This document shows, piece by piece, positions 1-64,000 of a stretch of DNA of 64,000 nt. Positions within the stretch are counted from its first letter, which is position 1. Each line of letters opens with the position of its first letter. The translations under genes were made by a program, and so were the position numbers. A model generated the notes under the pieces. The model was not told where the DNA came from and ran no database searches. It worked only from the letters and a program-made list of their open reading frames with translations. The DNA lies in contig JAKVCA010000019.1 of assembly GCA_022448315.1 (NCBI GenBank), positions 1 through 64,000 of the forward strand. Reading direction: 5' to 3'. This DNA is from Pirellulaceae bacterium (GTDB taxonomy: Bacteria > Planctomycetota > Planctomycetia > Pirellulales > Pirellulaceae).

Positions 1-674
1 GCGGTCTCAAGTTCTCGTGTCAATTGAGAAATGTGATTCGAGATCGCTTCCGTCTGTTCACGCCACTTGTCCAACGGAGTCACAGAATCGCCGTCTTTAG
101 TTTGCAAAGAGGGTTCCCAGTCCCGTTCTGCCTCACCGATTTGCTCTCTCAAGCGTTGCATCAGCCGCTGGTAAGTCTCGTCGGGTCGACCGAGGTCCCA
201 GGTCCTTAGTGGAAACGACGAACTGGGCGAAGGCATTTCCGCAACGCTTCGGCCGGAGGCAAGGCGTTGCACCCAAGGCATGTTTTTTGAAGACCCTGAC
301 GTCCAGGAAAATTGCTGACCATCGGCGACGCAGGTCGCGGTCAACACTCGACATTCTTGACCATCCAAGACGATAGCATGACTGTCATCCTGCTCGGTCA
401 ACGCCTCAATCGCTTCCGCAACGCGAGCAAGTCGAAGGGAATCAGGGTCGACAAAGACCTCGAACGATGATTCAGAAATTGGCATTTCCCACGAATTCTC
501 TGCCGCGGGCGACCAAAATTCGAGTTGGTTCAATCGCATGGCATCATCCTTGCTGCTGGCCGATTGATCCTCTTCGGACCGAGGATCCCAGTCGGGTTTT
601 AAACTATTTACCCGACAGCTCAAAGACGAGTCATTATCGGCTTTGGCAGTGCTAGCTGCTTGGGCATACGACAT
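1..674 (-). CDS. Unknown protein, 3' part cut off by the window edge
   Basis: Translating the minus strand gives one frame open from a stop at 732-734 to the left edge of the window, so this is a partial gene lacking its C-terminus. The frame begins MSYAQAASTAKADNDSSL at 674. A second ATG at 539 (MRLNQLEFWSPAAENS) is preceded by AAGGA with a 7-nt spacer and may be the true start. The visible protein is hydrophilic, with no signal peptide or membrane segment. Its last visible stretch (from about RLMQRLREQIGEAERD onward) is rich in Glu, Gln, Arg and Leu and could form coiled coil. I do not recognise the family. The length and codon pattern make a real gene likely, and the function is unknown. 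Confidence 0.6.
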   Translation of the reverse strand, partial: MSYAQAASTAKADNDSSLSCRVNSLKPDWDPRSEEDQSASSKDDAMRLNQLEFWSPAAENSWEMPISESSFEVFVDPDSLRLARVAEAIEALTEQDDSHAIVLDGQECRVLTATCVADGQQFSWTSGSSKNMPWVQRLASGRSVAEMPSPSSSFPLRTWDLGRPDETYQRLMQRLREQIGEAERDWEPSLQTKDGDSVTPLDKWREQTEAISNHISQLTRELET

Positions 675-828
675 GTTCCGTCGTGAAAAACGATCGTCTC
701 GTATCAACCGTGCAGCCAGTCGATTCAGGAATCACGGGCGTGAGTTCGATCACAAGGCCCGAGGAAAAGACAATCGACCTCGTGAGTCGACTTAACCGGT
801 GGGAGAGCGGTTCCCTCTGAAGGATGCC

Positions 829-1467
829 TCAGTTGGAAAGAATCGCATCGCGGCCAAACTCCTCTTCGATCGCATAATCGTAAAAATAACGTGAGATGCG
901 ATAAGAGAGTTCATTCAAGAAGGTCTTCTCGAATTGAATCGCGTTGGTGTCCGTAACAGGCTGACCAGACTCGGGGAATGCAATGTTGATGGGACCGCGG
1001 TTAAAGCGAACCTCACCACTTTCAATATCGTAGACCCGAGTCGAATACATCGCTCGCCCCTTGTAGAGCGTGGCGCCTTCACGAAGCGAGTATGATGAAA
1101 CCTCAACCACCACGACCTTATTGGCTTTGAGCGTTTGGCCAATCTCCACATAGTTGGCATCATAGCCTTGAGAATCCATGATGTTTGCAATTTCATGGCT
1201 GGGGATCAACTCGACCTCTTTGATGTTCTGTTGAAGCCTTCCCTTGATCAATCGAGACAACAACTCCATCGAGTAGTCAGGACCGTCTGCCGTCATCCCG
1301 GAGGTAACCACGATTGCGACGCGTTGTTTTTTCAGCCCGTCATACTGTGCCTTGACACGTTGGCCCACAAGCACATTCAGAATCTGCGCACTCAATCCGA
1401 TGCACCCAAAAGCAGGGGCAATGGCCAGCATGATGGCCAAACAGGTCACAAGTCGTGTCCAGTTCAC
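829..1467 (-). CDS. Putative secreted lipoprotein
   Basis: A 212-residue protein with a hydrophobic N-terminal signal ending in a lipobox-like AFGC (about residues 19-22), which suggests lipid anchoring to a membrane. The body alternates beta and alpha segments (VAIVVTSG, VVVVEVSSYSLREG), like outer-membrane or periplasmic accessory lipoproteins of the CsgG/LpoB-like fold. That comparison is a general impression and not a family assignment. The start is GTG at 1467, supported by GGAGGG at 1476-1481 (minus sense) with an 8-nt spacer. The DUF2752 gene lies 54 bp upstream on the same strand. Function unknown. Confidence 0.7.
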   Translation of the reverse strand: MNWTRLVTCLAIMLAIAPAFGCIGLSAQILNVLVGQRVKAQYDGLKKQRVAIVVTSGMTADGPDYSMELLSRLIKGRLQQNIKEVELIPSHEIANIMDSQGYDANYVEIGQTLKANKVVVVEVSSYSLREGATLYKGRAMYSTRVYDIESGEVRFNRGPINIAFPESGQPVTDTNAIQFEKTFLNELSYRISRYFYDYAIEEEFGRDAILSN

Positions 1468-1521
1468 GCGACTATCCCTCCATGGATCAACGCGATGAGC
1501 GTAACGGCGGAAACCTTTCCA

Positions 1522-1995
1522 TCACCAGCTCAAAAGACGGAAAATCCAGTTTCCAAATGTCAAAACAAATAGACCAATTCCGACGAGCAGGATAAGCCGC
1601 TCATTCAGAGTCCCAAACAACCACTGCCCCCTCAAACCGGAAATCAGCATCCATGGTCCGGTAAAAAGAGCACATAGACCCAGTGCCGTACCCGCGACAT
1701 TCGCGTTGGCGGAGGCCCATAATCTTCCTTTCATCAGGTTCGCCCAGGACGTCGTCATTCCACAACTCGGACAAGGCTTGCCGGTCATCACCAGAAAGCT
1801 GCAGGCTGGGAGTTGGCTATTTTCCCCCTTCCCCAAAAGTGGCACCACCAATTGCCGGTGTGTTCCGTAACCATCGGGACTGGGAGTGAGCGATGCCGCA
1901 ATTCCCAAGAGGAAGACAAGAAGCCCTCCCATCGACATCAATACGAACCGGGCCGCCGGATGTATTTGTTCGATTGGGGAAACCTCTACCTTCAT
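1522..1995 (-). CDS. DUF2752 family membrane protein
   Basis: About 157 residues from the ATG at 1995 (a TTG at 2082 would lengthen it, but GAAGAG sits just before the ATG). The signature is GKPCPSCGMTTSWANLMKGR: the CP-x-CG-MT motif of DUF2752, a small family of bacterial inner-membrane proteins of unknown role. It is flanked by hydrophobic helices: one near the N-terminus (FVLMSMGGLLVFLLGIAA) and two or three after the motif. The cysteine pair could bind metal or be redox active, which is inference. It probably shares a transcript with the downstream lipoprotein gene. Confidence 0.8.
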   Translation of the reverse strand: MKVEVSPIEQIHPAARFVLMSMGGLLVFLLGIAASLTPSPDGYGTHRQLVVPLLGKGENSQLPACSFLVMTGKPCPSCGMTTSWANLMKGRLWASANANVAGTALGLCALFTGPWMLISGLRGQWLFGTLNERLILLVGIGLFVLTFGNWIFRLLSW

Positions 1996-2209
1996 CAACT
2001 CTTCGTGGGAACAAGCGTCATTCGGGGGAGGGTAGCGATTCAACAAAGTCTCCGCAAGATGAAGTTCACAAATGGACCGCAAGCCGCATGTATCCCGGCC
2101 TCAGCATGCAAGCATACTCGATTTTTGCGTTCGGTGTGATGACGCCTGCGATACGACAATGAAGGGTATTCCACTTGGCGTGCGAAGACCTGATCGCCTG
2201 AAGAGTCCA

Positions 2210-2233
2210 GCCAGCGACGCCTGCGTCGCTGGC
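2210..2233. repeat. Perfect 11-bp inverted repeat with 2-nt centre
   Basis: GCCAGCGACGC, then CT, then GCGTCGCTGGC: two perfect 11-bp arms. It ends 2 bp from the T-run of the adjacent terminator. It may be a small mobile palindromic element or a second hairpin backing up the terminator. Confidence 0.75.
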
Positions 2234-2235
2234 AT

Positions 2236-2265
2236 AAAAAAACCCAACCCTGAAAAGGGCTGGGT
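2236..2265 (-). terminator. Rho-independent terminator
   Basis: On the minus strand ACCCAGCCCT, loop TTTC, AGGGTTGGGT is followed directly by a run of seven T. Ten pairs include one central G-T wobble. It lies 31 bp past the stop of the 2297-2716 gene and ends that transcript. Confidence 0.85.
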
Positions 2266-2296
2266 CTCAAACTTTTTCGAACCGATCTGCGACCGA

Positions 2297-2716
2297 CTAG
2301 TTATCAAAAAAATCTTCTTCCTTGTCTTCGAACGCAAAAGCTTCCTCTTCGGATACGTAATCTTCGCCAGCTTCGTCTTGCAGTGCCTGATCGACCAATC
2401 CCTCCGCCAATTCCAGAGACGCTTCAGCCGATTCAACTTTCTGATAACCTAACCCTCGAATCACCTCCAGAATTTCGCTGCAAGTAGGGAACATCCTTCC
2501 ACTTTGACGCTTGTAGGTATCGAGCGCCTTCATGAATTCAATCTCTTCCAGATTGTAATCCCGCTCACAAGTGGTCGGATCGATTTGCCTCCGACGCTGG
2601 ACCTTGCGACGATCCACTGAAACTTCAACATCCTCTTTTCTGCGGTCGCCTCCCTTGCGAGCACCGGTTTCGTTGAGTTGCTGGATTTCTTCTTTGCTGG
2701 GATTCGTTTGAGGCAC
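2297..2716 (-). CDS. Small charged conserved protein, probable planctomycete family
   Basis: About 139 residues from a GTG start at 2716. This start is chosen over an ATG at 2812 because GGAGGG (2725-2730, minus sense) precedes it by 8 nt, and because the extra upstream peptide reads like non-coding sequence. The N-terminal half is very basic ([22 protein letters not shown]). A central segment, [20 protein letters not shown], resembles a conserved block I associate with planctomycete hypothetical proteins. The C-terminal 35 residues are strongly acidic and end EEDFFDN. No enzyme motif or membrane segment is visible. The basic head could contact nucleic acid, but this is a guess. A terminator follows the stop. 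Confidence 0.7.
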
Positions 2717-2724
2717 AGGGATGA

Positions 2725-2730
2725 CCCTCC
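2725..2730 (-). promoter_or_regulatory. Ribosome binding site deciding a GTG start
   Basis: GGAGGG on the minus strand, 8 nt before the GTG at 2716. It favours this start over the ATG at 2812. Confidence 0.7.
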
Positions 2731-2949
2731 AAAAAATCGAAGATGGGATACTTAACCGCTGACACAGGTAAGCATCGGACCGTGGACCTGTTAAAATTAA
2801 ACGGCCAGGCAAAAAAGAAGCTTTGGGTCAAATGTAACGATTATCCGCCTCAATCGATGTAGGTAGGCCGTACCGAGGGACGACTACCCGGACGCAGACC
2901 TCTGAAAGTGCGGGGTTGCTTATCTCTGATTGGATAAAGACGGCTTTGG

Positions 2950-3654
2950 TCAGGCGACATAATCCAGAAGTAGCGTTAGCCGTTCATCATCGAGCTGGGG
3001 CGATTCATCCGCCTGACTGCCCATCACCAACCCTTGTTGCAGCAGAACGTACGCAAGCCGGATGGGCCGAGCCATCGGTTCAACCATCGAAATCGACTCG
3101 CCACCAATTTGCATAATGGACTGATAATCAAGCTCCTGCCAAGCGAAACGATCAAAAAGCCCATCGACAGGTTGTTGCAAGGCTACCCCCGAAAGATCTT
3201 CACGATCGGTGAAAACATCACCGATCGAGGCTGCGGGACGGCTTATCACCTGCTCATCGGTTCCAAGAAGATTGAACACGCCTACAAAACCCACCAGGAG
3301 CATGACTGCGGTCAGTCCGACTCCACATGCCCAACTTTTCTTCAGAGCGAAGATACCCAATTCTGGATTGCGAATTTTGCTCTTTAAATCGTGCCGGGAT
3401 TCGTTGCCCTGTCTTTCCTCAGATAACTGCGTCTCCTCAGACAGTTGTCCAAGGACGAGCGACGGAAACGCCTGCCCGGCGGAACTGCCAAAAGGTGAAC
3501 TCGCGGATACACGAGCAAGTTTCCGCCAGCCCTCCCAGTTGGCCCGACAGGTCTGACAATGCGTCGCATGTTCAACAAGATGCGGATCGTCAGCGATGTC
3601 CTCACGCCGATCCAGCAACGAATGGATTCTCGTTTCAAAAGTCTTACAGTCCAT
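2950..3654 (-). CDS. Anti-sigma factor, zinc-finger type
   Basis: About 234 residues from the ATG at 3654 (GAGGGG 7 nt upstream). The start lies inside the end of the sigma factor gene, so the two overlap by 11 bp and are probably translationally coupled. Residues 1-55 are helical and carry H-x3-C-x2-C (HATHCQTC), the zinc-binding anti-sigma signature that holds a cognate ECF sigma factor. A single transmembrane helix follows near residues 105-130 (VGLTAVMLLVGFVGVFNLL), then a domain of about 100 residues on the far side of the membrane. This gives the expected cytoplasmic-inhibitor, membrane-anchor, external-sensor layout. The signal that releases the sigma factor cannot be read from the sequence. 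Confidence 0.85.
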   Translation of the reverse strand: MDCKTFETRIHSLLDRREDIADDPHLVEHATHCQTCRANWEGWRKLARVSASSPFGSSAGQAFPSLVLGQLSEETQLSEERQGNESRHDLKSKIRNPELGIFALKKSWACGVGLTAVMLLVGFVGVFNLLGTDEQVISRPAASIGDVFTDREDLSGVALQQPVDGLFDRFAWQELDYQSIMQIGGESISMVEPMARPIRLAYVLLQQGLVMGSQADESPQLDDERLTLLLDYVA

Positions 3655-4210
3655 TGAGCGACCCCTCAAAAACACCTCTGGACTGCAAACGCTGCACCAG
3701 TGTCAATCTCACTCTCCTCACCCAAGTTTTCACTGTACCGATGGGCACTTCCATGAGCTCCGCGATCTGATGATATGCCATACCATGATCATGAAAGTAG
3801 CGGAAAGCCTCACATTGTGCCGATGGCAGATCGGTCAACGCACGTGAAATTTCTTCACGAATCAGGGTAAGTTCGGACTCGAAATAGCTCAGACACGAAT
3901 TCTCATCATCCAATTGCTGAGAGCGAGGCCGCTTCGCATTTTGAGCAAGACGAGTTCGGCACCGATTACCGGCAATGGCAAGTAACCAGGGTTCAAAGGC
4001 GCGCTGGTCGTCCCATTTATGGAGACTCCGGAACACTCTTACAAAAGTTTCCTGAGCTGCATCTTCGGCATCCTGGCGGTGCCCTAGCATTCGACAGCAA
4101 AGCCCAAAAATCATGGAGGAATATCGGTCGATCAGAAGACGCATGGCCGATTGGTCACCGCAACGGCACTTCGCGATCAAGGGTCGAATATCATCGGTCA
4201 CTGCTGACAC
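3644..4210 (-). CDS. ECF-type RNA polymerase sigma factor
   Basis: A 188-residue sigma-70 family protein with only regions 2 and 4, typical of ECF factors. Region 2 contains DAEDAAQETFVRVFRSLHKW, the core-binding and -10 recognition segment. Region 4 contains the helix-turn-helix MAYHQIAELMEVPIGTVKTW that recognises the -35 element. The start is GTG at 4210. The anti-sigma gene overlaps its 3' end, so the pair forms one regulatory unit, probably responding to an envelope or environmental signal. I could not identify an autoregulated ECF promoter in the 213 bp upstream. Confidence 0.93.
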   Translation of the reverse strand: MSAVTDDIRPLIAKCRCGDQSAMRLLIDRYSSMIFGLCCRMLGHRQDAEDAAQETFVRVFRSLHKWDDQRAFEPWLLAIAGNRCRTRLAQNAKRPRSQQLDDENSCLSYFESELTLIREEISRALTDLPSAQCEAFRYFHDHGMAYHQIAELMEVPIGTVKTWVRRVRLTLVQRLQSRGVFEGSLNGL

Positions 4211-4423
4211 AACCTCGAAAGACGTGTTTTACCTTCGTGAACTTTTCGATGGATCGTCCTCTTTGGCCACCAAAATGCCAGAGAAGAGTTCTCTGAAACC
4301 ATCACCCATCAAGTTCGCCGGATCCACGTCAACATTTGGATCGCTGACCTAAAACCTCACGAGTTTTATTCCGAGGATGAATGTTCCATTCAATGTGTGG
4401 AAGAGACCTTGCCTTCAGCGGTG

Positions 4424-5095
4424 TTAACGCCGGTTGAAGAACTTTCGAAGCATCTGTGATGCCGCATCCCGAGAATCTTCTGAGTTAGTACGCGCCCGAT
4501 CGGGAAGTTTGCCCGGTTCGTTGTTGGCTGCTTTGGTCTCTTCTTTCTCAATCCGATCTTTCTCTTCGCGAGCCTTTTTCGATTCTTCGGAAAGCTGTTC
4601 TAGCAACACACGCTCTGTCTCATCGAGCATAAACTGTCGTGTCTCGGATCCGGACGTCCTCGCCACCTCTTCCGAATCAACGTCCTGAGATAACCAATCC
4701 GTGATACTCTCGTCATCAAAATCCTCGCCGGCCGTTGCCGCAGTACGCGCCGCTGCTTCCCGAACCCCTTCGACCTTTGGCTTCTTTGAACCTGCCACTG
4801 CGTGGTCGATCTGAAATTCGAACTGCAGTCGACCGACTCGAAAGCGATCCCCGATCGTAACCTGCTGCTCACCCTCGAGCCGCTCGTCGTTGAGAAAGGT
4901 GCCATTCCGGCTACCGAGGTCCCGCAAAACCACCTTCCCATCGGCAACCAGCACGGAACAGTGTGCCCGACTCACCAAATCGCTTTGGGGTCTCAGGTGC
5001 GCCGTTTCCCCTCGGCCAATGACAAATTCCGGAACATTGATTGCAATCAGGCGGCCGTCGTTCTTACCGCCAACCACTTTCAGCGAGACCTGCAT
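4424..5095 (-). CDS. FHA domain protein
   Basis: A 223-residue protein. Residues 1-95 form a forkhead-associated domain: the GRG of EFVIGRGETAHLRP, SDLVSRAHCSV and LRDLGSRNGTFLNDE are the standard phosphothreonine-binding residues. The remaining 130 residues are acidic and then highly charged (EESKKAREEKDRIEKEE), predicted disordered or coiled coil, ending MLRKFFNRR. FHA proteins read Ser/Thr-kinase signals, which are common in planctomycetes; the partner kinase is not in this window. It is transcribed toward the sigma factor gene from 213 bp away but looks like a separate unit. Confidence 0.9.
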   Translation of the reverse strand: MQVSLKVVGGKNDGRLIAINVPEFVIGRGETAHLRPQSDLVSRAHCSVLVADGKVVLRDLGSRNGTFLNDERLEGEQQVTIGDRFRVGRLQFEFQIDHAVAGSKKPKVEGVREAAARTAATAGEDFDDESITDWLSQDVDSEEVARTSGSETRQFMLDETERVLLEQLSEESKKAREEKDRIEKEETKAANNEPGKLPDRARTNSEDSRDAASQMLRKFFNRR

Positions 5096-5464
5096 AAACG
5101 CTCATTCCTTTACAACACTCGTCTCGAAAACTCTCTTCGTTGAGAAACGCTTCCGATCCGTGAAAAGCAATTCAGCTTTGAGGTGGCAAAACCAAAAGTC
5201 GATTTATGATGAAACGACTCCTGCCTCCAGCAATGTCTTGGTTGGCACGCGAGCGAGGACCCATGATCAAACGCCTGATTTACCGCCAACTCCATTAAAG
5301 AATCGTAACAAATCTGATCGCCGGGGTCAAAACACTAACTACCTATTTCCTCAAAACCTACCATTCTAAAAATTTTGCGCCGTCAAAAAAAGAGGCCTAA
5401 AGGCCCTTTTGCGGCAATGGAGAGGGCGTCCTTGCAGCTTCAGCCTCGTCGATCCTTTGCAGTT
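5096..5464. other. Intergenic stretch
   Basis: Apart from the terminator at 5385-5410, and presumably the promoter of the FHA gene, nothing coding is seen here. Confidence 0.6.
5385..5410 (-). terminator. Probable rho-independent terminator of the gcv operon
   Basis: On the minus strand GGGCC, loop TTTA, GGCCT, then C and seven T. The stem is short (five pairs, one wobble) but could extend through AAA/TTT beyond one mismatch. It lies about 55 bp beyond the stop of the lipoyl-attachment gene. Confidence 0.65.
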
Positions 5465-6202
5465 TCACCTCTTCCCGGTCCAAGCCTCATGGCCAAATTT
5501 AAGGCGGCGAATCTCTGTCGCCTCTTCAAGCTCGGTCTGAACCAGTGGCTTCGAGTTCCATGCATTCTTAATCGACGCTTGAATCCCATTACAAAGTTCA
5601 AAGATCAACGTCTCAGTCTCAATCGCACTTCGGGATAAATCCTGAATTCCGCGCAAACTGGGGGCAAAAATGGATTTTTGTAGAAGAAGGCTACCATGTT
5701 GCAGCAGGGCACTGGCGTGCCGACGTTGTGCACTGCCCAAAACCTTGTGCCCCTGAATCAGAACATCGCCATCTGCCCGTCGCTCGAAACAAAGAAATGG
5801 GTCGTCCTGACGTGCCTGAGTCCCTTCCGCCAATTCTGCCTCAATGCCGAGTTTCGCCAAGGTCGCGATGACCCCACGATGCACCGCGAAATAATAATCA
5901 CGGTGCTGGTTTTTCAAGCGGTCCGTAATGGGAATGATGAGGCTGTAGGTCAATTCTTGATGGTGAACGATCGCTCCCCCGCCAGTGGCCCGGCGCACCA
6001 AAGGCAGGGTCAAACTGGGTGCGTGATCCTCCCGAGCGTTGAGCGACTGAAAATAACCGAGCGAGACGGTAGGACGGTCCCAAAAATAAAATCTCAAAGT
6101 AGGTGACGCCGACATTGAGGATCGCCTCAGCAGCATCTCGTCAATCGCCATATTGTCCGCGCCCTGGCGGGGGACATCTTCGATTAATCGCCCGGATTCC
6201 AT
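5465..6202 (-). CDS. Lipoyl attachment enzyme (LipM-type octanoyltransferase or lipoate ligase)
   Basis: A 245-residue biotin/lipoate A/B ligase family protein (PF03099). Landmarks are RRATGGGAIVHHQELTYSL near residues 70-90, the acyl-binding loop, and GHKVLGSAQRR near 152-162, the conserved lysine segment. A cysteine in PFLCFERRADGDVLIQGHK lies where Bacillus LipM has its catalytic cysteine, so octanoyl transfer from acyl carrier protein may fit better than ATP-dependent lipoate ligation. Its start overlaps the 3' end of gcvPB by 19 bp, so it is the last gene of the glycine cleavage operon and most likely modifies the GcvH lysine encoded upstream. Ligase versus transferase cannot be settled from sequence alone. 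Confidence 0.85.
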   Translation of the reverse strand: MESGRLIEDVPRQGADNMAIDEMLLRRSSMSASPTLRFYFWDRPTVSLGYFQSLNAREDHAPSLTLPLVRRATGGGAIVHHQELTYSLIIPITDRLKNQHRDYYFAVHRGVIATLAKLGIEAELAEGTQARQDDPFLCFERRADGDVLIQGHKVLGSAQRRHASALLQHGSLLLQKSIFAPSLRGIQDLSRSAIETETLIFELCNGIQASIKNAWNSKPLVQTELEEATEIRRLKFGHEAWTGKR

Positions 6203-7644
6203 GTCACCACCGGCTTTCTGGCTGCTGTCACTTCGTCAGGCCTGGAGATCAGTGTCGTTGTCGGCGCTGAATGGAGAGTCTCCGAACTTTCTTCAGTAAT
6301 TCGGAATAAAGCCTCGCAAAATGCATCTAACGTTTCTTTACTTTCGGTCTCGGTGGGCTCCATCATCATGGACTCAGGAACCACGAGAGGAAAATAGACC
6401 GTGGGTGCATGAAACCCATAATCCAGAAGACGCTTCGCCAGATCCATCGCCGTGATCCCTTTGTTCTTTTTCAGGGTCTCTGCTGACGCTACAAACTCAT
6501 GCATGCAACGGTTGCCGTGCGGTACGGGCAAGATGTGTCGGATTCGACTCAGCATGTAGTTAGCATTCAACACCGCGTGCTCGCTAACCTTTTTCAACCC
6601 GTCGGGTCCGTGAGAGAGGATGTAACAATACGCGCGAACGAGAACCCCGACGTTGCCGAAAAAGCTACGAACCCTCCCGATGGACAACGGTCGGTCGTCG
6701 TCGAGATAATATTCATTATCCCGTAGACCCACCACAGGTTTGGGAAGAAAGGGACCAAGATCCTCATTAACGCATATCGGACCCGCCCCGGGACCACCTC
6801 CTCCATGAGGTCCGCTGAAAGTCTTGTGCGGATTGAAGTGCATCATATCTGCACCGAAGTCTCCCGGCCGTGTCACGCCGAGGATGGCGTTCATGTTCGC
6901 GCCATCGAGATAGACAAGCCCGCCGACGTCATGCACAAGTTCTGCGATCTCTTTCACCTGGCCATCAAAAAGACCGAGAGTATTGGGATTCGTGATCATC
7001 AATACTGCGACGTCTTCATCCAGTTTGCTCCGCAAATCATCCATATCGACGCAGCCATCGGCGCCGCTTTTAAGCGTGACGGCGGTCAAACCAGCCATCG
7101 TCGCACTTGCCGGATTGGTTCCGTGCGCACTATCGGGTGTCAACACTTTCGTGCGGGCTTCACCCCGGTGCTGGAAATAGGCAACGGCCGTCATCAACGC
7201 CGTCAACTCACCATGTGCCCCCGCCGCGGGCTGGAGGGACACGCAGGGCAAGCCGGAAATTTCTCCCAACATTTCCTGCATGGCATAGAGAAGTTCGAGC
7301 ATTCCCTGCAATGACGATTCCGTTTGGTAGGGATGCACATGAGCCATACCGGGAAGGCCTGCGAGTCGCTCATTACGCTTCGGGTTGTACTTCATCGTAC
7401 ATGAGCCAAGCGGGTAAAAGTGAGTGTCAACCGACATGTTCAATGTCGACAGGTTGGTGTAATGCCGAACCACATCAGGCTCACTCAATTCAGGAAGCGC
7501 GAGTGGCTTTGTGGCAACGGCAGTCTCGGGCAAGAGGTCACGGATCTCTCGATCCTGCAACACTTCACAATCGGGCATCCGACAGGCTCTTCGTCCCGAC
7601 TTCGACAATTCGCTCAGTAGTTGGGTGGCTATTCGATTTCGCAT
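6184..7644 (-). CDS. gcvPB: Glycine dehydrogenase (decarboxylating) subunit 2
   Basis: A 486-residue beta subunit of the two-subunit P protein of the glycine cleavage system. It decarboxylates glycine and passes the aminomethyl group to lipoyl-GcvH. The pyridoxal-phosphate lysine is in HFNPHKTFSGPHGGGGPGAG. Other family landmarks are HFYPLGSCTMKYNPK near residue 80 and LQPAAGAHGE near 160. Length is normal for GcvPB. It lies 55 bp after gcvPA and overlaps the lipoyl-attachment gene at its 3' end. Confidence 0.97.
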   Translation of the reverse strand: MRNRIATQLLSELSKSGRRACRMPDCEVLQDREIRDLLPETAVATKPLALPELSEPDVVRHYTNLSTLNMSVDTHFYPLGSCTMKYNPKRNERLAGLPGMAHVHPYQTESSLQGMLELLYAMQEMLGEISGLPCVSLQPAAGAHGELTALMTAVAYFQHRGEARTKVLTPDSAHGTNPASATMAGLTAVTLKSGADGCVDMDDLRSKLDEDVAVLMITNPNTLGLFDGQVKEIAELVHDVGGLVYLDGANMNAILGVTRPGDFGADMMHFNPHKTFSGPHGGGGPGAGPICVNEDLGPFLPKPVVGLRDNEYYLDDDRPLSIGRVRSFFGNVGVLVRAYCYILSHGPDGLKKVSEHAVLNANYMLSRIRHILPVPHGNRCMHEFVASAETLKKNKGITAMDLAKRLLDYGFHAPTVYFPLVVPESMMMEPTETESKETLDAFCEALFRITEESSETLHSAPTTTLISRPDEVTAARKPVVTWNPGD

Positions 7645-7699
7645 TTGGGTTTAAACCTTCAGCTGACTCGGGTCGTTTTCAAAGATGAGCAAAACAGGA

Positions 7700-9106
7700 T
7701 TACAGGGATTGGCTCGCGGACTGCAGATGCGGCCGATCCAGTCGACGATTCGTCTCATTGGGCTCGCCATCGAACGCAAGCGCCTCCACCAGTCGATCAA
7801 TCTCTTGGCCGGAACGTTTCTCGGTTACCGCAATCAGGAGACAATCTTCGAGGTGTGGATACCACTGCCCCAAAGGCACTCCAGCAAGGACGCCACAAGC
7901 TTCGGCTGTCTGCAGGCATGCCGAAATATCACCGCGCGGATCACGAACCACAAACTCCTTGAAAAATGGACTCGCCGAACGCCGCATCCAACCCTTGGAT
8001 TCGAGCTGTTCGCATGCGTAATGAGATTTCTTCAAGCAGTGAGTTGCCACCTCCTTGATCCCCTCAGGTCCCACCAGTGATAAATAAATGCTCGCTCTCA
8101 GAGCGAAAAGCCCCTGATTGGAGCAAATATTGCTGGTCGCCTTATCTCGTCGTATGTGCTGTTCCCGGGTCTGCAATGTCAGAACCCAGCATCGGCGGTC
8201 AGAGTCCGTGACGGTTTGCCCCGCGATTCGTCCGGGCATCCGTCGCATGAATGACTCACGACATGCGAGAATCCCCAGATAGGGACCACCGTAAAGTAGT
8301 GGATTCCCAAGAGACTGCCCTTCCGCAACGGCCACATCGACCCCGAGATCACCCGGCCGCTTCAAAACGCCTAAGCTTATGGGGTCAAAAATTTGTACAA
8401 CCTGAACATCGAAGGACTTGGCCGTAGCGACCAAAGATTCCATATCCTCGAGACAGCCGAAAAAGTTAGGGTGCTGCAGGACAAGACACGCCGTCTGTTC
8501 ATCCAACGCCGCCTCGATCGCGGCGGGGCTGACGACCTCATCCTCTGAGTCCACCACGACCAGATCGCAATCCAACTCCCTCAGATACGTCTCCATCACC
8601 TCGCGATACTCGGGATGCACGGTCCCTGCCACGACAACACGGTGGGATCGGCGGGTTGCAGCACGGCACATCAAAACCGCTTCGATCGCCGCAGAGGCTC
8701 CGTCATAAAGGCTTGCATTGGAGACATCCATGCCCGTCAAGCCGCAAATGAGCGATTGGTACTCGAACATGGCCTGAAGATTACCCTGACTCACCTCAGG
8801 TTGATACGGTGTGTAACTCGTGTAAAACTCGCCCCGAGCGGCCAGATTATCGACCACTGCGGGAACAAAATGGTCGTAGGCTCCCCCTCCGAGGAAACAG
8901 AGGTGCGACTCAGTCGACTTATTTTTGGCTGACAATTCTCCCATGTGCCGTGTCAGTTCGATTTCCGACATTGCCGACGGCAAATCCAGCGAACGGCCTA
9001 GCCGTAATTCTTCGGGAATGACGTCGAATAGCTCCTCAATGCTCTCAGCACCGATCGCCTTCAGCATCTCCGCAATGTCGGATTCCGTATTGAAAAAATA
9101 ACTCAC
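7700..9106 (-). CDS. gcvPA: Glycine dehydrogenase (decarboxylating) subunit 1
   Basis: About 468 residues. Alpha subunit of the split P protein, which pairs with GcvPB. Recognisable family sequence runs from the start (YFFNTESDIAEMLKAIG) through FLGGGAYDHFVPAVVD and TPYQPEVSQG, segments shared by all GcvPA proteins. I prefer the GTG at 9106, which places YFFNTES next to the initiator as in relatives; the frame also allows TTG at 9121. A spacer of about 247 bp separates it from gcvH, wider than the other gaps in this operon. Confidence 0.95.
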   Translation of the reverse strand: MSYFFNTESDIAEMLKAIGAESIEELFDVIPEELRLGRSLDLPSAMSEIELTRHMGELSAKNKSTESHLCFLGGGAYDHFVPAVVDNLAARGEFYTSYTPYQPEVSQGNLQAMFEYQSLICGLTGMDVSNASLYDGASAAIEAVLMCRAATRRSHRVVVAGTVHPEYREVMETYLRELDCDLVVVDSEDEVVSPAAIEAALDEQTACLVLQHPNFFGCLEDMESLVATAKSFDVQVVQIFDPISLGVLKRPGDLGVDVAVAEGQSLGNPLLYGGPYLGILACRESFMRRMPGRIAGQTVTDSDRRCWVLTLQTREQHIRRDKATSNICSNQGLFALRASIYLSLVGPEGIKEVATHCLKKSHYACEQLESKGWMRRSASPFFKEFVVRDPRGDISACLQTAEACGVLAGVPLGQWYPHLEDCLLIAVTEKRSGQEIDRLVEALAFDGEPNETNRRLDRPHLQSASQSL

Positions 9107-9353
9107 GTGGATGACCTGCAATGTAAATGGACGGACAACTCATACCGAGTCGTAAGACTCACCACACCAAGTTGGAAATCCGCCTACCAGGGGCGATCTC
9201 AACTCGACTAACATTTGCACCAAATTAGAAAAGAAAACGGATTGTTACCCTCGTGGCAACGGAGACTGACCCGAAACGAGTGCGTCCGCCAGCTTAGTTC
9301 ACCGACATCTCATATTATCTTCGTCTGAGACCCATTATGGAAACACAACTTTT

Positions 9354-9749
9354 CTATGACTCGTCAGCACACTGTTTCTCGTAAGCGGCATGATCCAACA
9401 GCTTCGACAGCGAAGCTTCGTCGCTCAGCCGAACTTTAATCATCCATCCACCGTCGTAGGCGTCATCATTCAGAGTCTCGAGAGCATCTTTTAAAGACTC
9501 GTTGACCTCAACCACTTCACCGTCGACGGGACTATAAAGCGGACTAACCGCTTTCACGGACTCGACTTCACCGAACTCCTTGCCGGACTGCGTCTCAGTT
9601 CCGACCGAAGGCAACTCGATGTAGACGAGGTCGGTCAATTGCTCCACTGCGAATTTGGAGATTCCGACCGTTGCAATTTTGGCCGCGTCCTGATCTTCGA
9701 CCAAGACCCATTCGTGTGTGTCTGCATACAAAAGTTCTTCAAGCTTCAC
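9354..9749 (-). CDS. gcvH: Glycine cleavage system H protein
   Basis: A 131-residue lipoyl carrier that shuttles the aminomethyl intermediate between the P, T and L proteins. The lipoylated lysine is in FGEVESVKAVSPLYSP, near residue 65. The N-terminal YADTHEWVLVED and the C-terminal GGWMIKVRLSD are typical. The start is GTG at 9749, supported by GGAG at 9759-9762 (minus sense) with a 9-nt spacer. It lies 36 bp after gcvT. The substrate-modifying enzyme is the last gene of the same cluster. Confidence 0.96.
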   Translation of the reverse strand: MKLEELLYADTHEWVLVEDQDAAKIATVGISKFAVEQLTDLVYIELPSVGTETQSGKEFGEVESVKAVSPLYSPVDGEVVEVNESLKDALETLNDDAYDGGWMIKVRLSDEASLSKLLDHAAYEKQCADES

Positions 9750-9785
9750 GATTTATTTCTCCACATCCTGGAAATGTCCTTGAAA

Positions 9786-10901
9786 TCATGCTCGTTGATA
9801 AAAAGGTAAATGACAAACTTCAGCCGAATGCCGCTTTCCGCGAATGTCAACTTCGAGTGTTGTCCCCGGTTTCGCTGCAGATTCGTTGAGGTAAGCCATG
9901 GCAATCGGTGTGGAAAGGGTAGGCGAGAAGGTTCCGCTGGTAATTTCCCCCACACGAGTAGCCTGGTGGTAAATCTCACACCCTTCTCGTGCTGGTCGTT
10001 TTCCTTCCAACCGCAAGCCCACGCGAACAGGTAAACCACCTTTTTCGCGAGCCTCCAGAATGGACGATTTTCCGACAAATTCACGGCCCGAACATTGAAT
10101 GGCAAAGTCGAGTCCGGTCTGCGCCACATGGATCGACTCGGAGAGTTCATGGCCATAAAGCGGCATCGCCGCCTCCAAGCGAAGAGTATCCCGGGCTCCC
10201 AATCCCGCGGGCCGAATACCTTGTTCCGCCCCCAAACTCATGAGCGTTTCCCAGACCTCCGAGGCTTGATCGGCACCGACAATAAGTTCCACGCCATCTT
10301 CACCCGTGTACCCGGTTCGGCTTACCGTCAACCCGCCAAAATCACCACTCCGATAGGCACCCGAGTAATAAGGCAGTGAGGAGGCATCCCAATCCAGCCA
10401 TCGACTTACCAGGCGAATGGCTTCGGGACCCTGCACGGCAATCATCGCCGTTTCAAGCGTTCGATCATGGACGGAGCAGGCGTCTGGCTGTTGCCTGAAC
10501 CAATCCACGATCTTCGAACGGTTGCTGGCATTGACAACCATTGAGTAGTGACTTTCGCCATCGGTTGAATTGAGATGGTAGATCAACACATCATCAAGGA
10601 TTGCGCCGTCCGCCCTGCAAACGAGGGAATACCGTATTTTGCCTGGCTGGATTGGCATCACGGCTCGGGTCGAAATTCGATCGAGAAATTGAGCGGCGTT
10701 CGCGCCTGAAAAAGAAAGACGCCCCATGTGAGAAACATCGAAAAGCGATACCTGCTGGCGAGTGGCAAGGTGCTCCGCGACGATCCCCTCGTACTGGATC
10801 GGCATGGACCAACCTGCAAAATCGACCATTCTGGCACTAAGTTCGCAGTGGTTCTGGTGGAGTGGTGTCGTGAGGCTTTCCGAGCCCATAACGATCCCCA
10901 T
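9786..10901 (-). CDS. gcvT: Aminomethyltransferase (glycine cleavage T protein)
   Basis: A 371-residue folate-dependent T protein that releases ammonia from aminomethyl-GcvH and forms methylene-tetrahydrofolate. Family landmarks are HCELSARMVDFAGWSMPIQY at the N-terminus, SLFDVSHMGRLSFSG, VSRTGYTGEDGVELIV (substrate and folate region) and a C-terminal barrel beginning near GLRLEGKRPAREGC. An in-frame ATG at 10889 has GGGGAT just upstream and is the more likely start; the first ATG is at 10901. It is the first gene of the gcv run. The 421 bp upstream show no convincing glycine riboswitch. Confidence 0.96.
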   Translation of the reverse strand: MGIVMGSESLTTPLHQNHCELSARMVDFAGWSMPIQYEGIVAEHLATRQQVSLFDVSHMGRLSFSGANAAQFLDRISTRAVMPIQPGKIRYSLVCRADGAILDDVLIYHLNSTDGESHYSMVVNASNRSKIVDWFRQQPDACSVHDRTLETAMIAVQGPEAIRLVSRWLDWDASSLPYYSGAYRSGDFGGLTVSRTGYTGEDGVELIVGADQASEVWETLMSLGAEQGIRPAGLGARDTLRLEAAMPLYGHELSESIHVAQTGLDFAIQCSGREFVGKSSILEAREKGGLPVRVGLRLEGKRPAREGCEIYHQATRVGEITSGTFSPTLSTPIAMAYLNESAAKPGTTLEVDIRGKRHSAEVCHLPFYQRA

Positions 10902-11322
10902 TAAACTCTGAGGTTTTTTGTCAAATCACCTTCGTCTAGCGGCTAATTAGAAGCCGCCTCAAAACCGCAATCTCGTCGTCAAACCAAAGCCCCCCTCGTT
11001 TCCTGATGTTGAGAGAAAGAGAGAAAGTGGCCCCGCCAGTGTCACGCCGGCCAGAAGCCTCATCTCGATAATGAATCGAAGGTCATGCCTCATACGCTGT
11101 CCTAACGCGAAAGCGCACAATCATCGGTTCCCAAAAACTGAGATTTTCGCAAACGCCAAGATGCCAACGAACGGGAGTCGCCATGTCCGCGCGACTTTCG
11201 AATTGTAGTGGATTCCACAAAAAGGGCCATAAGCCTCGCAGAAAGAACTTCGGACTTTATCTGCAAAAACCTGGCGATAACCCCAGCCTAGCCTGCGATT
11301 GCATGACCCTATATTCGATCTC
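10902..11322. other. Intergenic region between rnr and gcvT
   Basis: No gene is seen. A 6-bp hairpin (GCGGCT, 7-nt loop, AGCCGC, 10939-10957 region) and a purine-rich tract are present. I looked for the glycine riboswitch core and did not find it. Confidence 0.5.
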
Positions 11323-13683
11323 TCACCGGCCTCGCCGTCGTTTTCCAACTGACTTTTTTTTCTGTCCATTCGATCCCCGTTTGGATTGACGGCGACCGCC
11401 GGAATCCTGCACTGAGAGATAGGACGAACTGGATTTCCTGCCTTCACGACGAGTTGAACTTGACTTTCCCGAGTGGTTTTCTCTGTCTGACGGTATTCGG
11501 CGTGGCTTTTCGAACGACCGGGTCTGGTGTCTTAGAATGATCAGGTCGAGCTCGCGACGATCGAGGTCGACATTTGCAACACGCGCCCGAACTTTATCGC
11601 CAAGACGATAGGCTTCACCTGAACGGCGAGCCGTCACCGATCGGCTCACGGAGTCGAAATCGTATCGATCCCGAGGCAAGCTTCGAATGTCCACGCGGCC
11701 CTCGGCGGGTAGGTGCACCCCCTGAACAAAGAGCCCGAACCGCTCCACACCGGTAATGGTCGCGTCCATCTCGAGCCCGACTTTATCGGCCAGATAATTA
11801 AGGAGCTTCAACTTGTTCAGCTCTCTCTCTGCTTTTGCTGCCCGCTGTTCCATATCACTGCAATGCTGACCAAGGCGATTGAGTTGACGAAAATCGGCTG
11901 CCGGCTTCTGGCCCTTACCCAAGGCTTTCAACATTCGATGAATGATGAGATCGGGGTAACGCCGGATGGGCGACGTAAAGTGGCAGTATGCATCTTCATT
12001 CAATGCATAATGCCCTTCTTCTTCAGGGCCATAGGTCGCCTTCTGCATTGACCTCAACACCGCAAAGTTCACAGCCTGTTGTTCCTGTGTATCCCTGACT
12101 TCACCCACAATACGCTGAATCTCGAATCGGCTCGCTAGACTTTCACACTCAATTTCCAACGCACGAACAAAATCCGTAAGATCGCCCAATTTGAGTTGCG
12201 ACGGAGCAGGGTGAATCCGTCGGATAAGATGCAAATCCTGATCGACCAAATACTGCGCAACGGCAACATTGGCAGCGAGCATGAACTCCTCAATGATTTG
12301 ATGGCTCACCGTGTTGATTTCGTAGTGTGCTCCTTCAACTCGCCCCTCTTCATCCAGATCGATTTTTGTTTCTGGAAGGAAAAGCTCCAAAGCGCCTCCT
12401 TGGATCCGCCGCTTCCTCAAAAGCATTGCAAGCTCGAGCATTCGCCCGAGCAGATTAAAAACATCCGGCGAAAGCTTATCTCTCCATTTGGCCGGGTGAT
12501 CGATGTAATCATCCACCTCTTCATAGGTGAATCGCCGGCAGCTCTTCACCGCGGTATCGACGACCATGGTCGACACTGGAATCCCCTCGCTGGTGAATTC
12601 CATTTCTGCGGTCAGCGTCATGCGGACTCGATTCGGTTGCAAACTTGCCAGACCATTCGAAATCAACTCGGGCAGCATCGGAATCACGCGATCAGGCAAA
12701 TAGACACTATTGCCCCGCTTGAACGCCTCGTTATCAAGATTGGTATTCGGGCGAACAAAGTGTGAGACATCTGCAATATGAACACCGAGTCGCCAGTGCC
12801 CGTTGTCCAGTCGCCCCAATGAGATCGCATCGTCGAAATCTCGAGCATCTTCAGGATCTATGGTAATGACCGTTTCCTCGGTAAGGTCTTTACGATCCTT
12901 CGTCCAATCCTCCGCTTCGAACCGTGCCGCCATCGTCCGTGACTCTTCGAGAACCTGCTCAGAAAACTCTTCCGGCAAGTCAAACTCTCGCATGATCGTC
13001 AGGGTATCGACGCCGGAGGTGTGCCGTCCCCCCAACACCTCGGAAATCACTGCCTCTGCTTCATAACGTTCCGAGGGAAATCGCAGCATCTCCACCACGA
13101 CCTTTTCGCCCTTTCGCGCCTGCTTGGCCGTCGAATCCCCGACATAGACTGGCTCGTCGAACTGGTTCCCATCAATTTTGACATAGCCGACGCCACCTTT
13201 CGGAACAAAGGTTCCGACAAACTGCTTCGTCCTGCGAGCCAAAACGTCCACGACATAGCCGACGGGCTGATCGCCGCCATGCCTGCGTCGTTCCGTGATC
13301 TTGACCGCGACGGTGTCGTCGTGTGCCGCGTCTTTGACACGGCTTGCTGGAATAAAAATATCCGTCTTCAGCCAGTCTGGACATGTGCCCTCGCTGGGAC
13401 GAACAAAGCCAAAACCACGGCGTGTCCGATGGAACTGCCCCTCGATCAAACCTTGAGGGGTGCGCGAAGTCTGCTGACGTGATGGGGCTTCGACAAGATG
13501 ATTCGCCCCATAACTGAGCTTTCCCTGTTTGATCAGCATTTTAAGCAGTCGCTTGAACAGCACCTTATCATCGCCCTCTACTCCAAGCTTGCGGGCGATG
13601 ACTCTGGGCTTGACCGGTTGATACTGGTCTCGCAAAACGTAATCCAAGATCCGCTGCGATAGTATTTCAGGGTCGCTTTCCAT
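11323..13683 (-). CDS. rnr: Ribonuclease R
   Basis: About 786 residues from the ATG at 13683. A 3'-5' exoribonuclease that degrades structured RNA. Order of parts: N-terminal winged helix (1-70), cold-shock OB folds (about 80-240), RNB catalytic domain beginning with ITIDPEDARDFDDAISL near 275-290, whose aspartates bind magnesium, an S1 domain (about 645-725, GVERFGLFVQG), and a basic Ser/Lys/Arg-rich tail ending KKKSVGKRRRGR. The yhaM-like exonuclease gene is 124 bp upstream on the same strand, so two 3' exonucleases are neighbours. Confidence 0.96.
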   Translation of the reverse strand: MESDPEILSQRILDYVLRDQYQPVKPRVIARKLGVEGDDKVLFKRLLKMLIKQGKLSYGANHLVEAPSRQQTSRTPQGLIEGQFHRTRRGFGFVRPSEGTCPDWLKTDIFIPASRVKDAAHDDTVAVKITERRRHGGDQPVGYVVDVLARRTKQFVGTFVPKGGVGYVKIDGNQFDEPVYVGDSTAKQARKGEKVVVEMLRFPSERYEAEAVISEVLGGRHTSGVDTLTIMREFDLPEEFSEQVLEESRTMAARFEAEDWTKDRKDLTEETVITIDPEDARDFDDAISLGRLDNGHWRLGVHIADVSHFVRPNTNLDNEAFKRGNSVYLPDRVIPMLPELISNGLASLQPNRVRMTLTAEMEFTSEGIPVSTMVVDTAVKSCRRFTYEEVDDYIDHPAKWRDKLSPDVFNLLGRMLELAMLLRKRRIQGGALELFLPETKIDLDEEGRVEGAHYEINTVSHQIIEEFMLAANVAVAQYLVDQDLHLIRRIHPAPSQLKLGDLTDFVRALEIECESLASRFEIQRIVGEVRDTQEQQAVNFAVLRSMQKATYGPEEEGHYALNEDAYCHFTSPIRRYPDLIIHRMLKALGKGQKPAADFRQLNRLGQHCSDMEQRAAKAERELNKLKLLNYLADKVGLEMDATITGVERFGLFVQGVHLPAEGRVDIRSLPRDRYDFDSVSRSVTARRSGEAYRLGDKVRARVANVDLDRRELDLIILRHQTRSFEKPRRIPSDRENHSGKSSSTRREGRKSSSSYLSVQDSGGRRQSKRGSNGQKKKSVGKRRRGR

Positions 13684-13713
13684 CAAGAACTCGCAATCTC
13701 CTGAGGCACCGTT

Positions 13714-13751
13714 TGATTGGACTTACGCCCGCTGATTGGACTCACGCCCGC
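13714..13751. repeat. 19-bp tandem duplication, one mismatch
   Basis: TGATTGGACTTACGCCCGC at 13714-13732 is repeated at 13733-13751 with one T-to-C difference. It lies in the spacer upstream of rnr. Confidence 0.9.
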
Positions 13752-13807
13752 GATCCTTCCTGCCTCAGCAACTCCCTCAGGCGCTGAGTCTGAGCCGATC
13801 TGTAAAA

Positions 13808-14773
13808 TCAGCTGGAGGATTTCAAAATTTTTCGACCGAGACTCGGCTGGTAGGTGGTCCATGGACTTTCCGCATTTGCATCTTCATCAATCAGCTGGAA
13901 AAACTGATGCAATTTCGCATCAAGGTTATCAATCAGGTGAAGCGCCATCGCTTCCGGCGTCATTGGCAGTTTGGGACTTCCGTATTCGTACTCACCGTGA
14001 TGACTCAAGATAAGATGCTTCAGATGGTAGGCGAGAGATTCAGGAAACGGCTCTCCACTTAGCCCCTCAGCCTGCCGGAGTTTCTTTTCGAGGATTTCAA
14101 CGCCGAGCATGACATGACCGAGCAACTGACCCGCCGTCGTGTAACTCATATCCCTTTCGTATGACAACTCGTCCACTTTTCCCAAATCGTGAAAAAGCAC
14201 GCCCAACACCAGAAGGTCTCGATTGAGTCTCGGATATTGATCGGCAACACGGTCGGCCACCCCAATCAGGGAGACCACGTGCTGCAAAAGCCCTCCCTGA
14301 AACGCATGATGATTCTTTATTCCTGCAGGCGCCTTCAGAAATCTCTCAACCAGAATTTCGTCCATCAGGAATGCCTCAGCAAGGCTCCTCAGATGGGCAT
14401 TTTCCAGCTGCCTAAGACGATCACTTAGGCCACTAAAAAGCGTCTCCACTTCCAAAGGGCCAAGAACCACAAAATCACTCTCATCGACGGTGCCGGGATC
14501 CACGCTGAAAACTTTTGTGAGGATCAACTGCAACTGGCCATTGTAAAATTGACTTGCACCTTGAACGCGCAGGTAATCGCCGCTTTCGAATGACTGAGAA
14601 ACCCGCTCATTCGCATTCCACATCATGGCCGTCAACGAACCTGTTCGATCTGCCAGACGCAGTTGCAGGTAAAGATTGCCGCTACGATTCGCCCGCAACT
14701 GCTTTTCGATGACCAGAAAGATCTCGTCGACGTTTTCGCGTTCAACGAGTTGATTTACAAATCGCTTTGACAT
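13808..14773 (-). CDS. YhaM-like 3'-5' exoribonuclease (OB fold plus HD domain)
   Basis: About 321 residues from the ATG at 14773 (MSKRFVNQLVERENVDEIF); further in-frame ATGs are at 14788 and 14818. Residues 1-125 form an OB-fold nucleic-acid-binding domain (GNLYLQLRLADRTGSLTAMM). An HD phosphohydrolase domain follows, with metal ligands in GGLLQHVVSL, VLFHDLGKVDEL, GHVMLG and LSHHGEYEYGSP. This is the architecture of Bacillus YhaM, an Mn-dependent 3' exonuclease acting on RNA and single-stranded DNA. It is upstream of rnr, which supports a role in RNA decay. Several inverted repeats lie before the gene. Confidence 0.85.
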   Translation of the reverse strand: MSKRFVNQLVERENVDEIFLVIEKQLRANRSGNLYLQLRLADRTGSLTAMMWNANERVSQSFESGDYLRVQGASQFYNGQLQLILTKVFSVDPGTVDESDFVVLGPLEVETLFSGLSDRLRQLENAHLRSLAEAFLMDEILVERFLKAPAGIKNHHAFQGGLLQHVVSLIGVADRVADQYPRLNRDLLVLGVLFHDLGKVDELSYERDMSYTTAGQLLGHVMLGVEILEKKLRQAEGLSGEPFPESLAYHLKHLILSHHGEYEYGSPKLPMTPEAMALHLIDNLDAKLHQFFQLIDEDANAESPWTTYQPSLGRKILKSSS

Positions 14774-14821
14774 TTTGTCCGGGACCATGGGGTTAAAATG
14801 GGAGTAAACTCTAACCATAGA

Positions 14822-14838
14822 GGTACCAAACTGGTACC
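14822..14838. promoter_or_regulatory. Paired GGTACC palindromes, possible operator
   Basis: GGTACC, 5 nt, GGTACC. It lies a few bases upstream of the outermost ATG of the yhaM-like gene. A regulatory role is inference. Confidence 0.35.
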
Positions 14839-14863
14839 GTCGAGGGGACCCAAAGCAAAAAGT

Positions 14864-14879
14864 GTGACGAAACTGTCAC
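14864..14879. promoter_or_regulatory. GTGAC-N6-GTCAC inverted repeat, possible operator
   Basis: A perfect 5-bp inverted repeat with a 6-nt spacer (GTGACGAAACTGTCAC), the shape of a dimeric repressor site. The binding protein is unknown. Confidence 0.35.
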
Positions 14880-14935
14880 CCTCATGACGCCACATGCCGA
14901 TTTTACGAGGTATGGGAAAAATCAGAAAAATCGAT

Positions 14936-14987
14936 GAGAGTAAATACGGACCCTGGGTGACCCTCCGTGAATGTGCCGTTTACTCTC
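14936..14987. repeat. Nested inverted repeat, possible structured RNA element
   Basis: An outer perfect 9-bp stem, GAGAGTAAA (14936-14944) with TTTACTCTC (14979-14987), encloses an inner ACGGA (14946-14950)/TCCGT (14964-14968). It could be a leader structure for either flanking gene. Confidence 0.45.
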
Positions 14988-15193
14988 CGTGCACTGTCTC
15001 TCCATAATGCCGTTCAGCGTGCAGCTTGATGGCCTGAAAACTTACTGGGGTGAATTGCCCGCGGCATTCTTCGCGCCCCGGGACAATGGCCTTCCCTCGA
15101 GCGATCGGAATTGACAGCCATCCACTGCGATCGGGCATTCACCGTCGGTAAGTAACAAAGAACGACGCAATTTTCGAGATTGATGACACCTCC

Positions 15194-15931
15194 ATGAAAG
15201 CACTAATCCTTGCCGGGGGTGCCGGCACCCGCCTCCGCCCCTACACCATTACCATCCCCAAGCCCCTACTACCCATTGGGGACATGTCGGCGTTGGAACT
15301 TTTAATCCGACAATTGGCACGGGATGGCGTTCAGCAGATAAGAATGACCGTCGCATACAAGGCAAACTTGATGCAGGCCATGCTGGGAGATGGCCGTGAA
15401 CTGGGCGTTGAAATCGACTACTTCTGTGAAGAAGAGCCCCTCGGTACCGCCGGATGTCTTGCCATGCAAGGCGAATGGTTCGATCAGGATCTATTGGTTT
15501 GCAACGGAGATCTTCTGACCAATATTAATTTTGCGGACATCATGACGGCTCATCGCGTCGCGGCATCCGAGGTCAGTCTTTGCGTTCGGAAGCAGGAAGT
15601 CCCAATCCCGTACGGCGTGGTCGAATTCAATGAAGAGCTCGATCTGCAAGCCTACGACGAAAAGCCAACGTTATCTTACTGGGTGAGCATGGGACTTTAC
15701 GTCATCAGCCCGGCTGCCAAACAGCACATTGCTTCCGGGACACGCATGGACATGCCTGATCTGCATTTAAAATCAAAGTCCGCGGGTAGAAAAGTCCAGT
15801 GCATTCCCGTCGAGGGGCCCTGGTTCGATATCGGGGCGTTCGAGGATTACGATCGAGCTTGCGCCGCGTTCAACGCATCTCCAGATCTCTTCTTGCAACC
15901 CCCTGAAACGTCTCCTGGAGTCAGGACATGA
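15194..15931 (+). CDS. Sugar-1-phosphate nucleotidyltransferase
   Basis: A 245-residue nucleotidyltransferase of the hexose-1-phosphate family. It activates a sugar phosphate to an NDP-sugar. The N-terminal ALILAGGAGTRLRPYT is the nucleotide-binding signature and PKPLLPIGD the sugar-phosphate loop. LLVCNGDLLTNI carries the metal-binding aspartate, and PWFDIGAFEDYDRA is a second catalytic segment. It has no left-handed beta-helix, so it resembles short RmlA/mannose-1-phosphate guanylyltransferase enzymes. The exact sugar is not readable. It opens a four-gene plus-strand cluster with two sugar dehydratase/epimerase genes and a glycosyltransferase. Confidence 0.88.
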   Translation: MKALILAGGAGTRLRPYTITIPKPLLPIGDMSALELLIRQLARDGVQQIRMTVAYKANLMQAMLGDGRELGVEIDYFCEEEPLGTAGCLAMQGEWFDQDLLVCNGDLLTNINFADIMTAHRVAASEVSLCVRKQEVPIPYGVVEFNEELDLQAYDEKPTLSYWVSMGLYVISPAAKQHIASGTRMDMPDLHLKSKSAGRKVQCIPVEGPWFDIGAFEDYDRACAAFNASPDLFLQPPETSPGVRT

Positions 15932-15941
15932 GAGGATACCG

Positions 15942-16826
15942 ATGAGGTGGCTGGTCACTGGATACCGAGGGTTTTTAGGTCGAGCGATCTTGACGCACCT
16001 CCGAAACGCCGGCGTCGACGCAAAACCCATGACCCTGCAGGGGAGAAGAGTTGACCTCTTGGAGCGGGCATCTCTGCGCAGAATATACCAAGACGAACCT
16101 TCAGTCGGCTTGCTTCACCTCGCGGGAATCCATGGTGCCCAAATTGCTCCTCGTGAGTTTGAGCAGGCTCACGTTCAGACCACACGCAACCTGCTTGAAC
16201 AAGGTCTTGGCAAAATCAAGCGGTGGATTTCGGTGGGCTCCGCTGCAGAATATGGACTTTCTGCGTCTGAAGAGCTTTTCGAGGAGTCTTCACGCTGTGT
16301 CCCAGCGACGGCTTACGGTCATTCAAAACTGAAGCAGACACAACTGGTCCAAACATTCTGTGAAAAAGAAAACATTCCCTGGGTTGTTTTCCGAGCCTTC
16401 AACGTTTTCGGCCCCCAACAGAAGCCCGGCTTGCTGATCCCTGACACACTCGCCCGACTTCGTCGACACAAACGGGAGTTGAATGCCAACTTTCAGGCCC
16501 GCTACGGCGCGGATGTCCGTGACTTTCTTCCAATTCGAACCCTTTGCGAGATGGTCCTTCAACTGGTGCGTGGTCAGACCGAGAATGGCATCTACAATGC
16601 ATGCTCGGGTGTCGGTACTTCCGTGGCCCAGATCACGGCATGGCTTGCCAGTGAAATGGGGGTCAACTTCGTGAGCGAGACCGAAGGCACCGACGCGGAT
16701 CATCCCCCGAATTATTCCGTCGGAAATCCAACTCGGATTCAGCGATTGATAAAAGACGATCTCGCCTTCAATCTCGAACAAGAAATTCGATACATCGCCC
16801 GAGAAGGAGCATTGGAATCGCCATGA
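15942..16826 (+). CDS. NAD-dependent sugar epimerase/dehydratase
   Basis: A 294-residue extended short-chain dehydrogenase. RWLVTGYRGFLGRAI is the Rossmann GxxGxxG motif and the catalytic Y-x3-K is in TAYGHSKLKQ (near residue 125). RAFNVFGPQQKPG is a typical substrate-loop segment. It probably epimerises, dehydrates or reduces the NDP-sugar made by the gene 10 bp upstream. The start has GAGAGGATACCG before it. The stop overlaps the next ATG by 4 bp, so translation is coupled. Confidence 0.88.
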   Translation: MRWLVTGYRGFLGRAILTHLRNAGVDAKPMTLQGRRVDLLERASLRRIYQDEPSVGLLHLAGIHGAQIAPREFEQAHVQTTRNLLEQGLGKIKRWISVGSAAEYGLSASEELFEESSRCVPATAYGHSKLKQTQLVQTFCEKENIPWVVFRAFNVFGPQQKPGLLIPDTLARLRRHKRELNANFQARYGADVRDFLPIRTLCEMVLQLVRGQTENGIYNACSGVGTSVAQITAWLASEMGVNFVSETEGTDADHPPNYSVGNPTRIQRLIKDDLAFNLEQEIRYIAREGALESP

Positions 16827-17812
16827 TGAATCTATCGGGAAAACGTGTTCTCGTTACTGGCGCCGGTGGCTTCATTGGGAGCCACCTTACAGAATTACTG
16901 GTTCATGAGGGCGCCGAGGTACGAGCGTTTTGCAAATACAACGGCCGCGGTGATCTGGGAAAAATCTCACAACTCCCGGAGACCGTGTTCCGCCAACTTG
17001 AAATTCAGTCCGGTGATCTCCAAGATCCCTTCGTCGTTGATCGCGCGGTGGAGGACCGTGATATCGTCTTCCACCTGGCTGCCTTGATCGGCATTCCCTA
17101 CTCTTACCTGGCCCCTGCGGATTACGTGGCGACTAACATCACCGGAACGCTGAATGTCCTGGAGGCGTGTCGAAGACATCAAGTCACCCGGGTCCTACAA
17201 ACGTCCACAAGTGAAGTCTATGGATCGGCCGTTGAAATTCCGATGAACGAAAAGCATCGACTCCACCCGCAGAGTCCTTACGCGGCAAGCAAAGTAGCAT
17301 CAGATTCTCTTGCACTTTCCTACTTCCGTTCTTTTGACACCCCTGTGGTTGTTGTACGTCCCTTCAACACCTTTGGTCCTCGACAAAGTACGCGTGCCGT
17401 CATCCCCACAATTTTTCGACAACTGATGGACACGGGCGAATTGAAGTTAGGCTCACTGACCCCACGACGCGACTTCACCTATGTGACCGATACGGCCCGT
17501 GGATTTATCGAACTGGCTCAATGCGATTCAGCAATCGGTGAAACGGTTAACCTGGGGACCGGCATGTCTCACTCAATCGAAGAGATCGCAGGAACATGCA
17601 TGAAGATCGCGGGCAAGACCAGTGTGATCCATTGCGAAAACAAACGTATCCGCCCCGACAAGAGTGAAGTGGATCACCTCCAAGCCGATGTCAGCAAGGT
17701 GAAGCAACTTTGTAACTGGTCTGCGAACATCGACTTCGAAACGGGGCTGCGTTTGACGTTTGAAGACTTGAAGCTGGCCCCCCCGAGTCTTACCTCCGGC
17801 TATTCGATTTGA
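16823..17812 (+). CDS. NDP-sugar 4,6-dehydratase-like enzyme
   Basis: A 329-residue extended SDR. VLVTGAGGFIGSHLTE is the NAD-binding loop. HLAALIGIPYSYLAP, TSTSEVYGSA and the Y-x3-K of SPYAASKVASD are typical. The stretch HLAALIGIPYSY resembles the LegB/UDP-GlcNAc 4,6-dehydratase branch, but the other legionaminic acid genes are not seen here, so I only call it dehydratase-like. It overlaps the preceding gene by 4 bp and makes a keto-sugar intermediate with it. Confidence 0.85.
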   Translation: MMNLSGKRVLVTGAGGFIGSHLTELLVHEGAEVRAFCKYNGRGDLGKISQLPETVFRQLEIQSGDLQDPFVVDRAVEDRDIVFHLAALIGIPYSYLAPADYVATNITGTLNVLEACRRHQVTRVLQTSTSEVYGSAVEIPMNEKHRLHPQSPYAASKVASDSLALSYFRSFDTPVVVVRPFNTFGPRQSTRAVIPTIFRQLMDTGELKLGSLTPRRDFTYVTDTARGFIELAQCDSAIGETVNLGTGMSHSIEEIAGTCMKIAGKTSVIHCENKRIRPDKSEVDHLQADVSKVKQLCNWSANIDFETGLRLTFEDLKLAPPSLTSGYSI

Positions 17813-17820
17813 CGCACTGT

Positions 17821-17858
17821 CAATTGACTCGAATGCCGGCAATTGACTCGAATGCCGG
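17821..17858. repeat. Perfect 19-bp tandem duplication
   Basis: CAATTGACTCGAATGCCGG occurs twice back to back (17821-17839 and 17840-17858), just after the stop of the dehydratase gene. It is one of four such duplications in spacers of this window. Confidence 0.95.
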
Positions 17859-17920
17859 ATGAACCTTCGCAGACTCAAAATCAACCTGTTTCAGCCACGC
17901 TAGAAGAGAATTGACAGAAT

Positions 17921-19015
17921 ATGAGAGTCATTTGCTGCATCCATTCTCTCTCCGGCGGTGGCGCCGAACATTTGATGGCAGGTTTTGCCAGTCGTCTGTC
18001 CCAAAGCCATGAAGTCACGCTAATCACGCTGGGCAATTCGGCAGATGATCTTTACGACCTGAAAACAAGTGTCGAGCGAGTCGACCTCGACCTGATGCGC
18101 AACAGCGCGAGTCCACTTCATGGCTTGTACAACAATTACCGGCGTATCACCGCGTTACGGAAAGCAATTCGGGAGCGGCGACCGGAAGTGGTGATCAGCT
18201 TTTGTGATCTGATCAATGTCATGACGGTCCTCGCATGCCGCGGACTGTCGGTCCCCGTGATTGTCGCGGAAATGAGTGACCCGCGTTTTCATCGACTTTC
18301 TCAGCCTTGGGCAACTCTGAGGCCGTTTGCGTACCGTCGCGCGTCCGCAGTGACCGCGGTAAGCCTCGCTTCTCTTCCCGCCGTTAGCAAGTTCCATGGG
18401 CGAGAGGCGATTCATATACCCCCGGCCGTCGATCCCCCCGCATTCAAGTCTGAGGATCCTCCCCTCCCAGGCAGACACCGACTGGTTTCCCTCGGACGCC
18501 TCTCCGAAGAGAAGCGATTCGAGATGATGATTCAAGCTTTTGCGAAAGTGGCGGAAAGATTTCCTGACTGGGACCTGGAAATCGCGGGCGCCGGCCCCTG
18601 CCACGAACAATTGAATCAGATGATCGACGCAGAAAGTCTTGACGATCGTGTACGGCTCCGCGGTCGAATTGAAGATGTCTGGAGTTTTCTTCAAGGTTCG
18701 GAGTTCTTTGTCTCTTCCAGTCGTTACGAAGGGACGCCTGTTTCCGTACTCGAAGCCATGACGATCGGACTGCCCATCGTTGCCGTCGATTGCGACAGTG
18801 GAATCAACGAAGTCGTAACCCCTGATCGCAATGGAATCCTGACCGAAAACTCCATCTCGGGATTGGCTGCGGGTCTCGAGAAAATGATCCGTGACCACCA
18901 CTTCAGAAAACGATGCTCACAATTCTCCGACGTAGCGGCGTTGAACTATTCGTGGGATCGTTTTGTGCAGCGCTACACGGAGGTCATGAATCGAGTTAAG
19001 TCCAAGTCCGCCTAG
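17921..19015 (+). CDS. Glycosyltransferase family 4
   Basis: A 364-residue GT-B glycosyltransferase that transfers a sugar from a nucleotide donor. The N-terminal CCIHSLSGGGAEHLMAGFA is the acceptor-side glycine loop. The C-terminal domain has SLGRLSEEKRFEMMIQAF and SSRYEGTPVSVLEAM, the E-x7-E donor-binding motif of GT4. There is no signal peptide, so it acts on the cytoplasmic face. It ends the sugar cluster, and its stop overlaps by 4 bp the stop of the convergent peptidase gene. The product could be lipopolysaccharide, capsule or an S-layer glycan. Confidence 0.9.
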   Translation: MRVICCIHSLSGGGAEHLMAGFASRLSQSHEVTLITLGNSADDLYDLKTSVERVDLDLMRNSASPLHGLYNNYRRITALRKAIRERRPEVVISFCDLINVMTVLACRGLSVPVIVAEMSDPRFHRLSQPWATLRPFAYRRASAVTAVSLASLPAVSKFHGREAIHIPPAVDPPAFKSEDPPLPGRHRLVSLGRLSEEKRFEMMIQAFAKVAERFPDWDLEIAGAGPCHEQLNQMIDAESLDDRVRLRGRIEDVWSFLQGSEFFVSSSRYEGTPVSVLEAMTIGLPIVAVDCDSGINEVVTPDRNGILTENSISGLAAGLEKMIRDHHFRKRCSQFSDVAALNYSWDRFVQRYTEVMNRVKSKSA

Positions 19016-21624
19016 CGATTGTCTGTGACTGGCCCAAAGAAGACCGCGTTGTTGAACAGACGCATGGAGCCTCGGAAAAATCCGCGAAAACCGGGCATTT
19101 CCGCGATGGCGATTACCCGCCCACGGCCGTGCCCGTAAACGCAGACACTGGCAGCGTCACGAAATGATTTAAGGTTGGTCTCTGATGCATAACCGGCCAT
19201 CAGTGGCTCCTCCGCGTAAATCACCGGATTCGAATATGGGGAGGACGCAGGTGTCAAAAACGTTTTGTGATTCCTGAACATCGGAAGACTGCTGTCCGCC
19301 TGTCCCCATCCCAGAGGGTGGGTCAGGTCAAGTTGCCCTTCGACGATGATCCCACTGAGCAGCTCCAAAGCTGAAGCGTTTGACGCCTCAGAGTAGGGAC
19401 GTTGAATCGCCGAACTCGAGGTTTTGGAATCCAGATTTGCTGAAACTCTGGATTGCACTTGGACAAGATTTTTGCTGGCCAGCCACTGATTCGCGACACC
19501 AATGCTGATCACCGTCCCTCCGTCCATGAGCCATCGGTTAAATTTTTCCCAGCCAACAGTTCCCACTCCTTCAGGTTCACCGCCCGCCAAAACAACGACG
19601 TTGTACTTGGACCATTTCAAACTGCTGAAATGTTGCCCTTCGGCCATCGTGATCGGCATATTCAATTGAGTGTCAAACCAGTGCCACAATACGCCGGCGT
19701 CGTAACGGCTAACGCCGTTGCCCGTAGCCAATAGCACACGCGGTTGGGGCAAGACCTCGAAACCTCCACTTCCCAGGTCGATGCCTTCGGGCGTGAGACC
19801 CGTCGTCAAAGGTATCCACGCCGCATCACCACTTCGTTTCAAAATCTGACGCAACTTGCCGGGTTGCAGGGTCTGCAAACCCACGGGCAAGACGATCGTA
19901 CCGGCACCGAATCGAAGGATCTGATCGCCACTTCGACCCGTAAAGGCTTCTGTGGCGACCTTGGCAATCCCACCCGCGTCGAGCACACGCCAAAGTTCAG
20001 GAGCCGAGTCTTCTCGAGTCCAGGGCATGGCGTAGGCCACCACCCGACCCTCGACTTCAACGTCGATACGTCGCGCGGGTTGACTTGTCTCTCGCGCCGC
20101 GGTGGCAGGTACGGAAGCGAGTGCATGCTGGGTCAGGTCGTAGGCAAGTGGTAACGACCACGCTGAGACATCATAAAAAATACTCTCTTCGAAGGTCGTT
20201 GGGCGATCGACGATCGTCTTGATCATGCGGTACTCAGGTTGAGCTGTGGGAACAATCAAGGTCCGTTCGACAAGCTCCGCAGATTCCCCATTCACGAGAT
20301 CGACCATGCCGCCCTCAGGCAACCAGAGAAAATCAATGTCGTGAAGCGTCAAAAGGTCGGCAAAGTGCTTGAGACGATCGTGGTCTTCGCCTGCGGAGAA
20401 AGCATAACTTCGCACGTCTCGCTCGAGGGCCATCTGCCTGGCTTCTTCGTAGGCTTGCCTTTTGTTTTCTAAAAGCGGCAAGCGTAGGTCACGAGTCGCT
20501 CGAAGACTTGAGATTGACGTGGCGACCTGATTGCGAATGGTCTTCCAAAAGTAGACATCACCTTGGGGACTCTCCTGAATGTTTCCTCTCGCGCTTGCCT
20601 GCTCGAAAAGAATTCCTACGGCTCCGTGAAGGTCGGGGTAGGTGGAACCTTTACCCGGATAGAAATCATCGAATCGCTCTTCGGTGAAGTAAAGCGCAGC
20701 AATGTTATCGAGTGCCGTGGCGTGGTAGTCAGCGAATTTTCTGGTCAGTTGACGGGTCCCTTGAGGGGAGAGCGGATTGGTACGCTTCGGAACGCCGGGT
20801 TGAAAAAAGTAGGTGGAGCTGGTCCCCATCTCGTGGAAATCAAGAACGACATCCGGCTTCCAAAGGTGAAATTCGCGCAATCGACCCTTCGACTCTGGAT
20901 GGACCGCAGGAAGCCAATCGCGATTCAGGTCGAACCAGTAGTAATTCACACGCCCACCCGGCCACGGCTGCCGGTGCTCGCGGTCCATTGAGTCGCGACT
21001 CGGATTGATCCCGCGATTGTCATTGACCCAATGACTGAAACGATCGAATCCATCTGGATTCAGCGATGGGTCGAGACGGATCACCATTGACTCGAGCCAC
21101 GTATCGATTTCCTCTCCGGTCCCAGCCGCCAACAAATAGGCGACGGCAATACCGGCATGAGTCGCACTGGATTCGTCTCCATGCACGCCATAACCCATTT
21201 GAATCACAGCGGGCATATCTTTAAGCGAGAGACGTTTCAAGTCGACATCTGGATGTGTCAATTGCCGATGCTTCGCCCGGATCTGCTGCAGATTTTTCTG
21301 ATTGTTCATGGACGTTAGCGTCAAGAACCCCAGTTCTCGGCCGCCATGACTTCGAGCGTATACGCTCCAATCGGCCCGTTCGCTTTGAGCCGACAGATAC
21401 TCCATGTAGTCGACCACCAACGCATGGGGCCAATGGCGTGAACCGAACGGGAAGCCTGCGAATTGCGTTGGGCTCTGAATGTCATCGCGAAACGACCATT
21501 CCCCCGAAATGATGCGAGCCACCCCCTGACCTAGAGTCGTGGTGGGAAGACATAAGCTGCAAATCATCACTGCGAGTTGAAAACAGCGGGCAAAACTTCC
21601 GGAGCTTCTGGCAGGTATCGTCAT
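19012..21624 (-). CDS. Secreted zinc carboxypeptidase (M14 family)
   Basis: An 870-residue exported protein with an N-terminal signal (FQLAVMICSLCLPTTTLG). The peptidase M14 domain occupies about residues 50-380. Zinc ligands are in MGYGVHGDESSATHAG (HxxE) and probably the histidine of VVLDFHEMGTSSTY, with the likely catalytic glutamate in GILFEQASARG. VRLDPSLNPDGFDRF is also typical of the family. The rest, about 480 residues, resembles the long C-terminal parts of other M14-like proteins, including a glutamine-amidotransferase-like segment near 660-720 (VVLAGGEPEGVG). It is probably periplasmic and degrades peptides. Confidence 0.88.
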   Translation of the reverse strand: MTIPARSSGSFARCFQLAVMICSLCLPTTTLGQGVARIISGEWSFRDDIQSPTQFAGFPFGSRHWPHALVVDYMEYLSAQSERADWSVYARSHGGRELGFLTLTSMNNQKNLQQIRAKHRQLTHPDVDLKRLSLKDMPAVIQMGYGVHGDESSATHAGIAVAYLLAAGTGEEIDTWLESMVIRLDPSLNPDGFDRFSHWVNDNRGINPSRDSMDREHRQPWPGGRVNYYWFDLNRDWLPAVHPESKGRLREFHLWKPDVVLDFHEMGTSSTYFFQPGVPKRTNPLSPQGTRQLTRKFADYHATALDNIAALYFTEERFDDFYPGKGSTYPDLHGAVGILFEQASARGNIQESPQGDVYFWKTIRNQVATSISSLRATRDLRLPLLENKRQAYEEARQMALERDVRSYAFSAGEDHDRLKHFADLLTLHDIDFLWLPEGGMVDLVNGESAELVERTLIVPTAQPEYRMIKTIVDRPTTFEESIFYDVSAWSLPLAYDLTQHALASVPATAARETSQPARRIDVEVEGRVVAYAMPWTREDSAPELWRVLDAGGIAKVATEAFTGRSGDQILRFGAGTIVLPVGLQTLQPGKLRQILKRSGDAAWIPLTTGLTPEGIDLGSGGFEVLPQPRVLLATGNGVSRYDAGVLWHWFDTQLNMPITMAEGQHFSSLKWSKYNVVVLAGGEPEGVGTVGWEKFNRWLMDGGTVISIGVANQWLASKNLVQVQSRVSANLDSKTSSSAIQRPYSEASNASALELLSGIIVEGQLDLTHPLGWGQADSSLPMFRNHKTFLTPASSPYSNPVIYAEEPLMAGYASETNLKSFRDAASVCVYGHGRGRVIAIAEMPGFRGFFRGSMRLFNNAVFFGPVTDNR

Positions 21625-22144
21625 GGATGAAATCGCTGGTAACTGCGGACTCTCACAGGGAGCCCTCGGCAGAGAAATTCAGGCGCGTCGTGGGATCGCG
21701 TCATGAAGCCACGGTCGTATTTTCCCGGCATTTCTCAATGGGAGAAGAATCGAACCACTTGTTCAAATGATAGTCACCGGCACCCACAATGGCACGAATC
21801 CCCGGAAAATTAGCCTCCGAAAACCAGACTTACATGTCCCAAAGCAGACCAATCCGAACACCCCGTCCAAGACGCATGTCAGGCCCTGCGGTGGGTCGCG
21901 ATAAATGGGTCATCGATCGGAGGTTCGGGGCCTGTAGCGACGTGGCCGATTGAACCCTCCAATGCACGGGCACAAAGATTGAATGCACGGGCACAAAGAT
22001 TGCTGAGTGGCCGTCACTACAGCGGTTGAGGCAGGCCAAAGTCCGCGAACGCAAGATCTCCGAGTCGATCTTGGAACCACCTTTGTCTCGCAGTGGCGCT
22101 CCACGCCCGTGCCGAGCCAAAGCGCGCCCTTCCAGTTTGACGCG
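21625..22144. other. 520-bp intergenic stretch
   Basis: Only a 21-bp tandem duplication stands out. A 96-codon minus-strand frame crosses it but has no protein-like character. Confidence 0.6.
21961..22002. repeat. Perfect 21-bp tandem duplication
   Basis: The unit AATGCACGGGCACAAAGATTG (21 bp; first copy 21961-21981) is repeated exactly at 21982-22002 in a non-coding spacer. Confidence 0.95.
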
Positions 22145-23350
22145 TCAAGCGCCGAATTTGCCCAACCGGCCCGCGTTGGCCAAGGCCAGGCTCATCAAGT
22201 ACTTGGCTTCAAACTGGCCGAGTCCACCGGTAATTGCGGTGTTCTCGCCGAAAGACTGATGACTGTCCGGGCGACAACAATCGGAAACCAACAAAGTTGG
22301 GACCGGGTGCCAACTATGACTCTTTAGAAAACTTGGCGTGCTGTGGTCACCCGTCACGATCAACACCTCAGGGCCCAAGGCTTCAATGGAGGGCAGGATC
22401 GCATCCAGTTCCTCGGTGCGTTGAACTTTTGCGTCGAAGTTCCCGTCTTCGCCAGTGCTATCGGTGTATTTGAAATGGATGAAGAAAAAGTCGTACTTGT
22501 CCCAATTCTCCTTAAGTACCTCCATCTGCTCTTCGAGCGTCTGAGCCTGCCCGACAATATCCATGCCCACCAGTCGCGCGAGGCCACGGTACATGGGGTA
22601 GACCGCAATTGCTGCCGCTTTCAGTCCGTAAACGTCTTCATAGGTAGGAATGTTGGGTTTCGCCGAAAAACCTCGCAAGGTCAAACCGTTGGCTTTAGGT
22701 TGTTCTTTCAGAAGTTCCTGGGCCTGAGAAACAAATTCGGCCGCCACTTCAGCCGTCCGGGCACTCGCAGCATCAACCGCCTGGGGAGCCAAAGGCGGAA
22801 CTCCCACCTGCTGCGGATCTGTATCCTTGACTTGCCCTCCTAATCCTTCACCACGGAACAGGACCACAAAACGATGCTCCTTCACCGGTTTAACGATCAC
22901 CTCAACGCCCGGGATGGTGACCTTCGACAGGATATCGGCAATCGGTCCGCTCTCTTCAGAGGGGATACGACCGGCTCGACGATCCGAAATTTTGCCCTCA
23001 GCGTCCAAAGTGCAGTAGTTTCCTCGCACTGCGACGTCGCCTTCTCGAAGCTCGAGGCCGATGCCCGTTGCCTCCAAAGCACCCCGTCCGATCAAGTACG
23101 TGAGCGGGTCATAGCCGAAGAGACCGAGATGGCCGGGGCCTGACCCCGGCGCGATTCCGGGAAATACCGGGATGCTCGCACCCTGAACACCGACTCCAGC
23201 AAGACGATCAAGGTTAGGGGTTTGAGCGGTTTCCAACTCGGTCTTCCCACCGGCTTGCATCGGCAGCCCACCCAAACCGTCCGCCACCAACATCACAATT
23301 TTGGAGTCATTCTTAACAAAAAGTTCCCGGGTCAGACTGTGAATGTCCAT
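22145..23350 (-). CDS. apgM: 2,3-bisphosphoglycerate-independent phosphoglycerate mutase, ApgM type
   Basis: A 401-residue alkaline-phosphatase-superfamily mutase, of the archaeal-type branch, interconverting 3- and 2-phosphoglycerate. KIVMLVADGLGG holds the first metal-binding aspartate. The serine in APGSGPGHLGLFGYDPLTY matches the nucleophile region of ApgM. FFIHFKYTDSTGEDG and TGDHSTPSFLKSHSWHPVP carry further metal-binding Asp and His residues. Length is normal for the family. It is divergent from pgi, another glycolytic gene, about 300 bp away. Confidence 0.93.
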   Translation of the reverse strand: MDIHSLTRELFVKNDSKIVMLVADGLGGLPMQAGGKTELETAQTPNLDRLAGVGVQGASIPVFPGIAPGSGPGHLGLFGYDPLTYLIGRGALEATGIGLELREGDVAVRGNYCTLDAEGKISDRRAGRIPSEESGPIADILSKVTIPGVEVIVKPVKEHRFVVLFRGEGLGGQVKDTDPQQVGVPPLAPQAVDAASARTAEVAAEFVSQAQELLKEQPKANGLTLRGFSAKPNIPTYEDVYGLKAAAIAVYPMYRGLARLVGMDIVGQAQTLEEQMEVLKENWDKYDFFFIHFKYTDSTGEDGNFDAKVQRTEELDAILPSIEALGPEVLIVTGDHSTPSFLKSHSWHPVPTLLVSDCCRPDSHQSFGENTAITGGLGQFEAKYLMSLALANAGRLGKFGA

Positions 23351-23651
23351 GCTTTGTTTTACCGCTTTCGAACATCAGAAATTGAATTGAGAAATGGCCG
23401 CCCAAGACGAATCTCCCGCACTCTCGCCCGTTGCAAGGCCAACCTGCTTCATGCAGAAGTGTCACTCCCATAGGTCTCGGTGCGAAGGGCGGGGTATCGA
23501 CGCAGCTAAAATGTGACAAATACATGATGAATCCTCAACCCTGTGTCCAATTTGTTCCTCCTCGGGTATCGTGAAAGAGAAAAACGGAATCGTCAGGCCG
23601 CAACGCACCAAAGAGGGGCTGATCGCTTCCCATCACTACAGAGAAAATCAC
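23351..23651. other. Intergenic region between divergent apgM and pgi
   Basis: It should hold both promoters. I see no distinct operator, repeat or RNA element. Confidence 0.4.
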
Positions 23652-25061
23652 ATGTCTCTTATCCATTTTGATTACTCCAACGCCCTGATCCCGCAGTATG
23701 GGATCACTCAGGAAGGACTGGCACGGCTTGAAGATCGCCTCAGTGCCAGCCGTCAAGAGGTGCTGGATGACGTTCAACTTTTTCATTCCGGCTCAACGCC
23801 TGCCGAATACAAACAACCTTTGGACGCGGGCTTTACCGATTTACCTCAACGACTTCTAAAGGAGTACCGAGCCGCCCAAAAAGACAGCGAACTCGGCCAG
23901 ATCCTCTCCCGCACCAAGGAACTCGCAGACAAGGTGGACCGGGTGGTTGTGCTCGGCATTGGCGGTTCTTATATGGGTGCAAAGGCCCTCATGGAAAGTT
24001 GCTGCCAGCCTTTTTTCAACGAGCGATCACGAGGGGAGCGGGGGGGGTACCCAAGGATTTACTTTGAGGGAAATAACGTCGATAACGATGCGAGTGCGGG
24101 TCTCCTTGACCTGCTTGGCAATGGCAATCCGGTGGCAAAGGAAGAGCGTTGGGGCCTGGTCGTCATCAGTAAGAGCGGAGGCACCCTTGAGACCGCTGCG
24201 GCCTTTCGGCAATTTTTTAGAGCGTTGAAAGGGTCATTGGGGGAAGATGCGGAGCAAGTCGCCGATTACGTCATCCCAATCACGGGCCAAACCGGGAAAC
24301 TCTTTGACCTCGCAGCCGCGTTGGGATGCGATAGGCCCTTCAGCGTTCCTGACGGCGTCGGCGGAAGATTCTCGATTTTATCTGCGGTGGGATTGGTCCC
24401 TGCCGCATTGATGGGGCTTGATGTCGTCAAATTACTCGAAGGCGCGGTCGCGATGACGGACCACTTTGCGAAGGCTGAGCCCAAGGATAATTCAATTCTG
24501 CACTATGTTGGCGTGATGTACCTTCTCGAGCAGTGGAGGGGCGTCCACACCCGAGTTCTGTCCATGTGGTCCAAGGCATTGGAATCGGCGGGCTTGTGGT
24601 ATGACCAACTTCTTGCCGAAAGCCTTGGAAAAGATCTTCGCGGCGCGCTCCCCCTGACCGTGGTCAATACTCGCGACCTTCACTCTCGAGCTCAGCAACA
24701 TCAAGAGGGACGCCGGGACAAGGTTTACGCGAACGTAATCGTCGGCCAATGGAGATATGCGCCAGTCCCAATCGGCAATTCTGAGCACAATCAGGACCAA
24801 CTTAATGAACTTGCAGACAAAACGTTGCCCGATATCATGTCGGCGGCGATTGCGGGAACCAACCAAGCCTACCTGGAAGACCAACGGCCCACGGTCGACC
24901 TGCATCTACCTAAGGTCGACGAATACACCTTGGGGCAATTCTTTCAGTTCATGATGCTCGCTACCGTGGTCGAAGGTCGACTGCTCGCCATGAACCCCTA
25001 CGGCCAACCCGGCGTAGAAGCCTACAAAAAAAACATGAATCGCATCCTGCGAGAGAAATGA
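23652..25061 (+). CDS. pgi: Glucose-6-phosphate isomerase
   Basis: About 469 residues from the ATG at 23652 (MSLIHFDYSN); the frame is open upstream to 23571 but that extension has no family character. It interconverts glucose-6-phosphate and fructose-6-phosphate. VVVLGIGGSYMGAKAL is the phosphate-binding region. ISKSGGTLETAAAFR and GVGGRFSILSAVGL are Pgi signatures, and HNQDQLNELA comes late. The divergent neighbour is phosphoglycerate mutase. Confidence 0.95.
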   Translation: MSLIHFDYSNALIPQYGITQEGLARLEDRLSASRQEVLDDVQLFHSGSTPAEYKQPLDAGFTDLPQRLLKEYRAAQKDSELGQILSRTKELADKVDRVVVLGIGGSYMGAKALMESCCQPFFNERSRGERGGYPRIYFEGNNVDNDASAGLLDLLGNGNPVAKEERWGLVVISKSGGTLETAAAFRQFFRALKGSLGEDAEQVADYVIPITGQTGKLFDLAAALGCDRPFSVPDGVGGRFSILSAVGLVPAALMGLDVVKLLEGAVAMTDHFAKAEPKDNSILHYVGVMYLLEQWRGVHTRVLSMWSKALESAGLWYDQLLAESLGKDLRGALPLTVVNTRDLHSRAQQHQEGRRDKVYANVIVGQWRYAPVPIGNSEHNQDQLNELADKTLPDIMSAAIAGTNQAYLEDQRPTVDLHLPKVDEYTLGQFFQFMMLATVVEGRLLAMNPYGQPGVEAYKKNMNRILREK

Positions 25062-25209
25062 TAGGATGAGGCGTGAGGGCACTGCAGTGGAGAGTCCGGT
25101 CATTGCAGGGGGGCCGATTCTAACTCACCTCGCCATGAAACAATTGTCTCCTCGACGGTCCCGGTCGATTGTCTAGGACCATGTAAATTCGTGAAGGAAT
25201 GATGGGAAC

Positions 25210-25896
25210 ATGAGCATCGAATTGACCTGGTTTGGCCATGGTACCTGGCAGATTTCACTGCCAGAACACACCATCCTTCTTGACCCGTTTTTTGATGACA
25301 ATCCGAGTTCCCCGATCAAAGCTGCGGAAGTCGATGCCGATTTCATCCTGATCTCGCATGGGCACTTTGATCACATTGCCGATGCCGCTGCGGTGGCCAA
25401 TCGAACCAATGCCACCGTTGTGGCAATTTACGAAGTCGCGCAATGGTTGGCCCAGAATGGTGAGGTCAAGGAAACGATCGGGATGAATATTGGTGGCGGC
25501 GTCCAACTTCCCTTCGGCCACGTCAAGATGACCCCGGCACTTCATAGCTCACAACTGCCAGACGGGAGCTATGGAGGGGAGCCTGCAGGTTTTGTTCTGA
25601 CTCTCAATGGCAAACGCATTTACTTTGCATGTGATACCGGTCTGTTTTCGGACATGACGCTCATCGGCACCCGAGGGATTGATCTCGCGGTACTGCCAAT
25701 TGGCGACCTGTTTACCATGGGACCCGATGACTCCATCGAGGCCATCAAATTGCTCCGGCCCAAAAGAGTGGCCCCCGCGCATTTCAACACATGGCCTCCG
25801 ATCGAACAGGACAGTGACGCTTGGGCCTTGAGGGTCAAACAGGAAACGGACAGCGACCCCGTTGTATTGAATCCGGGCGGTCAGTTTACCCTCTAA
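25210..25896 (+). CDS. UPF0173 metal-dependent hydrolase
   Basis: A 228-residue metallo-beta-lactamase-fold protein of the UPF0173 (YtkL-like) family. The start, LTWFGHGTWQI, is characteristic. ILISHGHFDHIADAA is the H-x-H-x-D-H metal motif. Further metal ligands are likely the His of MTPALHSS, the Asp of YFACDTGLF and the C-terminal APAHFNTWPPIE. There is no signal peptide, so it is cytoplasmic. The substrate is unknown; relatives cleave various esters and lactones. Confidence 0.92.
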   Translation: MSIELTWFGHGTWQISLPEHTILLDPFFDDNPSSPIKAAEVDADFILISHGHFDHIADAAAVANRTNATVVAIYEVAQWLAQNGEVKETIGMNIGGGVQLPFGHVKMTPALHSSQLPDGSYGGEPAGFVLTLNGKRIYFACDTGLFSDMTLIGTRGIDLAVLPIGDLFTMGPDDSIEAIKLLRPKRVAPAHFNTWPPIEQDSDAWALRVKQETDSDPVVLNPGGQFTL

Positions 25897-25976
25897 GTGA
25901 TCTTACATCTTCGTGGGCGATGCTGCCCTCGTTTTCGCGACGTTTGAATTAACCTACTGCTGAATTGAAGATTTCC

Positions 25977-26894
25977 ATGCTCCAGAATAAAAAAATCATC
26001 AGGATCGCTCTCTGGGTCAGCTTCCTTGCATGTTTGCCGCCCCCCACCTCCGCTTCGGCAAAATCTTTGGAATGGAAGTTTGCGGTGGGGAATGCTTATC
26101 AGGTGAAACTCGAACAGGCTGTCGAACAAACTACCACCATCCTTCTCCAACCCGTGCAAGCCAAGACAACGATCGAGATGGAGGTACTTTGGAAGATTAC
26201 TGCAATACGCCCGAATGGTGATGCCGAATTATCGCAGACACTCGAGCGTTTATCGCTCCAAGTCCAATCGGCCGATGCGGTTGATGTTGACTATGACAGC
26301 GCACGTGAAGAGCAAACCACTGAATCGGCAACCGCCCTCCATCAGTCCATCGCACCGCTTTTGAATACGCCAGTCCAGGTGATCATGAGACCTGATGGGC
26401 AAATCGTTGAAGTGAAAGCCACGGAAGAATCGCTGGAAAAACTCCGAGGAGCGGGCGGCTCGGTCAAACTGCGGGCTGCCTTGAGCCCGGAAGGCCTCCA
26501 AAACATGCTGGCGTTGATCTCGACACCTCTCCCGCCCGATGAAGTTGAGCCTGGAGATGAATGGACGCTTGAACGCAAGGCAGGTGCTGGTGGGCAAGAA
26601 GTGTCGGTTACCCACGATTTCAAGTACCAAGGTTCCGAGCCCCTCGACGGCATTGAACTCGACAAAATTGGCTTCTCGACAACCCTGACCCCAGTCCCCG
26701 GTAAGGCGACCTCCTCTGGGGTGAAGATTCAGAGTCAAGATTCCCTCGGCTCGATGTGGTTTGACGCGACCGCAGGTTTTCCGATTCGATGTGAACAGAC
26801 GCAAACGCTGGTAACGACCAAAAAAATCAGGGAATTCACGGCTGAGGTGACCGCCAAGAGCAAGACCATCTGTACGGTGACCCGGCAGCCCTGA
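25977..26894 (+). CDS. Secreted DUF6263-like protein
   Basis: About 305 residues from the ATG at 25977 (a TTG at 25965 is also in frame). An N-terminal signal peptide, KIIRIALWVSFLACLPPPT, ends near SASA. The mature protein is beta-rich, and the run from YQVKLEQAVEQTTTI through MEVLWKITAIRPNGDAEL resembles the planctomycete DUF6263 family, whose function is unknown. It contains no cysteine-rich or catalytic motif. It stands alone and converges on the GspF-like gene. Confidence 0.7.
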   Translation: MLQNKKIIRIALWVSFLACLPPPTSASAKSLEWKFAVGNAYQVKLEQAVEQTTTILLQPVQAKTTIEMEVLWKITAIRPNGDAELSQTLERLSLQVQSADAVDVDYDSAREEQTTESATALHQSIAPLLNTPVQVIMRPDGQIVEVKATEESLEKLRGAGGSVKLRAALSPEGLQNMLALISTPLPPDEVEPGDEWTLERKAGAGGQEVSVTHDFKYQGSEPLDGIELDKIGFSTTLTPVPGKATSSGVKIQSQDSLGSMWFDATAGFPIRCEQTQTLVTTKKIREFTAEVTAKSKTICTVTRQP

Positions 26895-26942
26895 CCTGGC
26901 GGGTTTGCAAGGCCCAAGTGACCTCAAGCCGTCCGTCAAGTT

Positions 26943-27980
26943 TCAAAAGTTGCCATCAAGAGCATCGTAAATGGGACCAATATAGAGTTTCATGATCAGC
27001 GATATCGCGCAGACGATAACCATCCCGCCGACCATCAACATAACGGCAATCCCGCCAACGACGGACAGAGCCCGAAATGCCGTCGCCGCCCGCTCCTGAT
27101 AATCCTCGGATAGCCGATTGAGTGACTCCGTCAGCGTCCCGCTGATCTCCGCTGTTTCGATCACATCGAGGAAATCATCCGGGAAAACTCCGGCAGCCCC
27201 AAGTACCTCGTGGAATTGCCGCCCTCTTTCCAGGCCGTCCAGTATTTGGCCCTCATAACTCATGAACATAGGATTCTGAGTGCTGGATAAGCCGAGTTGC
27301 GCGCTCTTTAAGGCATCCATTCCCGCGTCGATCGCCATCCCGAAAGACCAGGCGAAGCGCGAAAGCGAAAGCAGTCTCAAAGAAGAGCCGAGCACAGGTA
27401 TCCGCATGGCGAAGGCTAGAGGCGCCGAGCCAAACCAACCTCGCAACAAACCACACAAAAGTAAAAAGACACTTCCAACCATCACGAAAACTCCGCCGAG
27501 AAACAGAGTCAGGTTCCCTTGCCACGGAAGCCCCAATCCAAAGATGTCGATGGGCTCCGTCTGGGTGGACTCGGCAATCACTCCCAAGACCGTAATCAAC
27601 AGAGAGATGATAAAAATGGCCCCTACGAACTCGAAGGCAGGCCACCAAATCATGGCTAGAAAACCACGGTACAGCTTCTGCAAACTTGCATAATGATCTG
27701 CAAGATGTTGGAACACATCTCCCAAGCGTCCACTCTGCTCACCCACGTGTACCATTTCTAACATCAACGATGGAAAATAATTTCCCTGTTCACTCAAAGC
27801 ATCGGTCAGCGACTCGCCCTGTCGAACACGCTGAACAACCTCCTGCATCCAACGCCGATTTTGCGGCGTTCCGCTTTCCGTTTCTCGTTGTAACAGCGTG
27901 AGAATATCGACACCGGCATTGAGTCCTGTGGCCATCCGATAACAAAAACGCTCCAAGATCTTCGTCTTGATTCTAGCCAT
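26943..27980 (-). CDS. Type II secretion system F (GspF/PilC-like) membrane protein
   Basis: A 345-residue protein with two repeats of the T2SSF domain: residues about 10-130 (CYRMATGLNAGVDILTLLQR and HVGEQSGRLGDVFQHLADHY) and 210-330 (FAWSFGMAIDAGMDALKSAQ and TAEISGTLTESLNRLS). Transmembrane helices lie near 110-140, 150-180 and 310-335. GspF/PilC proteins form the inner-membrane platform of type II secretion or type IV pili. No secretin, ATPase or pilin gene is nearby; the only likely partner is the secreted protein gene 66 bp upstream. Its machine is probably encoded elsewhere. Confidence 0.9.
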   Translation of the reverse strand: MARIKTKILERFCYRMATGLNAGVDILTLLQRETESGTPQNRRWMQEVVQRVRQGESLTDALSEQGNYFPSLMLEMVHVGEQSGRLGDVFQHLADHYASLQKLYRGFLAMIWWPAFEFVGAIFIISLLITVLGVIAESTQTEPIDIFGLGLPWQGNLTLFLGGVFVMVGSVFLLLCGLLRGWFGSAPLAFAMRIPVLGSSLRLLSLSRFAWSFGMAIDAGMDALKSAQLGLSSTQNPMFMSYEGQILDGLERGRQFHEVLGAAGVFPDDFLDVIETAEISGTLTESLNRLSEDYQERAATAFRALSVVGGIAVMLMVGGMVIVCAISLIMKLYIGPIYDALDGNF

Positions 27981-28046
27981 GAAATTTAATGCCTGGTCAT
28001 GTAGAAACCGCGAAACAAAACAGATGAGACTCCAGAGCCTCGCAGG

Positions 28047-29408
28047 TCATGGCAACTCCAACTTCTGAATTGCCCAATCCTGCTCGATGGTGAGGATTGC
28101 CGAGGGGGCTCGGTATTCAAAGACATGGTCGGCCAAATCTCCATCGATCCCGAACAGATAGGAGATCCCAACTTCATCTGACTTCTGCAACGTGGTCTCA
28201 AACGTGAAGTATTCAACGGCGTTGCCATCCGAATCGATGAGAATGGCCGGACTCTCAAAAAGCCACTGCCGATGTGACTCAAGGCTTCCCGTAGATTCGT
28301 CAAAGCGAATTCGCAACTGAATGGACTGCAATTGATTCACTTTACGCGTGCCCATCAACGTCACGACCGTCTTGCCTGTCCTCTGCTCAATCGGCTGCTC
28401 CAGTTTCAAATCCTTAAATTGAAATGAAGTCTCCACCGCGGGAAGTGTCACACGCAAGGATCCTTGCAATTCTTCGACCCATTGGTCAGATCGATCCGCT
28501 TTCTGCAATGTTGCACGAAAATCAACCCACCCCATTCCGCTTTGGACCGGCGTCTCCAATCGCTCCTGCCCCCGATCGGACTTCAAGACATGTTCGAGGT
28601 CCGTCGTTCCCTGCAGACGCGTCAGATCATGAACAATTGAAAGCGGCCTCAGACGCGGTTCCCATCGCATGCGTATCATCACCGCCGTCGTATCCAACAT
28701 CGGATTGGTCAAATCTGAGGTCGACTCGACACGCATGGGTTCGAAAAGAAAAACGCCTCCGGCGTGCAAAGGGGGCGTAGTAGAAAAATCCGGAGGCACG
28801 AGCATCAGCTGCAGTTTTCCAGGTAACGATCGAAAAGGGTGCAATCGAAATTGAGGAAACTTCCGTAGTAGCTCCGAAATCGCATCCCAATAAGTCACGT
28901 CCTCAAGATCGAGAACTTGGGGCTCCGTTTCCGTATTCAGTTTGTCAAACCCGTTCTGTGTCTGTTCCTCGATCGACTGCAACGCTTCCCACAGCGTCAT
29001 CTCTCCGTTCAGTGAAACTCGACTTGGACGTTTCATCTGCTCCGCCAGCTGAACCTCCAGATCACGGCGAATGCGAATCAAGGCCTCGCTCCGCTCAGGA
29101 CTGTCAGTCGATCGATTCGGTGGTAGGTCACGTAACAACCCCGGCCCCAGATCGATCAGCCGTTGGCTCGCTTGACGACGGACGGCCAATGAGTCTGCAT
29201 CCAACTCCGATACCCATTTCAGAATCTGCTCGGACGACACGCTGTCGGCCGTCAAAGCCCGATCTTCTTGCGAGTTGTTTTTCGGTGCCGTTTCAGGCTG
29301 CGCGTGTATCGCTGTGGGGCGATTCAAAACGCTGAAAATCATGACCCATCCCAAGAAGGAGAGGGCTCTGATCCGTCGGTCGATCCGCGAGGGAAAGAGT
29401 ATATGCAT
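28047..29408 (-). CDS. Secreted protein of unknown function
   Basis: A 453-residue protein with a signal peptide (LSFLGWVMIFSVLNRPTAIHA). After the signal comes a helical, HEAT-like segment (LAVRRQASQRLIDLGPGLL), then RVSLNGEMTLWEALQSIEEQ. This recalls the short secretin-like domains seen in planctomycete exported proteins, then long beta-rich regions (residues about 200-450). No catalytic motif is visible. It sits 66 bp upstream of the GspF-like gene on the same strand, so the two may be co-transcribed; a role in assembly or secretion is a guess. Confidence 0.6.
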   Translation of the reverse strand: MHILFPSRIDRRIRALSFLGWVMIFSVLNRPTAIHAQPETAPKNNSQEDRALTADSVSSEQILKWVSELDADSLAVRRQASQRLIDLGPGLLRDLPPNRSTDSPERSEALIRIRRDLEVQLAEQMKRPSRVSLNGEMTLWEALQSIEEQTQNGFDKLNTETEPQVLDLEDVTYWDAISELLRKFPQFRLHPFRSLPGKLQLMLVPPDFSTTPPLHAGGVFLFEPMRVESTSDLTNPMLDTTAVMIRMRWEPRLRPLSIVHDLTRLQGTTDLEHVLKSDRGQERLETPVQSGMGWVDFRATLQKADRSDQWVEELQGSLRVTLPAVETSFQFKDLKLEQPIEQRTGKTVVTLMGTRKVNQLQSIQLRIRFDESTGSLESHRQWLFESPAILIDSDGNAVEYFTFETTLQKSDEVGISYLFGIDGDLADHVFEYRAPSAILTIEQDWAIQKLELP

Positions 29409-29901
29409 TTTTTCCGCCCTTGACTTCGTAAGACGTGTCCGAACTCCTTGGGGCCCCTACAACGACACTCGTTCAGGCGAGATTCAGGTTTGCTGATGAC
29501 TGCGCTAAATTCCAAAGCCTTGCTCGAAATGGCCTCGCAACTCCACCTCCCTCACAAAGCCCACTTCAATCCCTCATCAACCGTTGTGATTCAGGGGCAC
29601 AAAACAACGAGCGACGCCATCCCCGAGTGCGAATCGTAACCGAAGCACCTGCTATAAACCAGTCATTCGCGAAGCCAGTCACCCCATACAAATGTTGACG
29701 AAACACAACAATGACCCAAAACAGTTTGAGGTCGTAAAAATCAACCTTCAATAAAAAATATGATGAATGTTCCCTGAACTTGACTTCAAAGGGCGCGATC
29801 GGCCCTGCTTTCTAAGCTAATTTCTAGAGCAGCGTGTGTCCGCGCCCCTAAGTTCAGCTCCCTTCTACCCGATTGATTGCCCATGATTGACGGTATCGCG
29901 C
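29409..29901. other. Intergenic stretch of about 490 bp
   Basis: Between the divergent secreted-protein gene and the decayed DUF1570 gene. An A/T-rich section (about 29735-29770) may hold a promoter. No gene or repeat is seen. Confidence 0.5.
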
Positions 29902-30942
29902 ATGTCAAAACGCCTCGACATATTGATGAAGAGGATATTGATGGTGATAGTCGCCAGCCTTGCAACCGCTCCTGCGGCTCTGGTTACCGCGCAAGATCAA
30001 GTCAAGGTGCTTTGGAACGACCAAATCCATACGGGCCGAATTCTCTTTTCGTCATCCTCGGATACGATTCTTTTGGCCCGAGACGGCCAAATCCACCATC
30101 TGCCTGGGACTTCAAAGACGGAGGCAGCGGCCGTCAAGGTTCATCTCGAGCCTGAGTCTCTTGCGGATATGAGCCAACAGCTGAGGCGAGATTTTGGCCC
30201 CAACCAGAGATCTCGTTTACCGGGCATTACACAATCGTCCATCCGCGTAGACAAGCTGAGTTATGGAAAACAAAGTTCGAAGATTTCTACGGCTGTTTTC
30301 ACCAATATTTCAGTCAACGAAATATTGAACTCCGTGAGCCGTAATTCAAGTTGGTCGCAATTGTCTTTAACCACTGGGGCGAATTCGTCAACTGCGCACG
30401 GCGAATGGGTGATCGCCTTACCTCGAGAATGATCAGTTATTACTCTCCGAAAACCAATCGTAATGCGATCCTCGGCTCTGGAGAGGCAACCTCCTCCTTA
30501 ACGACCCAGGAGGTGGGCAATCCCACCATCCTTCATGAGGTGACGCATCAGGCCGCATTCAACCGTGGAACCACCGCCGCTGCTGCCCATCGCCGCGATG
30601 GATCAGCGAAGGACTGTCAACCCTTCTGGAATCACAGGATAAGCGGTCCACATGTTCCCGATCCTACAAAGATCGGATCAACCCGCGGATGCTTGAAGCG
30701 TTAGCGAAAAAATGATAATGGAGCAATCGCAATTCGATCTGGAAGGCTTGGTTTCCAACGACGATCTGTTTCAAGACGATCCGGTCCTCGCCTACGCATC
30801 TGCTTGGCTCATTTCATTTTATCTTTCCGAGAAATTTCCCACCAAGTATGAACAACTCTTGCGAACCAAGTTTCGAAAAATTCCCTTTCGGCGAATCACC
30901 TGTCAGGAGCGACGAGATGACTGGGAGGCAATCTTTAGGTAG
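29902..30942 (+). pseudogene. Decayed DUF1570 (HExxH metallopeptidase-like) gene
   Basis: The reading shifts frame three times and crosses one stop, but all pieces fit one DUF1570-type protein of about 347 residues. Frame 1 gives a signal peptide (LMVIVASLATAPAALVTAQ) and continues to RRDFGP near 30200. Frame 3 then reads PEISFTGHYTIVHPRRQAEL and continues to VAIVFNHWGEF, SYYSPKTNRN and ILHEVTHQAAFN, whose HEVTH is a zinc-binding motif. Frame 2 gives PSPRWISEGLSTLLESQDKR to LEALAKK. Frame 1 resumes with FDLEGLVSNDDLFQ and AYASAWLISFYLSEK. A TAA interrupts frame 3 at 30342-30344. Each shift is explained by one missing base in a homopolymer: C near 30200, C near 30587, A near 30706. The 3' end overlaps the convergent membrane-protein gene. 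Members of this family are secreted proteins of unknown role. Confidence 0.85.
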
Positions 30943-31852
30943 CCACCCCATCTTTTTGAAGAACGGATTCTGGACTTTTATGATCACTTGAAGTCACCCG
31001 TTTCATCGCTCGCCCGGAAATCCAAGGCTCAAAGGGTAGAAGGAAAAGTGCGACAAGAATCGCATTGAAGTGGAATCCGTAATCAACAAAGGTTCCCAGC
31101 ACTCCTGTGTAGAAGCCCAGCAACCCGAGGCCTACCAGGGTTCGAGGCCATCTGCCAAACCAGCAGAGGAACGAGAACGTTTCGATCACCAAAGCTCCAG
31201 TTTGCAACAGTTGGGCAATCAGTCGATTTGCCAGAGCAAGTTGGGCAAACGGGCTCGCTTGCCAGCCCCAAAGATAAATCCACAACTGAAGAGAGAGTCC
31301 ATTTCCCCAATCCAATCCACTGGTTGAAATTTTGGTGACGCCCGCCCACGCATGAAAAATTCCGAGGTAAAAAACGGCGAGGTAAAACACCCACCGGGGA
31401 TAAAGTTTGAGCTGCCAGAAGGTACCGGCTTGGCACGCAGCGACAATTTCAACCCGGTAAAGATGAAACCAGGCCGCATGGAGAAAAATGAGCATGTTGG
31501 CGACGTGAAAAATATGGGCACCGTTCGCCACGTTTTCCATCCTCAAGGCCCAAATCAACATAAAGCACACCGACGTTGTCGCAGGCGTCCAGGCCAAACC
31601 TCGCTTCAGAGCCCAACCAATGGCAGCCACCACGAGCAGAACTCGTAGTGCTTGATAAACGTAGAGCGAGCTCAGGATTTGCTCGGGGAAGAACGAAATG
31701 AGCGTCGCCGAATCGGCTCGCAAGCCAGTTTGATGGGATGGCCCTAGAATCGCCAGGCAAATTGCAAAGGATATCAGGATCCAGACCGTCATCTGCCCGA
31801 AATCCGGATAGGTGCAATCGAACCAACCTTTGCATAAGCGTTTCATTCTCAT
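30935..31852 (-). CDS. HTTM-like multi-pass membrane protein
   Basis: About 305 residues from the ATG at 31852, with about eight hydrophobic helices, for example TVWILISFAICLAILGP and ILVALFLLPFEPWI. The layout and segments such as HLYRVEIVAACQAGTFWQLK and LQTGALVIETFSFLCWF fit the HTTM family (vitamin-K-dependent carboxylase-like membrane domain), whose bacterial role is mostly unknown. Its ATG overlaps the stop of the upstream 152-residue gene in a TGATG arrangement, so the two are translationally coupled. Family assignment is moderate. Confidence 0.7.
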   Translation of the reverse strand: MRMKRLCKGWFDCTYPDFGQMTVWILISFAICLAILGPSHQTGLRADSATLISFFPEQILSSLYVYQALRVLLVVAAIGWALKRGLAWTPATTSVCFMLIWALRMENVANGAHIFHVANMLIFLHAAWFHLYRVEIVAACQAGTFWQLKLYPRWVFYLAVFYLGIFHAWAGVTKISTSGLDWGNGLSLQLWIYLWGWQASPFAQLALANRLIAQLLQTGALVIETFSFLCWFGRWPRTLVGLGLLGFYTGVLGTFVDYGFHFNAILVALFLLPFEPWISGRAMKRVTSSDHKSPESVLQKDGVAT

Positions 31853-32310
31853 CAAGGTCGCTCGACTTTGAGTGCGAGCCTCTCTACCGGACCGACACGG
31901 TTTTCATCCAGTGCACCGACTACGGTCATTTCGATCCTCAGATACGGCGTATCTGGCCAGACGTCGATTTGCTCCAACAAGTGGCGACTCAACTCCTGCT
32001 CCGTCGGTACCTGACCGAAACGATCCAAGGTTTCAGCAGGCTGAATCCCGACCCCCAACCCCACCGGGTTGCCGTCGTAAACTCGTTGCAGTTTCAAACT
32101 GGCCAGATCAATCTCGCGACCGTTAGCGTCTGTGACGAAGTATTCGCAGTAACAAGCTGGCTCATCGCAAAACATGGGTGAAATGGTGAATGGAAAACGC
32201 TCACCCAAGACGATCGGACCGATCAGGTTGATCACAATAAACCCAACGATAAAAACGGTTTCCTGTCGTCGCATTCGCGAGTTCATTGGAGACGTGCCTG
32301 CGTCCGGCAT
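31852..32310 (-). CDS. Small membrane-anchored partner of the HTTM-like protein
   Basis: A 152-residue protein with one N-terminal helix (TVFIVGFIVINLIGPIVLG) followed by PFTISPMFCDEPACYCEYFV, a Cys-containing segment, and a beta-rich C-terminal domain. I do not know a named family. It starts 22 bp after glgC and ends coupled to the HTTM-like gene, so the two probably form one membrane complex. The CDEPACYC cysteines could form a disulfide outside the membrane. Confidence 0.65.
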   Translation of the reverse strand: MPDAGTSPMNSRMRRQETVFIVGFIVINLIGPIVLGERFPFTISPMFCDEPACYCEYFVTDANGREIDLASLKLQRVYDGNPVGLGVGIQPAETLDRFGQVPTEQELSRHLLEQIDVWPDTPYLRIEMTVVGALDENRVGPVERLALKVERP

Positions 32311-32332
32311 GGCATCGAGACCTTATCTGAAA

Positions 32333-33628
32333 TCAAGGCTTTAAAGTCCAACCTTCAGGCAAGGTCGAATCCTTGACCACGATCGGAATTCCATCGCGGA
32401 TAATCACCGCTCCATCTGGCGACTGAAAGTCCTCGTGACCCGTTGAATTCTCGATACGAACCCCATCACCGATCCGACAGTTCTTATCGACAATCGCTCC
32501 ATTGATCAAGCTTCCGGCACCAATTCCCAGAGACACATGATCGGCTCCCTGCTCGGCTTCTTTGGTATCAAAAAAATCAGCCCCCATCACGATCGAGTTT
32601 TTGATCGTGACATTTTCGCCCACATTGCAGCGTAGCCCGATCACACTATTCTCGATCACGGTGCCTTTACCAATCCGGCAACCATCTGCGAGCAGGCTGT
32701 TGTGAATTTTGGCATCCGCAATCCGAGTGGGTGGCAGAAAACGGGCACGGGTGTAAACCGGTGCCTCCGGTGCAGAAAAATCGAAGGGCGGGTGGTCACC
32801 CGCGAGGCTCAAGTTCGCCTCGTAAAAAGAGCGGATTGTCCCAATATCCTCCCAATACCCATCGAACAAATGCACCTTCACCTTGCGAGCGCGGATGGCA
32901 GCCGGAAACACCTCTTTTCCGAAATCGGTATACTCGGTTTTATCAAGAACCTCAAAAAGTGTTTCCCGATTGAACAGATAGATTCCCATGCTCGCCAGAC
33001 AATCACGACCCAGGCTCTGAACGCCATGGGCATCAATCCACTCGGGCGGCATACGGACGAGGTCGATTTCCTCGTCAGACTGAGGCTTCTCCAGAAAGCC
33101 GACAACCTTCCCCTCATCATCGACACGCATCACACCAAGTGACTTGGCGTCGTTTCGAGTCACAGGAATTGCAGCGATCGAGACGTCTGCTTTGGATTGC
33201 AGGTGGGTCTCGATCATCTCCCGAAAATCCATTCGGTAGAGCTGGTCTCCGGAGAGAATCAAAACAAGGTCGGCCGACTCAGGCAAGCTTCTGATGTACC
33301 TGAGATTTTTTCGAACCGCATCAGCGGTTCCTTCATACCAGTCGGCCCCGGCATCCGGTGTCTCTTGGGCTGCCAACATCTCGACGAAACCGCCAGTGAA
33401 TTGATCAAACGTGTAAGTACGGCGAATATGCTGATGCAAACTTGCGGACATGAACTGGGTAACGACAAAAATTCGATTGATACCACTGTTGATGCAATTC
33501 GAAATCGGGATATCAATCAGGCGATACTTCCCCGCGAGTGGCACCGCAGGCTTGGAGCGAATCCCGGTCAACGGCGACAGTCGCGTTCCTCGACCTCCTC
33601 CAAGCACAAGCGAAACAACACTAGGCAT
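32333..33628 (-). CDS. glgC: Glucose-1-phosphate adenylyltransferase
   Basis: About 431 residues from the ATG at 33628. It makes ADP-glucose for glycogen synthesis. VLGGGRGTRLSPLTGIRSK is the nucleotide-binding loop, KPAVPLAGKYRLIDIPISNC is the classic GlgC signature, and VLILSGDQLYRMDF carries the catalytic aspartate. The C-terminal third is a left-handed beta-helix with hexapeptide repeats (GTVIENSVIGLRCNVGEN), involved in oligomerisation and allosteric control. Two membrane-protein genes follow closely downstream. Confidence 0.96.
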   Translation of the reverse strand: MPSVVSLVLGGGRGTRLSPLTGIRSKPAVPLAGKYRLIDIPISNCINSGINRIFVVTQFMSASLHQHIRRTYTFDQFTGGFVEMLAAQETPDAGADWYEGTADAVRKNLRYIRSLPESADLVLILSGDQLYRMDFREMIETHLQSKADVSIAAIPVTRNDAKSLGVMRVDDEGKVVGFLEKPQSDEEIDLVRMPPEWIDAHGVQSLGRDCLASMGIYLFNRETLFEVLDKTEYTDFGKEVFPAAIRARKVKVHLFDGYWEDIGTIRSFYEANLSLAGDHPPFDFSAPEAPVYTRARFLPPTRIADAKIHNSLLADGCRIGKGTVIENSVIGLRCNVGENVTIKNSIVMGADFFDTKEAEQGADHVSLGIGAGSLINGAIVDKNCRIGDGVRIENSTGHEDFQSPDGAVIIRDGIPIVVKDSTLPEGWTLKP

Positions 33629-34071
33629 CAAAGTCTCTCTTTCCGTTTTTTTCCTGTTGCTAACTCAATAAATTCTGCCCGCCCCGCGTGTGTCGTTCAC
33701 AACTTTGTCACTTGAGGGAGAATCGCCTGAGACCGCTCCGTTTCCGTGGACGACGGAGTTGCCGTGAAAAGTCGATAGACCAACGCTGCCGACTTCAACG
33801 CCATCAAAATACCAGTCGTGTGGAGTCGTGAACAAGGTGGGGAAAGCGAGACTTCAACGAATTCACATCGCATCTTGGTGATTTTTTTCTTTTCACACGC
33901 CGCCAAATCACTGCCCGCGATCTGCGGTACTCCGCCAAGGCCTACGCGATTCGGAGTCGACTTGCTGGCATTATGAAAAAAGCTGGCATTCCGCCTGAAG
34001 TTGCGTTGTGGCGCCTGACGAATTCATCAGAGACGAAGCGTCAGATTGTTTCACGCAGAAGAGATCATCGG
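33629..34071. other. Intergenic stretch between divergent glgC and the TIGR03546 gene
   Basis: No gene or strong element is seen. The reading frame of the downstream gene is open back to 33973 but lacks family character before 34072. Confidence 0.5.
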
Positions 34072-34590
34072 ATGATCCACTCATTCTTCACTTTCCTAAG
34101 GCTCATGGTGAGCACCTTCCGAGGAACCCATTCACCCCAGCAACTGGCCTGGGGCGTGACGTTGGGTCTGGCGTTCGGGCTGATCCCGAACGACAGTCTT
34201 CTGGTGGCCATCCTTGGTGTCGTGATTCTCGCCACGAAAACCAATCTATTTGTGGCTTCGGTCTCAGTGATTGTTTTTTCTTGGTTTGGTTTTTTGGGCG
34301 ATGAACTGTTGCACCGTTTAGGTGCTAGGATTTTGACCGTTCCGGCGTGGCAGGAATTTTTTGCGTGGGCCAGCAACGCGCCCGTTGTGCCCTGGACTCG
34401 ATTCAACAATACGGTTGCCATGGGTTCGATCGCTTTGAGCATCGCCCTCTTTTATCCGACTTACCACCTGAGCTTGGCCTTTTTTGACAACATCTTGCCA
34501 AAGATCCATTGCAAACTGAGTAAGTCTCGTGTCTACCGATTCGTCACTCGAACTCCGATTCCCTCAACCTCGACGGGGGAAACGACATGA
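34072..34590 (+). CDS. TIGR03546 family membrane protein
   Basis: About 172 residues from the ATG at 34072 (MIHSFFTFLRLMVSTFRG). The N-terminal HSPQQLAWGVTLGLAFGLIP is the conserved DUF2062-like block of this family. It has about three membrane helices (LLVAILGVVILATKTNLFV, VASVSVIVFSWFGFLG, VAMGSIALSIALFYPT). TIGR03546 and TIGR03545 genes are known as neighbouring pairs in several bacteria; their function is unknown. The stop overlaps the ATG of the partner by 4 bp. Confidence 0.82.
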   Translation: MIHSFFTFLRLMVSTFRGTHSPQQLAWGVTLGLAFGLIPNDSLLVAILGVVILATKTNLFVASVSVIVFSWFGFLGDELLHRLGARILTVPAWQEFFAWASNAPVVPWTRFNNTVAMGSIALSIALFYPTYHLSLAFFDNILPKIHCKLSKSRVYRFVTRTPIPSTSTGETT

Positions 34591-36332
34591 TCCGTTGGAC
34601 GTACGTCATTCCACGGGGCGTCATGGCCAGCCTGTTGCTTTTAACGCTGTTGATGGGTGTTGGTCCAGCTCTGAGATGGTCACTGATCCAATCTGTCCAA
34701 ACCGCAACGGGAGCGAAAGTCGAAATTGAATCGCTGCGCATGGATTGGCTTGCGGGCTCCGCAACCCTCAATGAAATCGAGGTTGCCCATCCCAATCGCC
34801 CCTTCCGGAATCTTGTGCAAGCGAGTAGGGCCGAACTGGATTTCGATGTTCCAGCACTTCTCCGGAAAGAGTGGGTGGTCGAAAACGCGACGCTCCAAAA
34901 TGTTGAATTTGGGCAGCCACGAGTCAAGTCCGGCCAACTACCAAAAGCGGCAATCCGCTCCACCAATGAAACTCCAGTTGTGGATTGGTTGGACCCGGCA
35001 AAACAGCGGGCGTCAAACCAATTGAAAGATTGGCTTTCAAAACTCGGTGATCTTGGTACGGAAACTCTGACCCGAGAATTTCAAACCGCCCAGGTCACAG
35101 CGGAGCTTTCAACCAAGTGGCCCAAGGAGTATGAAGACTTACGAAGTCGCTTCGACCTGGTGAATTCCCAGTATGAAGAGCTCAAACGCCTTGCGACTCG
35201 CCCCAAGGGAAATCCACTTCGCATGGTGGAAATGGTCTCGTCGGTACGGAGCAATGTCGAGATCTCTCTCACGGAGATTGACGCAATCTACACGGACTTA
35301 AAACGGCTAAGACAGCAGATTCCGATCGACAAACAAAGGCTCCTCGATGCGAAGGCACATGATGAGGAATGCATTCGAGCATGGGCAAAATCGCCTAAGA
35401 TCAGCGGCGAAGACATCACGCAGAGCCTGTTCGGAGACGAGTACGGCACCCAAATCCACGAGACCCTGAACTGGATTCAGTGGATCAGGCAGGTCATTCC
35501 AGATCTGGATGAAGATTTTCGACCCGAACGAGCTCGTGGAATCGACGTTCGGTTTACCCCTCAGGATTTCACACCCACGTTTTGGATCAAGTCTGCCGAC
35601 ATCACAGGCGCGGCGCCGTTCGGAAAAAGCGGAAGTTCGCTTCCGTTCCAAGGCACCGTTAAAAATTTGTCGACCCATCCTAGAAGAGTCAATGCCCCCA
35701 CTTCAATCGACCTGTCGACCAGCGGAGAACAACCGATTTTCGTGAAGGCGGAATTGCTAAGAATAGGAAACTCGAACCAAGATCGCATTTCGATCCATGC
35801 ACCATCGCTTCTTCAGAAGGCCCAATCTTTCGGTGAAACAAGTTCCGTAGTGCTGGCCTTTCCCGAGGGAAGGGCAAGCCTAGAAATCGATGCCACCATC
35901 AATGATGGCCACCTCAAGGGAGTCATTCGGCTTGTCCAAAGTCCTTTCCCAATCATCTTCGAGCATGTAGCCCCAAAGCTTGGCGGCAGTTACACCCTCG
36001 CGATGATGGGACATGCAACCGATGCCATCGATCGGTCCGAAGTGGTGATTCGACTTGAAGGTCCTGTGCGCTCACCCAAGTTGACGCTGGACTCCACCGT
36101 CGGCCCACAATTGGCCGCAGCTTTCAATGATGTTGCGGACCAGATTATTGCTGATCAAGCTCAAAGGATTCGAGAAGGAATTGACGAAAAAATCGGTGCG
36201 ACGCTTTCCCAAGCAAATCGCTTTCTTGATGATGTCGCAGCCTTTCAGCAGACACTCCAAGCGATCGACACCGAGATCTCGACCATCAAGCAGAACGTCG
36301 CAAAGTATCTGACAAATGGTCTTTTGAGGTAA
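34587..36332 (+). CDS. TIGR03545 family membrane-anchored protein
   Basis: A 581-residue protein with one N-terminal membrane helix (GVMASLLLLTLLMGVGPAL), followed by a segment resembling AsmA-like domains (VQTATGAKVEIESLRMDW, GSATLNEIEVAHPNRPFRNL) and a long region with coiled-coil character. AsmA-like proteins bridge the inner and outer membranes and may carry lipids. It begins inside the end of its TIGR03546 partner, and the two probably act as one complex in the envelope. The C-terminus is helical (EGIDEKIGATLSQANRFL). Confidence 0.82.
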   Translation: MIRWTYVIPRGVMASLLLLTLLMGVGPALRWSLIQSVQTATGAKVEIESLRMDWLAGSATLNEIEVAHPNRPFRNLVQASRAELDFDVPALLRKEWVVENATLQNVEFGQPRVKSGQLPKAAIRSTNETPVVDWLDPAKQRASNQLKDWLSKLGDLGTETLTREFQTAQVTAELSTKWPKEYEDLRSRFDLVNSQYEELKRLATRPKGNPLRMVEMVSSVRSNVEISLTEIDAIYTDLKRLRQQIPIDKQRLLDAKAHDEECIRAWAKSPKISGEDITQSLFGDEYGTQIHETLNWIQWIRQVIPDLDEDFRPERARGIDVRFTPQDFTPTFWIKSADITGAAPFGKSGSSLPFQGTVKNLSTHPRRVNAPTSIDLSTSGEQPIFVKAELLRIGNSNQDRISIHAPSLLQKAQSFGETSSVVLAFPEGRASLEIDATINDGHLKGVIRLVQSPFPIIFEHVAPKLGGSYTLAMMGHATDAIDRSEVVIRLEGPVRSPKLTLDSTVGPQLAAAFNDVADQIIADQAQRIREGIDEKIGATLSQANRFLDDVAAFQQTLQAIDTEISTIKQNVAKYLTNGLLR

Positions 36333-36417
36333 ACGCGGAGGTAAGTTGGCCGAGGCTCCGAAGGCGAGATTTTCGAGGCATCCCTCCCCAAATTGCCGAT
36401 GATACCTGCCGTAGCGA

Positions 36418-39216
36418 CTACTCCGACAGAGCCTTTTGAACAATTTCATTGGCTGCCGCGAGTGCTTCGGGAATCTTGGCCGGATTTTTACCCCCAGCCT
36501 GCGCCATATCTGGGCGCCCTCCGCCGCCTCCGCCGACCACCGGTGCCACCGCCTTGACAATGTCACCCGCTTTGATCTTGGACACCACATCCTTCGAAAC
36601 ACCACATACCAGTAAGCATCGGTCGCCATCGGCTCCGGCAAGGAGGACGATCGAACCGGTCGTCTGTTGTCGCACCTGATCGATCAACTGCCTCATCAGG
36701 TTGGCGTTCCCGACTGGAACCTGACTTAAAATCACGGTCACGCCGCTAAGGTCCAGGGCAGCAGCCAAGAGCGAGTCAGCCGTCACCGTTTCGGCCTTAG
36801 CGAGTGTCGCCACTTCGGCCTCCAAGTTGTCTTTTTCCTCTTGAAGGCCCACCACACGCTCCGACACCTCGAACAGCGGGGCGTTCAGTAGACGGGCGGT
36901 TTCACGCAACGAGGCGCGCGTGGAAGGGTAATCCCCCGCCGTGGCAGCTGCGAGCGTTTTCTCGTTTTTGTCGACGATTTCGGCCACTTGGCCACTGGCC
37001 AGCTGTTTTCGCAGTTCCCGAACGCGCGCCATTAACTTCTTGATCCCTGTGGGCAATTCTGCGACTGAAACTTCCAACTTTGCTGCTACCTGCTGGGCCG
37101 CCTCAGAGACCTGCTGCTTGTGTTCCTTGGCCTTGTCCCCTGTGAGCGCGATAATTCTGCGAGTTCCTGCTGAAACCGCTTCTTCAGCAACAATCTCAAA
37201 GGCGCCTACCTCATCGGTATTGGACAGGTGGGTACCTCCACATAACTCCTTGCTGAACTCGCCCATCGAAACCATGCGAACCACATCCGGATACTTCTCG
37301 CCAAAGAGCATCATGGCGCCCCGCGAACGGGCTTCATCGATCGCCAAATAGTCCCACTGAATCGGAGCACTTTCTGCAATGCGTTGGATTACATCGCTCT
37401 CGATTTTTTCTAACGTCTCAAACTCCACGTTGGATCGATTCTTGAAATCGAATCGCAACTGGTCTTCTTCAACTTTGGAGCCCCTCTGCTGAGCATGCTC
37501 ACCGAGGTTGGTTTGCAAAGCATGATGCAGAATGTGTGTTGCCGAGTGGGCTCGACAAATTCCCTGTCGCCTGTTTTCTGCGACCTCAGCCCGGACCTGT
37601 TCACCCACCCGCAGGGTACCCTGTTTAAGCACGCCGTAGTGCAGCAGAAGATCACCGTCCTTCTGAGTATCAACAACGGAAAAGACCATGCCGTCGGCGA
37701 GCAGTTTGCCCGCATCCCCCACCTGCCCGCCAGATTCTCCGTAGAAGGGTGACCGATCAAGAATCACAACGACCGAGTCTTCCGTCTCTGAATTCTTGAA
37801 TTCCTCGAACGATTTGTCACCGTAAACGATTCCCCGAACACAGACCTGAGAGTTTTCCTCGTCGTATCCAACGAATTCAGTGCGCTGAATCGCCGACTTG
37901 ATCGACTCGATAGCACCGGTCTTGAACAGCTCTCCACGTCCTCCGCCTGAAACCTGACCGTGCTGCTCCATGGCCGTGCGATAACCATCCCAGTCGAAGG
38001 TGAACTTTCGCTCGTTGGCAAGCTGCTGGAACAGCTCTGGTGGGACCCCGTAGGTCGTATACAGATCCGCAGCTTCGTTTCCGCTAACCATCATTCGTTG
38101 TCCGGACTCCATATCGTTGAAGACGCGTTCAATCCGAGCGACCCCTTCATCGATGGTTCCCAAAAAGGTTTTTTCTTCTTCCCGAATTTCCTCCTCCACG
38201 CGGCGTTGCGTGCTCGGAAGGTCAGGGTAGGGGGCCTTCATCTGTTCGATGACCGCTCCAACAAGCTGGTAGAGAAAGGGTTCGGTCAACCCCATCTGAT
38301 GACCATCGAGAATGGCTCGTCTCAGAAGTCTGCGAATCACGTAGCTCTGTTTCTTCGTTCCCGGCTCAACATCTTCATGGATCGCAAAGGTACAAGCACG
38401 GACGTGATCGGTAATTCTTCGCAACCGCCGCCCATCATCGCTGTCCGGTTCGTACTTGCGACCGCAGATCTCCGCCGCCGCCTCGACAACGGGCTGAAGA
38501 ATATCGATGTGAAAATTGGTGTCGACCCCTTGGAGGACACTGGCGATGCGTTCCAATCCCATACCCGTATCGATATTCTTGCTTGGCAACGGACGCAGAT
38601 TGTCAGGGGGATCCCCCACGCGATTAAATTGCGTGAAGACAAGATTCCATATCTCGACTTCACTCCCTTTTTCATCATGGTAGAAGATTTCACTGCATGG
38701 TCCACAAACCCCATCGGGTCCCTGCGAAGGAGCGCCCGCGGGCCAGAAGTTGTCGTCTTCCCCCATACGGACGACACGTTTTTGTGGTAGCCCGATATCC
38801 TTCACCCAGATCTCTGAAGCTTCGTCATCATCCAGATAGACGCTTACGGTCAGACGATTCGGATCGATCGACAGCCACTCTTTGGAGGTCAGGAACTCCC
38901 ACGCCCAGTGAATCGCTTCTCTCTTGAAATAATCACCAAAACTGAAGTTCCCGAGCATTTCGAAGAACGTGTGGTGGTAAGCCGTCCTCCCAACGTTATC
39001 AATATCTCCTGTCCTCAAACATTTTTGACTTGTCGTGGCGCGTGTGAAATCGAGTTTAACTTTGCCCAGAAAGTGGTCCTTGAACTGATTCATCCCTGCC
39101 GGAGTAAACAGCACTGACGGATCCCCATGAGGCACAAGAACATCACTCGGTTGACGCGTGTGTCCTTTTGATTCAAAAAACGTCAGGTACTTTTCGCGTA
39201 ACTCATCCGTCTTCAT
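36418..39216 (-). CDS. alaS: Alanyl-tRNA synthetase
   Basis: A 932-residue class II synthetase charging tRNA-Ala. Order: catalytic core from the N-terminus (YLTFFESKGHTRQPSDVLVP, VLFTPAGMNQFKDHFLG), tRNA-recognition region, editing domain with zinc residues AHSATHILHHALQTNLG (H-x3-H) and KELCGGTHLSNTDEVG (C-x3-H), and a C-terminal DHHA1 domain ending in VVGGGGGGRPDMAQAGGKNP. All elements are intact and length is slightly above the usual 875-900. A lone housekeeping gene with no obvious partner. Confidence 0.97.
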   Translation of the reverse strand: MKTDELREKYLTFFESKGHTRQPSDVLVPHGDPSVLFTPAGMNQFKDHFLGKVKLDFTRATTSQKCLRTGDIDNVGRTAYHHTFFEMLGNFSFGDYFKREAIHWAWEFLTSKEWLSIDPNRLTVSVYLDDDEASEIWVKDIGLPQKRVVRMGEDDNFWPAGAPSQGPDGVCGPCSEIFYHDEKGSEVEIWNLVFTQFNRVGDPPDNLRPLPSKNIDTGMGLERIASVLQGVDTNFHIDILQPVVEAAAEICGRKYEPDSDDGRRLRRITDHVRACTFAIHEDVEPGTKKQSYVIRRLLRRAILDGHQMGLTEPFLYQLVGAVIEQMKAPYPDLPSTQRRVEEEIREEEKTFLGTIDEGVARIERVFNDMESGQRMMVSGNEAADLYTTYGVPPELFQQLANERKFTFDWDGYRTAMEQHGQVSGGGRGELFKTGAIESIKSAIQRTEFVGYDEENSQVCVRGIVYGDKSFEEFKNSETEDSVVVILDRSPFYGESGGQVGDAGKLLADGMVFSVVDTQKDGDLLLHYGVLKQGTLRVGEQVRAEVAENRRQGICRAHSATHILHHALQTNLGEHAQQRGSKVEEDQLRFDFKNRSNVEFETLEKIESDVIQRIAESAPIQWDYLAIDEARSRGAMMLFGEKYPDVVRMVSMGEFSKELCGGTHLSNTDEVGAFEIVAEEAVSAGTRRIIALTGDKAKEHKQQVSEAAQQVAAKLEVSVAELPTGIKKLMARVRELRKQLASGQVAEIVDKNEKTLAAATAGDYPSTRASLRETARLLNAPLFEVSERVVGLQEEKDNLEAEVATLAKAETVTADSLLAAALDLSGVTVILSQVPVGNANLMRQLIDQVRQQTTGSIVLLAGADGDRCLLVCGVSKDVVSKIKAGDIVKAVAPVVGGGGGGRPDMAQAGGKNPAKIPEALAAANEIVQKALSE

Positions 39217-39671
39217 GGTTCGATTTACCTTGCCCTTCTTCGAAGGCCTCTAATCCGAAATTTTCATCTGGCTCGCGTCCTCAAGAGGGGAGCTCTCCCT
39301 GAAACTCAACATCCGCCCCACTAGATCTTGGGCCGATTCTCCTGTCATCCGTGAGTGCGATTTTGCCAATTTCTGAAAGCGATAACTTTGTGGTCTTGAT
39401 GTTTTTCCATGGCAGATCTCCGCTGGAGGATCGCCGACGTCATACCATGTCCTTTTTTGCGCAACATGGCAAGACGTCCAAGATGAGTTGATTTTACCGG
39501 AGAGTGCAACGTGGCAAATACCGGGTTGCAGTAGATAAGAGCGGCTCAATGGGGTTCTTTTCACCGCCCCCTAGACCATCCCTCTCGGCTTCATCGCCGT
39601 GCCGCGTGTGATTCGTTAGCACACTCCTCTAAACGGGCCAAGGCAAACGGCGGCCAAACTCAAAGGTTTGG
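39217..39671. other. Intergenic stretch of 455 bp
   Basis: Between alaS and the PDZ protein gene, same strand. A 104-codon minus-strand frame crosses it but lacks any protein-like pattern. No riboswitch or T-box is recognised. Confidence 0.5.
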
Positions 39672-41111
39672 TTACTTTTCCGAAGCGACAATCTTCGGAA
39701 AACGAAGAATTCTTGACGACTGATTGGGACCACTATTCACTTTGAGTTCGATCGAATCAGCCGCCCTTTCCCAAGTCGCTGCAAATTCGTCTGGGAAACG
39801 GACCGACTCGCCCCCAACTTCTGAAATAAAATCTCCTTCACGCAAGCCCGCGTCCCAAGCAGGAGAATTGGTCGCCACGCTCAGAACGACCACCGCGCCA
39901 CGAAGATCGACTTTTTGCCAGTCCTTTTCAAAACGTGGTGCGGCCGTTGCCCAATCGACCTGGATGCCCCCGAAATTGACTCCCATATGGGAGTCAATTT
40001 CAGAGGGAGGGACATAACGTTTTGCCAGTGTGACGCCGATCGTGCCCACCATGGGAGAGTCCCTTCGAACGCCACGGACGAACTCAATTTCCACGCGATT
40101 CGACGGAGCGAGCATCCCTAGCCGCCATAGCAATTCCTGAGAAGAACTGACCGGCACCTGGTTTACACGGGTAATGACGTCCCCGAACTGCAGCCCCGAA
40201 TTTTCTGCCGGAGTCCTGCGCCCCACTTCATAGACGGAGACTCCGGCCTTGACCTGTTTTCGAACCGTTTCCGAGAGTTCTCTCGGCCTCACTCCCAAAA
40301 ATCCAAATTCAGGGGTATTTCCCAAGACCAACTCGGAAACCACACGCTTCAGGTGCAGGTTCCAAAAAACCATCAGCTCTGTTTTGCTATTTTGGCTCGG
40401 CCAACGCCAGGGAAGCACCCAGCCCAAGCATTCTCCTTGAGCACCAAAAACAGGTCCTGGCTGACGGTTTGGATCGGGTTGTGGCGATTCAAGTCTTAGA
40501 AGACCCCCGTATTCGTAAATCCAACGAGGCCGATCCACTTTGTCCCCAACGGAAGCGAGTCCCCTCGGACCCGATCTCGTTTCGAAGGTGACGGTGGGTC
40601 GACTTGATGAGCTAAGCCAGGAACTCACGCCACCTGGCGACCAAACCGAGGTTCCCGGATCCAGCTTCAGAGGATCCGCAAAGACTGCGACCCGTCCCTG
40701 GGACTCTCGAGTGTTATCTGCCGGCAGCTTCAGAACCACCAGATCAGTCCAAGGGTCGTGTCCCGCCCACGATACGTTTTTGGAATGAATCCATTGTCCA
40801 TCGTCGCGAAACCACCACGCCTCGTATTCGTATTCCTGAGGCGAACCAAGCAGCTGGGAACTCCCGAGGACATGGCCTCGCTGATCCCAGAGCAGGGTCC
40901 AACAAAGCCTCTCAGGTGGAGACACCGTTGACCGAGGTTCGGTGGTCGCAACAGATCCTTTGGGTCTGCAACCTATGGCCACCAAACCGACCTCTTCCCA
41001 TTTAAGCTCCGGGGACGGTTTCTCAATCGCGATAGCGGGTCCTGACAACAACGTAATGACGAGGAGCGAGCCCCCCACTTGAGCCCAACGAACCCGTCGA
41101 CAAAACCGCAT
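39672..41111 (-). CDS. Secreted protease-like protein with two PDZ domains, probably inactive
   Basis: About 479 residues. The start is the ATG at 41111, supported by AGGGG at 41120-41124 (minus sense) with an 8-nt spacer; an upstream frame to 41189 lacks this. A signal peptide (VGGSLLVITLLSGPAIA) precedes a trypsin-like domain (residues about 40-270) and two PDZ domains (about 280-360 and 380-470; FGFLGVRPREL, ENSGLQFGDVITRVNQVP, DAGLREGDFISEVGGES). The protease resembles HtrA/DegP but its expected motifs are gone: the GNSGG serine region reads PNRQPGPVFGAQGE and the histidine region reads GHVLGSSQLLG. So it is probably a non-catalytic binding protein. A perfect 30-bp palindrome lies between the PDZ domains. 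Confidence 0.75.
   Translation of the reverse strand: MRFCRRVRWAQVGGSLLVITLLSGPAIAIEKPSPELKWEEVGLVAIGCRPKGSVATTEPRSTVSPPERLCWTLLWDQRGHVLGSSQLLGSPQEYEYEAWWFRDDGQWIHSKNVSWAGHDPWTDLVVLKLPADNTRESQGRVAVFADPLKLDPGTSVWSPGGVSSWLSSSSRPTVTFETRSGPRGLASVGDKVDRPRWIYEYGGLLRLESPQPDPNRQPGPVFGAQGECLGWVLPWRWPSQNSKTELMVFWNLHLKRVVSELVLGNTPEFGFLGVRPRELSETVRKQVKAGVSVYEVGRRTPAENSGLQFGDVITRVNQVPVSSSQELLWRLGMLAPSNRVEIEFVRGVRRDSPMVGTIGVTLAKRYVPPSEIDSHMGVNFGGIQVDWATAAPRFEKDWQKVDLRGAVVVLSVATNSPAWDAGLREGDFISEVGGESVRFPDEFAATWERAADSIELKVNSGPNQSSRILRFPKIVASEK
39972..40001. repeat. Perfect 30-bp palindrome within a coding region
   Basis: GAAATTGACTCCCAT followed directly by its own reverse complement ATGGGAGTCAATTTC, with no loop. 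It lies in the linker between the two PDZ domains and encodes EIDSHMGVNF. Both strands read the same peptide. Confidence 0.98.
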
Positions 41112-41119
41112 TGTTCGTT

Positions 41120-41124
41120 CCCCT
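41120..41124 (-). promoter_or_regulatory. Ribosome binding site deciding the start of the PDZ protein
   Basis: AGGGG on the minus strand, 8 nt before the ATG at 41111. It supports this start over upstream in-frame codons. Confidence 0.65.
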
Positions 41125-41320
41125 GATCGGGTCATGCATATCCTTAAGAGGATTGGAGCATCCGAAGTACCCAAGATGCCCAGATGCATTCCACACGCAG
41201 CTTACTAAACGTGAAGTGAAATAGGATTGCCGTCATCCTATACACGCCGAGTTGTTCCAGATTGGAATGCGGATCATCCTCGACCCTCGATTCCCAAATC
41301 CTTTGCGAACGTTTTATCGA

Positions 41321-42442
41321 CTATGGCTTGCTCGCTTCAGCTTCGGCCGCTTCATCCATATCGATGTAACCACCCGCCCTCAGAATCTTCTGGCGAATCT
41401 CTTCAGCGACCTCAGGATTTTCAATCAGGTTGTTCCGTGCCCGTTCCTTTCCCTGACCGAGATGCTGATCGTTGTATTTGAACCATGATCCGCTCTTCTG
41501 GACAATCTTGTGGGCCACACCCAAATCGAGCAGATCGCCCTCATAGCTGATGCCATTCGTATGCATCATGTCAAATTCAGCAATTCGAAATGGTGGAGCG
41601 ACCTTGTTCTTGACGATCTTCGTCCTTACCCTCTGACCAACCACCTCTTCACCATCTTTCAGCTGGCCAATGCGTCGAACATCGATTCGGCAGGAGCTGT
41701 AAAACTTCAACGCGCGGCCGCCCGGCGTCGTCTCAGGACTGCCGAACATGACGCCAATTTTTTCCCGGATCTGGTTGATGAAAATTGCACAAGTCTTGCT
41801 TCGATTGATCGCCCCGGTCAGCTTCCGCATCGACTGACTCATCAATCGCGCCTGCAAACCGACGTGAGAATCACCGATCTCACCCTCCAACTCCTGCTTG
41901 GGGACCAACGCTGCAACCGAATCGACAATCACCACATCCACGGAGTTGGATTTGATCAGCATCTCAGTGATCTGCATCGCTTCTTCGCCACTTGTGGGCT
42001 GGCTAACGAGCAGCGTATCCAGTTGCACGCCCAACTTTTTTGCCCACGTTGGATCAAACGCGTGCTCCGCATCGATGAAAGCGGCCACTCCCCCATTTTT
42101 CTGGGCCTCAGCGATCACATGCAACGCCAGTGTCGTCTTGCCACTCGATTCTGGACCGTAAATTTCGACAATTCGACCTTGGGGAAGTCCTTGCCCCCCC
42201 AACGCTATATCCAACGAAAGACTTCCCGTCGAAATGCCAGCAATCTTATTTCGAGGATCATCCCCAAGGGGCATGATCGAGCCGTCACCGAACAGTTTCT
42301 CAATCTGCTGGACGGCATTTTTCAGATTTTCATTCCCCTTCAAAATTGCATCCATCGCGGAATCCGCTTTTCCGCCAGACTTCTTTGTCTTCTCAGTGCG
42401 ATTCTTTTTGGCCATGGTCGGGTTCACTACTTTTGTCACCAT
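41321..42442 (-). CDS. recA: RecA recombinase
   Basis: A 373-residue protein (364 if the ATG at 42415 is used). AAGGA lies 10 nt before the ATG at 42442. It catalyses strand exchange and activates the SOS response. Landmarks: Walker [15 protein letters not shown], Walker [18 protein letters not shown]-like [14 protein letters not shown], and the DNA-binding loop L1 [17 protein letters not shown]. The N-terminus has a basic Lys-rich extension ([15 protein letters not shown]). No LexA-type box was recognised upstream. A 361-codon frame on the opposite strand is a shadow. Confidence 0.98.
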
Positions 42443-42938
42443 GTGATTTCAATCCTTTCGCCTTCTACCCACGCGAACAAAGCTCCCAAAAATCATCAGC
42501 AGATGATCAAGCGAACCCATCGCGTGCAAGTTGATTCCATTCAGCCGCCCAAATTCGGAACCATCATCGACTCCGATAAATTAGTGGACAGATGAATACT
42601 ATATGAATTTCGTGCCCCTGCAGCAAGAGGGCCTTCACCAGAGCACCGTGCCCGTCTGATTGGGTTATCGCAACGCCGCTTGACACCTTCGGTCCGCGCC
42701 TCGTCTCAAATATAAAAAACTTTCGGCCGCGTGGATCGAAGTCGCGTCAGCAGGCTCACCACTGCCCCAGTTTAGGTACCGAGTTCCGCCCCCGGGCGAT
42801 CACAAAAAAACGCAGGTGCATGGTCATCAACCACACTCCTGCGTGAATTTCATCTCGGCCGGGCTTTGTCAGGACTGCCGCGCGCGACTCATGCCGCTGC
42901 TCGATAAAAAAGCTTGAATTGAAACGAGAAGCGCTGAC
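42443..42938. other. Intergenic stretch between recA and the ferredoxin gene
   Basis: It contains the terminator at 42804-42844 but no gene. I saw no SOS-box-like inverted repeat in front of recA. Confidence 0.55.
42804..42844 (-). terminator. Rho-independent terminator downstream of the ferredoxin gene
   Basis: On the minus strand ACGCAGG pairs with CCTGCGT around a 21-nt loop and is followed by T7 (42804-42810). It is about 95 bp after the ferredoxin stop. Confidence 0.75.
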
Positions 42939-43301
42939 TCAGCCCCGGTCCACCCATTCGACGGGCGCCGGTTCAATTTCATCGGCGACCGCACCTCCAG
43001 CATCCGACCTTCCACTCCCTTCAAGCCGACTGACAACTCGAACTGTCATGTCGCGATCACAGAGCATTTGACAACTGAGCCTGATGCCCTCCAACCCACG
43101 TTCCGAAAGCACGGTTGCCTCCGCTTTGGTCATCTTGTCCGGCTCGCCTTCAACCATTTCCACTTTACATGTCGTGCAACGTCCCTTTCCTCCACAGGCA
43201 TGCAATTGATCCACGCCCGCATCCTCGACCAGCGCTCGAACCAGTCGCTTGCTTTCTGCGACATCAAAACTCTCACCACCTTCGATCGTCAACTTGGCCA
43301 T
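42939..43301 (-). CDS. [2Fe-2S] ferredoxin
   Basis: About 120 residues from the ATG at 43301, preceded by AGGA at a suitable distance (GAGGAAGAGCCG). The domain matches plant-type or adrenodoxin-like 2Fe-2S ferredoxins: the ligands are in HACGGKGRCTTCKVE (C-x5-C-x2-C) with a fourth cysteine in GIRLSCQMLCDRD. The C-terminal 30 residues are acidic and ungrouped. It carries electrons, partner unknown. rpoN lies upstream on the same strand, about 430 bp away. Confidence 0.9.
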   Translation of the reverse strand: MAKLTIEGGESFDVAESKRLVRALVEDAGVDQLHACGGKGRCTTCKVEMVEGEPDKMTKAEATVLSERGLEGIRLSCQMLCDRDMTVRVVSRLEGSGRSDAGGAVADEIEPAPVEWVDRG

Positions 43302-43734
43302 CGGCTCTTCCTCAATCTCTTTTCGGCGTAAGCTTCTACAAAACTCACGCCAGACCTTGTTGTCCTTATAAGTCACCCGAAATTTTCCCGGAATGATGCT
43401 CGCCCTGCTTAAATCTCGCTCATTGGTCGAAGGGACGAACCTCCTTCAGAATAAGGCAACCGCGATGGAACAACAACAAGCCCCATTTAGATCTCCGGTC
43501 GATCGCCGAACTCCGAAAACAGGTGAAGCATGCTACGGCGATTTCCGCCCAAACCCACCATGCAGCGAAGTTCCGCAGCAGAAATAACGAGAGGGCCATT
43601 TCCTTGCGTACGTGCAGTTCATCAGATGCTTCAGCCAACTCGCTGGATACTTGACGCTGCGTTTTAAGAAGCATGAAAAACGTCAAATAAAACTTTGCCC
43701 ATTCATTGACGGGCGACTCACCACTTGAGATGGA
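43302..43734. other. Intergenic stretch of about 430 bp
   Basis: Between rpoN and the ferredoxin gene, same strand. An 88-codon frame (43420-43686) with a hydrophobic centre is present but has no recognisable start signal or family. Confidence 0.45.
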
Positions 43735-45222
43735 TCAAGACAGCTTCTTGCTCCAGTCCCGCCTTTGCCGACTGCTGGGAATCCCCATCCGCTGTCGATA
43801 TTTTGTGATGGTTCGCCGAGCCACGTTGAGCCCCTGCGCCTTGAGACGCTTGACCAATTCGTCATCGCTGTACGGACGCACCTTGTCCTCTTGATCGATC
43901 AATTCCTGAAGCTTGATGCGGATCTTATCCCACGCGACATCTTCGCCTTCATCGGTCTGGGTACCGCCGACGAAAAACCTCCGCAGCGGCAAAATCCCCC
44001 GCGGAGTCTGGATCCATTTGTCGTCCACGGCTCGGCTCACCGTCGTCACATGAACCCCAACTTTATCAGCAATCTGCTGCATTTTTAATGGTTCAATGAA
44101 CTCGGGCCCCAATTCCAGGAATTGGGTTTGGTGATCGACGATTGCTTGAGAAACTTTGGTTAATGTGCTTCGCCTCTGCTCGATACTCTCAATCAACCAC
44201 TGCGCGGCCGTCACCTTCCGTTTGATGTAATCTTTCTCTTCCGCCGTCGCCTGTCCATTCTGCAAGCGTTCGCGGTAATACTGGCTGATATAAAGCCCGC
44301 GACTTCCATTATCTTCAAGTCGGACCGTGTATTTGCCCTGCTCATCACGATCCACAAAAACGTCCGGCGTAATCGTGGGCACGAACCTCTCGATAAACTC
44401 GGCAGCGGGCTTTGGATTCAGTTTCTTCATCTGCAACAATGCCGACTGAATGGTTTCAATCGAGAAACCGGTGGCCTTTTGAATCGCAGGCATCCGGTTG
44501 TGGTGCAGATTGTCGAGATGAGACTGAACCAGTGTCCGCATTTCATCCGCGTAGGGCATTTCATCTTTGATCTGCAACAGGAGACACTCGGTCAGGTCTC
44601 GTGCCGCCACCCCAGGTGGATCAAGCGCCTGAATCACGGCCAAAGCCGATTCAGCGATTTCCATTTCTTCCTGCCCCGAAGCCGGAGGCAGCAGGTCGGC
44701 CAAAGCCAATCGCAGGTAGCCACCATCTTCTGCGGAAAGACTGGAGATTACTCGCTCGCACATTTTCAGCATTTCAGGCGTCAGATCCATTTCGCCAAGC
44801 TGATGCCTCAAGTGCTCCTGAAGAGACTCCGGGCGATCAACGATATTGGCCATTTGATCGTGCTGCCGTTCTCCGCTTTCGGCAATTCGATTGGACGATG
44901 GCTTCGAGTAATCCTCGTAGGTCTCTGGACTCGGCTGATTCAATAGCCGCTCAAAATCATCCGTATTGTTTTTGTCGTTGTCGACAATAAGTTCTTTTTG
45001 GTCGACATCGGGCTTATCCAAGTCCTGATGCTCAACCGGATCCTCGGGAAGGGTGGGGTCGCTCTCGTTCAGTTCCAGCATCGGATTTTCGGCCAACGCT
45101 TGCTCGATATGCTCCTGCAATTCGATCGCAGGCATCTGCAAAATCTCCATTGACTGGATCATTCGCGGAGCGAGGGTTTGAACCTGCTTCTGCTGCAGGT
45201 GTTGGCCGAAAGAAAGTCTCAT
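43735..45222 (-). CDS. rpoN: RNA polymerase sigma-54 factor
   Basis: A 495-residue sigma-54. Region I is intact at the N-terminus (LSFGQHLQQKQVQTLAPRMI and LQMPAIELQEHIEQAL), needed for activator response. The core-binding domain spans about 130-320. The helix-turn-helix MQQIADKVGVHVTTVSRAVD lies near 380-400, and the RpoN box ARRTITKYRQRMGIPSSRQR is at the C-terminus. All expected parts are present. Sigma-54 promoters need AAA+ activators; none is encoded in this window. The recR gene is about 210 bp upstream, on the same strand. Confidence 0.97.
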   Translation of the reverse strand: MRLSFGQHLQQKQVQTLAPRMIQSMEILQMPAIELQEHIEQALAENPMLELNESDPTLPEDPVEHQDLDKPDVDQKELIVDNDKNNTDDFERLLNQPSPETYEDYSKPSSNRIAESGERQHDQMANIVDRPESLQEHLRHQLGEMDLTPEMLKMCERVISSLSAEDGGYLRLALADLLPPASGQEEMEIAESALAVIQALDPPGVAARDLTECLLLQIKDEMPYADEMRTLVQSHLDNLHHNRMPAIQKATGFSIETIQSALLQMKKLNPKPAAEFIERFVPTITPDVFVDRDEQGKYTVRLEDNGSRGLYISQYYRERLQNGQATAEEKDYIKRKVTAAQWLIESIEQRRSTLTKVSQAIVDHQTQFLELGPEFIEPLKMQQIADKVGVHVTTVSRAVDDKWIQTPRGILPLRRFFVGGTQTDEGEDVAWDKIRIKLQELIDQEDKVRPYSDDELVKRLKAQGLNVARRTITKYRQRMGIPSSRQRRDWSKKLS

Positions 45223-45430
45223 CTAGAGGCAATTTCCACTAAAAAAGCTGAAAAGCGAGTCACGCCGGCTCCCTCTCTGAAGGTCAGGCCCACGTGGAGG
45301 GTATCTATTTCATTCGTTTACGCGATTAAAGGTAGCACTTGGGTTGCTGCCAAGCGTTGTCTTTCCATAAGACTTACCCAGTTTTTGCCGGCAGGACGAT
45401 ACCGTTTTCACGAGACGCGGCTCTCGCCCC

Positions 45431-46030
45431 TTAAAATCGTTGCCGTCCGGTCATCGCATCCGCCAAAATTTCCTTGTTGGTGTACTCCAACACGCTACCT
45501 GCTGTTACACCGCGAGCCAGACGCGTCACCTCAACATCATATTCGGACAGGACATTGGAGATGTACAGCGAAGTCCCATCCCCTTCGGTTGTGGGGTTTG
45601 TTGCCAAAATGACCTCCGTAAACTCCCCTTCGTGCACCCGCTGCACCAAAGATTCGATGGTCAACTGATCGGGACCAACACCCTCGAGCGGGGCAATTCG
45701 ACCCAAGAGGACATGATAGAGCCCGCGGTAGACACCTGATTGCTCCAACGCCATGAGGTCTCTGGGCTGCTCGACGACGCAAAGTCGGTTCGCTTCACGC
45801 CTGGGATCCAGACAGATCTCGCACAGTTCACCCTCCGCAAGGTGAAAACAGGTCTTGCAGTAACGAACGTTTTCTCGAACCCCTCGGATCGCGTCGGCCA
45901 GCGCAACGGCTTCTTCCTTGGGGACACGAAGCAAGTGGTAAGTCAATCGCTCAGCCGACTTTCGACCGATGCCCGGTAATTTGGAGAGTTCTTCGATCAC
46001 CTTGGTGACCGACTCAGTAAGTTGCGCCAT
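45431..46030 (-). CDS. recR: Recombination protein RecR
   Basis: A 199-residue protein that works with RecF/RecO to load RecA on gapped DNA. Helix-hairpin-helix LPGIGRKSAERLTYHLL near residues 17-33, a zinc finger CKTCFHLAEGELCEIC (near 58-73), and a Toprim domain (LCVVEQPRDLMALEQSG). The C-terminal part is typical (VEVTRLARGVTAGSVLEYT). It lies in the conserved order dnaX-ybaB-recR. Confidence 0.96.
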   Translation of the reverse strand: MAQLTESVTKVIEELSKLPGIGRKSAERLTYHLLRVPKEEAVALADAIRGVRENVRYCKTCFHLAEGELCEICLDPRREANRLCVVEQPRDLMALEQSGVYRGLYHVLLGRIAPLEGVGPDQLTIESLVQRVHEGEFTEVILATNPTTEGDGTSLYISNVLSEYDVEVTRLARGVTAGSVLEYTNKEILADAMTGRQRF

Positions 46031-46198
46031 TCCTTGGACCTTCGTCTCTGTTCCGGTGTTCGTGTGACCTTGCCTCAGTCATCTTGGGCCGCCCAATTCA
46101 CTTTGGAACACGGGACGATCAAGCAAAACGAAAGCGTAGAGGCCCTCTTCCTTGACTTTCTGTCGTGACTGTCTTTGCAGACGCCCAAATCATTTCTC

Positions 46199-46552
46199 TC
46201 AAGATGGAGGAAATTTCCCGCCCATCAACTCACTCAAGCCGCCAAGGTCGAGCCCCTGGGTGAGTGCGCCCATCTGCTCGCCCTGCAGTTGTTTGGTTTT
46301 CTCGTTGGCTTGATTGATCGCCGCAACCGTCAGATCCTGAATCATCTCGACATCGCCACTTTGAACGAGTTGTGGGTCAATCGTGACTTGGAGTATCTCG
46401 CCGAGGCCGTTGGCCTCAACTTTGATCATCCCACCTCCACTGGTCCCTTCAACGCGTTGGGCCGCAATTTTTTCATTCATCTCTTTCATCTGGCCTCCCA
46501 ATTCCTGCGCTTGGCGCATCAGCGAAGCCATCTGCCCGAGTCCCTTGAACAT
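46199..46552 (-). CDS. ybaB: YbaB/EbfC nucleoid-associated protein
   Basis: A 117-residue DNA-binding protein. The YbaB fold is seen in LGQMASLMRQAQELGGQMKE and in GMIKVEANGLGEILQVTIDP. It binds DNA as a tweezer-like dimer and is found between dnaX and recR in many bacteria, as here. A distinctive C-terminal tail ends LGGLSELMGGKFPPS. Confidence 0.95.
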   Translation of the reverse strand: MFKGLGQMASLMRQAQELGGQMKEMNEKIAAQRVEGTSGGGMIKVEANGLGEILQVTIDPQLVQSGDVEMIQDLTVAAINQANEKTKQLQGEQMGALTQGLDLGGLSELMGGKFPPS

Positions 46553-46600
46553 CTCTTTTTCTTTCCTGCAACGGTGATGCGTTGCTTAAAATTTATTTTC

Positions 46601-48418
46601 TCACGAAGACGAACGACGGACCCTCATATCGACCACCTCGCCCTCGAACATCTGAATCGCCTGGTTCACCCAGGGGTGTTGCGTAATTTCCCGCATCAGT
46701 TGCCTGCGGTTTGAGGTCGCGGGTCGGGTCGGCGTCTCGGCCACCGCTTGTGTTGCACGAAAAACCACTTGCAGAGTTTGCTCAGCCACCTCAGCAACGG
46801 CCATCTCCAAACGCTTGCGACGTTCGGGTTGCTCGCACATCTCTTTGTTATAAGAAGATCGAAGGGTGACGACTAGCGTATTTGGCCCCGAAATTGCTAC
46901 GCTCGAGTAGTCTCGGGCAAACTCACTCGTCGTATCTTGAAGCCTTTCAAGGGCTTGAGACCAAATCTCGCCTCCCCTTTTTGCGGTAAGAGCAGCTGTT
47001 GAAGCAGGCGCAGAAGCCTGGTGTTGAGGGCTAGTGCTCTTTTTTTTTACGGGATCCGTTGCCGATGAATCCAGAGGTGCAGAATCCATCGGTTGAGGAG
47101 AAGCCTCGGCCTTGGGTCCAGGCTGAACCGGCGGTGGTGGAGAGGGCGATTCATCTTGAGTGGCAGGTTGGGCATCGACCAATTTAGAAGGCGGTCGACT
47201 TGTCACCGTTTTGGCGGAAGGCGAGATCGGTTGGCCTGCCGCAAGCTGCCTTACCAACCGATCGACGGAATCCAGATCGCCCAGACCACAGATGCGAACA
47301 AGGCCCATTTCGAGCAATATCCGAGCATGCATGGTTTGACGCATTCGAGAAATCGACTGATCCAAGATTTGCATGGCCGCCATGGCGTTCAACGCCCCGA
47401 GCCGAGTGGAGATCGACATCAAACGATCGTAATCCCCAGCCAACTGGCTAAGGAGCAGTTCTTGTCCTCCCCGATTCGCAAGCACCATCACGTCCCTGAG
47501 AACACCGAGCAGTTGCTCAGCCAATTGCCCGGAATCTACTCCCGACTTCAGGGCACGGTCGACTTCGGTCAACGTCTTCCCGACATCACGATTAACGACG
47601 CCGTCAAAAATCTCAATCAGACAGCTTCCATCCGCCGTCCCCAATAACCGATGGACGTCGGCATTGGAAATGTGTTTACCGCCAAAAGACAAAAGCTGCT
47701 CGAGCAAAGACTGACTGTCGCGCATCGACCCTGCCGCACGTCGTGCCAATACGGCAATCGCGTCATCGTCGATTTCCACACCTTCCTGCAACGCGATTTC
47801 CTGGAGCCTTCCTTGGATCTCCTGGGTTCCGACGGGCGGAAAATCGAACCGCTGGCAACGAGACAATACCGTGATTGGCATTTTCTCAGGATCTGTCGTG
47901 CAAAAAATGAACTTCACATGCTCTGGCGGTTCTTCCAACGTCTTCAACAACGCGTTGAACGCGGGTATCGTCAACATGTGGACTTCGTCGATGATATAGA
48001 TCTTGAAGCGAGCTCGGCTTGGCCGAACGTTGACGTTGGAACGAAGCTGCCGGATCTCCTCAATCCCGCGGTTGCTTGCCCCGTCGATTTCCATCACATC
48101 GACGTCTTCACCCGCTGCAACGCTCAAGCAGACGTCACACTGATTACAGGGTTCCGCAGTGGGACCTTCAATACAGTTCAACGCCTTCGCAAAAATTCGT
48201 GCGGCGGATGTTTTCCCAACTCCTCGGGCCCCGGTGAAAAGATAGGCGTGCCCTACACGATTGGTTTTGATCGCATTCCGCAGGGCCAAAGCAACCTGTC
48301 CTTGGCCAATCAATTCTTCAAATCGGGTAGGACGATACCGTCTTGCCACCACGACATATTCTTGCCCCGATTCACTCGGTGAAGATGGTTGATCAAGCGG
48401 ATCCACTTTGACGCTCAT
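46601..48418 (-). CDS. dnaX: DNA polymerase III subunits gamma and tau
   Basis: About 605 residues from the ATG at 48418 (MSVKVDPLDQ); an upstream extension to 48472 lacks family character. The clamp-loader ATPase occupies 20-360: FTGARGVGKTSAARIFAKAL (Walker A), the zinc cysteines of CIEGPTAEPCNQCDVC, the DEVH box IYIIDEVHMLTIP, and the arginine finger in TVLSRCQRF. A long proline- and serine-rich linker follows, then a C-terminal domain contacting the polymerase. No frameshift element producing gamma is obvious, though the coding strand has an A-rich KKKSTS segment near 47045 that could be examined. Confidence 0.95.
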   Translation of the reverse strand: MSVKVDPLDQPSSPSESGQEYVVVARRYRPTRFEELIGQGQVALALRNAIKTNRVGHAYLFTGARGVGKTSAARIFAKALNCIEGPTAEPCNQCDVCLSVAAGEDVDVMEIDGASNRGIEEIRQLRSNVNVRPSRARFKIYIIDEVHMLTIPAFNALLKTLEEPPEHVKFIFCTTDPEKMPITVLSRCQRFDFPPVGTQEIQGRLQEIALQEGVEIDDDAIAVLARRAAGSMRDSQSLLEQLLSFGGKHISNADVHRLLGTADGSCLIEIFDGVVNRDVGKTLTEVDRALKSGVDSGQLAEQLLGVLRDVMVLANRGGQELLLSQLAGDYDRLMSISTRLGALNAMAAMQILDQSISRMRQTMHARILLEMGLVRICGLGDLDSVDRLVRQLAAGQPISPSAKTVTSRPPSKLVDAQPATQDESPSPPPPVQPGPKAEASPQPMDSAPLDSSATDPVKKKSTSPQHQASAPASTAALTAKRGGEIWSQALERLQDTTSEFARDYSSVAISGPNTLVVTLRSSYNKEMCEQPERRKRLEMAVAEVAEQTLQVVFRATQAVAETPTRPATSNRRQLMREITQHPWVNQAIQMFEGEVVDMRVRRSSS

Positions 48419-48603
48419 GTTGTAGGAGTCCAAGAACACACGGGAGCACATTGTCCCACTGATTCCCATCATAACGATTTTCCCCCTCAGGCGTCACGTC
48501 TGAGGAAAGATGCCCCGACTGGACAAGTCGTTCAAGTTGGTCTCTATATACGTGTCCACAGACATGGACTGGTCGATCGCTCCGTTTCCGCTCTCAGGAC
48601 TTC

Positions 48604-49410
48604 ATGATGACTTCCACCGATCTCGATTCACGCTTCGATGCCCTGCGTTCCCTCTCCGTCTCTGCGGGCAAAATGACTCTGGCACATTTCCAGAAGAGGG
48701 GACTCGAAGTCGAGAAAAAAGAAGATCAGTCTCCCGTGACCATCGCCGACCGAGAAGCAGAAACGTGGTTACGTCAAGAAATCCGGGGCCAATTCTCAGA
48801 AGATGCTGTCCTCGGTGAAGAATTCGGAGAAACGCCAGGAAGCAATGATTTCCGTTGGATCCTTGACCCAATTGACGGCACAAAATCGTTCATCAGCGGA
48901 GTCCCGCTTTATGGAACGATGGTCGGGCTAGAGTTCCGCGGCGAGGCCGTCATGGGAGGCGTCTATCTGCCCGGTCTCGACGAAGGGATTTACGCGGCAC
49001 AAGGTCAAGGATGTTGGCATTTTCAGGGAGAGGCACCACCGGTCCGAGCAACGACCTCGTCTTGCGAATCGCTGGAAGATGCGATCTTTGTTACGTCGGA
49101 AGTCAAGACCTTCGATCGGCGTCAAGGTCGTGAAGCGTATTTCGAAATGCAGGATGCCTGCTTCATTACACGGACCTGGGGAGATTGCTACGGTTACCTG
49201 CTGGTCGCGACAGGGCGAGCGGACGTCATGATCGATCCAATCATGAGTATCTGGGACGCCGCAGCCCTCAAACCCATCCTGGAGGAGGCAGGCGGAACAT
49301 TCACGGATTGGTTCGGGGTCCCGACGATCGAAGCCGGAGAAGGCATTGGTACCAACGGTCCTCTTCTAAACGCGATTACGCAAATCACGCAGCGTTACCC
49401 TAAACCCTAA
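48604..49410 (+). CDS. hisN: HisN-like histidinol-phosphatase (inositol-monophosphatase family)
   Basis: A 268-residue Mg-dependent phosphatase. The metal sites are in the GEEFGE segment and WILDPIDGTKSFISG (D-x-I-D-G-T/S), and in IWDAAALKPILEEAGG near residue 218. ISGVPLYGTMVGLE following the metal motif matches the HisN type of histidinol-phosphate phosphatase more than plain inositol monophosphatase, but substrate is inferred. The start has two consecutive ATGs (48604 and 48607). It diverges from dnaX. Confidence 0.85.
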   Translation: MMTSTDLDSRFDALRSLSVSAGKMTLAHFQKRGLEVEKKEDQSPVTIADREAETWLRQEIRGQFSEDAVLGEEFGETPGSNDFRWILDPIDGTKSFISGVPLYGTMVGLEFRGEAVMGGVYLPGLDEGIYAAQGQGCWHFQGEAPPVRATTSSCESLEDAIFVTSEVKTFDRRQGREAYFEMQDACFITRTWGDCYGYLLVATGRADVMIDPIMSIWDAAALKPILEEAGGTFTDWFGVPTIEAGEGIGTNGPLLNAITQITQRYPKP

Positions 49411-49737
49411 ACGGGAGATCGCCGCGGAACGAGCGAAGGAATCTGCGATCCCCTGGAGGCCAGCATAACTCGGTTCGTGGAGGCGGTTCCATTCGAGTTG
49501 CAAAGTGAGCCAGACCGCGCCCGCCTTTCGCCAAGCACATCTTGAAGGGCAGTTCCTTAACCGGTCACAATGAAGCGGGGCGTGTTCCACCGAAGTCGCA
49601 CTGCGACAATCCTCGGAGATCGGTGAGCCTGCCCGACTCGGTTCCCTCGTTGAAAGCTCAGCGTTTCGCAGAAGAGCCGAATGAAAAGGGAGGTTCCTTG
49701 AAACCTCAATATGGAGTTTGCAAGGAGGTAAGCAACG
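49411..49737. other. Intergenic stretch of 327 bp
   Basis: No gene is seen. A small 6-bp hairpin (GAGGTT/AACCTC, about 49690-49708) lies upstream of a strong ribosome binding site. Confidence 0.5.
49722..49729 (+). promoter_or_regulatory. Strong ribosome binding site
   Basis: AAGGAGGT, a near-complete anti-16S match, 8 nt before the GTG at 49738. It fixes this unusual start; few other genes here have such a site. Confidence 0.8.
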
Positions 49738-50922
49738 GTGCGAGGCAAGGTTCTGATGCAGGATCCCCAAACAGCTTTGGGGAACTCGCTGATACCAGCC
49801 GCTGCGCGAATCCATGTACAGGGCATTCACCTGCCTAAAAATCGCCTTGAGGCAAGGAAGTTGATCCGGGAAAAAATCCCGAGAGTTCCAGGGATCTATG
49901 GATACATTGACCGATCAAAACGGTTGATCTACGTCGGAAAATCGAAAGCGCTTCGCCACCGCCTGCTTTCTTATACGTCCAAAAATCCGCCTGACGCGAA
50001 AATGACCCGCATTGTTCGCCAAGCGCATGCGCTCGTCTGGGAGCCTATCTCCCATGAACTACTTGCGCTGCTTCGCGAGCAGGAGCTGATCTCTCGTTGG
50101 CGTCCCGTATGCAACACACAGGGCCAGCCTCAAAGGCGTCAGCCCGTCTTTCTTAAACTCGACATGAATGCCGCCCCTTTTGCCACGCATGCACGTCGAG
50201 TGTCCCATGATACACCCCACCATTTCTTCGGCCCAATCGCAGGCTCTAAGGAAGTAAGTCATGCGATCGTCAGCCTGAATTACGCTTTCCGATTACGAGA
50301 CTGCCATTCCAAAACGCCCATGAACTATGGGAACCAACTGGAGCTTTTTCCTGAGCTGAGGTCTCCCATGTGCATTCGAGCGGAACTGGGAACCTGCACG
50401 GCTCCTTGCGCAGGAGGGTGCACGCAAAACGAATATGAAAGCCAGGCACAAGCGGCACTGGCTTTCCTCGAGGGTAAAGATCTCAGCATCTTGATCCAAC
50501 TGCAGGAGAACATGTTCGAAGCCTCGCAAAAAAAAGCTTTCGAACGCGCTGCGATCTATCGAAACCAGTTCGATCATCTGAGCTGGCTGAGCCGTCGTCT
50601 AGAGATGCTGAGGAAGGCACGAAAAGACCTACACGGGGTCTTCCCAATCCCAGGCTTCAACCATCAAACCGTTTGGGCCATATTTCAGCGAGGGACGATC
50701 CAACGCATGGTCGCGACGACCGAAACACAAGATTCCCACGACCAACTCCTTCACCAGATTCAGGTCGCTTTGATGGATGACCAGCAACCGGTCCCAAAGT
50801 CCACGCACGAGATCTACATGCAGCTGATCTTGATGGCTTGGTTCCGAAAACATCGAGAGGATCGCCATCGCATCATCTCCTTTGACGACCTTGAAACACT
50901 TGAGAAGCATCTGGCTTCATAA
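49738..50922 (+). CDS. Short UvrC/Cho-like GIY-YIG protein
   Basis: A 394-residue protein from the GTG at 49738. Residues 48-140 are a GIY-YIG nuclease (VPGIYGYIDRSKRLIYVGKS). Next come cysteines spaced like those of UvrC and Cho (LRDCHS, SPMCIRAELGTCTAPCAGGC), which in UvrC bind an iron-sulfur cluster. A UVR-like helical segment follows (LQENMFEASQKKAFERAAIY). There is no RNase H-like second nuclease domain or C-terminal HhH, so it could make only the 3' incision, as Cho does in nucleotide excision repair. It is about 100 residues longer than typical Cho. Confidence 0.82.
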   Translation: MRGKVLMQDPQTALGNSLIPAAARIHVQGIHLPKNRLEARKLIREKIPRVPGIYGYIDRSKRLIYVGKSKALRHRLLSYTSKNPPDAKMTRIVRQAHALVWEPISHELLALLREQELISRWRPVCNTQGQPQRRQPVFLKLDMNAAPFATHARRVSHDTPHHFFGPIAGSKEVSHAIVSLNYAFRLRDCHSKTPMNYGNQLELFPELRSPMCIRAELGTCTAPCAGGCTQNEYESQAQAALAFLEGKDLSILIQLQENMFEASQKKAFERAAIYRNQFDHLSWLSRRLEMLRKARKDLHGVFPIPGFNHQTVWAIFQRGTIQRMVATTETQDSHDQLLHQIQVALMDDQQPVPKSTHEIYMQLILMAWFRKHREDRHRIISFDDLETLEKHLAS

Positions 50923-51038
50923 AGCGACGTCTGCGTGTTCATTGGAATGCAAACCTCTGAACGGCTTGTTGACGTATGCTTAAAGGCGCCGCGGAACAGG
51001 GGGGCGAATGGGATGATGAAAAAGTGGCCCATCTGTCA

Positions 51039-51917
51039 TCACCAGATTTCTACGTTCAGTTCCAACTCCACCCCCGTCCTTTCGTGCACCTGAGCCTTCA
51101 TCAAGTCCATCAACTGCACGAAGTCAGCACTTGTTGCCTCGGGGGTTGCCACGATGAAATTTGGATCTCGCTCGGAAATCTCAGCACCACCCACTTTTGT
51201 CCCTTTCAATCCGGATTGCTCGATCAGCGAGGTTGCTGAAACGCCAATCGGATCTCGAAAGACGTAAGCAGATGCTTCAAGACTTGAAGGCTGACTCGTC
51301 TGGCGATGGATCCAGAGTTTCTGCATCCGTTTCGTCAAGGTTTCGGCGGGCTCGGATTCGAATTGAAAGGTCGCGTCAAGAATCACCAGCTCGTTCAAAC
51401 TGCTCTGCCTGTAAGCAAAGCTCAAATCGTCCGACGACCGCTCTAAGACCTCTCCATTCCGGGTAATGACCGTCGCACCGCAGCACCATTGTCCGATATC
51501 GCCAGCATGGGTTCCAGAATTACCATGCAACGCGCCTCCAACGGTTCCCGGTATGCCTGCCAGCTGCTCTGGGCCGGAAAATCCTTCGCGAACCGCCGCC
51601 GCGATCCAGTGGGCCAATTGAACACCGCCACCTGCGAGCAGACCGTTTTCGATCACTTCAAGACCGCAGAATGCGGGAGCCGCAAGGTTCACCACCACCC
51701 CCGCAACACCTTCGTCACGAACCAGCAAATTGGTACCGCCACCGAGCAGCCGAATGGCCAGATCCTCTTGTCGCGCTCTACGGATGACCTCGGTCAACTC
51801 ATCCACGTGAGTTGGCTCAACAAAGTACTCCACAGGTCCGCCAAGCCTTAAACGGGTGTAGGGCGCCAAGGGTTCGTTTTCACGAATAATATGTTCGAGG
51901 CCGGCCGTTATTCCCAT
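51039..51917 (-). CDS. murB: UDP-N-acetylenolpyruvoylglucosamine reductase
   Basis: About 292 residues from the ATG at 51917 (a GTG precedes it at 51920). An FAD-binding reductase of peptidoglycan synthesis. FAD motifs: NEPLAPYTRLRLGGPVEYFV, LLGGGTNLLVRDEGV, LAGIPGTVGGALHGNSG. FAYRQSS carries the conserved arginine. The usual catalytic Ser/Cys position two residues before the Phe of the FxxP motif reads Tyr (SAYVFRDP), which is odd. The C-terminal RTGVELELNVEIW has the expected glutamate. Confidence 0.88.
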   Translation of the reverse strand: MGITAGLEHIIRENEPLAPYTRLRLGGPVEYFVEPTHVDELTEVIRRARQEDLAIRLLGGGTNLLVRDEGVAGVVVNLAAPAFCGLEVIENGLLAGGGVQLAHWIAAAVREGFSGPEQLAGIPGTVGGALHGNSGTHAGDIGQWCCGATVITRNGEVLERSSDDLSFAYRQSSLNELVILDATFQFESEPAETLTKRMQKLWIHRQTSQPSSLEASAYVFRDPIGVSATSLIEQSGLKGTKVGGAEISERDPNFIVATPEATSADFVQLMDLMKAQVHERTGVELELNVEIW

Positions 51918-52348
51918 CACTTTACTTACCTTTATTACTTCTCGTCTCGTTTCACGCCATCAGTCCAGAACAACCTCAATCGGCCCGAACCAATTCGACG
52001 ACGCTGCTCACGCTCGGAGTGGCATCCCAGCGTTATCCGACCTTAACGGCGTTCGCCGTCAGCCGCAATTGGGTCCAATGTACACGAAAATTGGCGAACG
52101 CATCCAGTGCCCCGCACCCGCTGGAAAAACCGGCCGAACAGAAAATGGTCCACCGCAAACCGGCTTTGAGATCGAAGAGTTTTAACCGGTTTGCGACCTT
52201 AGAGACGCCCGATACTTTACAATAAATCTCCAAGAGATCGCGGCACCTGCATGAGTGTTTGATCTCTTCGAAAACGTGCCCACTCAACCCGTGTCAATCA
52301 CCCTACGAGAGTAGCCTTATCGAGCCGAAAAACGCAGGAAAACGCACC
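51918..52348. other. Intergenic region between divergent murB and the isomerase-fold gene
   Basis: It contains an inverted repeat (52154-52195) but no gene. Confidence 0.55.
52154..52195. repeat. Perfect 10-bp inverted repeat with 22-nt spacer
   Basis: CGCAAACCGG (52154-52163) and CCGGTTTGCG (52186-52195) around 22 nt. No T-run follows, so a terminator is unlikely. An operator or RNA hairpin is possible. Confidence 0.6.
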
Positions 52349-53269
52349 ATGCCTGACCAGCCCATCAACCCTTCCTCACAACCCAAGCCTTTTCAATTCA
52401 ATCGCCGAAACTGGCTAGCGGCAGCAAGCACCACGGCCGTCTCTGCGGCTGCTATGCGATTGTCGGCCAAGGAGTCGACGGCGCGTGAACTGGAACTGAA
52501 AGGAAATATTCATCACTCTGTCGTAGCCTGGTGCTTCGCACCGATGGAGATCCCGACGCTGGCACGCCAAGCCGTTCAAATGGGAATTGAATCGGTAGAG
52601 TTGGTACCGCCTGAGCACTGGCCAATGCTGAAATCGCTTGGACTCAAGTGCGCCATCGCAAGCAGCCATGGTTTCGCAAGGGGCTGGAACGATCGGGAAA
52701 ACTGGGATTACTGTCGTGAAAAGATTGAAACGACAGTCGAGGCCGCAGCGGATTTCGGCACCAAAAATGTCATCACCTTCTCGGGGATGCTCGGTGACCT
52801 GGATCCGGAGGAAGGCAAAACAAATACCATCGCGGGGCTAAAGACGGTGGTAGGCCTTGCCGAGAGAAAAGGAGTCAATCTTTGCATTGAACCTCTGAAT
52901 ACCCGCGTGGACGAAAAAATGAAAGGACATCCCGGCTACCAATGCGACAACATTGAATGGGCGGTCGATGTTTGCGACGCCATCGGATCCGAACGGCTGA
53001 AAATTCTCTACGATATCTATCACCAACAGATCATGCAGGGTGACCAGATCGTCCGTATCCAGAAATTCCAAGATTACATTGCGCACTACCACACGGCAGG
53101 TGTACCCGGCCGAAAAGAACTCGATGAGACGCAGGAAATCAACTACCCGGCCGTGATGAAGACAATTGTCGCAACGGGCTACCAGGGATTCGTTGGTCAT
53201 GAGTTCATTCCGACATCCGAGCAACCCATGGCAAGCTTGCGTCAAGCGGTTAACGTGTGTGACGTCTGA
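52349..53269 (+). CDS. Tat-exported sugar phosphate isomerase/epimerase family protein
   Basis: About 306 residues from the ATG at 52349 (AGGA upstream); an in-frame ATG at 52259 is less likely. The N-terminus carries a twin-arginine-type signal (FNRRNWLAAASTTAVSAAAM), common in planctomycete exported isomerases. The rest is a TIM barrel like hydroxypyruvate isomerase or xylose isomerase-like proteins: VNLCIEPLNTRVDE (metal-binding Glu), KILYDIYHQQIMQGD, IAHYHTAGVPGRKELDE and GFVGHEFIPT. It probably acts outside the cytoplasmic membrane on a sugar; the substrate is unknown. Confidence 0.85.
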   Translation: MPDQPINPSSQPKPFQFNRRNWLAAASTTAVSAAAMRLSAKESTARELELKGNIHHSVVAWCFAPMEIPTLARQAVQMGIESVELVPPEHWPMLKSLGLKCAIASSHGFARGWNDRENWDYCREKIETTVEAAADFGTKNVITFSGMLGDLDPEEGKTNTIAGLKTVVGLAERKGVNLCIEPLNTRVDEKMKGHPGYQCDNIEWAVDVCDAIGSERLKILYDIYHQQIMQGDQIVRIQKFQDYIAHYHTAGVPGRKELDETQEINYPAVMKTIVATGYQGFVGHEFIPTSEQPMASLRQAVNVCDV

Positions 53270-53346
53270 CGATCAATCACCCAGCGCACTTTGAAGCAAC
53301 GAACATGACCAAACCCAGCCCACCTGTGGAGCAAAGAGCCTGATTC

Positions 53347-54573
53347 ATGATTGCCGAAATCATTTCAATTGGAGATGAACTGACGAGCGGTCAGCGATTG
53401 GATACCAATAGCCAATGGCTAAGCCAAAGACTCGGGGACATGGGGATTCGCACCGTTTTTCACACCACGGTTGCCGATGATCTGGAGGCGAACATTCACG
53501 TCTTTCAACAAGCGGCTACCCGCGCTGATCTCATTATCTCCACGGGCGGTTTAGGGCCAACCGCGGATGATCTGACTCGTAGCGCGGTGGCGACCGCTTT
53601 TGATAAAGCACTGATATTCGACGAGGACTCGTTCACGCACATCATTGAGCTGTTCCGGAAACGCGGTCGAGAGATGCCGGACCGTAATCGGGTTCAGGCA
53701 GAGTTTCCCGAAGGTTCCATAATCGTTCCCAATCCCGAAGGCTCAGCACCGGGATTCTGGCTAGACGTTACACGAACCGGTCGCGGTCCGAGTCACGTCG
53801 TGGCATTGCCGGGCGTACCCGCTGAAATGCACCAGATGTTTTTCCAGACACTCGAGTCAGAAATCTTCCAACGTCTTGGCGGCCAAAAAAGGGTCATTGT
53901 TCACAAGACAATCCACTGTTTCGGGGCTGGTGAAAGCGATATTGAGCAGAGACTCCCCGACCTGGTTCGACGCGGCAGACAACCATCTGTCGGCATTACT
54001 GCCAGCAAGGCAACCATCACGCTGAGAATCAGTGCTGAAGGGCCGGATATCGAAGCATGCGAGGAAAAAATTGCTCCAACTGCGCAGACGATTCACGAGT
54101 GTCTAGGCAACCTCATTTTTGGTGAGGACGGGATGACACTCGAAGAGGTCGTGATCGACCGGCTTACAAACCGGGGAGAATCCGTCGCGGTGCTTGATGC
54201 AGTCACCGGTGGAATTCTGGGGCAATGGCTCTTTGCAGCGGACCCTGCGGGGTTACACTTTTCGGGCGGAAGCACCTTGCGGCCCCCCACACCTTCGCAA
54301 GATGCTGCTTCGCTCTCTGATGACTCGGCCGATGCCCCCCTGACTGCAGCGGAACTTGCCGAGCAAACACGTGTGCAATGGGGGGCCAACTGGGGGCTCG
54401 CCTTTGCCAAGGTCAACGAATCGAACTCACCCCTTCCAGAAGTTGAAATCGCAGCAACCAACGGCGAGCGAGTCGCGACTGAGCGATTTACTTTCGCTGC
54501 CCACACCGCCATCCAGTTGCCCCGCGCGGCAAAACAGGCGTTGAATTTTCTTCGGCTCATGTTGGAAAATTGA
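53347..54573 (+). CDS. cinA: CinA family protein with divergent C-terminal domain
   Basis: A 408-residue protein. The N-terminal MoCF-like domain (1-170) is well conserved: IAEIISIGDELTSGQRLDTN, STGGLGPTADDLTRSAVA and ALPGVPAEMHQMFFQTL, the ADP-ribose/nucleotide pyrophosphatase part. The C-terminal domain (about 255-408) corresponds to the nicotinamide-nucleotide amidase, but its ESCTGG active site reads LDAVTGG, with Ser replaced by Ala and Cys by Val, so this half may be inactive. It lies 78 bp after the isomerase-fold gene, same strand. Confidence 0.9.
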   Translation: MIAEIISIGDELTSGQRLDTNSQWLSQRLGDMGIRTVFHTTVADDLEANIHVFQQAATRADLIISTGGLGPTADDLTRSAVATAFDKALIFDEDSFTHIIELFRKRGREMPDRNRVQAEFPEGSIIVPNPEGSAPGFWLDVTRTGRGPSHVVALPGVPAEMHQMFFQTLESEIFQRLGGQKRVIVHKTIHCFGAGESDIEQRLPDLVRRGRQPSVGITASKATITLRISAEGPDIEACEEKIAPTAQTIHECLGNLIFGEDGMTLEEVVIDRLTNRGESVAVLDAVTGGILGQWLFAADPAGLHFSGGSTLRPPTPSQDAASLSDDSADAPLTAAELAEQTRVQWGANWGLAFAKVNESNSPLPEVEIAATNGERVATERFTFAAHTAIQLPRAAKQALNFLRLMLEN

Positions 54574-54633
54574 TGGACACCTTCTCCCACGTCGGGCAGG
54601 TTCCTGAACGACAATGCCATTGAGACTGAAACG

Positions 54634-55908
54634 ATGTCAAATCCACCACCTGAACGAGAGGGGCGCCTCCGCCTCGGGCCCGGTTTTCTCGTGACCGCGG
54701 CATTCATTGGGCCTGGAACCGTCACCGCAGCCTCCTCTGCAGGATACCAGTTCGGGCTCGAGTTACTGTGGATCATTCCTTTGGCGACTCTGGCTGCTAT
54801 CCTGCTTCAGGAGATGGCCGGCCGTATTGGCCTGGTCACCGACAGGCCTCTGGGGGCTGCCCTGCGGCTCGCACTCCCGGGTCAAAAATCGCGCACCGCG
54901 TTTTCGGCGCTGATTTTCGTAGCCATTCTATTTGGGAACACGGCCTATCAGGGCGGCAACCTCCTGGGAGCCGTGAAGGGACTGGACATCCTAAGTGGAG
55001 GCCGAGTGCAAACCACGCTCCCCGTTTCATTGCTCGTATTGACGACCTTCGCGATCATCGCCGGTTTTCTCCTGGTTACCGGCAGCCCCAAGCGGGTCAC
55101 GCGGTTCCTCGTCAGCCTCGTCATCATCATGAGCCTGTTATTTCTGGGAATCGCATTCACCGTCGTTCCGCCCCTTTCCGAAGTTTCTCGAGGGTTCACC
55201 CCCCGTATCCCGGCCAGCGGTTTTTCGACAGCCCTCGCGTTGTTTGGGACCACCATCGTGCCATACAACCTCTTCCTGTACGCCAGTCTCGTTCGAAGCA
55301 AATGGTCGAGTGCGGTGGCGGCCTCCCAAGCCATTCGAGAAAGCCGAATCGACATCGTTCTGGCCGTCGGATTGGGAGGTTTGGTCACCGCATCCATCAT
55401 GATTACGGGAGCTGCTGCGTCTTCGCAAAACGAGTTTGCATTGGACCAACTTCCCGTGCAGCTGGGCCATCTGCTGTCGCCTGACGTCGCTCGACTCATC
55501 CTTGGCTTGGGCCTTGTAGGCGCTGGACTTAGCAGCGCAATCACGGCTCCCTTGGCAGCGTGTTACGCTGCAGCAGGAATTTTCGATTGGCCCACGGAGC
55601 TCAAAGCTCGTCAGAATCGGTGGGTATTTGGGACCGTCCTGATCGCGGGCTGGGCCATTGGAGCCATTGGAATTCTCTGGCGGGTTCGGCCAGAGTGGGC
55701 CATTATCATCGCGCAAGCGGCGAATGGAATGATCCTGCCGGTGCTCGCCCTTCTTCTTTGGTGGGTTGCTTCAAAGCGGAGCATCCTTGGCGACTTCGTC
55801 ACGGGGCGCTTCGCCAACATTGCAAGTTTCCTTGTCGTCGCCACGCTTTCGGTGATCTGGCTGATCAATCTTGTGGGGAAGCTCTGGTCGAGATTTGGCG
55901 GTGGATGA
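54634..55908 (+). CDS. Nramp-family-like membrane transporter
   Basis: A 424-residue protein with about eleven membrane helices. The overall pattern fits Nramp (LGPGFLVTAAFIGPGTVTAA in helix 1, ALFGTTIVPYNLFLYASLV in helix 6). The two motifs that bind divalent metal are altered: helix 1 DPGN is GPGT, and helix 6 MPHN is VPYN. So the metal-coordinating Asp, Asn and Met are absent, and the substrate may differ from Mn/Fe. It is 60 bp after cinA on the same strand. Confidence 0.82.
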   Translation: MSNPPPEREGRLRLGPGFLVTAAFIGPGTVTAASSAGYQFGLELLWIIPLATLAAILLQEMAGRIGLVTDRPLGAALRLALPGQKSRTAFSALIFVAILFGNTAYQGGNLLGAVKGLDILSGGRVQTTLPVSLLVLTTFAIIAGFLLVTGSPKRVTRFLVSLVIIMSLLFLGIAFTVVPPLSEVSRGFTPRIPASGFSTALALFGTTIVPYNLFLYASLVRSKWSSAVAASQAIRESRIDIVLAVGLGGLVTASIMITGAAASSQNEFALDQLPVQLGHLLSPDVARLILGLGLVGAGLSSAITAPLAACYAAAGIFDWPTELKARQNRWVFGTVLIAGWAIGAIGILWRVRPEWAIIIAQAANGMILPVLALLLWWVASKRSILGDFVTGRFANIASFLVVATLSVIWLINLVGKLWSRFGGG

Positions 55909-55976
55909 AATTCTCGAAACTGAATCTTGTTTCGCATGAACATGCCCGCCGATCCCGCATCAAAAATGCAGACTCA

Positions 55977-56783
55977 TCAGGCGGCCTGATTCCGACTTTT
56001 CTGGACTCGCCCTTCCACCAGACGCACAACAGAATCGGCCTGAGATGCAATCTCGTTGTCGTGCGTGACCATGACGATCGTCACCCCTTCGTCACGATTC
56101 AGCCTTTGCAGCAGATCCATGATGTCTTTTCCAGTCTGACTATCGAGATTTCCAGTTGGCTCATCCGCGAGAAGGAGCGTCGGATCGCTGATCAAGGCGC
56201 GGGCGATCGCGGTTCTTTGCATTTCCCCGCCGGAAAGTTCGCGAGGTTTGTGATTCAAACGGTGACCGAGTCCGACCAATTCCAACAGCATACGCGCGCG
56301 TTCGATGTATTGGCGTCGGTTGAGCAGGTATCGAAATGCACCGGTTGAAATCATTTTCGGCGTCAGGACATTTTCCAATGTCGTGAGTTCGGGAAGCAGA
56401 TGATAAAACTGAAAAATCATCCCAACCTCCTGATTTCGAATTCGATCACGTTTGATCGCCTTCAAGTTGTCAATTCTCTCCTCTCCGAAAAACACCTCTC
56501 CCTGATCTGGTACGTCAAGTGTTCCGAGCAGGTGCAATAACGTACTTTTTCCTGAACCACTCTGACCAATGATTGCCGAGAATTCTCCCTGCTCCACCTG
56601 AAAATCAACGCCTCGCAGAACAGGGACTTTGAGCCTCCCTTTCTGATACGTCTTGTAAACATCCACGGCTCGAATGATCGGGGCCTTCGACTTTGCTGTC
56701 AAAAGATTCCCACGCGCATACGCCACGGATTGCCTCCGGCCCTTGCCCGTACTCTCTTGACTTGCCAACGCCGTCTTATTCAT
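55977..56783 (-). CDS. lolD: ABC transporter ATP-binding protein, LolD/MacB type
   Basis: About 268 residues from the ATG at 56783, which overlaps the stop of the permease gene by 8 bp. It energises an export or extraction system. Walker [18 protein letters not shown]-loop [19 protein letters not shown], signature [15 protein letters not shown], Walker [14 protein letters not shown] and the His switch [12 protein letters not shown]. In LolCDE this ATPase pairs with permeases moving lipoproteins to the outer membrane. The N-terminal 35 residues are basic and unusual. The gene name is by analogy. Confidence 0.88.
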
Positions 56784-58407
56784 AGCGTAATGCCTCGACC
56801 GGATGAAGTTTAGCTGCGTGTCGCGCGGGCAGCACACTGGCCAAAACCGCAATTGCCATTGCCCCAACCGCAATCCAGACCACCGTAAAGGGGTCAATGA
56901 TGGTGGGGATTTCACTAAAGTAATAGATGGTGGGGTCGAACACTTCACGCCCGGTAAGTCGCTCCACCAACCCGGCAATTTCGTTGATGTTGGATACAAA
57001 CAGAAGGCCAAGGACAATGCCTGCCCCCGCCCCGACAAAGCCCAACGAAAGGCCATAACTTAGAAAAATACTCATGACACCCCGACTTGGTGCCCCGAGC
57101 GCTTTTAGAATCCCGATGTCCTTGGTTTTCTCGACCACAATCATGAAGAAGGTGGCCAGAATACCGAACCCTGCAACCGCAATGATCAGGAACAGTAAGA
57201 TATTCAGAATCGTTATCTCGAGTTGCACAGCGGCCAGCAGCGGCCGCTGGACGTCCTTCCATGTCTGAATCTGATACGGATAAATATCTGGCGGGAACAT
57301 CGCCACGAGCTTTTCTTTCGCCGCTTCCAAATCGGCTCCGGGTTTCAATTTGATCTGAATGGATGAAACCGTTCCTTCACCATCAGGCCCAAACATCTGC
57401 CTGATTTTCTGTAGTTCTGACAAAGGCATGAAAGCCAATGTTGAGTCATATTCATGCATCTTTGATTCGTAAAAGTCGACGACCGTACACAGCGCGAAGG
57501 TGGGCCGAGGAGGGGAACCGCCGGTCGGCAACGTGATCTGGATGTCGTCCCCTGGCACGTTGATGTAGACATCTCGCACATCCCCAGTCTCCGGATCTCG
57601 AAACTTTCGATTGGCCAACGCCATGCCCAAAATGATTCCGGGGTGCTGCTGCGTAGCCGGATCAAAAATCTGGGTATGCTCGCTTTCGCGAACGGCCTTG
57701 AATGGGTCAGCTCCCTGCGGCATCACCGAATCCCCAGCGGCTTGCTGGGGATTTCCCGATTCGTCATCCGTGGAAAGAACAGGGGGGCTGACGGGGATTG
57801 GGACAAAGGCGAATTCACTTTCCTTTTGGCCCTCAGCCTTCACTTCCGGCTGAGCCTGAGTCACTTTTGAACCGTATGCCTCTTCCAAGAGCCGGCGTTG
57901 TTCACGCTCAAACTCGGCCTTTTGCGTTCGGTACGGCCACCCAACTTCACCCAACCGACCATCGTAGCCCCCCTTTTTCAATTGAAAGTCGGGCTGCTTT
58001 CGATTCTGTTCATTCAGCAGGTAAGGCGTGAAATCGCTGACATGGGAGTAAGTCTGGTCATCAATACCCATCAAAATGATCTGCTGGGTGATCATTCGAC
58101 CGTTGACGGTTTGATGCAGGAGCGCGGGCACACGAACCACGGCAGACAGGGCTTCGAGATCTTCGTCCAGAGCCCGGCGGATTTCCTCAATGTGGGCACG
58201 AGGCTCATAAATCTCGCCCAGTCCGGGACTCATCAGTTCCATGTCCGACAGGATGCCATGGAGTCGTTTGTGCATTTCGTGGGTAAAACCACTCATCACG
58301 CTATTGACGACGACCAGCGTTGCCACACCAAGCGTAACGCTGACGATCGAAGCCAAAGCGATATACCTCGTTCTCAGGTACCGCCAGGCCAACATGAGCT
58401 TATACAT
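56776..58407 (-). CDS. ABC transporter permease, LolC/LolE/FtsX type
   Basis: A 543-residue permease: one N-terminal helix (LASIVSVTLGVATLVVVNSV), a periplasmic domain of about 350 residues, then three helices (ILLFLIIAVAGFGILATFF, LGFVGAGAGIVLGLLFV, VWIAVGAMAIAVLASVL). FtsX domain features are clear ([36 protein letters not shown]). The periplasmic domain is longer than in E. coli LolC/E (about 400 residues in total) and includes a low-complexity region near 195-235. It is coupled to the ATPase gene. It probably forms a homodimeric lipoprotein or other exporter. Confidence 0.88.
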   Translation of the reverse strand: MYKLMLAWRYLRTRYIALASIVSVTLGVATLVVVNSVMSGFTHEMHKRLHGILSDMELMSPGLGEIYEPRAHIEEIRRALDEDLEALSAVVRVPALLHQTVNGRMITQQIILMGIDDQTYSHVSDFTPYLLNEQNRKQPDFQLKKGGYDGRLGEVGWPYRTQKAEFEREQRRLLEEAYGSKVTQAQPEVKAEGQKESEFAFVPIPVSPPVLSTDDESGNPQQAAGDSVMPQGADPFKAVRESEHTQIFDPATQQHPGIILGMALANRKFRDPETGDVRDVYINVPGDDIQITLPTGGSPPRPTFALCTVVDFYESKMHEYDSTLAFMPLSELQKIRQMFGPDGEGTVSSIQIKLKPGADLEAAKEKLVAMFPPDIYPYQIQTWKDVQRPLLAAVQLEITILNILLFLIIAVAGFGILATFFMIVVEKTKDIGILKALGAPSRGVMSIFLSYGLSLGFVGAGAGIVLGLLFVSNINEIAGLVERLTGREVFDPTIYYFSEIPTIIDPFTVVWIAVGAMAIAVLASVLPARHAAKLHPVEALRYE

Positions 58408-58455
58408 AGCCGCTCCTTCGGCAATCGAACTTCCGTGTTCATTTTTGCAGACCGA

Positions 58456-58481
58456 GACCCAGGATACTCAGATCCTGGGTC
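58456..58481. repeat. Perfect 10-bp hairpin between lysS and the permease gene
   Basis: GACCCAGGAT, loop ACTCAG, ATCCTGGGTC. No T-run follows on either strand, so it is not a standard terminator; it could be an RNA stability or processing element. Confidence 0.7.
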
Positions 58482-58542
58482 ATCCAGGTACGTCTACCCG
58501 CCGGGAATGGCCTACTTCGTTCTGCCATGGGAAACCATCGGG

Positions 58543-60117
58543 TCAGCCCTCTGTCGCTTCAGGACGCAACAACGGAAACAGGATCACGTCTCGAATCGTT
58601 TGGCTATTTGTCAATAACATGACTAACCGGTCGATCCCCACGCCTAAACCTCCTGCGGGAGGCATGCCATGTCGCAACGCCCGAACGAAGTCGTTGTCCA
58701 TGCGGGCCATCGAATCTTCTTCCGGCATTCCTTCAAGTTGCGTGCGGAAAAGCTTTTCCTGTAAGTCCGGGTCATTGAGTTCGGTATAGGCATTCGCGAG
58801 TTCCATCCCCTGAATAAACAATTCAAATCGCTCCGCGATTTCGGGATTCTCTCGCTTACGCTTGGTCAGAGGACAAATGCTCGCCGGATAATCGGTGACG
58901 AACACCGGACCGACCAGACGGTCCTCAACCTTCTCCTCAAAGACCTCATTCTTAACGACATCGGGGTGTTTCCCTGAGGTATCAAGCCCCAGAGATTCCG
59001 CAAGGGATCGTATCGCATCCGGGTCATTGGGGTCTACCCCAGTGTTCTCGGCAAAAAGATCGTTGTAGGTCCGCCTCGCAAAGGGGGGGGTAAAATCAAT
59101 CGTCTTATCACCCCAGTCGAGCTGATCCCCTTTGCCCAACTGCCGAATCGCATCGACGATCAGCTGCTCCGTCAAATCCATCATGGACTCGTAATTGCCG
59201 TAGGCCTGATAGACCTCCAACATGGTGAACTCTGGGTTGTGGCGTGGGCTGATTCCCTCATTTCGATAAACTCGCCCCAACTCAAAAACGCGTTCCATTC
59301 CACCGACCATCAGCCGTTTGAGGTGAAGTTCAAGGGCGATCCGCATAAAAAGGTCAAGATCCAGAGCATTGTGATGCGTGGTGAAAGGTCGAGCTGCCGC
59401 CCCTCCAGCAATCGAATGGAGCGTCGGTCCCTCGATTTCGACGAAGCCGTGATCTGCGAGCGTTTGACGAATCGACTGAACCACCTTGATCCGGTCGAGA
59501 AATCTCTCCAGCACACCCTCGTTGTAGGCGAGGTCAACGTAGCGTTGACGTTGACGCAATTCCGCGTCCACAAGCCCCTGATGCTTCGCAGGAGGCTGCT
59601 CCAAAGACTTACATAAAAAGTGGACCTTGCTAGCAAAGATGGACAGCTCCCCGGTTTTCGTCCGTCGTAACTCACCATCCACTCCAATCAGATCTCCCAG
59701 ATCGATGCAGTTAATCAGCTCCCAGTTTTCTTCTCCGACCTGCTTCCTACCGATGAAGAGCTGGATCTTCCCAGTCCAATCCTTGATGTCGATAAACTGC
59801 AATTTTCCCTTGTTCCGATGCAGCATCACCCGCCCAGCCGCCCGGACCTGAGGCCCTACCATTTCGCCAGCCCCCTGATCCGCCAGCCACTGGCGAAATC
59901 CATGAGGTTCTTCGGGATCGACGAGCGGCAACGGCAGGGCTTCGCCGTCCTCTTTGCGATAGACGATTTGCGATTCCTGCTCGCGAATGTCACCGATCAG
60001 AGTTCGGTCATCGAAGCGGCTTCCCCAAGGGTCCACACCGAGTTCCTCAAGTTTCGCCATTTTCTGTCTTCGAGCTTGTTCCAGTGCACTGTCCGAGTTT
60101 TCCGGCTGATGATTCAT
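58543..60117 (-). CDS. lysS: Lysyl-tRNA synthetase (class II)
   Basis: A 524-residue enzyme. The N-terminal OB fold (about 60-160; VRAAGRVMLHRNKGKLQFID) binds the anticodon. Class II motifs: FELGRVYRNEGISPRHNPEF (motif 2), GGLGVGIDRLVMLLTNSQTI (motif 3). Slightly longer than the usual 490-505. Nothing odd. The stable hairpin at 58456-58481 and the ABC permease gene follow downstream on the same strand. Confidence 0.97.
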   Translation of the reverse strand: MNHQPENSDSALEQARRQKMAKLEELGVDPWGSRFDDRTLIGDIREQESQIVYRKEDGEALPLPLVDPEEPHGFRQWLADQGAGEMVGPQVRAAGRVMLHRNKGKLQFIDIKDWTGKIQLFIGRKQVGEENWELINCIDLGDLIGVDGELRRTKTGELSIFASKVHFLCKSLEQPPAKHQGLVDAELRQRQRYVDLAYNEGVLERFLDRIKVVQSIRQTLADHGFVEIEGPTLHSIAGGAAARPFTTHHNALDLDLFMRIALELHLKRLMVGGMERVFELGRVYRNEGISPRHNPEFTMLEVYQAYGNYESMMDLTEQLIVDAIRQLGKGDQLDWGDKTIDFTPPFARRTYNDLFAENTGVDPNDPDAIRSLAESLGLDTSGKHPDVVKNEVFEEKVEDRLVGPVFVTDYPASICPLTKRKRENPEIAERFELFIQGMELANAYTELNDPDLQEKLFRTQLEGMPEEDSMARMDNDFVRALRHGMPPAGGLGVGIDRLVMLLTNSQTIRDVILFPLLRPEATEG

Positions 60118-60306
60118 GGCTGAAGACGCAATTCAATGGGGAAGGGGTTTGGAAATTGTGGCTAGAGATGCCTTGCGAGGCCACATTTTAGGGGACGAAC
60201 ATGCAGGGTCAAAGCGGGGTAACCGAGACCGAGATACGCGCGAAAATGGGAGCCGAGCAGAAAAATTGCCTCAGGAACCGAGAAAGAAACCACTCGAGCC
60301 ACTCTT

Positions 60307-60537
60307 CTATTGAGAGACGTCACTGGAATCCGGCGGAGTCAGTTCAAACTCTTCATCGGAACCCTCAGAGTTGGCTTCTTCAATCTGCCCCTGTTCGGCC
60401 TGCTCCGCTCGCTTTTCGAAATCCGGCGGATAAAGAACCGTATATAGAGTCATGACGCTCACTCCCGCCATGACGACAATCAGAACCAGAGTCACAACGG
60501 CCATGACCAGAATCGGACCTTCTTTTTTCTCACTCAC
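60307..60537 (-). CDS. Small single-pass membrane protein
   Basis: A 76-residue protein from a GTG at 60537. One helix near residues 9-33 (LVMAVVTLVLIVVMAGVSV), then an acidic tail of 40 residues (EEANSEGSDEEFELTPPDSS). I know no family. The GTG overlaps the acetyltransferase stop by 4 bp (GTGA), so translation is coupled to the diadenylate cyclase operon. It could be an anchor or regulator for it. Confidence 0.65.
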   Translation of the reverse strand: MSEKKEGPILVMAVVTLVLIVVMAGVSVMTLYTVLYPPDFEKRAEQAEQGQIEEANSEGSDEEFELTPPDSSDVSQ

Positions 60538-61052
60538 GACTCGGCCTCCGAAATCGATTTGGTCAAAAACTCCATGGTGACCCCCGGTGGAGTGCCGGGC
60601 TGGAATTTCATGGAATGGTAAAGACCTCGGGCAATTTCGTTATCCGAGCGAACTTCCAAAGTCACCCGGCAGAATCCGTGATCCTGAGCATGCTGGGCTA
60701 CGGCGGAGAGCAGACGCCGACCGACTCCCTGACCTCGGTATTGGTGGTGAACACAAAGATCATGAACGTTGATCAGTGGTTTTGCGCGAAATGTCGAAAA
60801 TCCGACAAAGCAGTTCACAAGTCCCACAGGTTGATCACCGGAAAATGCAATGTAGCCGAGGTAGTTCCCGGAAGCCTGAAGTCCCGGGATCACGGCACTT
60901 AATACGTCCGGCTCAAGCGGTCGACCATTCCCGAATTCGGTTTGCGAGTAATCGTCGAGGAGTCGTTGGAGCCCCATCGCATGTCGGTCATCGGTGAGAT
61001 CCACGGAAATGATTTCGAGCGAGTTGCCTAACTTCGCTGTCGCTTCGCTCAT
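60534..61052 (-). CDS. GNAT family acetyltransferase
   Basis: A 172-residue N-acetyltransferase. The acetyl-CoA-binding motif A is in HHQYRGQGVGRRLLSAVAQH (Q/R-x2-G-x-G/A); VNCFVGFSTFRAKPL and VTLEVRSDNEIARGLYHSMK also match the fold. The target amine is unknown (protein, peptide or small molecule). The gene overlaps the upstream diadenylate cyclase gene by 4 bp (ATGA) and the downstream small membrane gene by 4 bp. Confidence 0.88.
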   Translation of the reverse strand: MSEATAKLGNSLEIISVDLTDDRHAMGLQRLLDDYSQTEFGNGRPLEPDVLSAVIPGLQASGNYLGYIAFSGDQPVGLVNCFVGFSTFRAKPLINVHDLCVHHQYRGQGVGRRLLSAVAQHAQDHGFCRVTLEVRSDNEIARGLYHSMKFQPGTPPGVTMEFLTKSISEAES

Positions 61053-62020
61053 ATCGCCCCACCTGCTGGCTTCTCAACCTGTTTGGCCGAGGCCGTGGTC
61101 TCTTCATTGTCGAAATCCCGCCATTTCATCGCGCGTCTCAGCGGCTCGACCCTTAAGACCACCTCGCCATTCAGAAAGATTCGTACCGTGCCCCCAGACT
61201 CACTCACGGCAACCGCAATGGCCGAGGTATTTTTCGTGATGGCCGCCGCGGCCCAATGTCGGGCACCGAGGCCTGTTGTCAATGTAATTTCGACCGGGGC
61301 GGTATCAATAATTCGACATGTGCCCTCAATGGTCCCGTCTGCTGAGACCACAAACGCACCATCCAGTTGGGCGATCTCCTTAATTCCTTCGCGAACCCGG
61401 GGGTCAAAAAGCGTTCGTTCCTTGCGCGTATAACCCTTCACCAGCTCGAAACTCGCGCCATGGCTTTGCTGCATGACTTTCCGATGATCACCAACAACAA
61501 ACAACGTTCCAATGAGCTTGCCCTCGCGACCCTCGCGACCAATTTCGACCGCCAGGTCGACGACGATCTTCAAGGTTTCGAGTGGCACCTGCGTCTCGAG
61601 CCGCTGAAGGTCCCGCGCGGTCAATCGGCCCAGATGTTCCGTCAAGCGAATGTTGCTGATCGAGTCAATTTGCTCGGCGTCAAAACCCGAATAGAGGGCG
61701 ACGACGTTGGCCCCCGGTTGGAGCACTTCATCGGCCACACTCTCCAGCAGAGCATGAGCGAGACGCTCAGTCACCGGCGCTTCGTCCAGATTTATTGTCA
61801 AAGGGACCGTCGTGATTCCAGCTTCGGTTGCGCTTTCAAGCACACCCTCGTTGGAAGAAACCACCATCAGCTTGGGCAGGTCGACATGGTCCAAAAGTTT
61901 GTCCCAGGAGGCGTTTGAATCCGGCAACAGCAACACGGCATCCGCATCGGTTTCTTCAGCCAGTGCTGCAGCGGCACGGACAAAGAAAGGCAGTGTCTTA
62001 TCAGAGCGAGAACCGGCCAT
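61049..62020 (-). CDS. Diadenylate cyclase with DacZ-like architecture
   Basis: About 323 residues from the ATG at 62020; the frame extends to 62170 with weak coding character. Residues about 10-130 resemble a pyruvate-kinase C-terminal-like domain, and the C-terminal 160 residues are a DisA_N (PF02457) cyclase: LDGAFVVSADGTIEGTC (DGA motif) and GLGARHWAAAAITKNTSAIA (the RHR motif, here RHW). This order matches archaeal DacZ rather than bacterial DisA or membrane-bound CdaA. It should make c-di-AMP from two ATP. First of three overlapping genes. Confidence 0.82.
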   Translation of the reverse strand: MAGSRSDKTLPFFVRAAAALAEETDADAVLLLPDSNASWDKLLDHVDLPKLMVVSSNEGVLESATEAGITTVPLTINLDEAPVTERLAHALLESVADEVLQPGANVVALYSGFDAEQIDSISNIRLTEHLGRLTARDLQRLETQVPLETLKIVVDLAVEIGREGREGKLIGTLFVVGDHRKVMQQSHGASFELVKGYTRKERTLFDPRVREGIKEIAQLDGAFVVSADGTIEGTCRIIDTAPVEITLTTGLGARHWAAAAITKNTSAIAVAVSESGGTVRIFLNGEVVLRVEPLRRAMKWRDFDNEETTASAKQVEKPAGGAI

Positions 62021-62337
62021 GGATCGAGCTGAGGATTGGATGCCAAGGAAGGGGAGGGCACCGGACCGTCCGAAGTCTGGCGTCACCCTCGAAGAGATGG
62101 CACGCGTGGAGCGACGCGATGCCAAAGTGCATCCTAAAATCTCTCCACACAGGCGACAACCATGGGCCAATCGGTTTCTTCAGATTTATCAAAGGTCGGA
62201 CACTCTTAGATCGTCGTCCGCCGCATCTCAGAAGGTTTCGATCAGGTTTCTCTCAAAGATGCTCATCGATAAAGACTCATTGTTGAATTCGCGTCGCTGA
62301 ATTCGCAGGATCGAGACTGAAGGGCGAACGCAGCAAA

Positions 62338-63786
62338 TTACCGCTGCAAGCTCTCCACTGAGTTCCAATCCATTCTTGGACCTCCCATTCCGACTCTGGC
62401 GTTGAACACCTTCTGATCGTAAAGATTCAGGGCGTGGATCGCGTGCCCCTTGGGTCCAATTTTCCAGTCGGTTCCACGCTCCCGGTACATCAGGTTACTC
62501 AAGTAGGCGGCTGCCTTTACGATTTCAGGTGAAGTTAAGTGCTCTTCCGGAAGGTTGCAGGTCAACCATTCGAGAATGTGCCCGGTCGTTTGCACACGCC
62601 GTTGACTATCGGTTCTGGCTTCACGCCTTTCGAACCACTTGGTGCTAAAGCTGCCATCAGGGTTCTGCAATCCAATGGTGTACTTCTGAAAATCTTCGAG
62701 GAACCTCTCGGCACGTTTCCACTCACCGTCAAGCGGCTTGCCTTCATCGACGCGATTCTTCACGGCATAGGTCAGGCCCATCAGACGATGGGTTCCGCCA
62801 CAGGCGGCACCGACCACGGGCTGTGCAATCTCTTCTTCAATCAACCTGGCGATACTCCATTTCTGCCCATCATTGCTCACCCATTCTGCGTCGGACGGCA
62901 GGTAATGACTGAGCCCAATCAACTTGAATGTCAATTCGGTACGGGGTCGACAGGTCGCTTGCTCGTAGGCAATCAGGTCATCCACCGTGAAGCTCTTTCC
63001 CTGAATACGAATTTCGAATTCCGAGGGAACATACGATTGAGCGAGCATTGAGAGAAACTGGCCCGTATGCCCCTGCACTCCGGGGCCGACGTTCACCGCC
63101 AAGTTTCCATTGGATAGACGAAGCAGGCGTTGCCCCCGACAATTGCCGTTCCAGCACAGCCAGCCAATCGCATTGACCTGCTCACGGCCCGCCTGCAGAT
63201 TGGTGTCCACGCCGTAGCCAATCAACGAGTGCATCACCCCCCAGGGGCTGCGTGAATTCACAGCCTCAGGACGCTTGTAGTAGTAGATTAAGGTACGGCG
63301 GATCTGGTCCCGAAGTTCCCCAAGTTCTGCCACATTCATGGGCGTGCCGAGATAATCCAAGAGAGGCTCAGGCTCGACCAACGTGAGGGGCGCGGGTGCC
63401 AGATCGATCGAACTCTCAGTATCTTCGATCGCATTCTCGCTGTTCTCGGATGCCGCAGATTCTTCGCTTGCAGTTTTGCGAGAGGGTTTCAGGGCAATGC
63501 GTGGGCCCATCCCCTTGTCCGTTGCGTTTTTCACCAGCGGCTTGACGGGCGACAGGGGCGTCGCCCTCGGACCGTCGAACGACGTGGCGGGAGCCGTAAG
63601 GTCTGTCAGCGGCGCGATCAGCTTGAGATACTCGGGCTTCTTCTGTTGGAGAATTCGAAGGGCCTGATTCGTTTCATCTTTTGCCCCGTCACCCTTTTTC
63701 AGTATCGTCTTCTGCGAATTTTCCTGTGCAACCGCTGCCGGCTCGGAGAAAAGAGCAAGCATTAAAAGGGTCAGGAGATATCTCAT
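62338..63786 (-). CDS. Large secreted protein, probably planctomycete-specific
   Basis: About 482 residues from the ATG at 63786 (MRYLLTLLMLALFSEPAAVA, a signal peptide); a longer frame to 63924 lacks this. The first 130 residues are low-complexity and charged. The C-terminal two thirds (about 150-480) contain GQFLSMLAQSYVPSEFEIRI, CGGTHRLMGLTYAVKNRV and QNPDGSFSTKWFERREART, suggestive of an alpha/alpha toroid related to prenyltransferase or squalene cyclase repeats. Similar planctomycete proteins have been named misleadingly in databases. The function is unknown. Confidence 0.68.
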   Translation of the reverse strand: MRYLLTLLMLALFSEPAAVAQENSQKTILKKGDGAKDETNQALRILQQKKPEYLKLIAPLTDLTAPATSFDGPRATPLSPVKPLVKNATDKGMGPRIALKPSRKTASEESAASENSENAIEDTESSIDLAPAPLTLVEPEPLLDYLGTPMNVAELGELRDQIRRTLIYYYKRPEAVNSRSPWGVMHSLIGYGVDTNLQAGREQVNAIGWLCWNGNCRGQRLLRLSNGNLAVNVGPGVQGHTGQFLSMLAQSYVPSEFEIRIQGKSFTVDDLIAYEQATCRPRTELTFKLIGLSHYLPSDAEWVSNDGQKWSIARLIEEEIAQPVVGAACGGTHRLMGLTYAVKNRVDEGKPLDGEWKRAERFLEDFQKYTIGLQNPDGSFSTKWFERREARTDSQRRVQTTGHILEWLTCNLPEEHLTSPEIVKAAAYLSNLMYRERGTDWKIGPKGHAIHALNLYDQKVFNARVGMGGPRMDWNSVESLQR

Positions 63787-63921
63787 GGCAGGTCGTCCGA
63801 GGCGAGCGGTAATCATCGGTTTGAGCACAACGGTCTTTGTTGTATCGGCCTGAGACCCCAACCAATTAAAGGACATACCATGAAAATCCGAGGACTGATG
63901 CGGAGGTGGAATCGCGTCAAC

Positions 63922-63945
63922 CAATTAGTCAAACAATTAGTCAAA
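63922..63945. repeat. Perfect 12-bp tandem duplication
   Basis: CAATTAGTCAAA twice in a row, upstream of the secreted protein gene. Confidence 0.85.
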
Positions 63946-64000
63946 CCTTGCCGATAAAATAAAATCGTTCTGAGGGTTTTGTAGTGTCGCGCCGCCATGC

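What the first reader, a model, noticed from the sequence alone, without database searches (positions are those of the whole stretch)
29902..30942. DUF1570-type gene broken by three one-base homopolymer deletions and one stop
Restoring one C near 30200, one C near 30587 and one A near 30706 gives a single frame from signal peptide to C-terminus, including the HEVTH zinc motif and RWISEGLS. A TAA at 30342-30344 also interrupts it (a single change from GAA). All three indels are losses in runs of C or A. Either this is a decayed gene, or a locally poor assembly; the other genes of the window have intact frames, which favours decay.
Basis: seen in the sequence. Interest (0 to 1): 0.6.

Follow-up and report, generated by a model that had tools for sequence, protein, structure and literature searches.

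The report
A decaying zinc-peptidase gene
In this planctomycete bacterium a gene for a probable zinc-dependent protein-cutting enzyme has been broken by several separate mutations and seems to be decaying, while a related lineage keeps an unbroken copy at the same place; this is an ordinary pseudogene.

Summary
Three details change. The second frame change lies at 30567-30571, not in the C run near 30587 (profile score 54.7 against at most 39.8), so the losses are not all in C or A runs. The TAG at 30940-30942 is a premature stop or frame scar, not the end: homology continues to 30993. That makes at least five lesions. Decay is better supported than poor assembly: neighbouring genes are in frame, a sister lineage (G017) has an unbroken copy at the same locus, and this gene has evolved faster than its sister copies (mean path to 21 outgroups 4.68 against 3.17 and 3.54) while the divergent neighbour gene has not (3.56 against 3.65 and 3.66). 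The genome holds only distant paralogs. The intact G017 protein is predicted to have a collagenase (M9)-like zinc-peptidase fold. In 33 of 59 relatives the gene stands head-to-head with the same partner; others seem to have lost it. Catalytic motifs survive, so decay is probably young. No reads were available. An ordinary unitary pseudogene.

The parts
29902..30198 (+). Remnant, first segment: start codon, signal-peptide-like start (by eye) and N-terminal region
   Evidence: (profile positions 10-111)
30199..30206 (+). First frame change: 8 bases where aligned relatives have 9
30207..30569 (+). Remnant, second segment, in another frame; holds HEVTH
   Evidence: (profile positions 106-157 and 159-233)
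30342..30344 (+). In-frame TAA, at a variable column where E is the commonest residue of 19 relatives
30534..30548 (+). HEVTH zinc-binding motif, retained
   Evidence: H, E and H invariant in 35 of 35 orthologs
30567..30571 (+). Second frame change (best 30570-30571), no homopolymer longer than 2
30572..30703 (+). Remnant, third segment, in the third frame; holds RWISEGL
   Evidence: profile positions 234-279
30596..30616 (+). RWISEGL; its E is the likely third zinc ligand (inference from the gluzincin pattern, recalled)
   Evidence: W, E and G invariant in 35 of 35 orthologs
30695..30713 (+). Interval of the third frame change (contains an A6 run; profile path 30704-30708)
30709..30939 (+). 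Remnant, fourth segment, back in the first frame
   Evidence: (profile positions 285-356)
30940..30942 (+).
30943..30993 (+). Homologous C-terminus beyond the TAG; no stop just after it
   Evidence: to 30975
28047..29408 (-). Intact divergent neighbour (453 aa, no Pfam or NCBIfam family over cut-off), head-to-head with a DUF1570 gene in 33 of 52 other genomes that carry it
30935..31855 (-). Open-frame neighbour on the other side (306 aa); its last codons overlap the remnant's 3' end

Best explanation
A unitary pseudogene. The ancestor had at this locus a gene for a DUF1570-type, probably secreted, collagenase-fold (gluzincin) zinc metallopeptidase, divergently placed against a conserved 453-residue partner gene. 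In this lineage it lost selective constraint and took at least three frame-changing indels, one clear nonsense codon, a second stop or indel pair near the 3' end, loss of the native stop, and extra amino-acid changes. Shown: the lesions in the assembled sequence, synteny, absence of another close copy in the held genome, and faster evolution of this gene. Inferred: secretion, loss of enzyme activity, and that loss of use came before most lesions. Translation from the native start would end at the first stop in frame (30430-30432), before the zinc motif.
For: Five colinear fragments in three frames. Same gene order in G017 (GlgC, 152 aa, 306 aa, DUF1570, 453 aa, T2SSF), where DUF1570 is one open frame of 373 aa with no stop; the second genome of that genus, G245, has T2SSF, the partner and DUF1570 together. 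Acceleration: window and G017 copies are sisters (support 99/96) with end branches 1.69 and 0.73; with G245 added, mean path to 21 outgroups is 4.68 (window), 3.17 (G017), 3.54 (G245) for DUF1570, and 3.56, 3.65, 3.66 for the partner. Relative-rate counts at columns where at least half of the outgroups agree: DUF1570 32 window-only against 12 G017-only departures (p 0.0037), partner 21 against 19 (p 0.87); control G245 against G017, DUF1570 13 against 10 (p 0.68). No other close copy in the genome: besides the window pieces the G017 protein finds only C49 (29% identity) and C40 (27-32%); Pfam DUF1570 finds C40, C49 and C1. 20 of 20 other ORFs that I picked for searches match a Pfam family at E 0.001 or better as single open frames (19 of 20 over a curated cut-off), and eight window genes beside the locus align to G017 each as one tblastn stretch, two of them only in part because the G017 sequence held ends there.
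Against: No reads, so assembly errors at one or more lesions are not excluded. 20 of 21 columns invariant in 35 orthologs are kept, and at columns at least 90% conserved the window departs at 5 of 39, inside the range of the intact copies (0-9 of 39-43). Fisher tests of DUF1570 against partner are marginal or null (0.071, 0.038, 1.0 at thresholds 0.5, 0.7, 0.85 with G017; 0.63, 0.30, 1.0 with G245); at threshold 0.95 the counts are too few (4 against 1, partner 2 against 0). The window's partner gene also has the longest of the three end branches (1.10 against 0.77 and 0.79), though far less markedly than DUF1570 (2.24 against 0.43 and 0.80). Against all 22 relatives compared, the window's identity gap to the partner is low but not extreme (0.030; others -0.028 to 0.137).
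Confidence: 0.86

Rival explanations
1. An intact gene with local assembly or consensus errors.
For: Draft genome of 126 contigs; two of the three indel intervals touch a C run or an A6 run; catalytic motifs and 20 of 21 invariant columns retained.
Against: At least five lesions in 1.1 kb while the neighbours are in frame; one shift is not in a homopolymer; scattered base errors would have to be many to lengthen the branch of this gene alone.
Confidence: 0.09
2. A working gene read through by recoding (frameshifting and stop read-through), or split into working peptides.
For: Coding homology is still recognisable in every frame.
Against: Three frame steps plus two stops would be needed; of the 36 ortholog loci, 35 are unbroken (one of these, L069, cut by a contig end) and one, L040, is split once; the two halves of the zinc site lie in different frames; the gene is accelerated.
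Confidence: 0.02
3. A recent breakage of a copy that had already diverged under function; the acceleration is then not neutral decay.
For: Conserved columns mostly kept; the family holds other long branches that are unbroken (L055 2.27, L037 2.01).
Against: Several independent lesions; the two sister copies are not accelerated.
Confidence: 0.15

Closest known systems
DUF1570 (Pfam PF07607), planctomycete orthologs such as G017:C843:2468-3586
   Same: Same locus, same neighbours, same motifs; read-through peptide 60 bits against cut-off 22, G017 99.8 bits
   Different: The window copy is broken in at least five places; G017's is one open frame
Collagenase peptidase domains (M9, family number recalled; e.g. 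4ar1, collagenase H)
   Same: Model of the intact G017 protein, residues 104-370: Z 18.8, 240 residues, 3.5 A; HExxH and downstream W..EGL
   Different: 11% identity; the N-terminal part is outside the match; substrate unknown. Fold likeness shows no function
Unitary bacterial pseudogenes in general
   Same: Indels and nonsense codons, faster evolution, no other close copy found in the genome
   Different: Nothing unusual in kind

Membership tests
DUF1570 (PF07607) | Match to the Pfam model over its curated cut-off | tested here: met
   Read-through peptide with X at each break: 60 bits, cut-off 22; single-frame pieces alone stay below (14.8 and 14.7 bits, two pieces none)
DUF1570 (PF07607) | HExxH plus downstream W..EG | tested here: met
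   HEVTH 30534-30548 and RWISEGL 30596-30616, in different frames
DUF1570 (PF07607) | One open reading frame | tested here: not met
   Three frame changes, TAA and TAG
Unitary pseudogene | Disrupted where relatives have an unbroken ortholog at the same locus | tested here: met
   G017; G245 has the same neighbours on one side, with an ambiguous spot in its own copy
Unitary pseudogene | No other close copy in the genome | tested here: met
   Only paralogs of 27-37% identity on C40 and C49 and a weak one on C1; genome 96.95% complete, so a missed copy is possible
Unitary pseudogene | Relaxed constraint | tested here: met
   Branch and path lengths and relative-rate counts; not visible at the most conserved columns; dN/dS not tested, as no congener is held
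Unitary pseudogene | Lesions confirmed by reads; no functional product | not testable with these tools
   No reads, RNA or proteomics
Gluzincin metallopeptidase with collagenase-like fold (intact ortholog) | Fold and zinc motif | tested here: met
   Model pLDDT 89.5; Z 18.8 to 4ar1; profile match to glutamyl aminopeptidase, E 0.0018
Gluzincin metallopeptidase with collagenase-like fold (intact ortholog) | Peptidase activity | not testable with these tools
   No assay seen; the one paper found that names DUF1570 calls it a family of hypothetical proteins

The most novel reading that the evidence does not exclude
The ortholog encodes a secreted collagenase-fold peptidase that works with its conserved head-to-head partner, a protein of no known family; the peptidase half is lost again and again among planctomycetes while the partner is kept, so the partner has a use of its own. 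This genome shows one such loss midway.
Probability: 0.25. Interest if true: 0.35.

Novelty: new member of a known kind. Interest (0 to 1): 0.15.

Why it matters
Little beyond annotation: 29902-30993 should be marked as a pseudogene with corrected limits. The by-products are slightly more useful: a fold-based guess (collagenase-like zinc peptidase) for an uncharacterised planctomycete family, and a conserved divergent gene pair of unknown role whose peptidase half seems dispensable in several lineages.

Tried and rejected
Strictly conserved columns as a sign of decay: with 18 relatives chosen by similarity the window departed at 9 of 49 invariant columns against 0-5 in the relatives, but with 35 broader orthologs it departs at 5 of 39, inside their range 0-9. 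The first result depended on the choice of rows, and at three of the nine places (residues 245, 246 and 341 of that alignment) the sister G017, which was not among those rows, also departs (by eye); it is not used as proof. L017, cut by a contig end, was dropped before the count. The broken G016 copy (L040) was dropped from the tests.

Neighbour as a clock against all relatives: not decisive; only the tests with sisters were informative.

G078 as a second pseudogene: the two stops counted lie outside its gene (before the first M and at the natural end). G016: frame-split at one place, otherwise well conserved; not followed.

Remnants beside the partner gene in 13 of the 19 genomes that have the partner without a neighbouring DUF1570 (L070-L082): none; best E 0.67. 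The other six were not fetched for this.

A further gene in 29400-29899: no Pfam match in the three forward frames read through; the reverse strand was not scanned. Promoter and terminator scan: no more sites than in shuffles. Congeners: the genus holds only this genome. Genome-collection scan with the second segment: 6 loci, best 43% identity. Partner fold: no Foldseek match counted at E 0.001 or better. dN/dS was not attempted, as the nearest ortholog is only 37% identical. In one search loci on the reverse strand were read in the wrong orientation; one search replaces it. Paper searches on bacterial pseudogenes were seen as listings only and are not used.

Full report
What is there. The window is the first 64,000 bases of contig C38 of a 5.03-Mb, 126-contig genome; the 6 named relatives found are all planctomycete metagenome assemblies by their titles. 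Translating the three forward frames shows a peptide with a signal-like start (by eye) at 29902, which leaves its frame near 30198, continues in a second frame, then a third, and returns to the first. A profile of 35 unbroken orthologs, searched against all stop-to-stop peptides (20 residues or more) of the window, finds five colinear pieces here, each significant on its own (E 5.9e-8 to 1.2e-17), and nothing else in the window better than E 4.6. The G017 ortholog alone finds three colinear pieces. This is not chance.

A frame-aware alignment to 19 relatives puts the first change in the 8 bases 30199-30206, where relatives have 9. It puts the second at 30570-30571; forcing it to 30580-30595 drops the local score from 54.7 to 39.8 or less. 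The better place gives a gap-free fit of FNRG.HRRCCPSPRW to the family's FNTGxHxRxxxxPxW, whose R, P and W are invariant and H nearly so in 35 orthologs. That site has no run longer than two bases, so the statement that all losses lie in C or A runs fails. The third lies within about 30695-30713 and may be in the A6 run. The TAG at 30940-30942 is not the natural end: the family's last 16 columns are matched right after it (3 of 81,808 stop-free 16-residue peptides of the window score as high), and the G017 match runs through it to 30975. No stop stands just after 30993, where relatives end. Whether that TAG is a nonsense codon beside a G change or the scar of two opposite indels cannot be told. 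One residue is missing near 30643.

What it was. With breaks marked X the peptide matches Pfam DUF1570 at 60 bits (cut-off 22); the intact G017 ortholog scores 99.8. AlphaFold2 on G017 with 34 orthologs gives pLDDT 89.5. The best structural neighbours in the VIA-align look are collagenase peptidase domains (4ar1: Z 18.8, 240 residues, 3.5 A, 11% identity), then M30 lugdulysin (12.8) and M1-type aminopeptidases (up to 12.3); Foldseek itself ranks IRAP, LTA4 hydrolase and collagenases together at E about 1e-5. The profile also finds glutamyl aminopeptidase by sequence at E 0.0018. So the intact gene most likely encodes a gluzincin-type zinc peptidase, probably secreted; the substrate is unknown. 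A search of the paper library for DUF1570 gave one paper; [quoted passage not shown]

Locus. In G017 the order GlgC, a 152-aa gene, a 306-aa gene, DUF1570, the 453-aa gene, T2SSF is the same as in the window. In G245, of the same genus as G017, T2SSF, the partner and DUF1570 lie together on a short contig. Of 59 other genomes searched, 52 carry the 453-aa partner and 55 have some DUF1570 hit; in 33 the two are neighbours, and all 33 pairs are head-to-head. Three carry the partner with no DUF1570 hit at the threshold (G002, G005, G012); the more sensitive search finds only weak matches there (1.5e-24, 6.4e-22, 1.1e-25), and no remnant lies beside the partner. In the family-wide search with the G017 ortholog, 236 of 241 genomes (own included) have a match at E 1e-12 or better. 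By my own count of that table, 44 of the 240 other genomes have a best match weaker than 1e-35 and 5 have none. Paralogs give matches of that strength (in the own genome C49, 29% identity, gives 6.6e-31), so these 49 probably lack a close ortholog, though the cut is arbitrary and many of the genomes are incomplete. Repeated loss is likely but was not tested on a tree.

Decay or assembly. For decay: (a) at least five lesions in 1.1 kb, whereas the eight genes beside it align to G017 each as one stretch (two of them only in part, as the G017 sequence held ends there), and 20 of 20 further ORFs that I chose match Pfam families as single frames, 19 over a curated cut-off; (b) faster evolution of this gene. 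The tree of 44 rows pairs the window with G017 (99/96), end branches 1.69 and 0.73. With G245 added, mean path to 21 outgroups is 4.68 for the window against 3.17 and 3.54, while for the partner gene of the same genomes it is 3.56 against 3.65 and 3.66. Relative-rate counts against G017: 32 to 12 (p 0.0037), 17 to 2 (p 0.0007) and 8 to 1 (p 0.039) at consensus thresholds 0.5, 0.7 and 0.85; partner 21 to 19, 13 to 9, 6 to 1. Against G245: 32 to 15 (p 0.019), 16 to 6 (p 0.052), 8 to 5 (p 0.58); partner 18 to 11, 8 to 7, 5 to 2. Control G245 against G017: 13 to 10, 8 to 4, 5 to 1. A few indel errors would not do this. Against, or limiting: tests of gene against partner are marginal or not significant; the window's partner also has the longest end branch of the three (1.10 against 0.77 and 0.79), though DUF1570 differs far more (2.24 against 0.43 and 0.80); at the most conserved columns the window is within the range of intact copies (5 of 39; range 0-9), 20 of 21 invariant residues survive, and no reads exist. 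Together this suggests a fairly young pseudogene that still shows its catalytic motifs.

Mechanism. Translation from 29902 leaves the ancestral frame after about 100 residues and stops at 30430-30432, before the zinc motif. HEVTH and RWISEGL lie in different frames, so no single product read in one frame can form the active site. That the enzyme is absent is an inference from this. Unbroken paralogs on C40 and C49 may or may not cover for it.

Verdict. An ordinary unitary pseudogene of a planctomycete DUF1570 peptidase, with better limits and lesion positions than first given.

Noticed in passing
28047-29408 (-): The divergent neighbour is a conserved 453-aa protein with no Pfam or NCBIfam family over cut-off and no strong Foldseek match in the PDB (best E 1.0e-3, TM 0.17; model pLDDT 84.4: helices, then beta domains). 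It stands head-to-head with a DUF1570 gene in 33 of 52 other genomes that carry it.
   Followed up: partly
L040 (G016:C16), about 6528-6534 on the reverse strand: The DUF1570 ortholog of genome G016 is split by one frame break but otherwise well conserved; single lesion or assembly error.
   Followed up: partly
L097 (G245:C256): The DUF1570 ortholog of G245 reads X and lacks the usual HExxH stretch between TIY and AAFNTG, perhaps an ambiguous, masked or misassembled spot.
   Followed up: no
30935-31855 (-): The 306-aa neighbour's last codons overlap the remnant's 3' end by 59 bases, while in G017 the two genes meet tail-to-tail with hardly any overlap; the neighbour may have run on into the dead gene, but its C-terminus is too variable to tell.
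   Followed up: partly
6184-10961 (-): GCV_T and GCV_H domains in adjacent ORFs of one frame, next to two GcvP subunit genes; looks like an ordinary glycine cleavage cluster.
   Followed up: no
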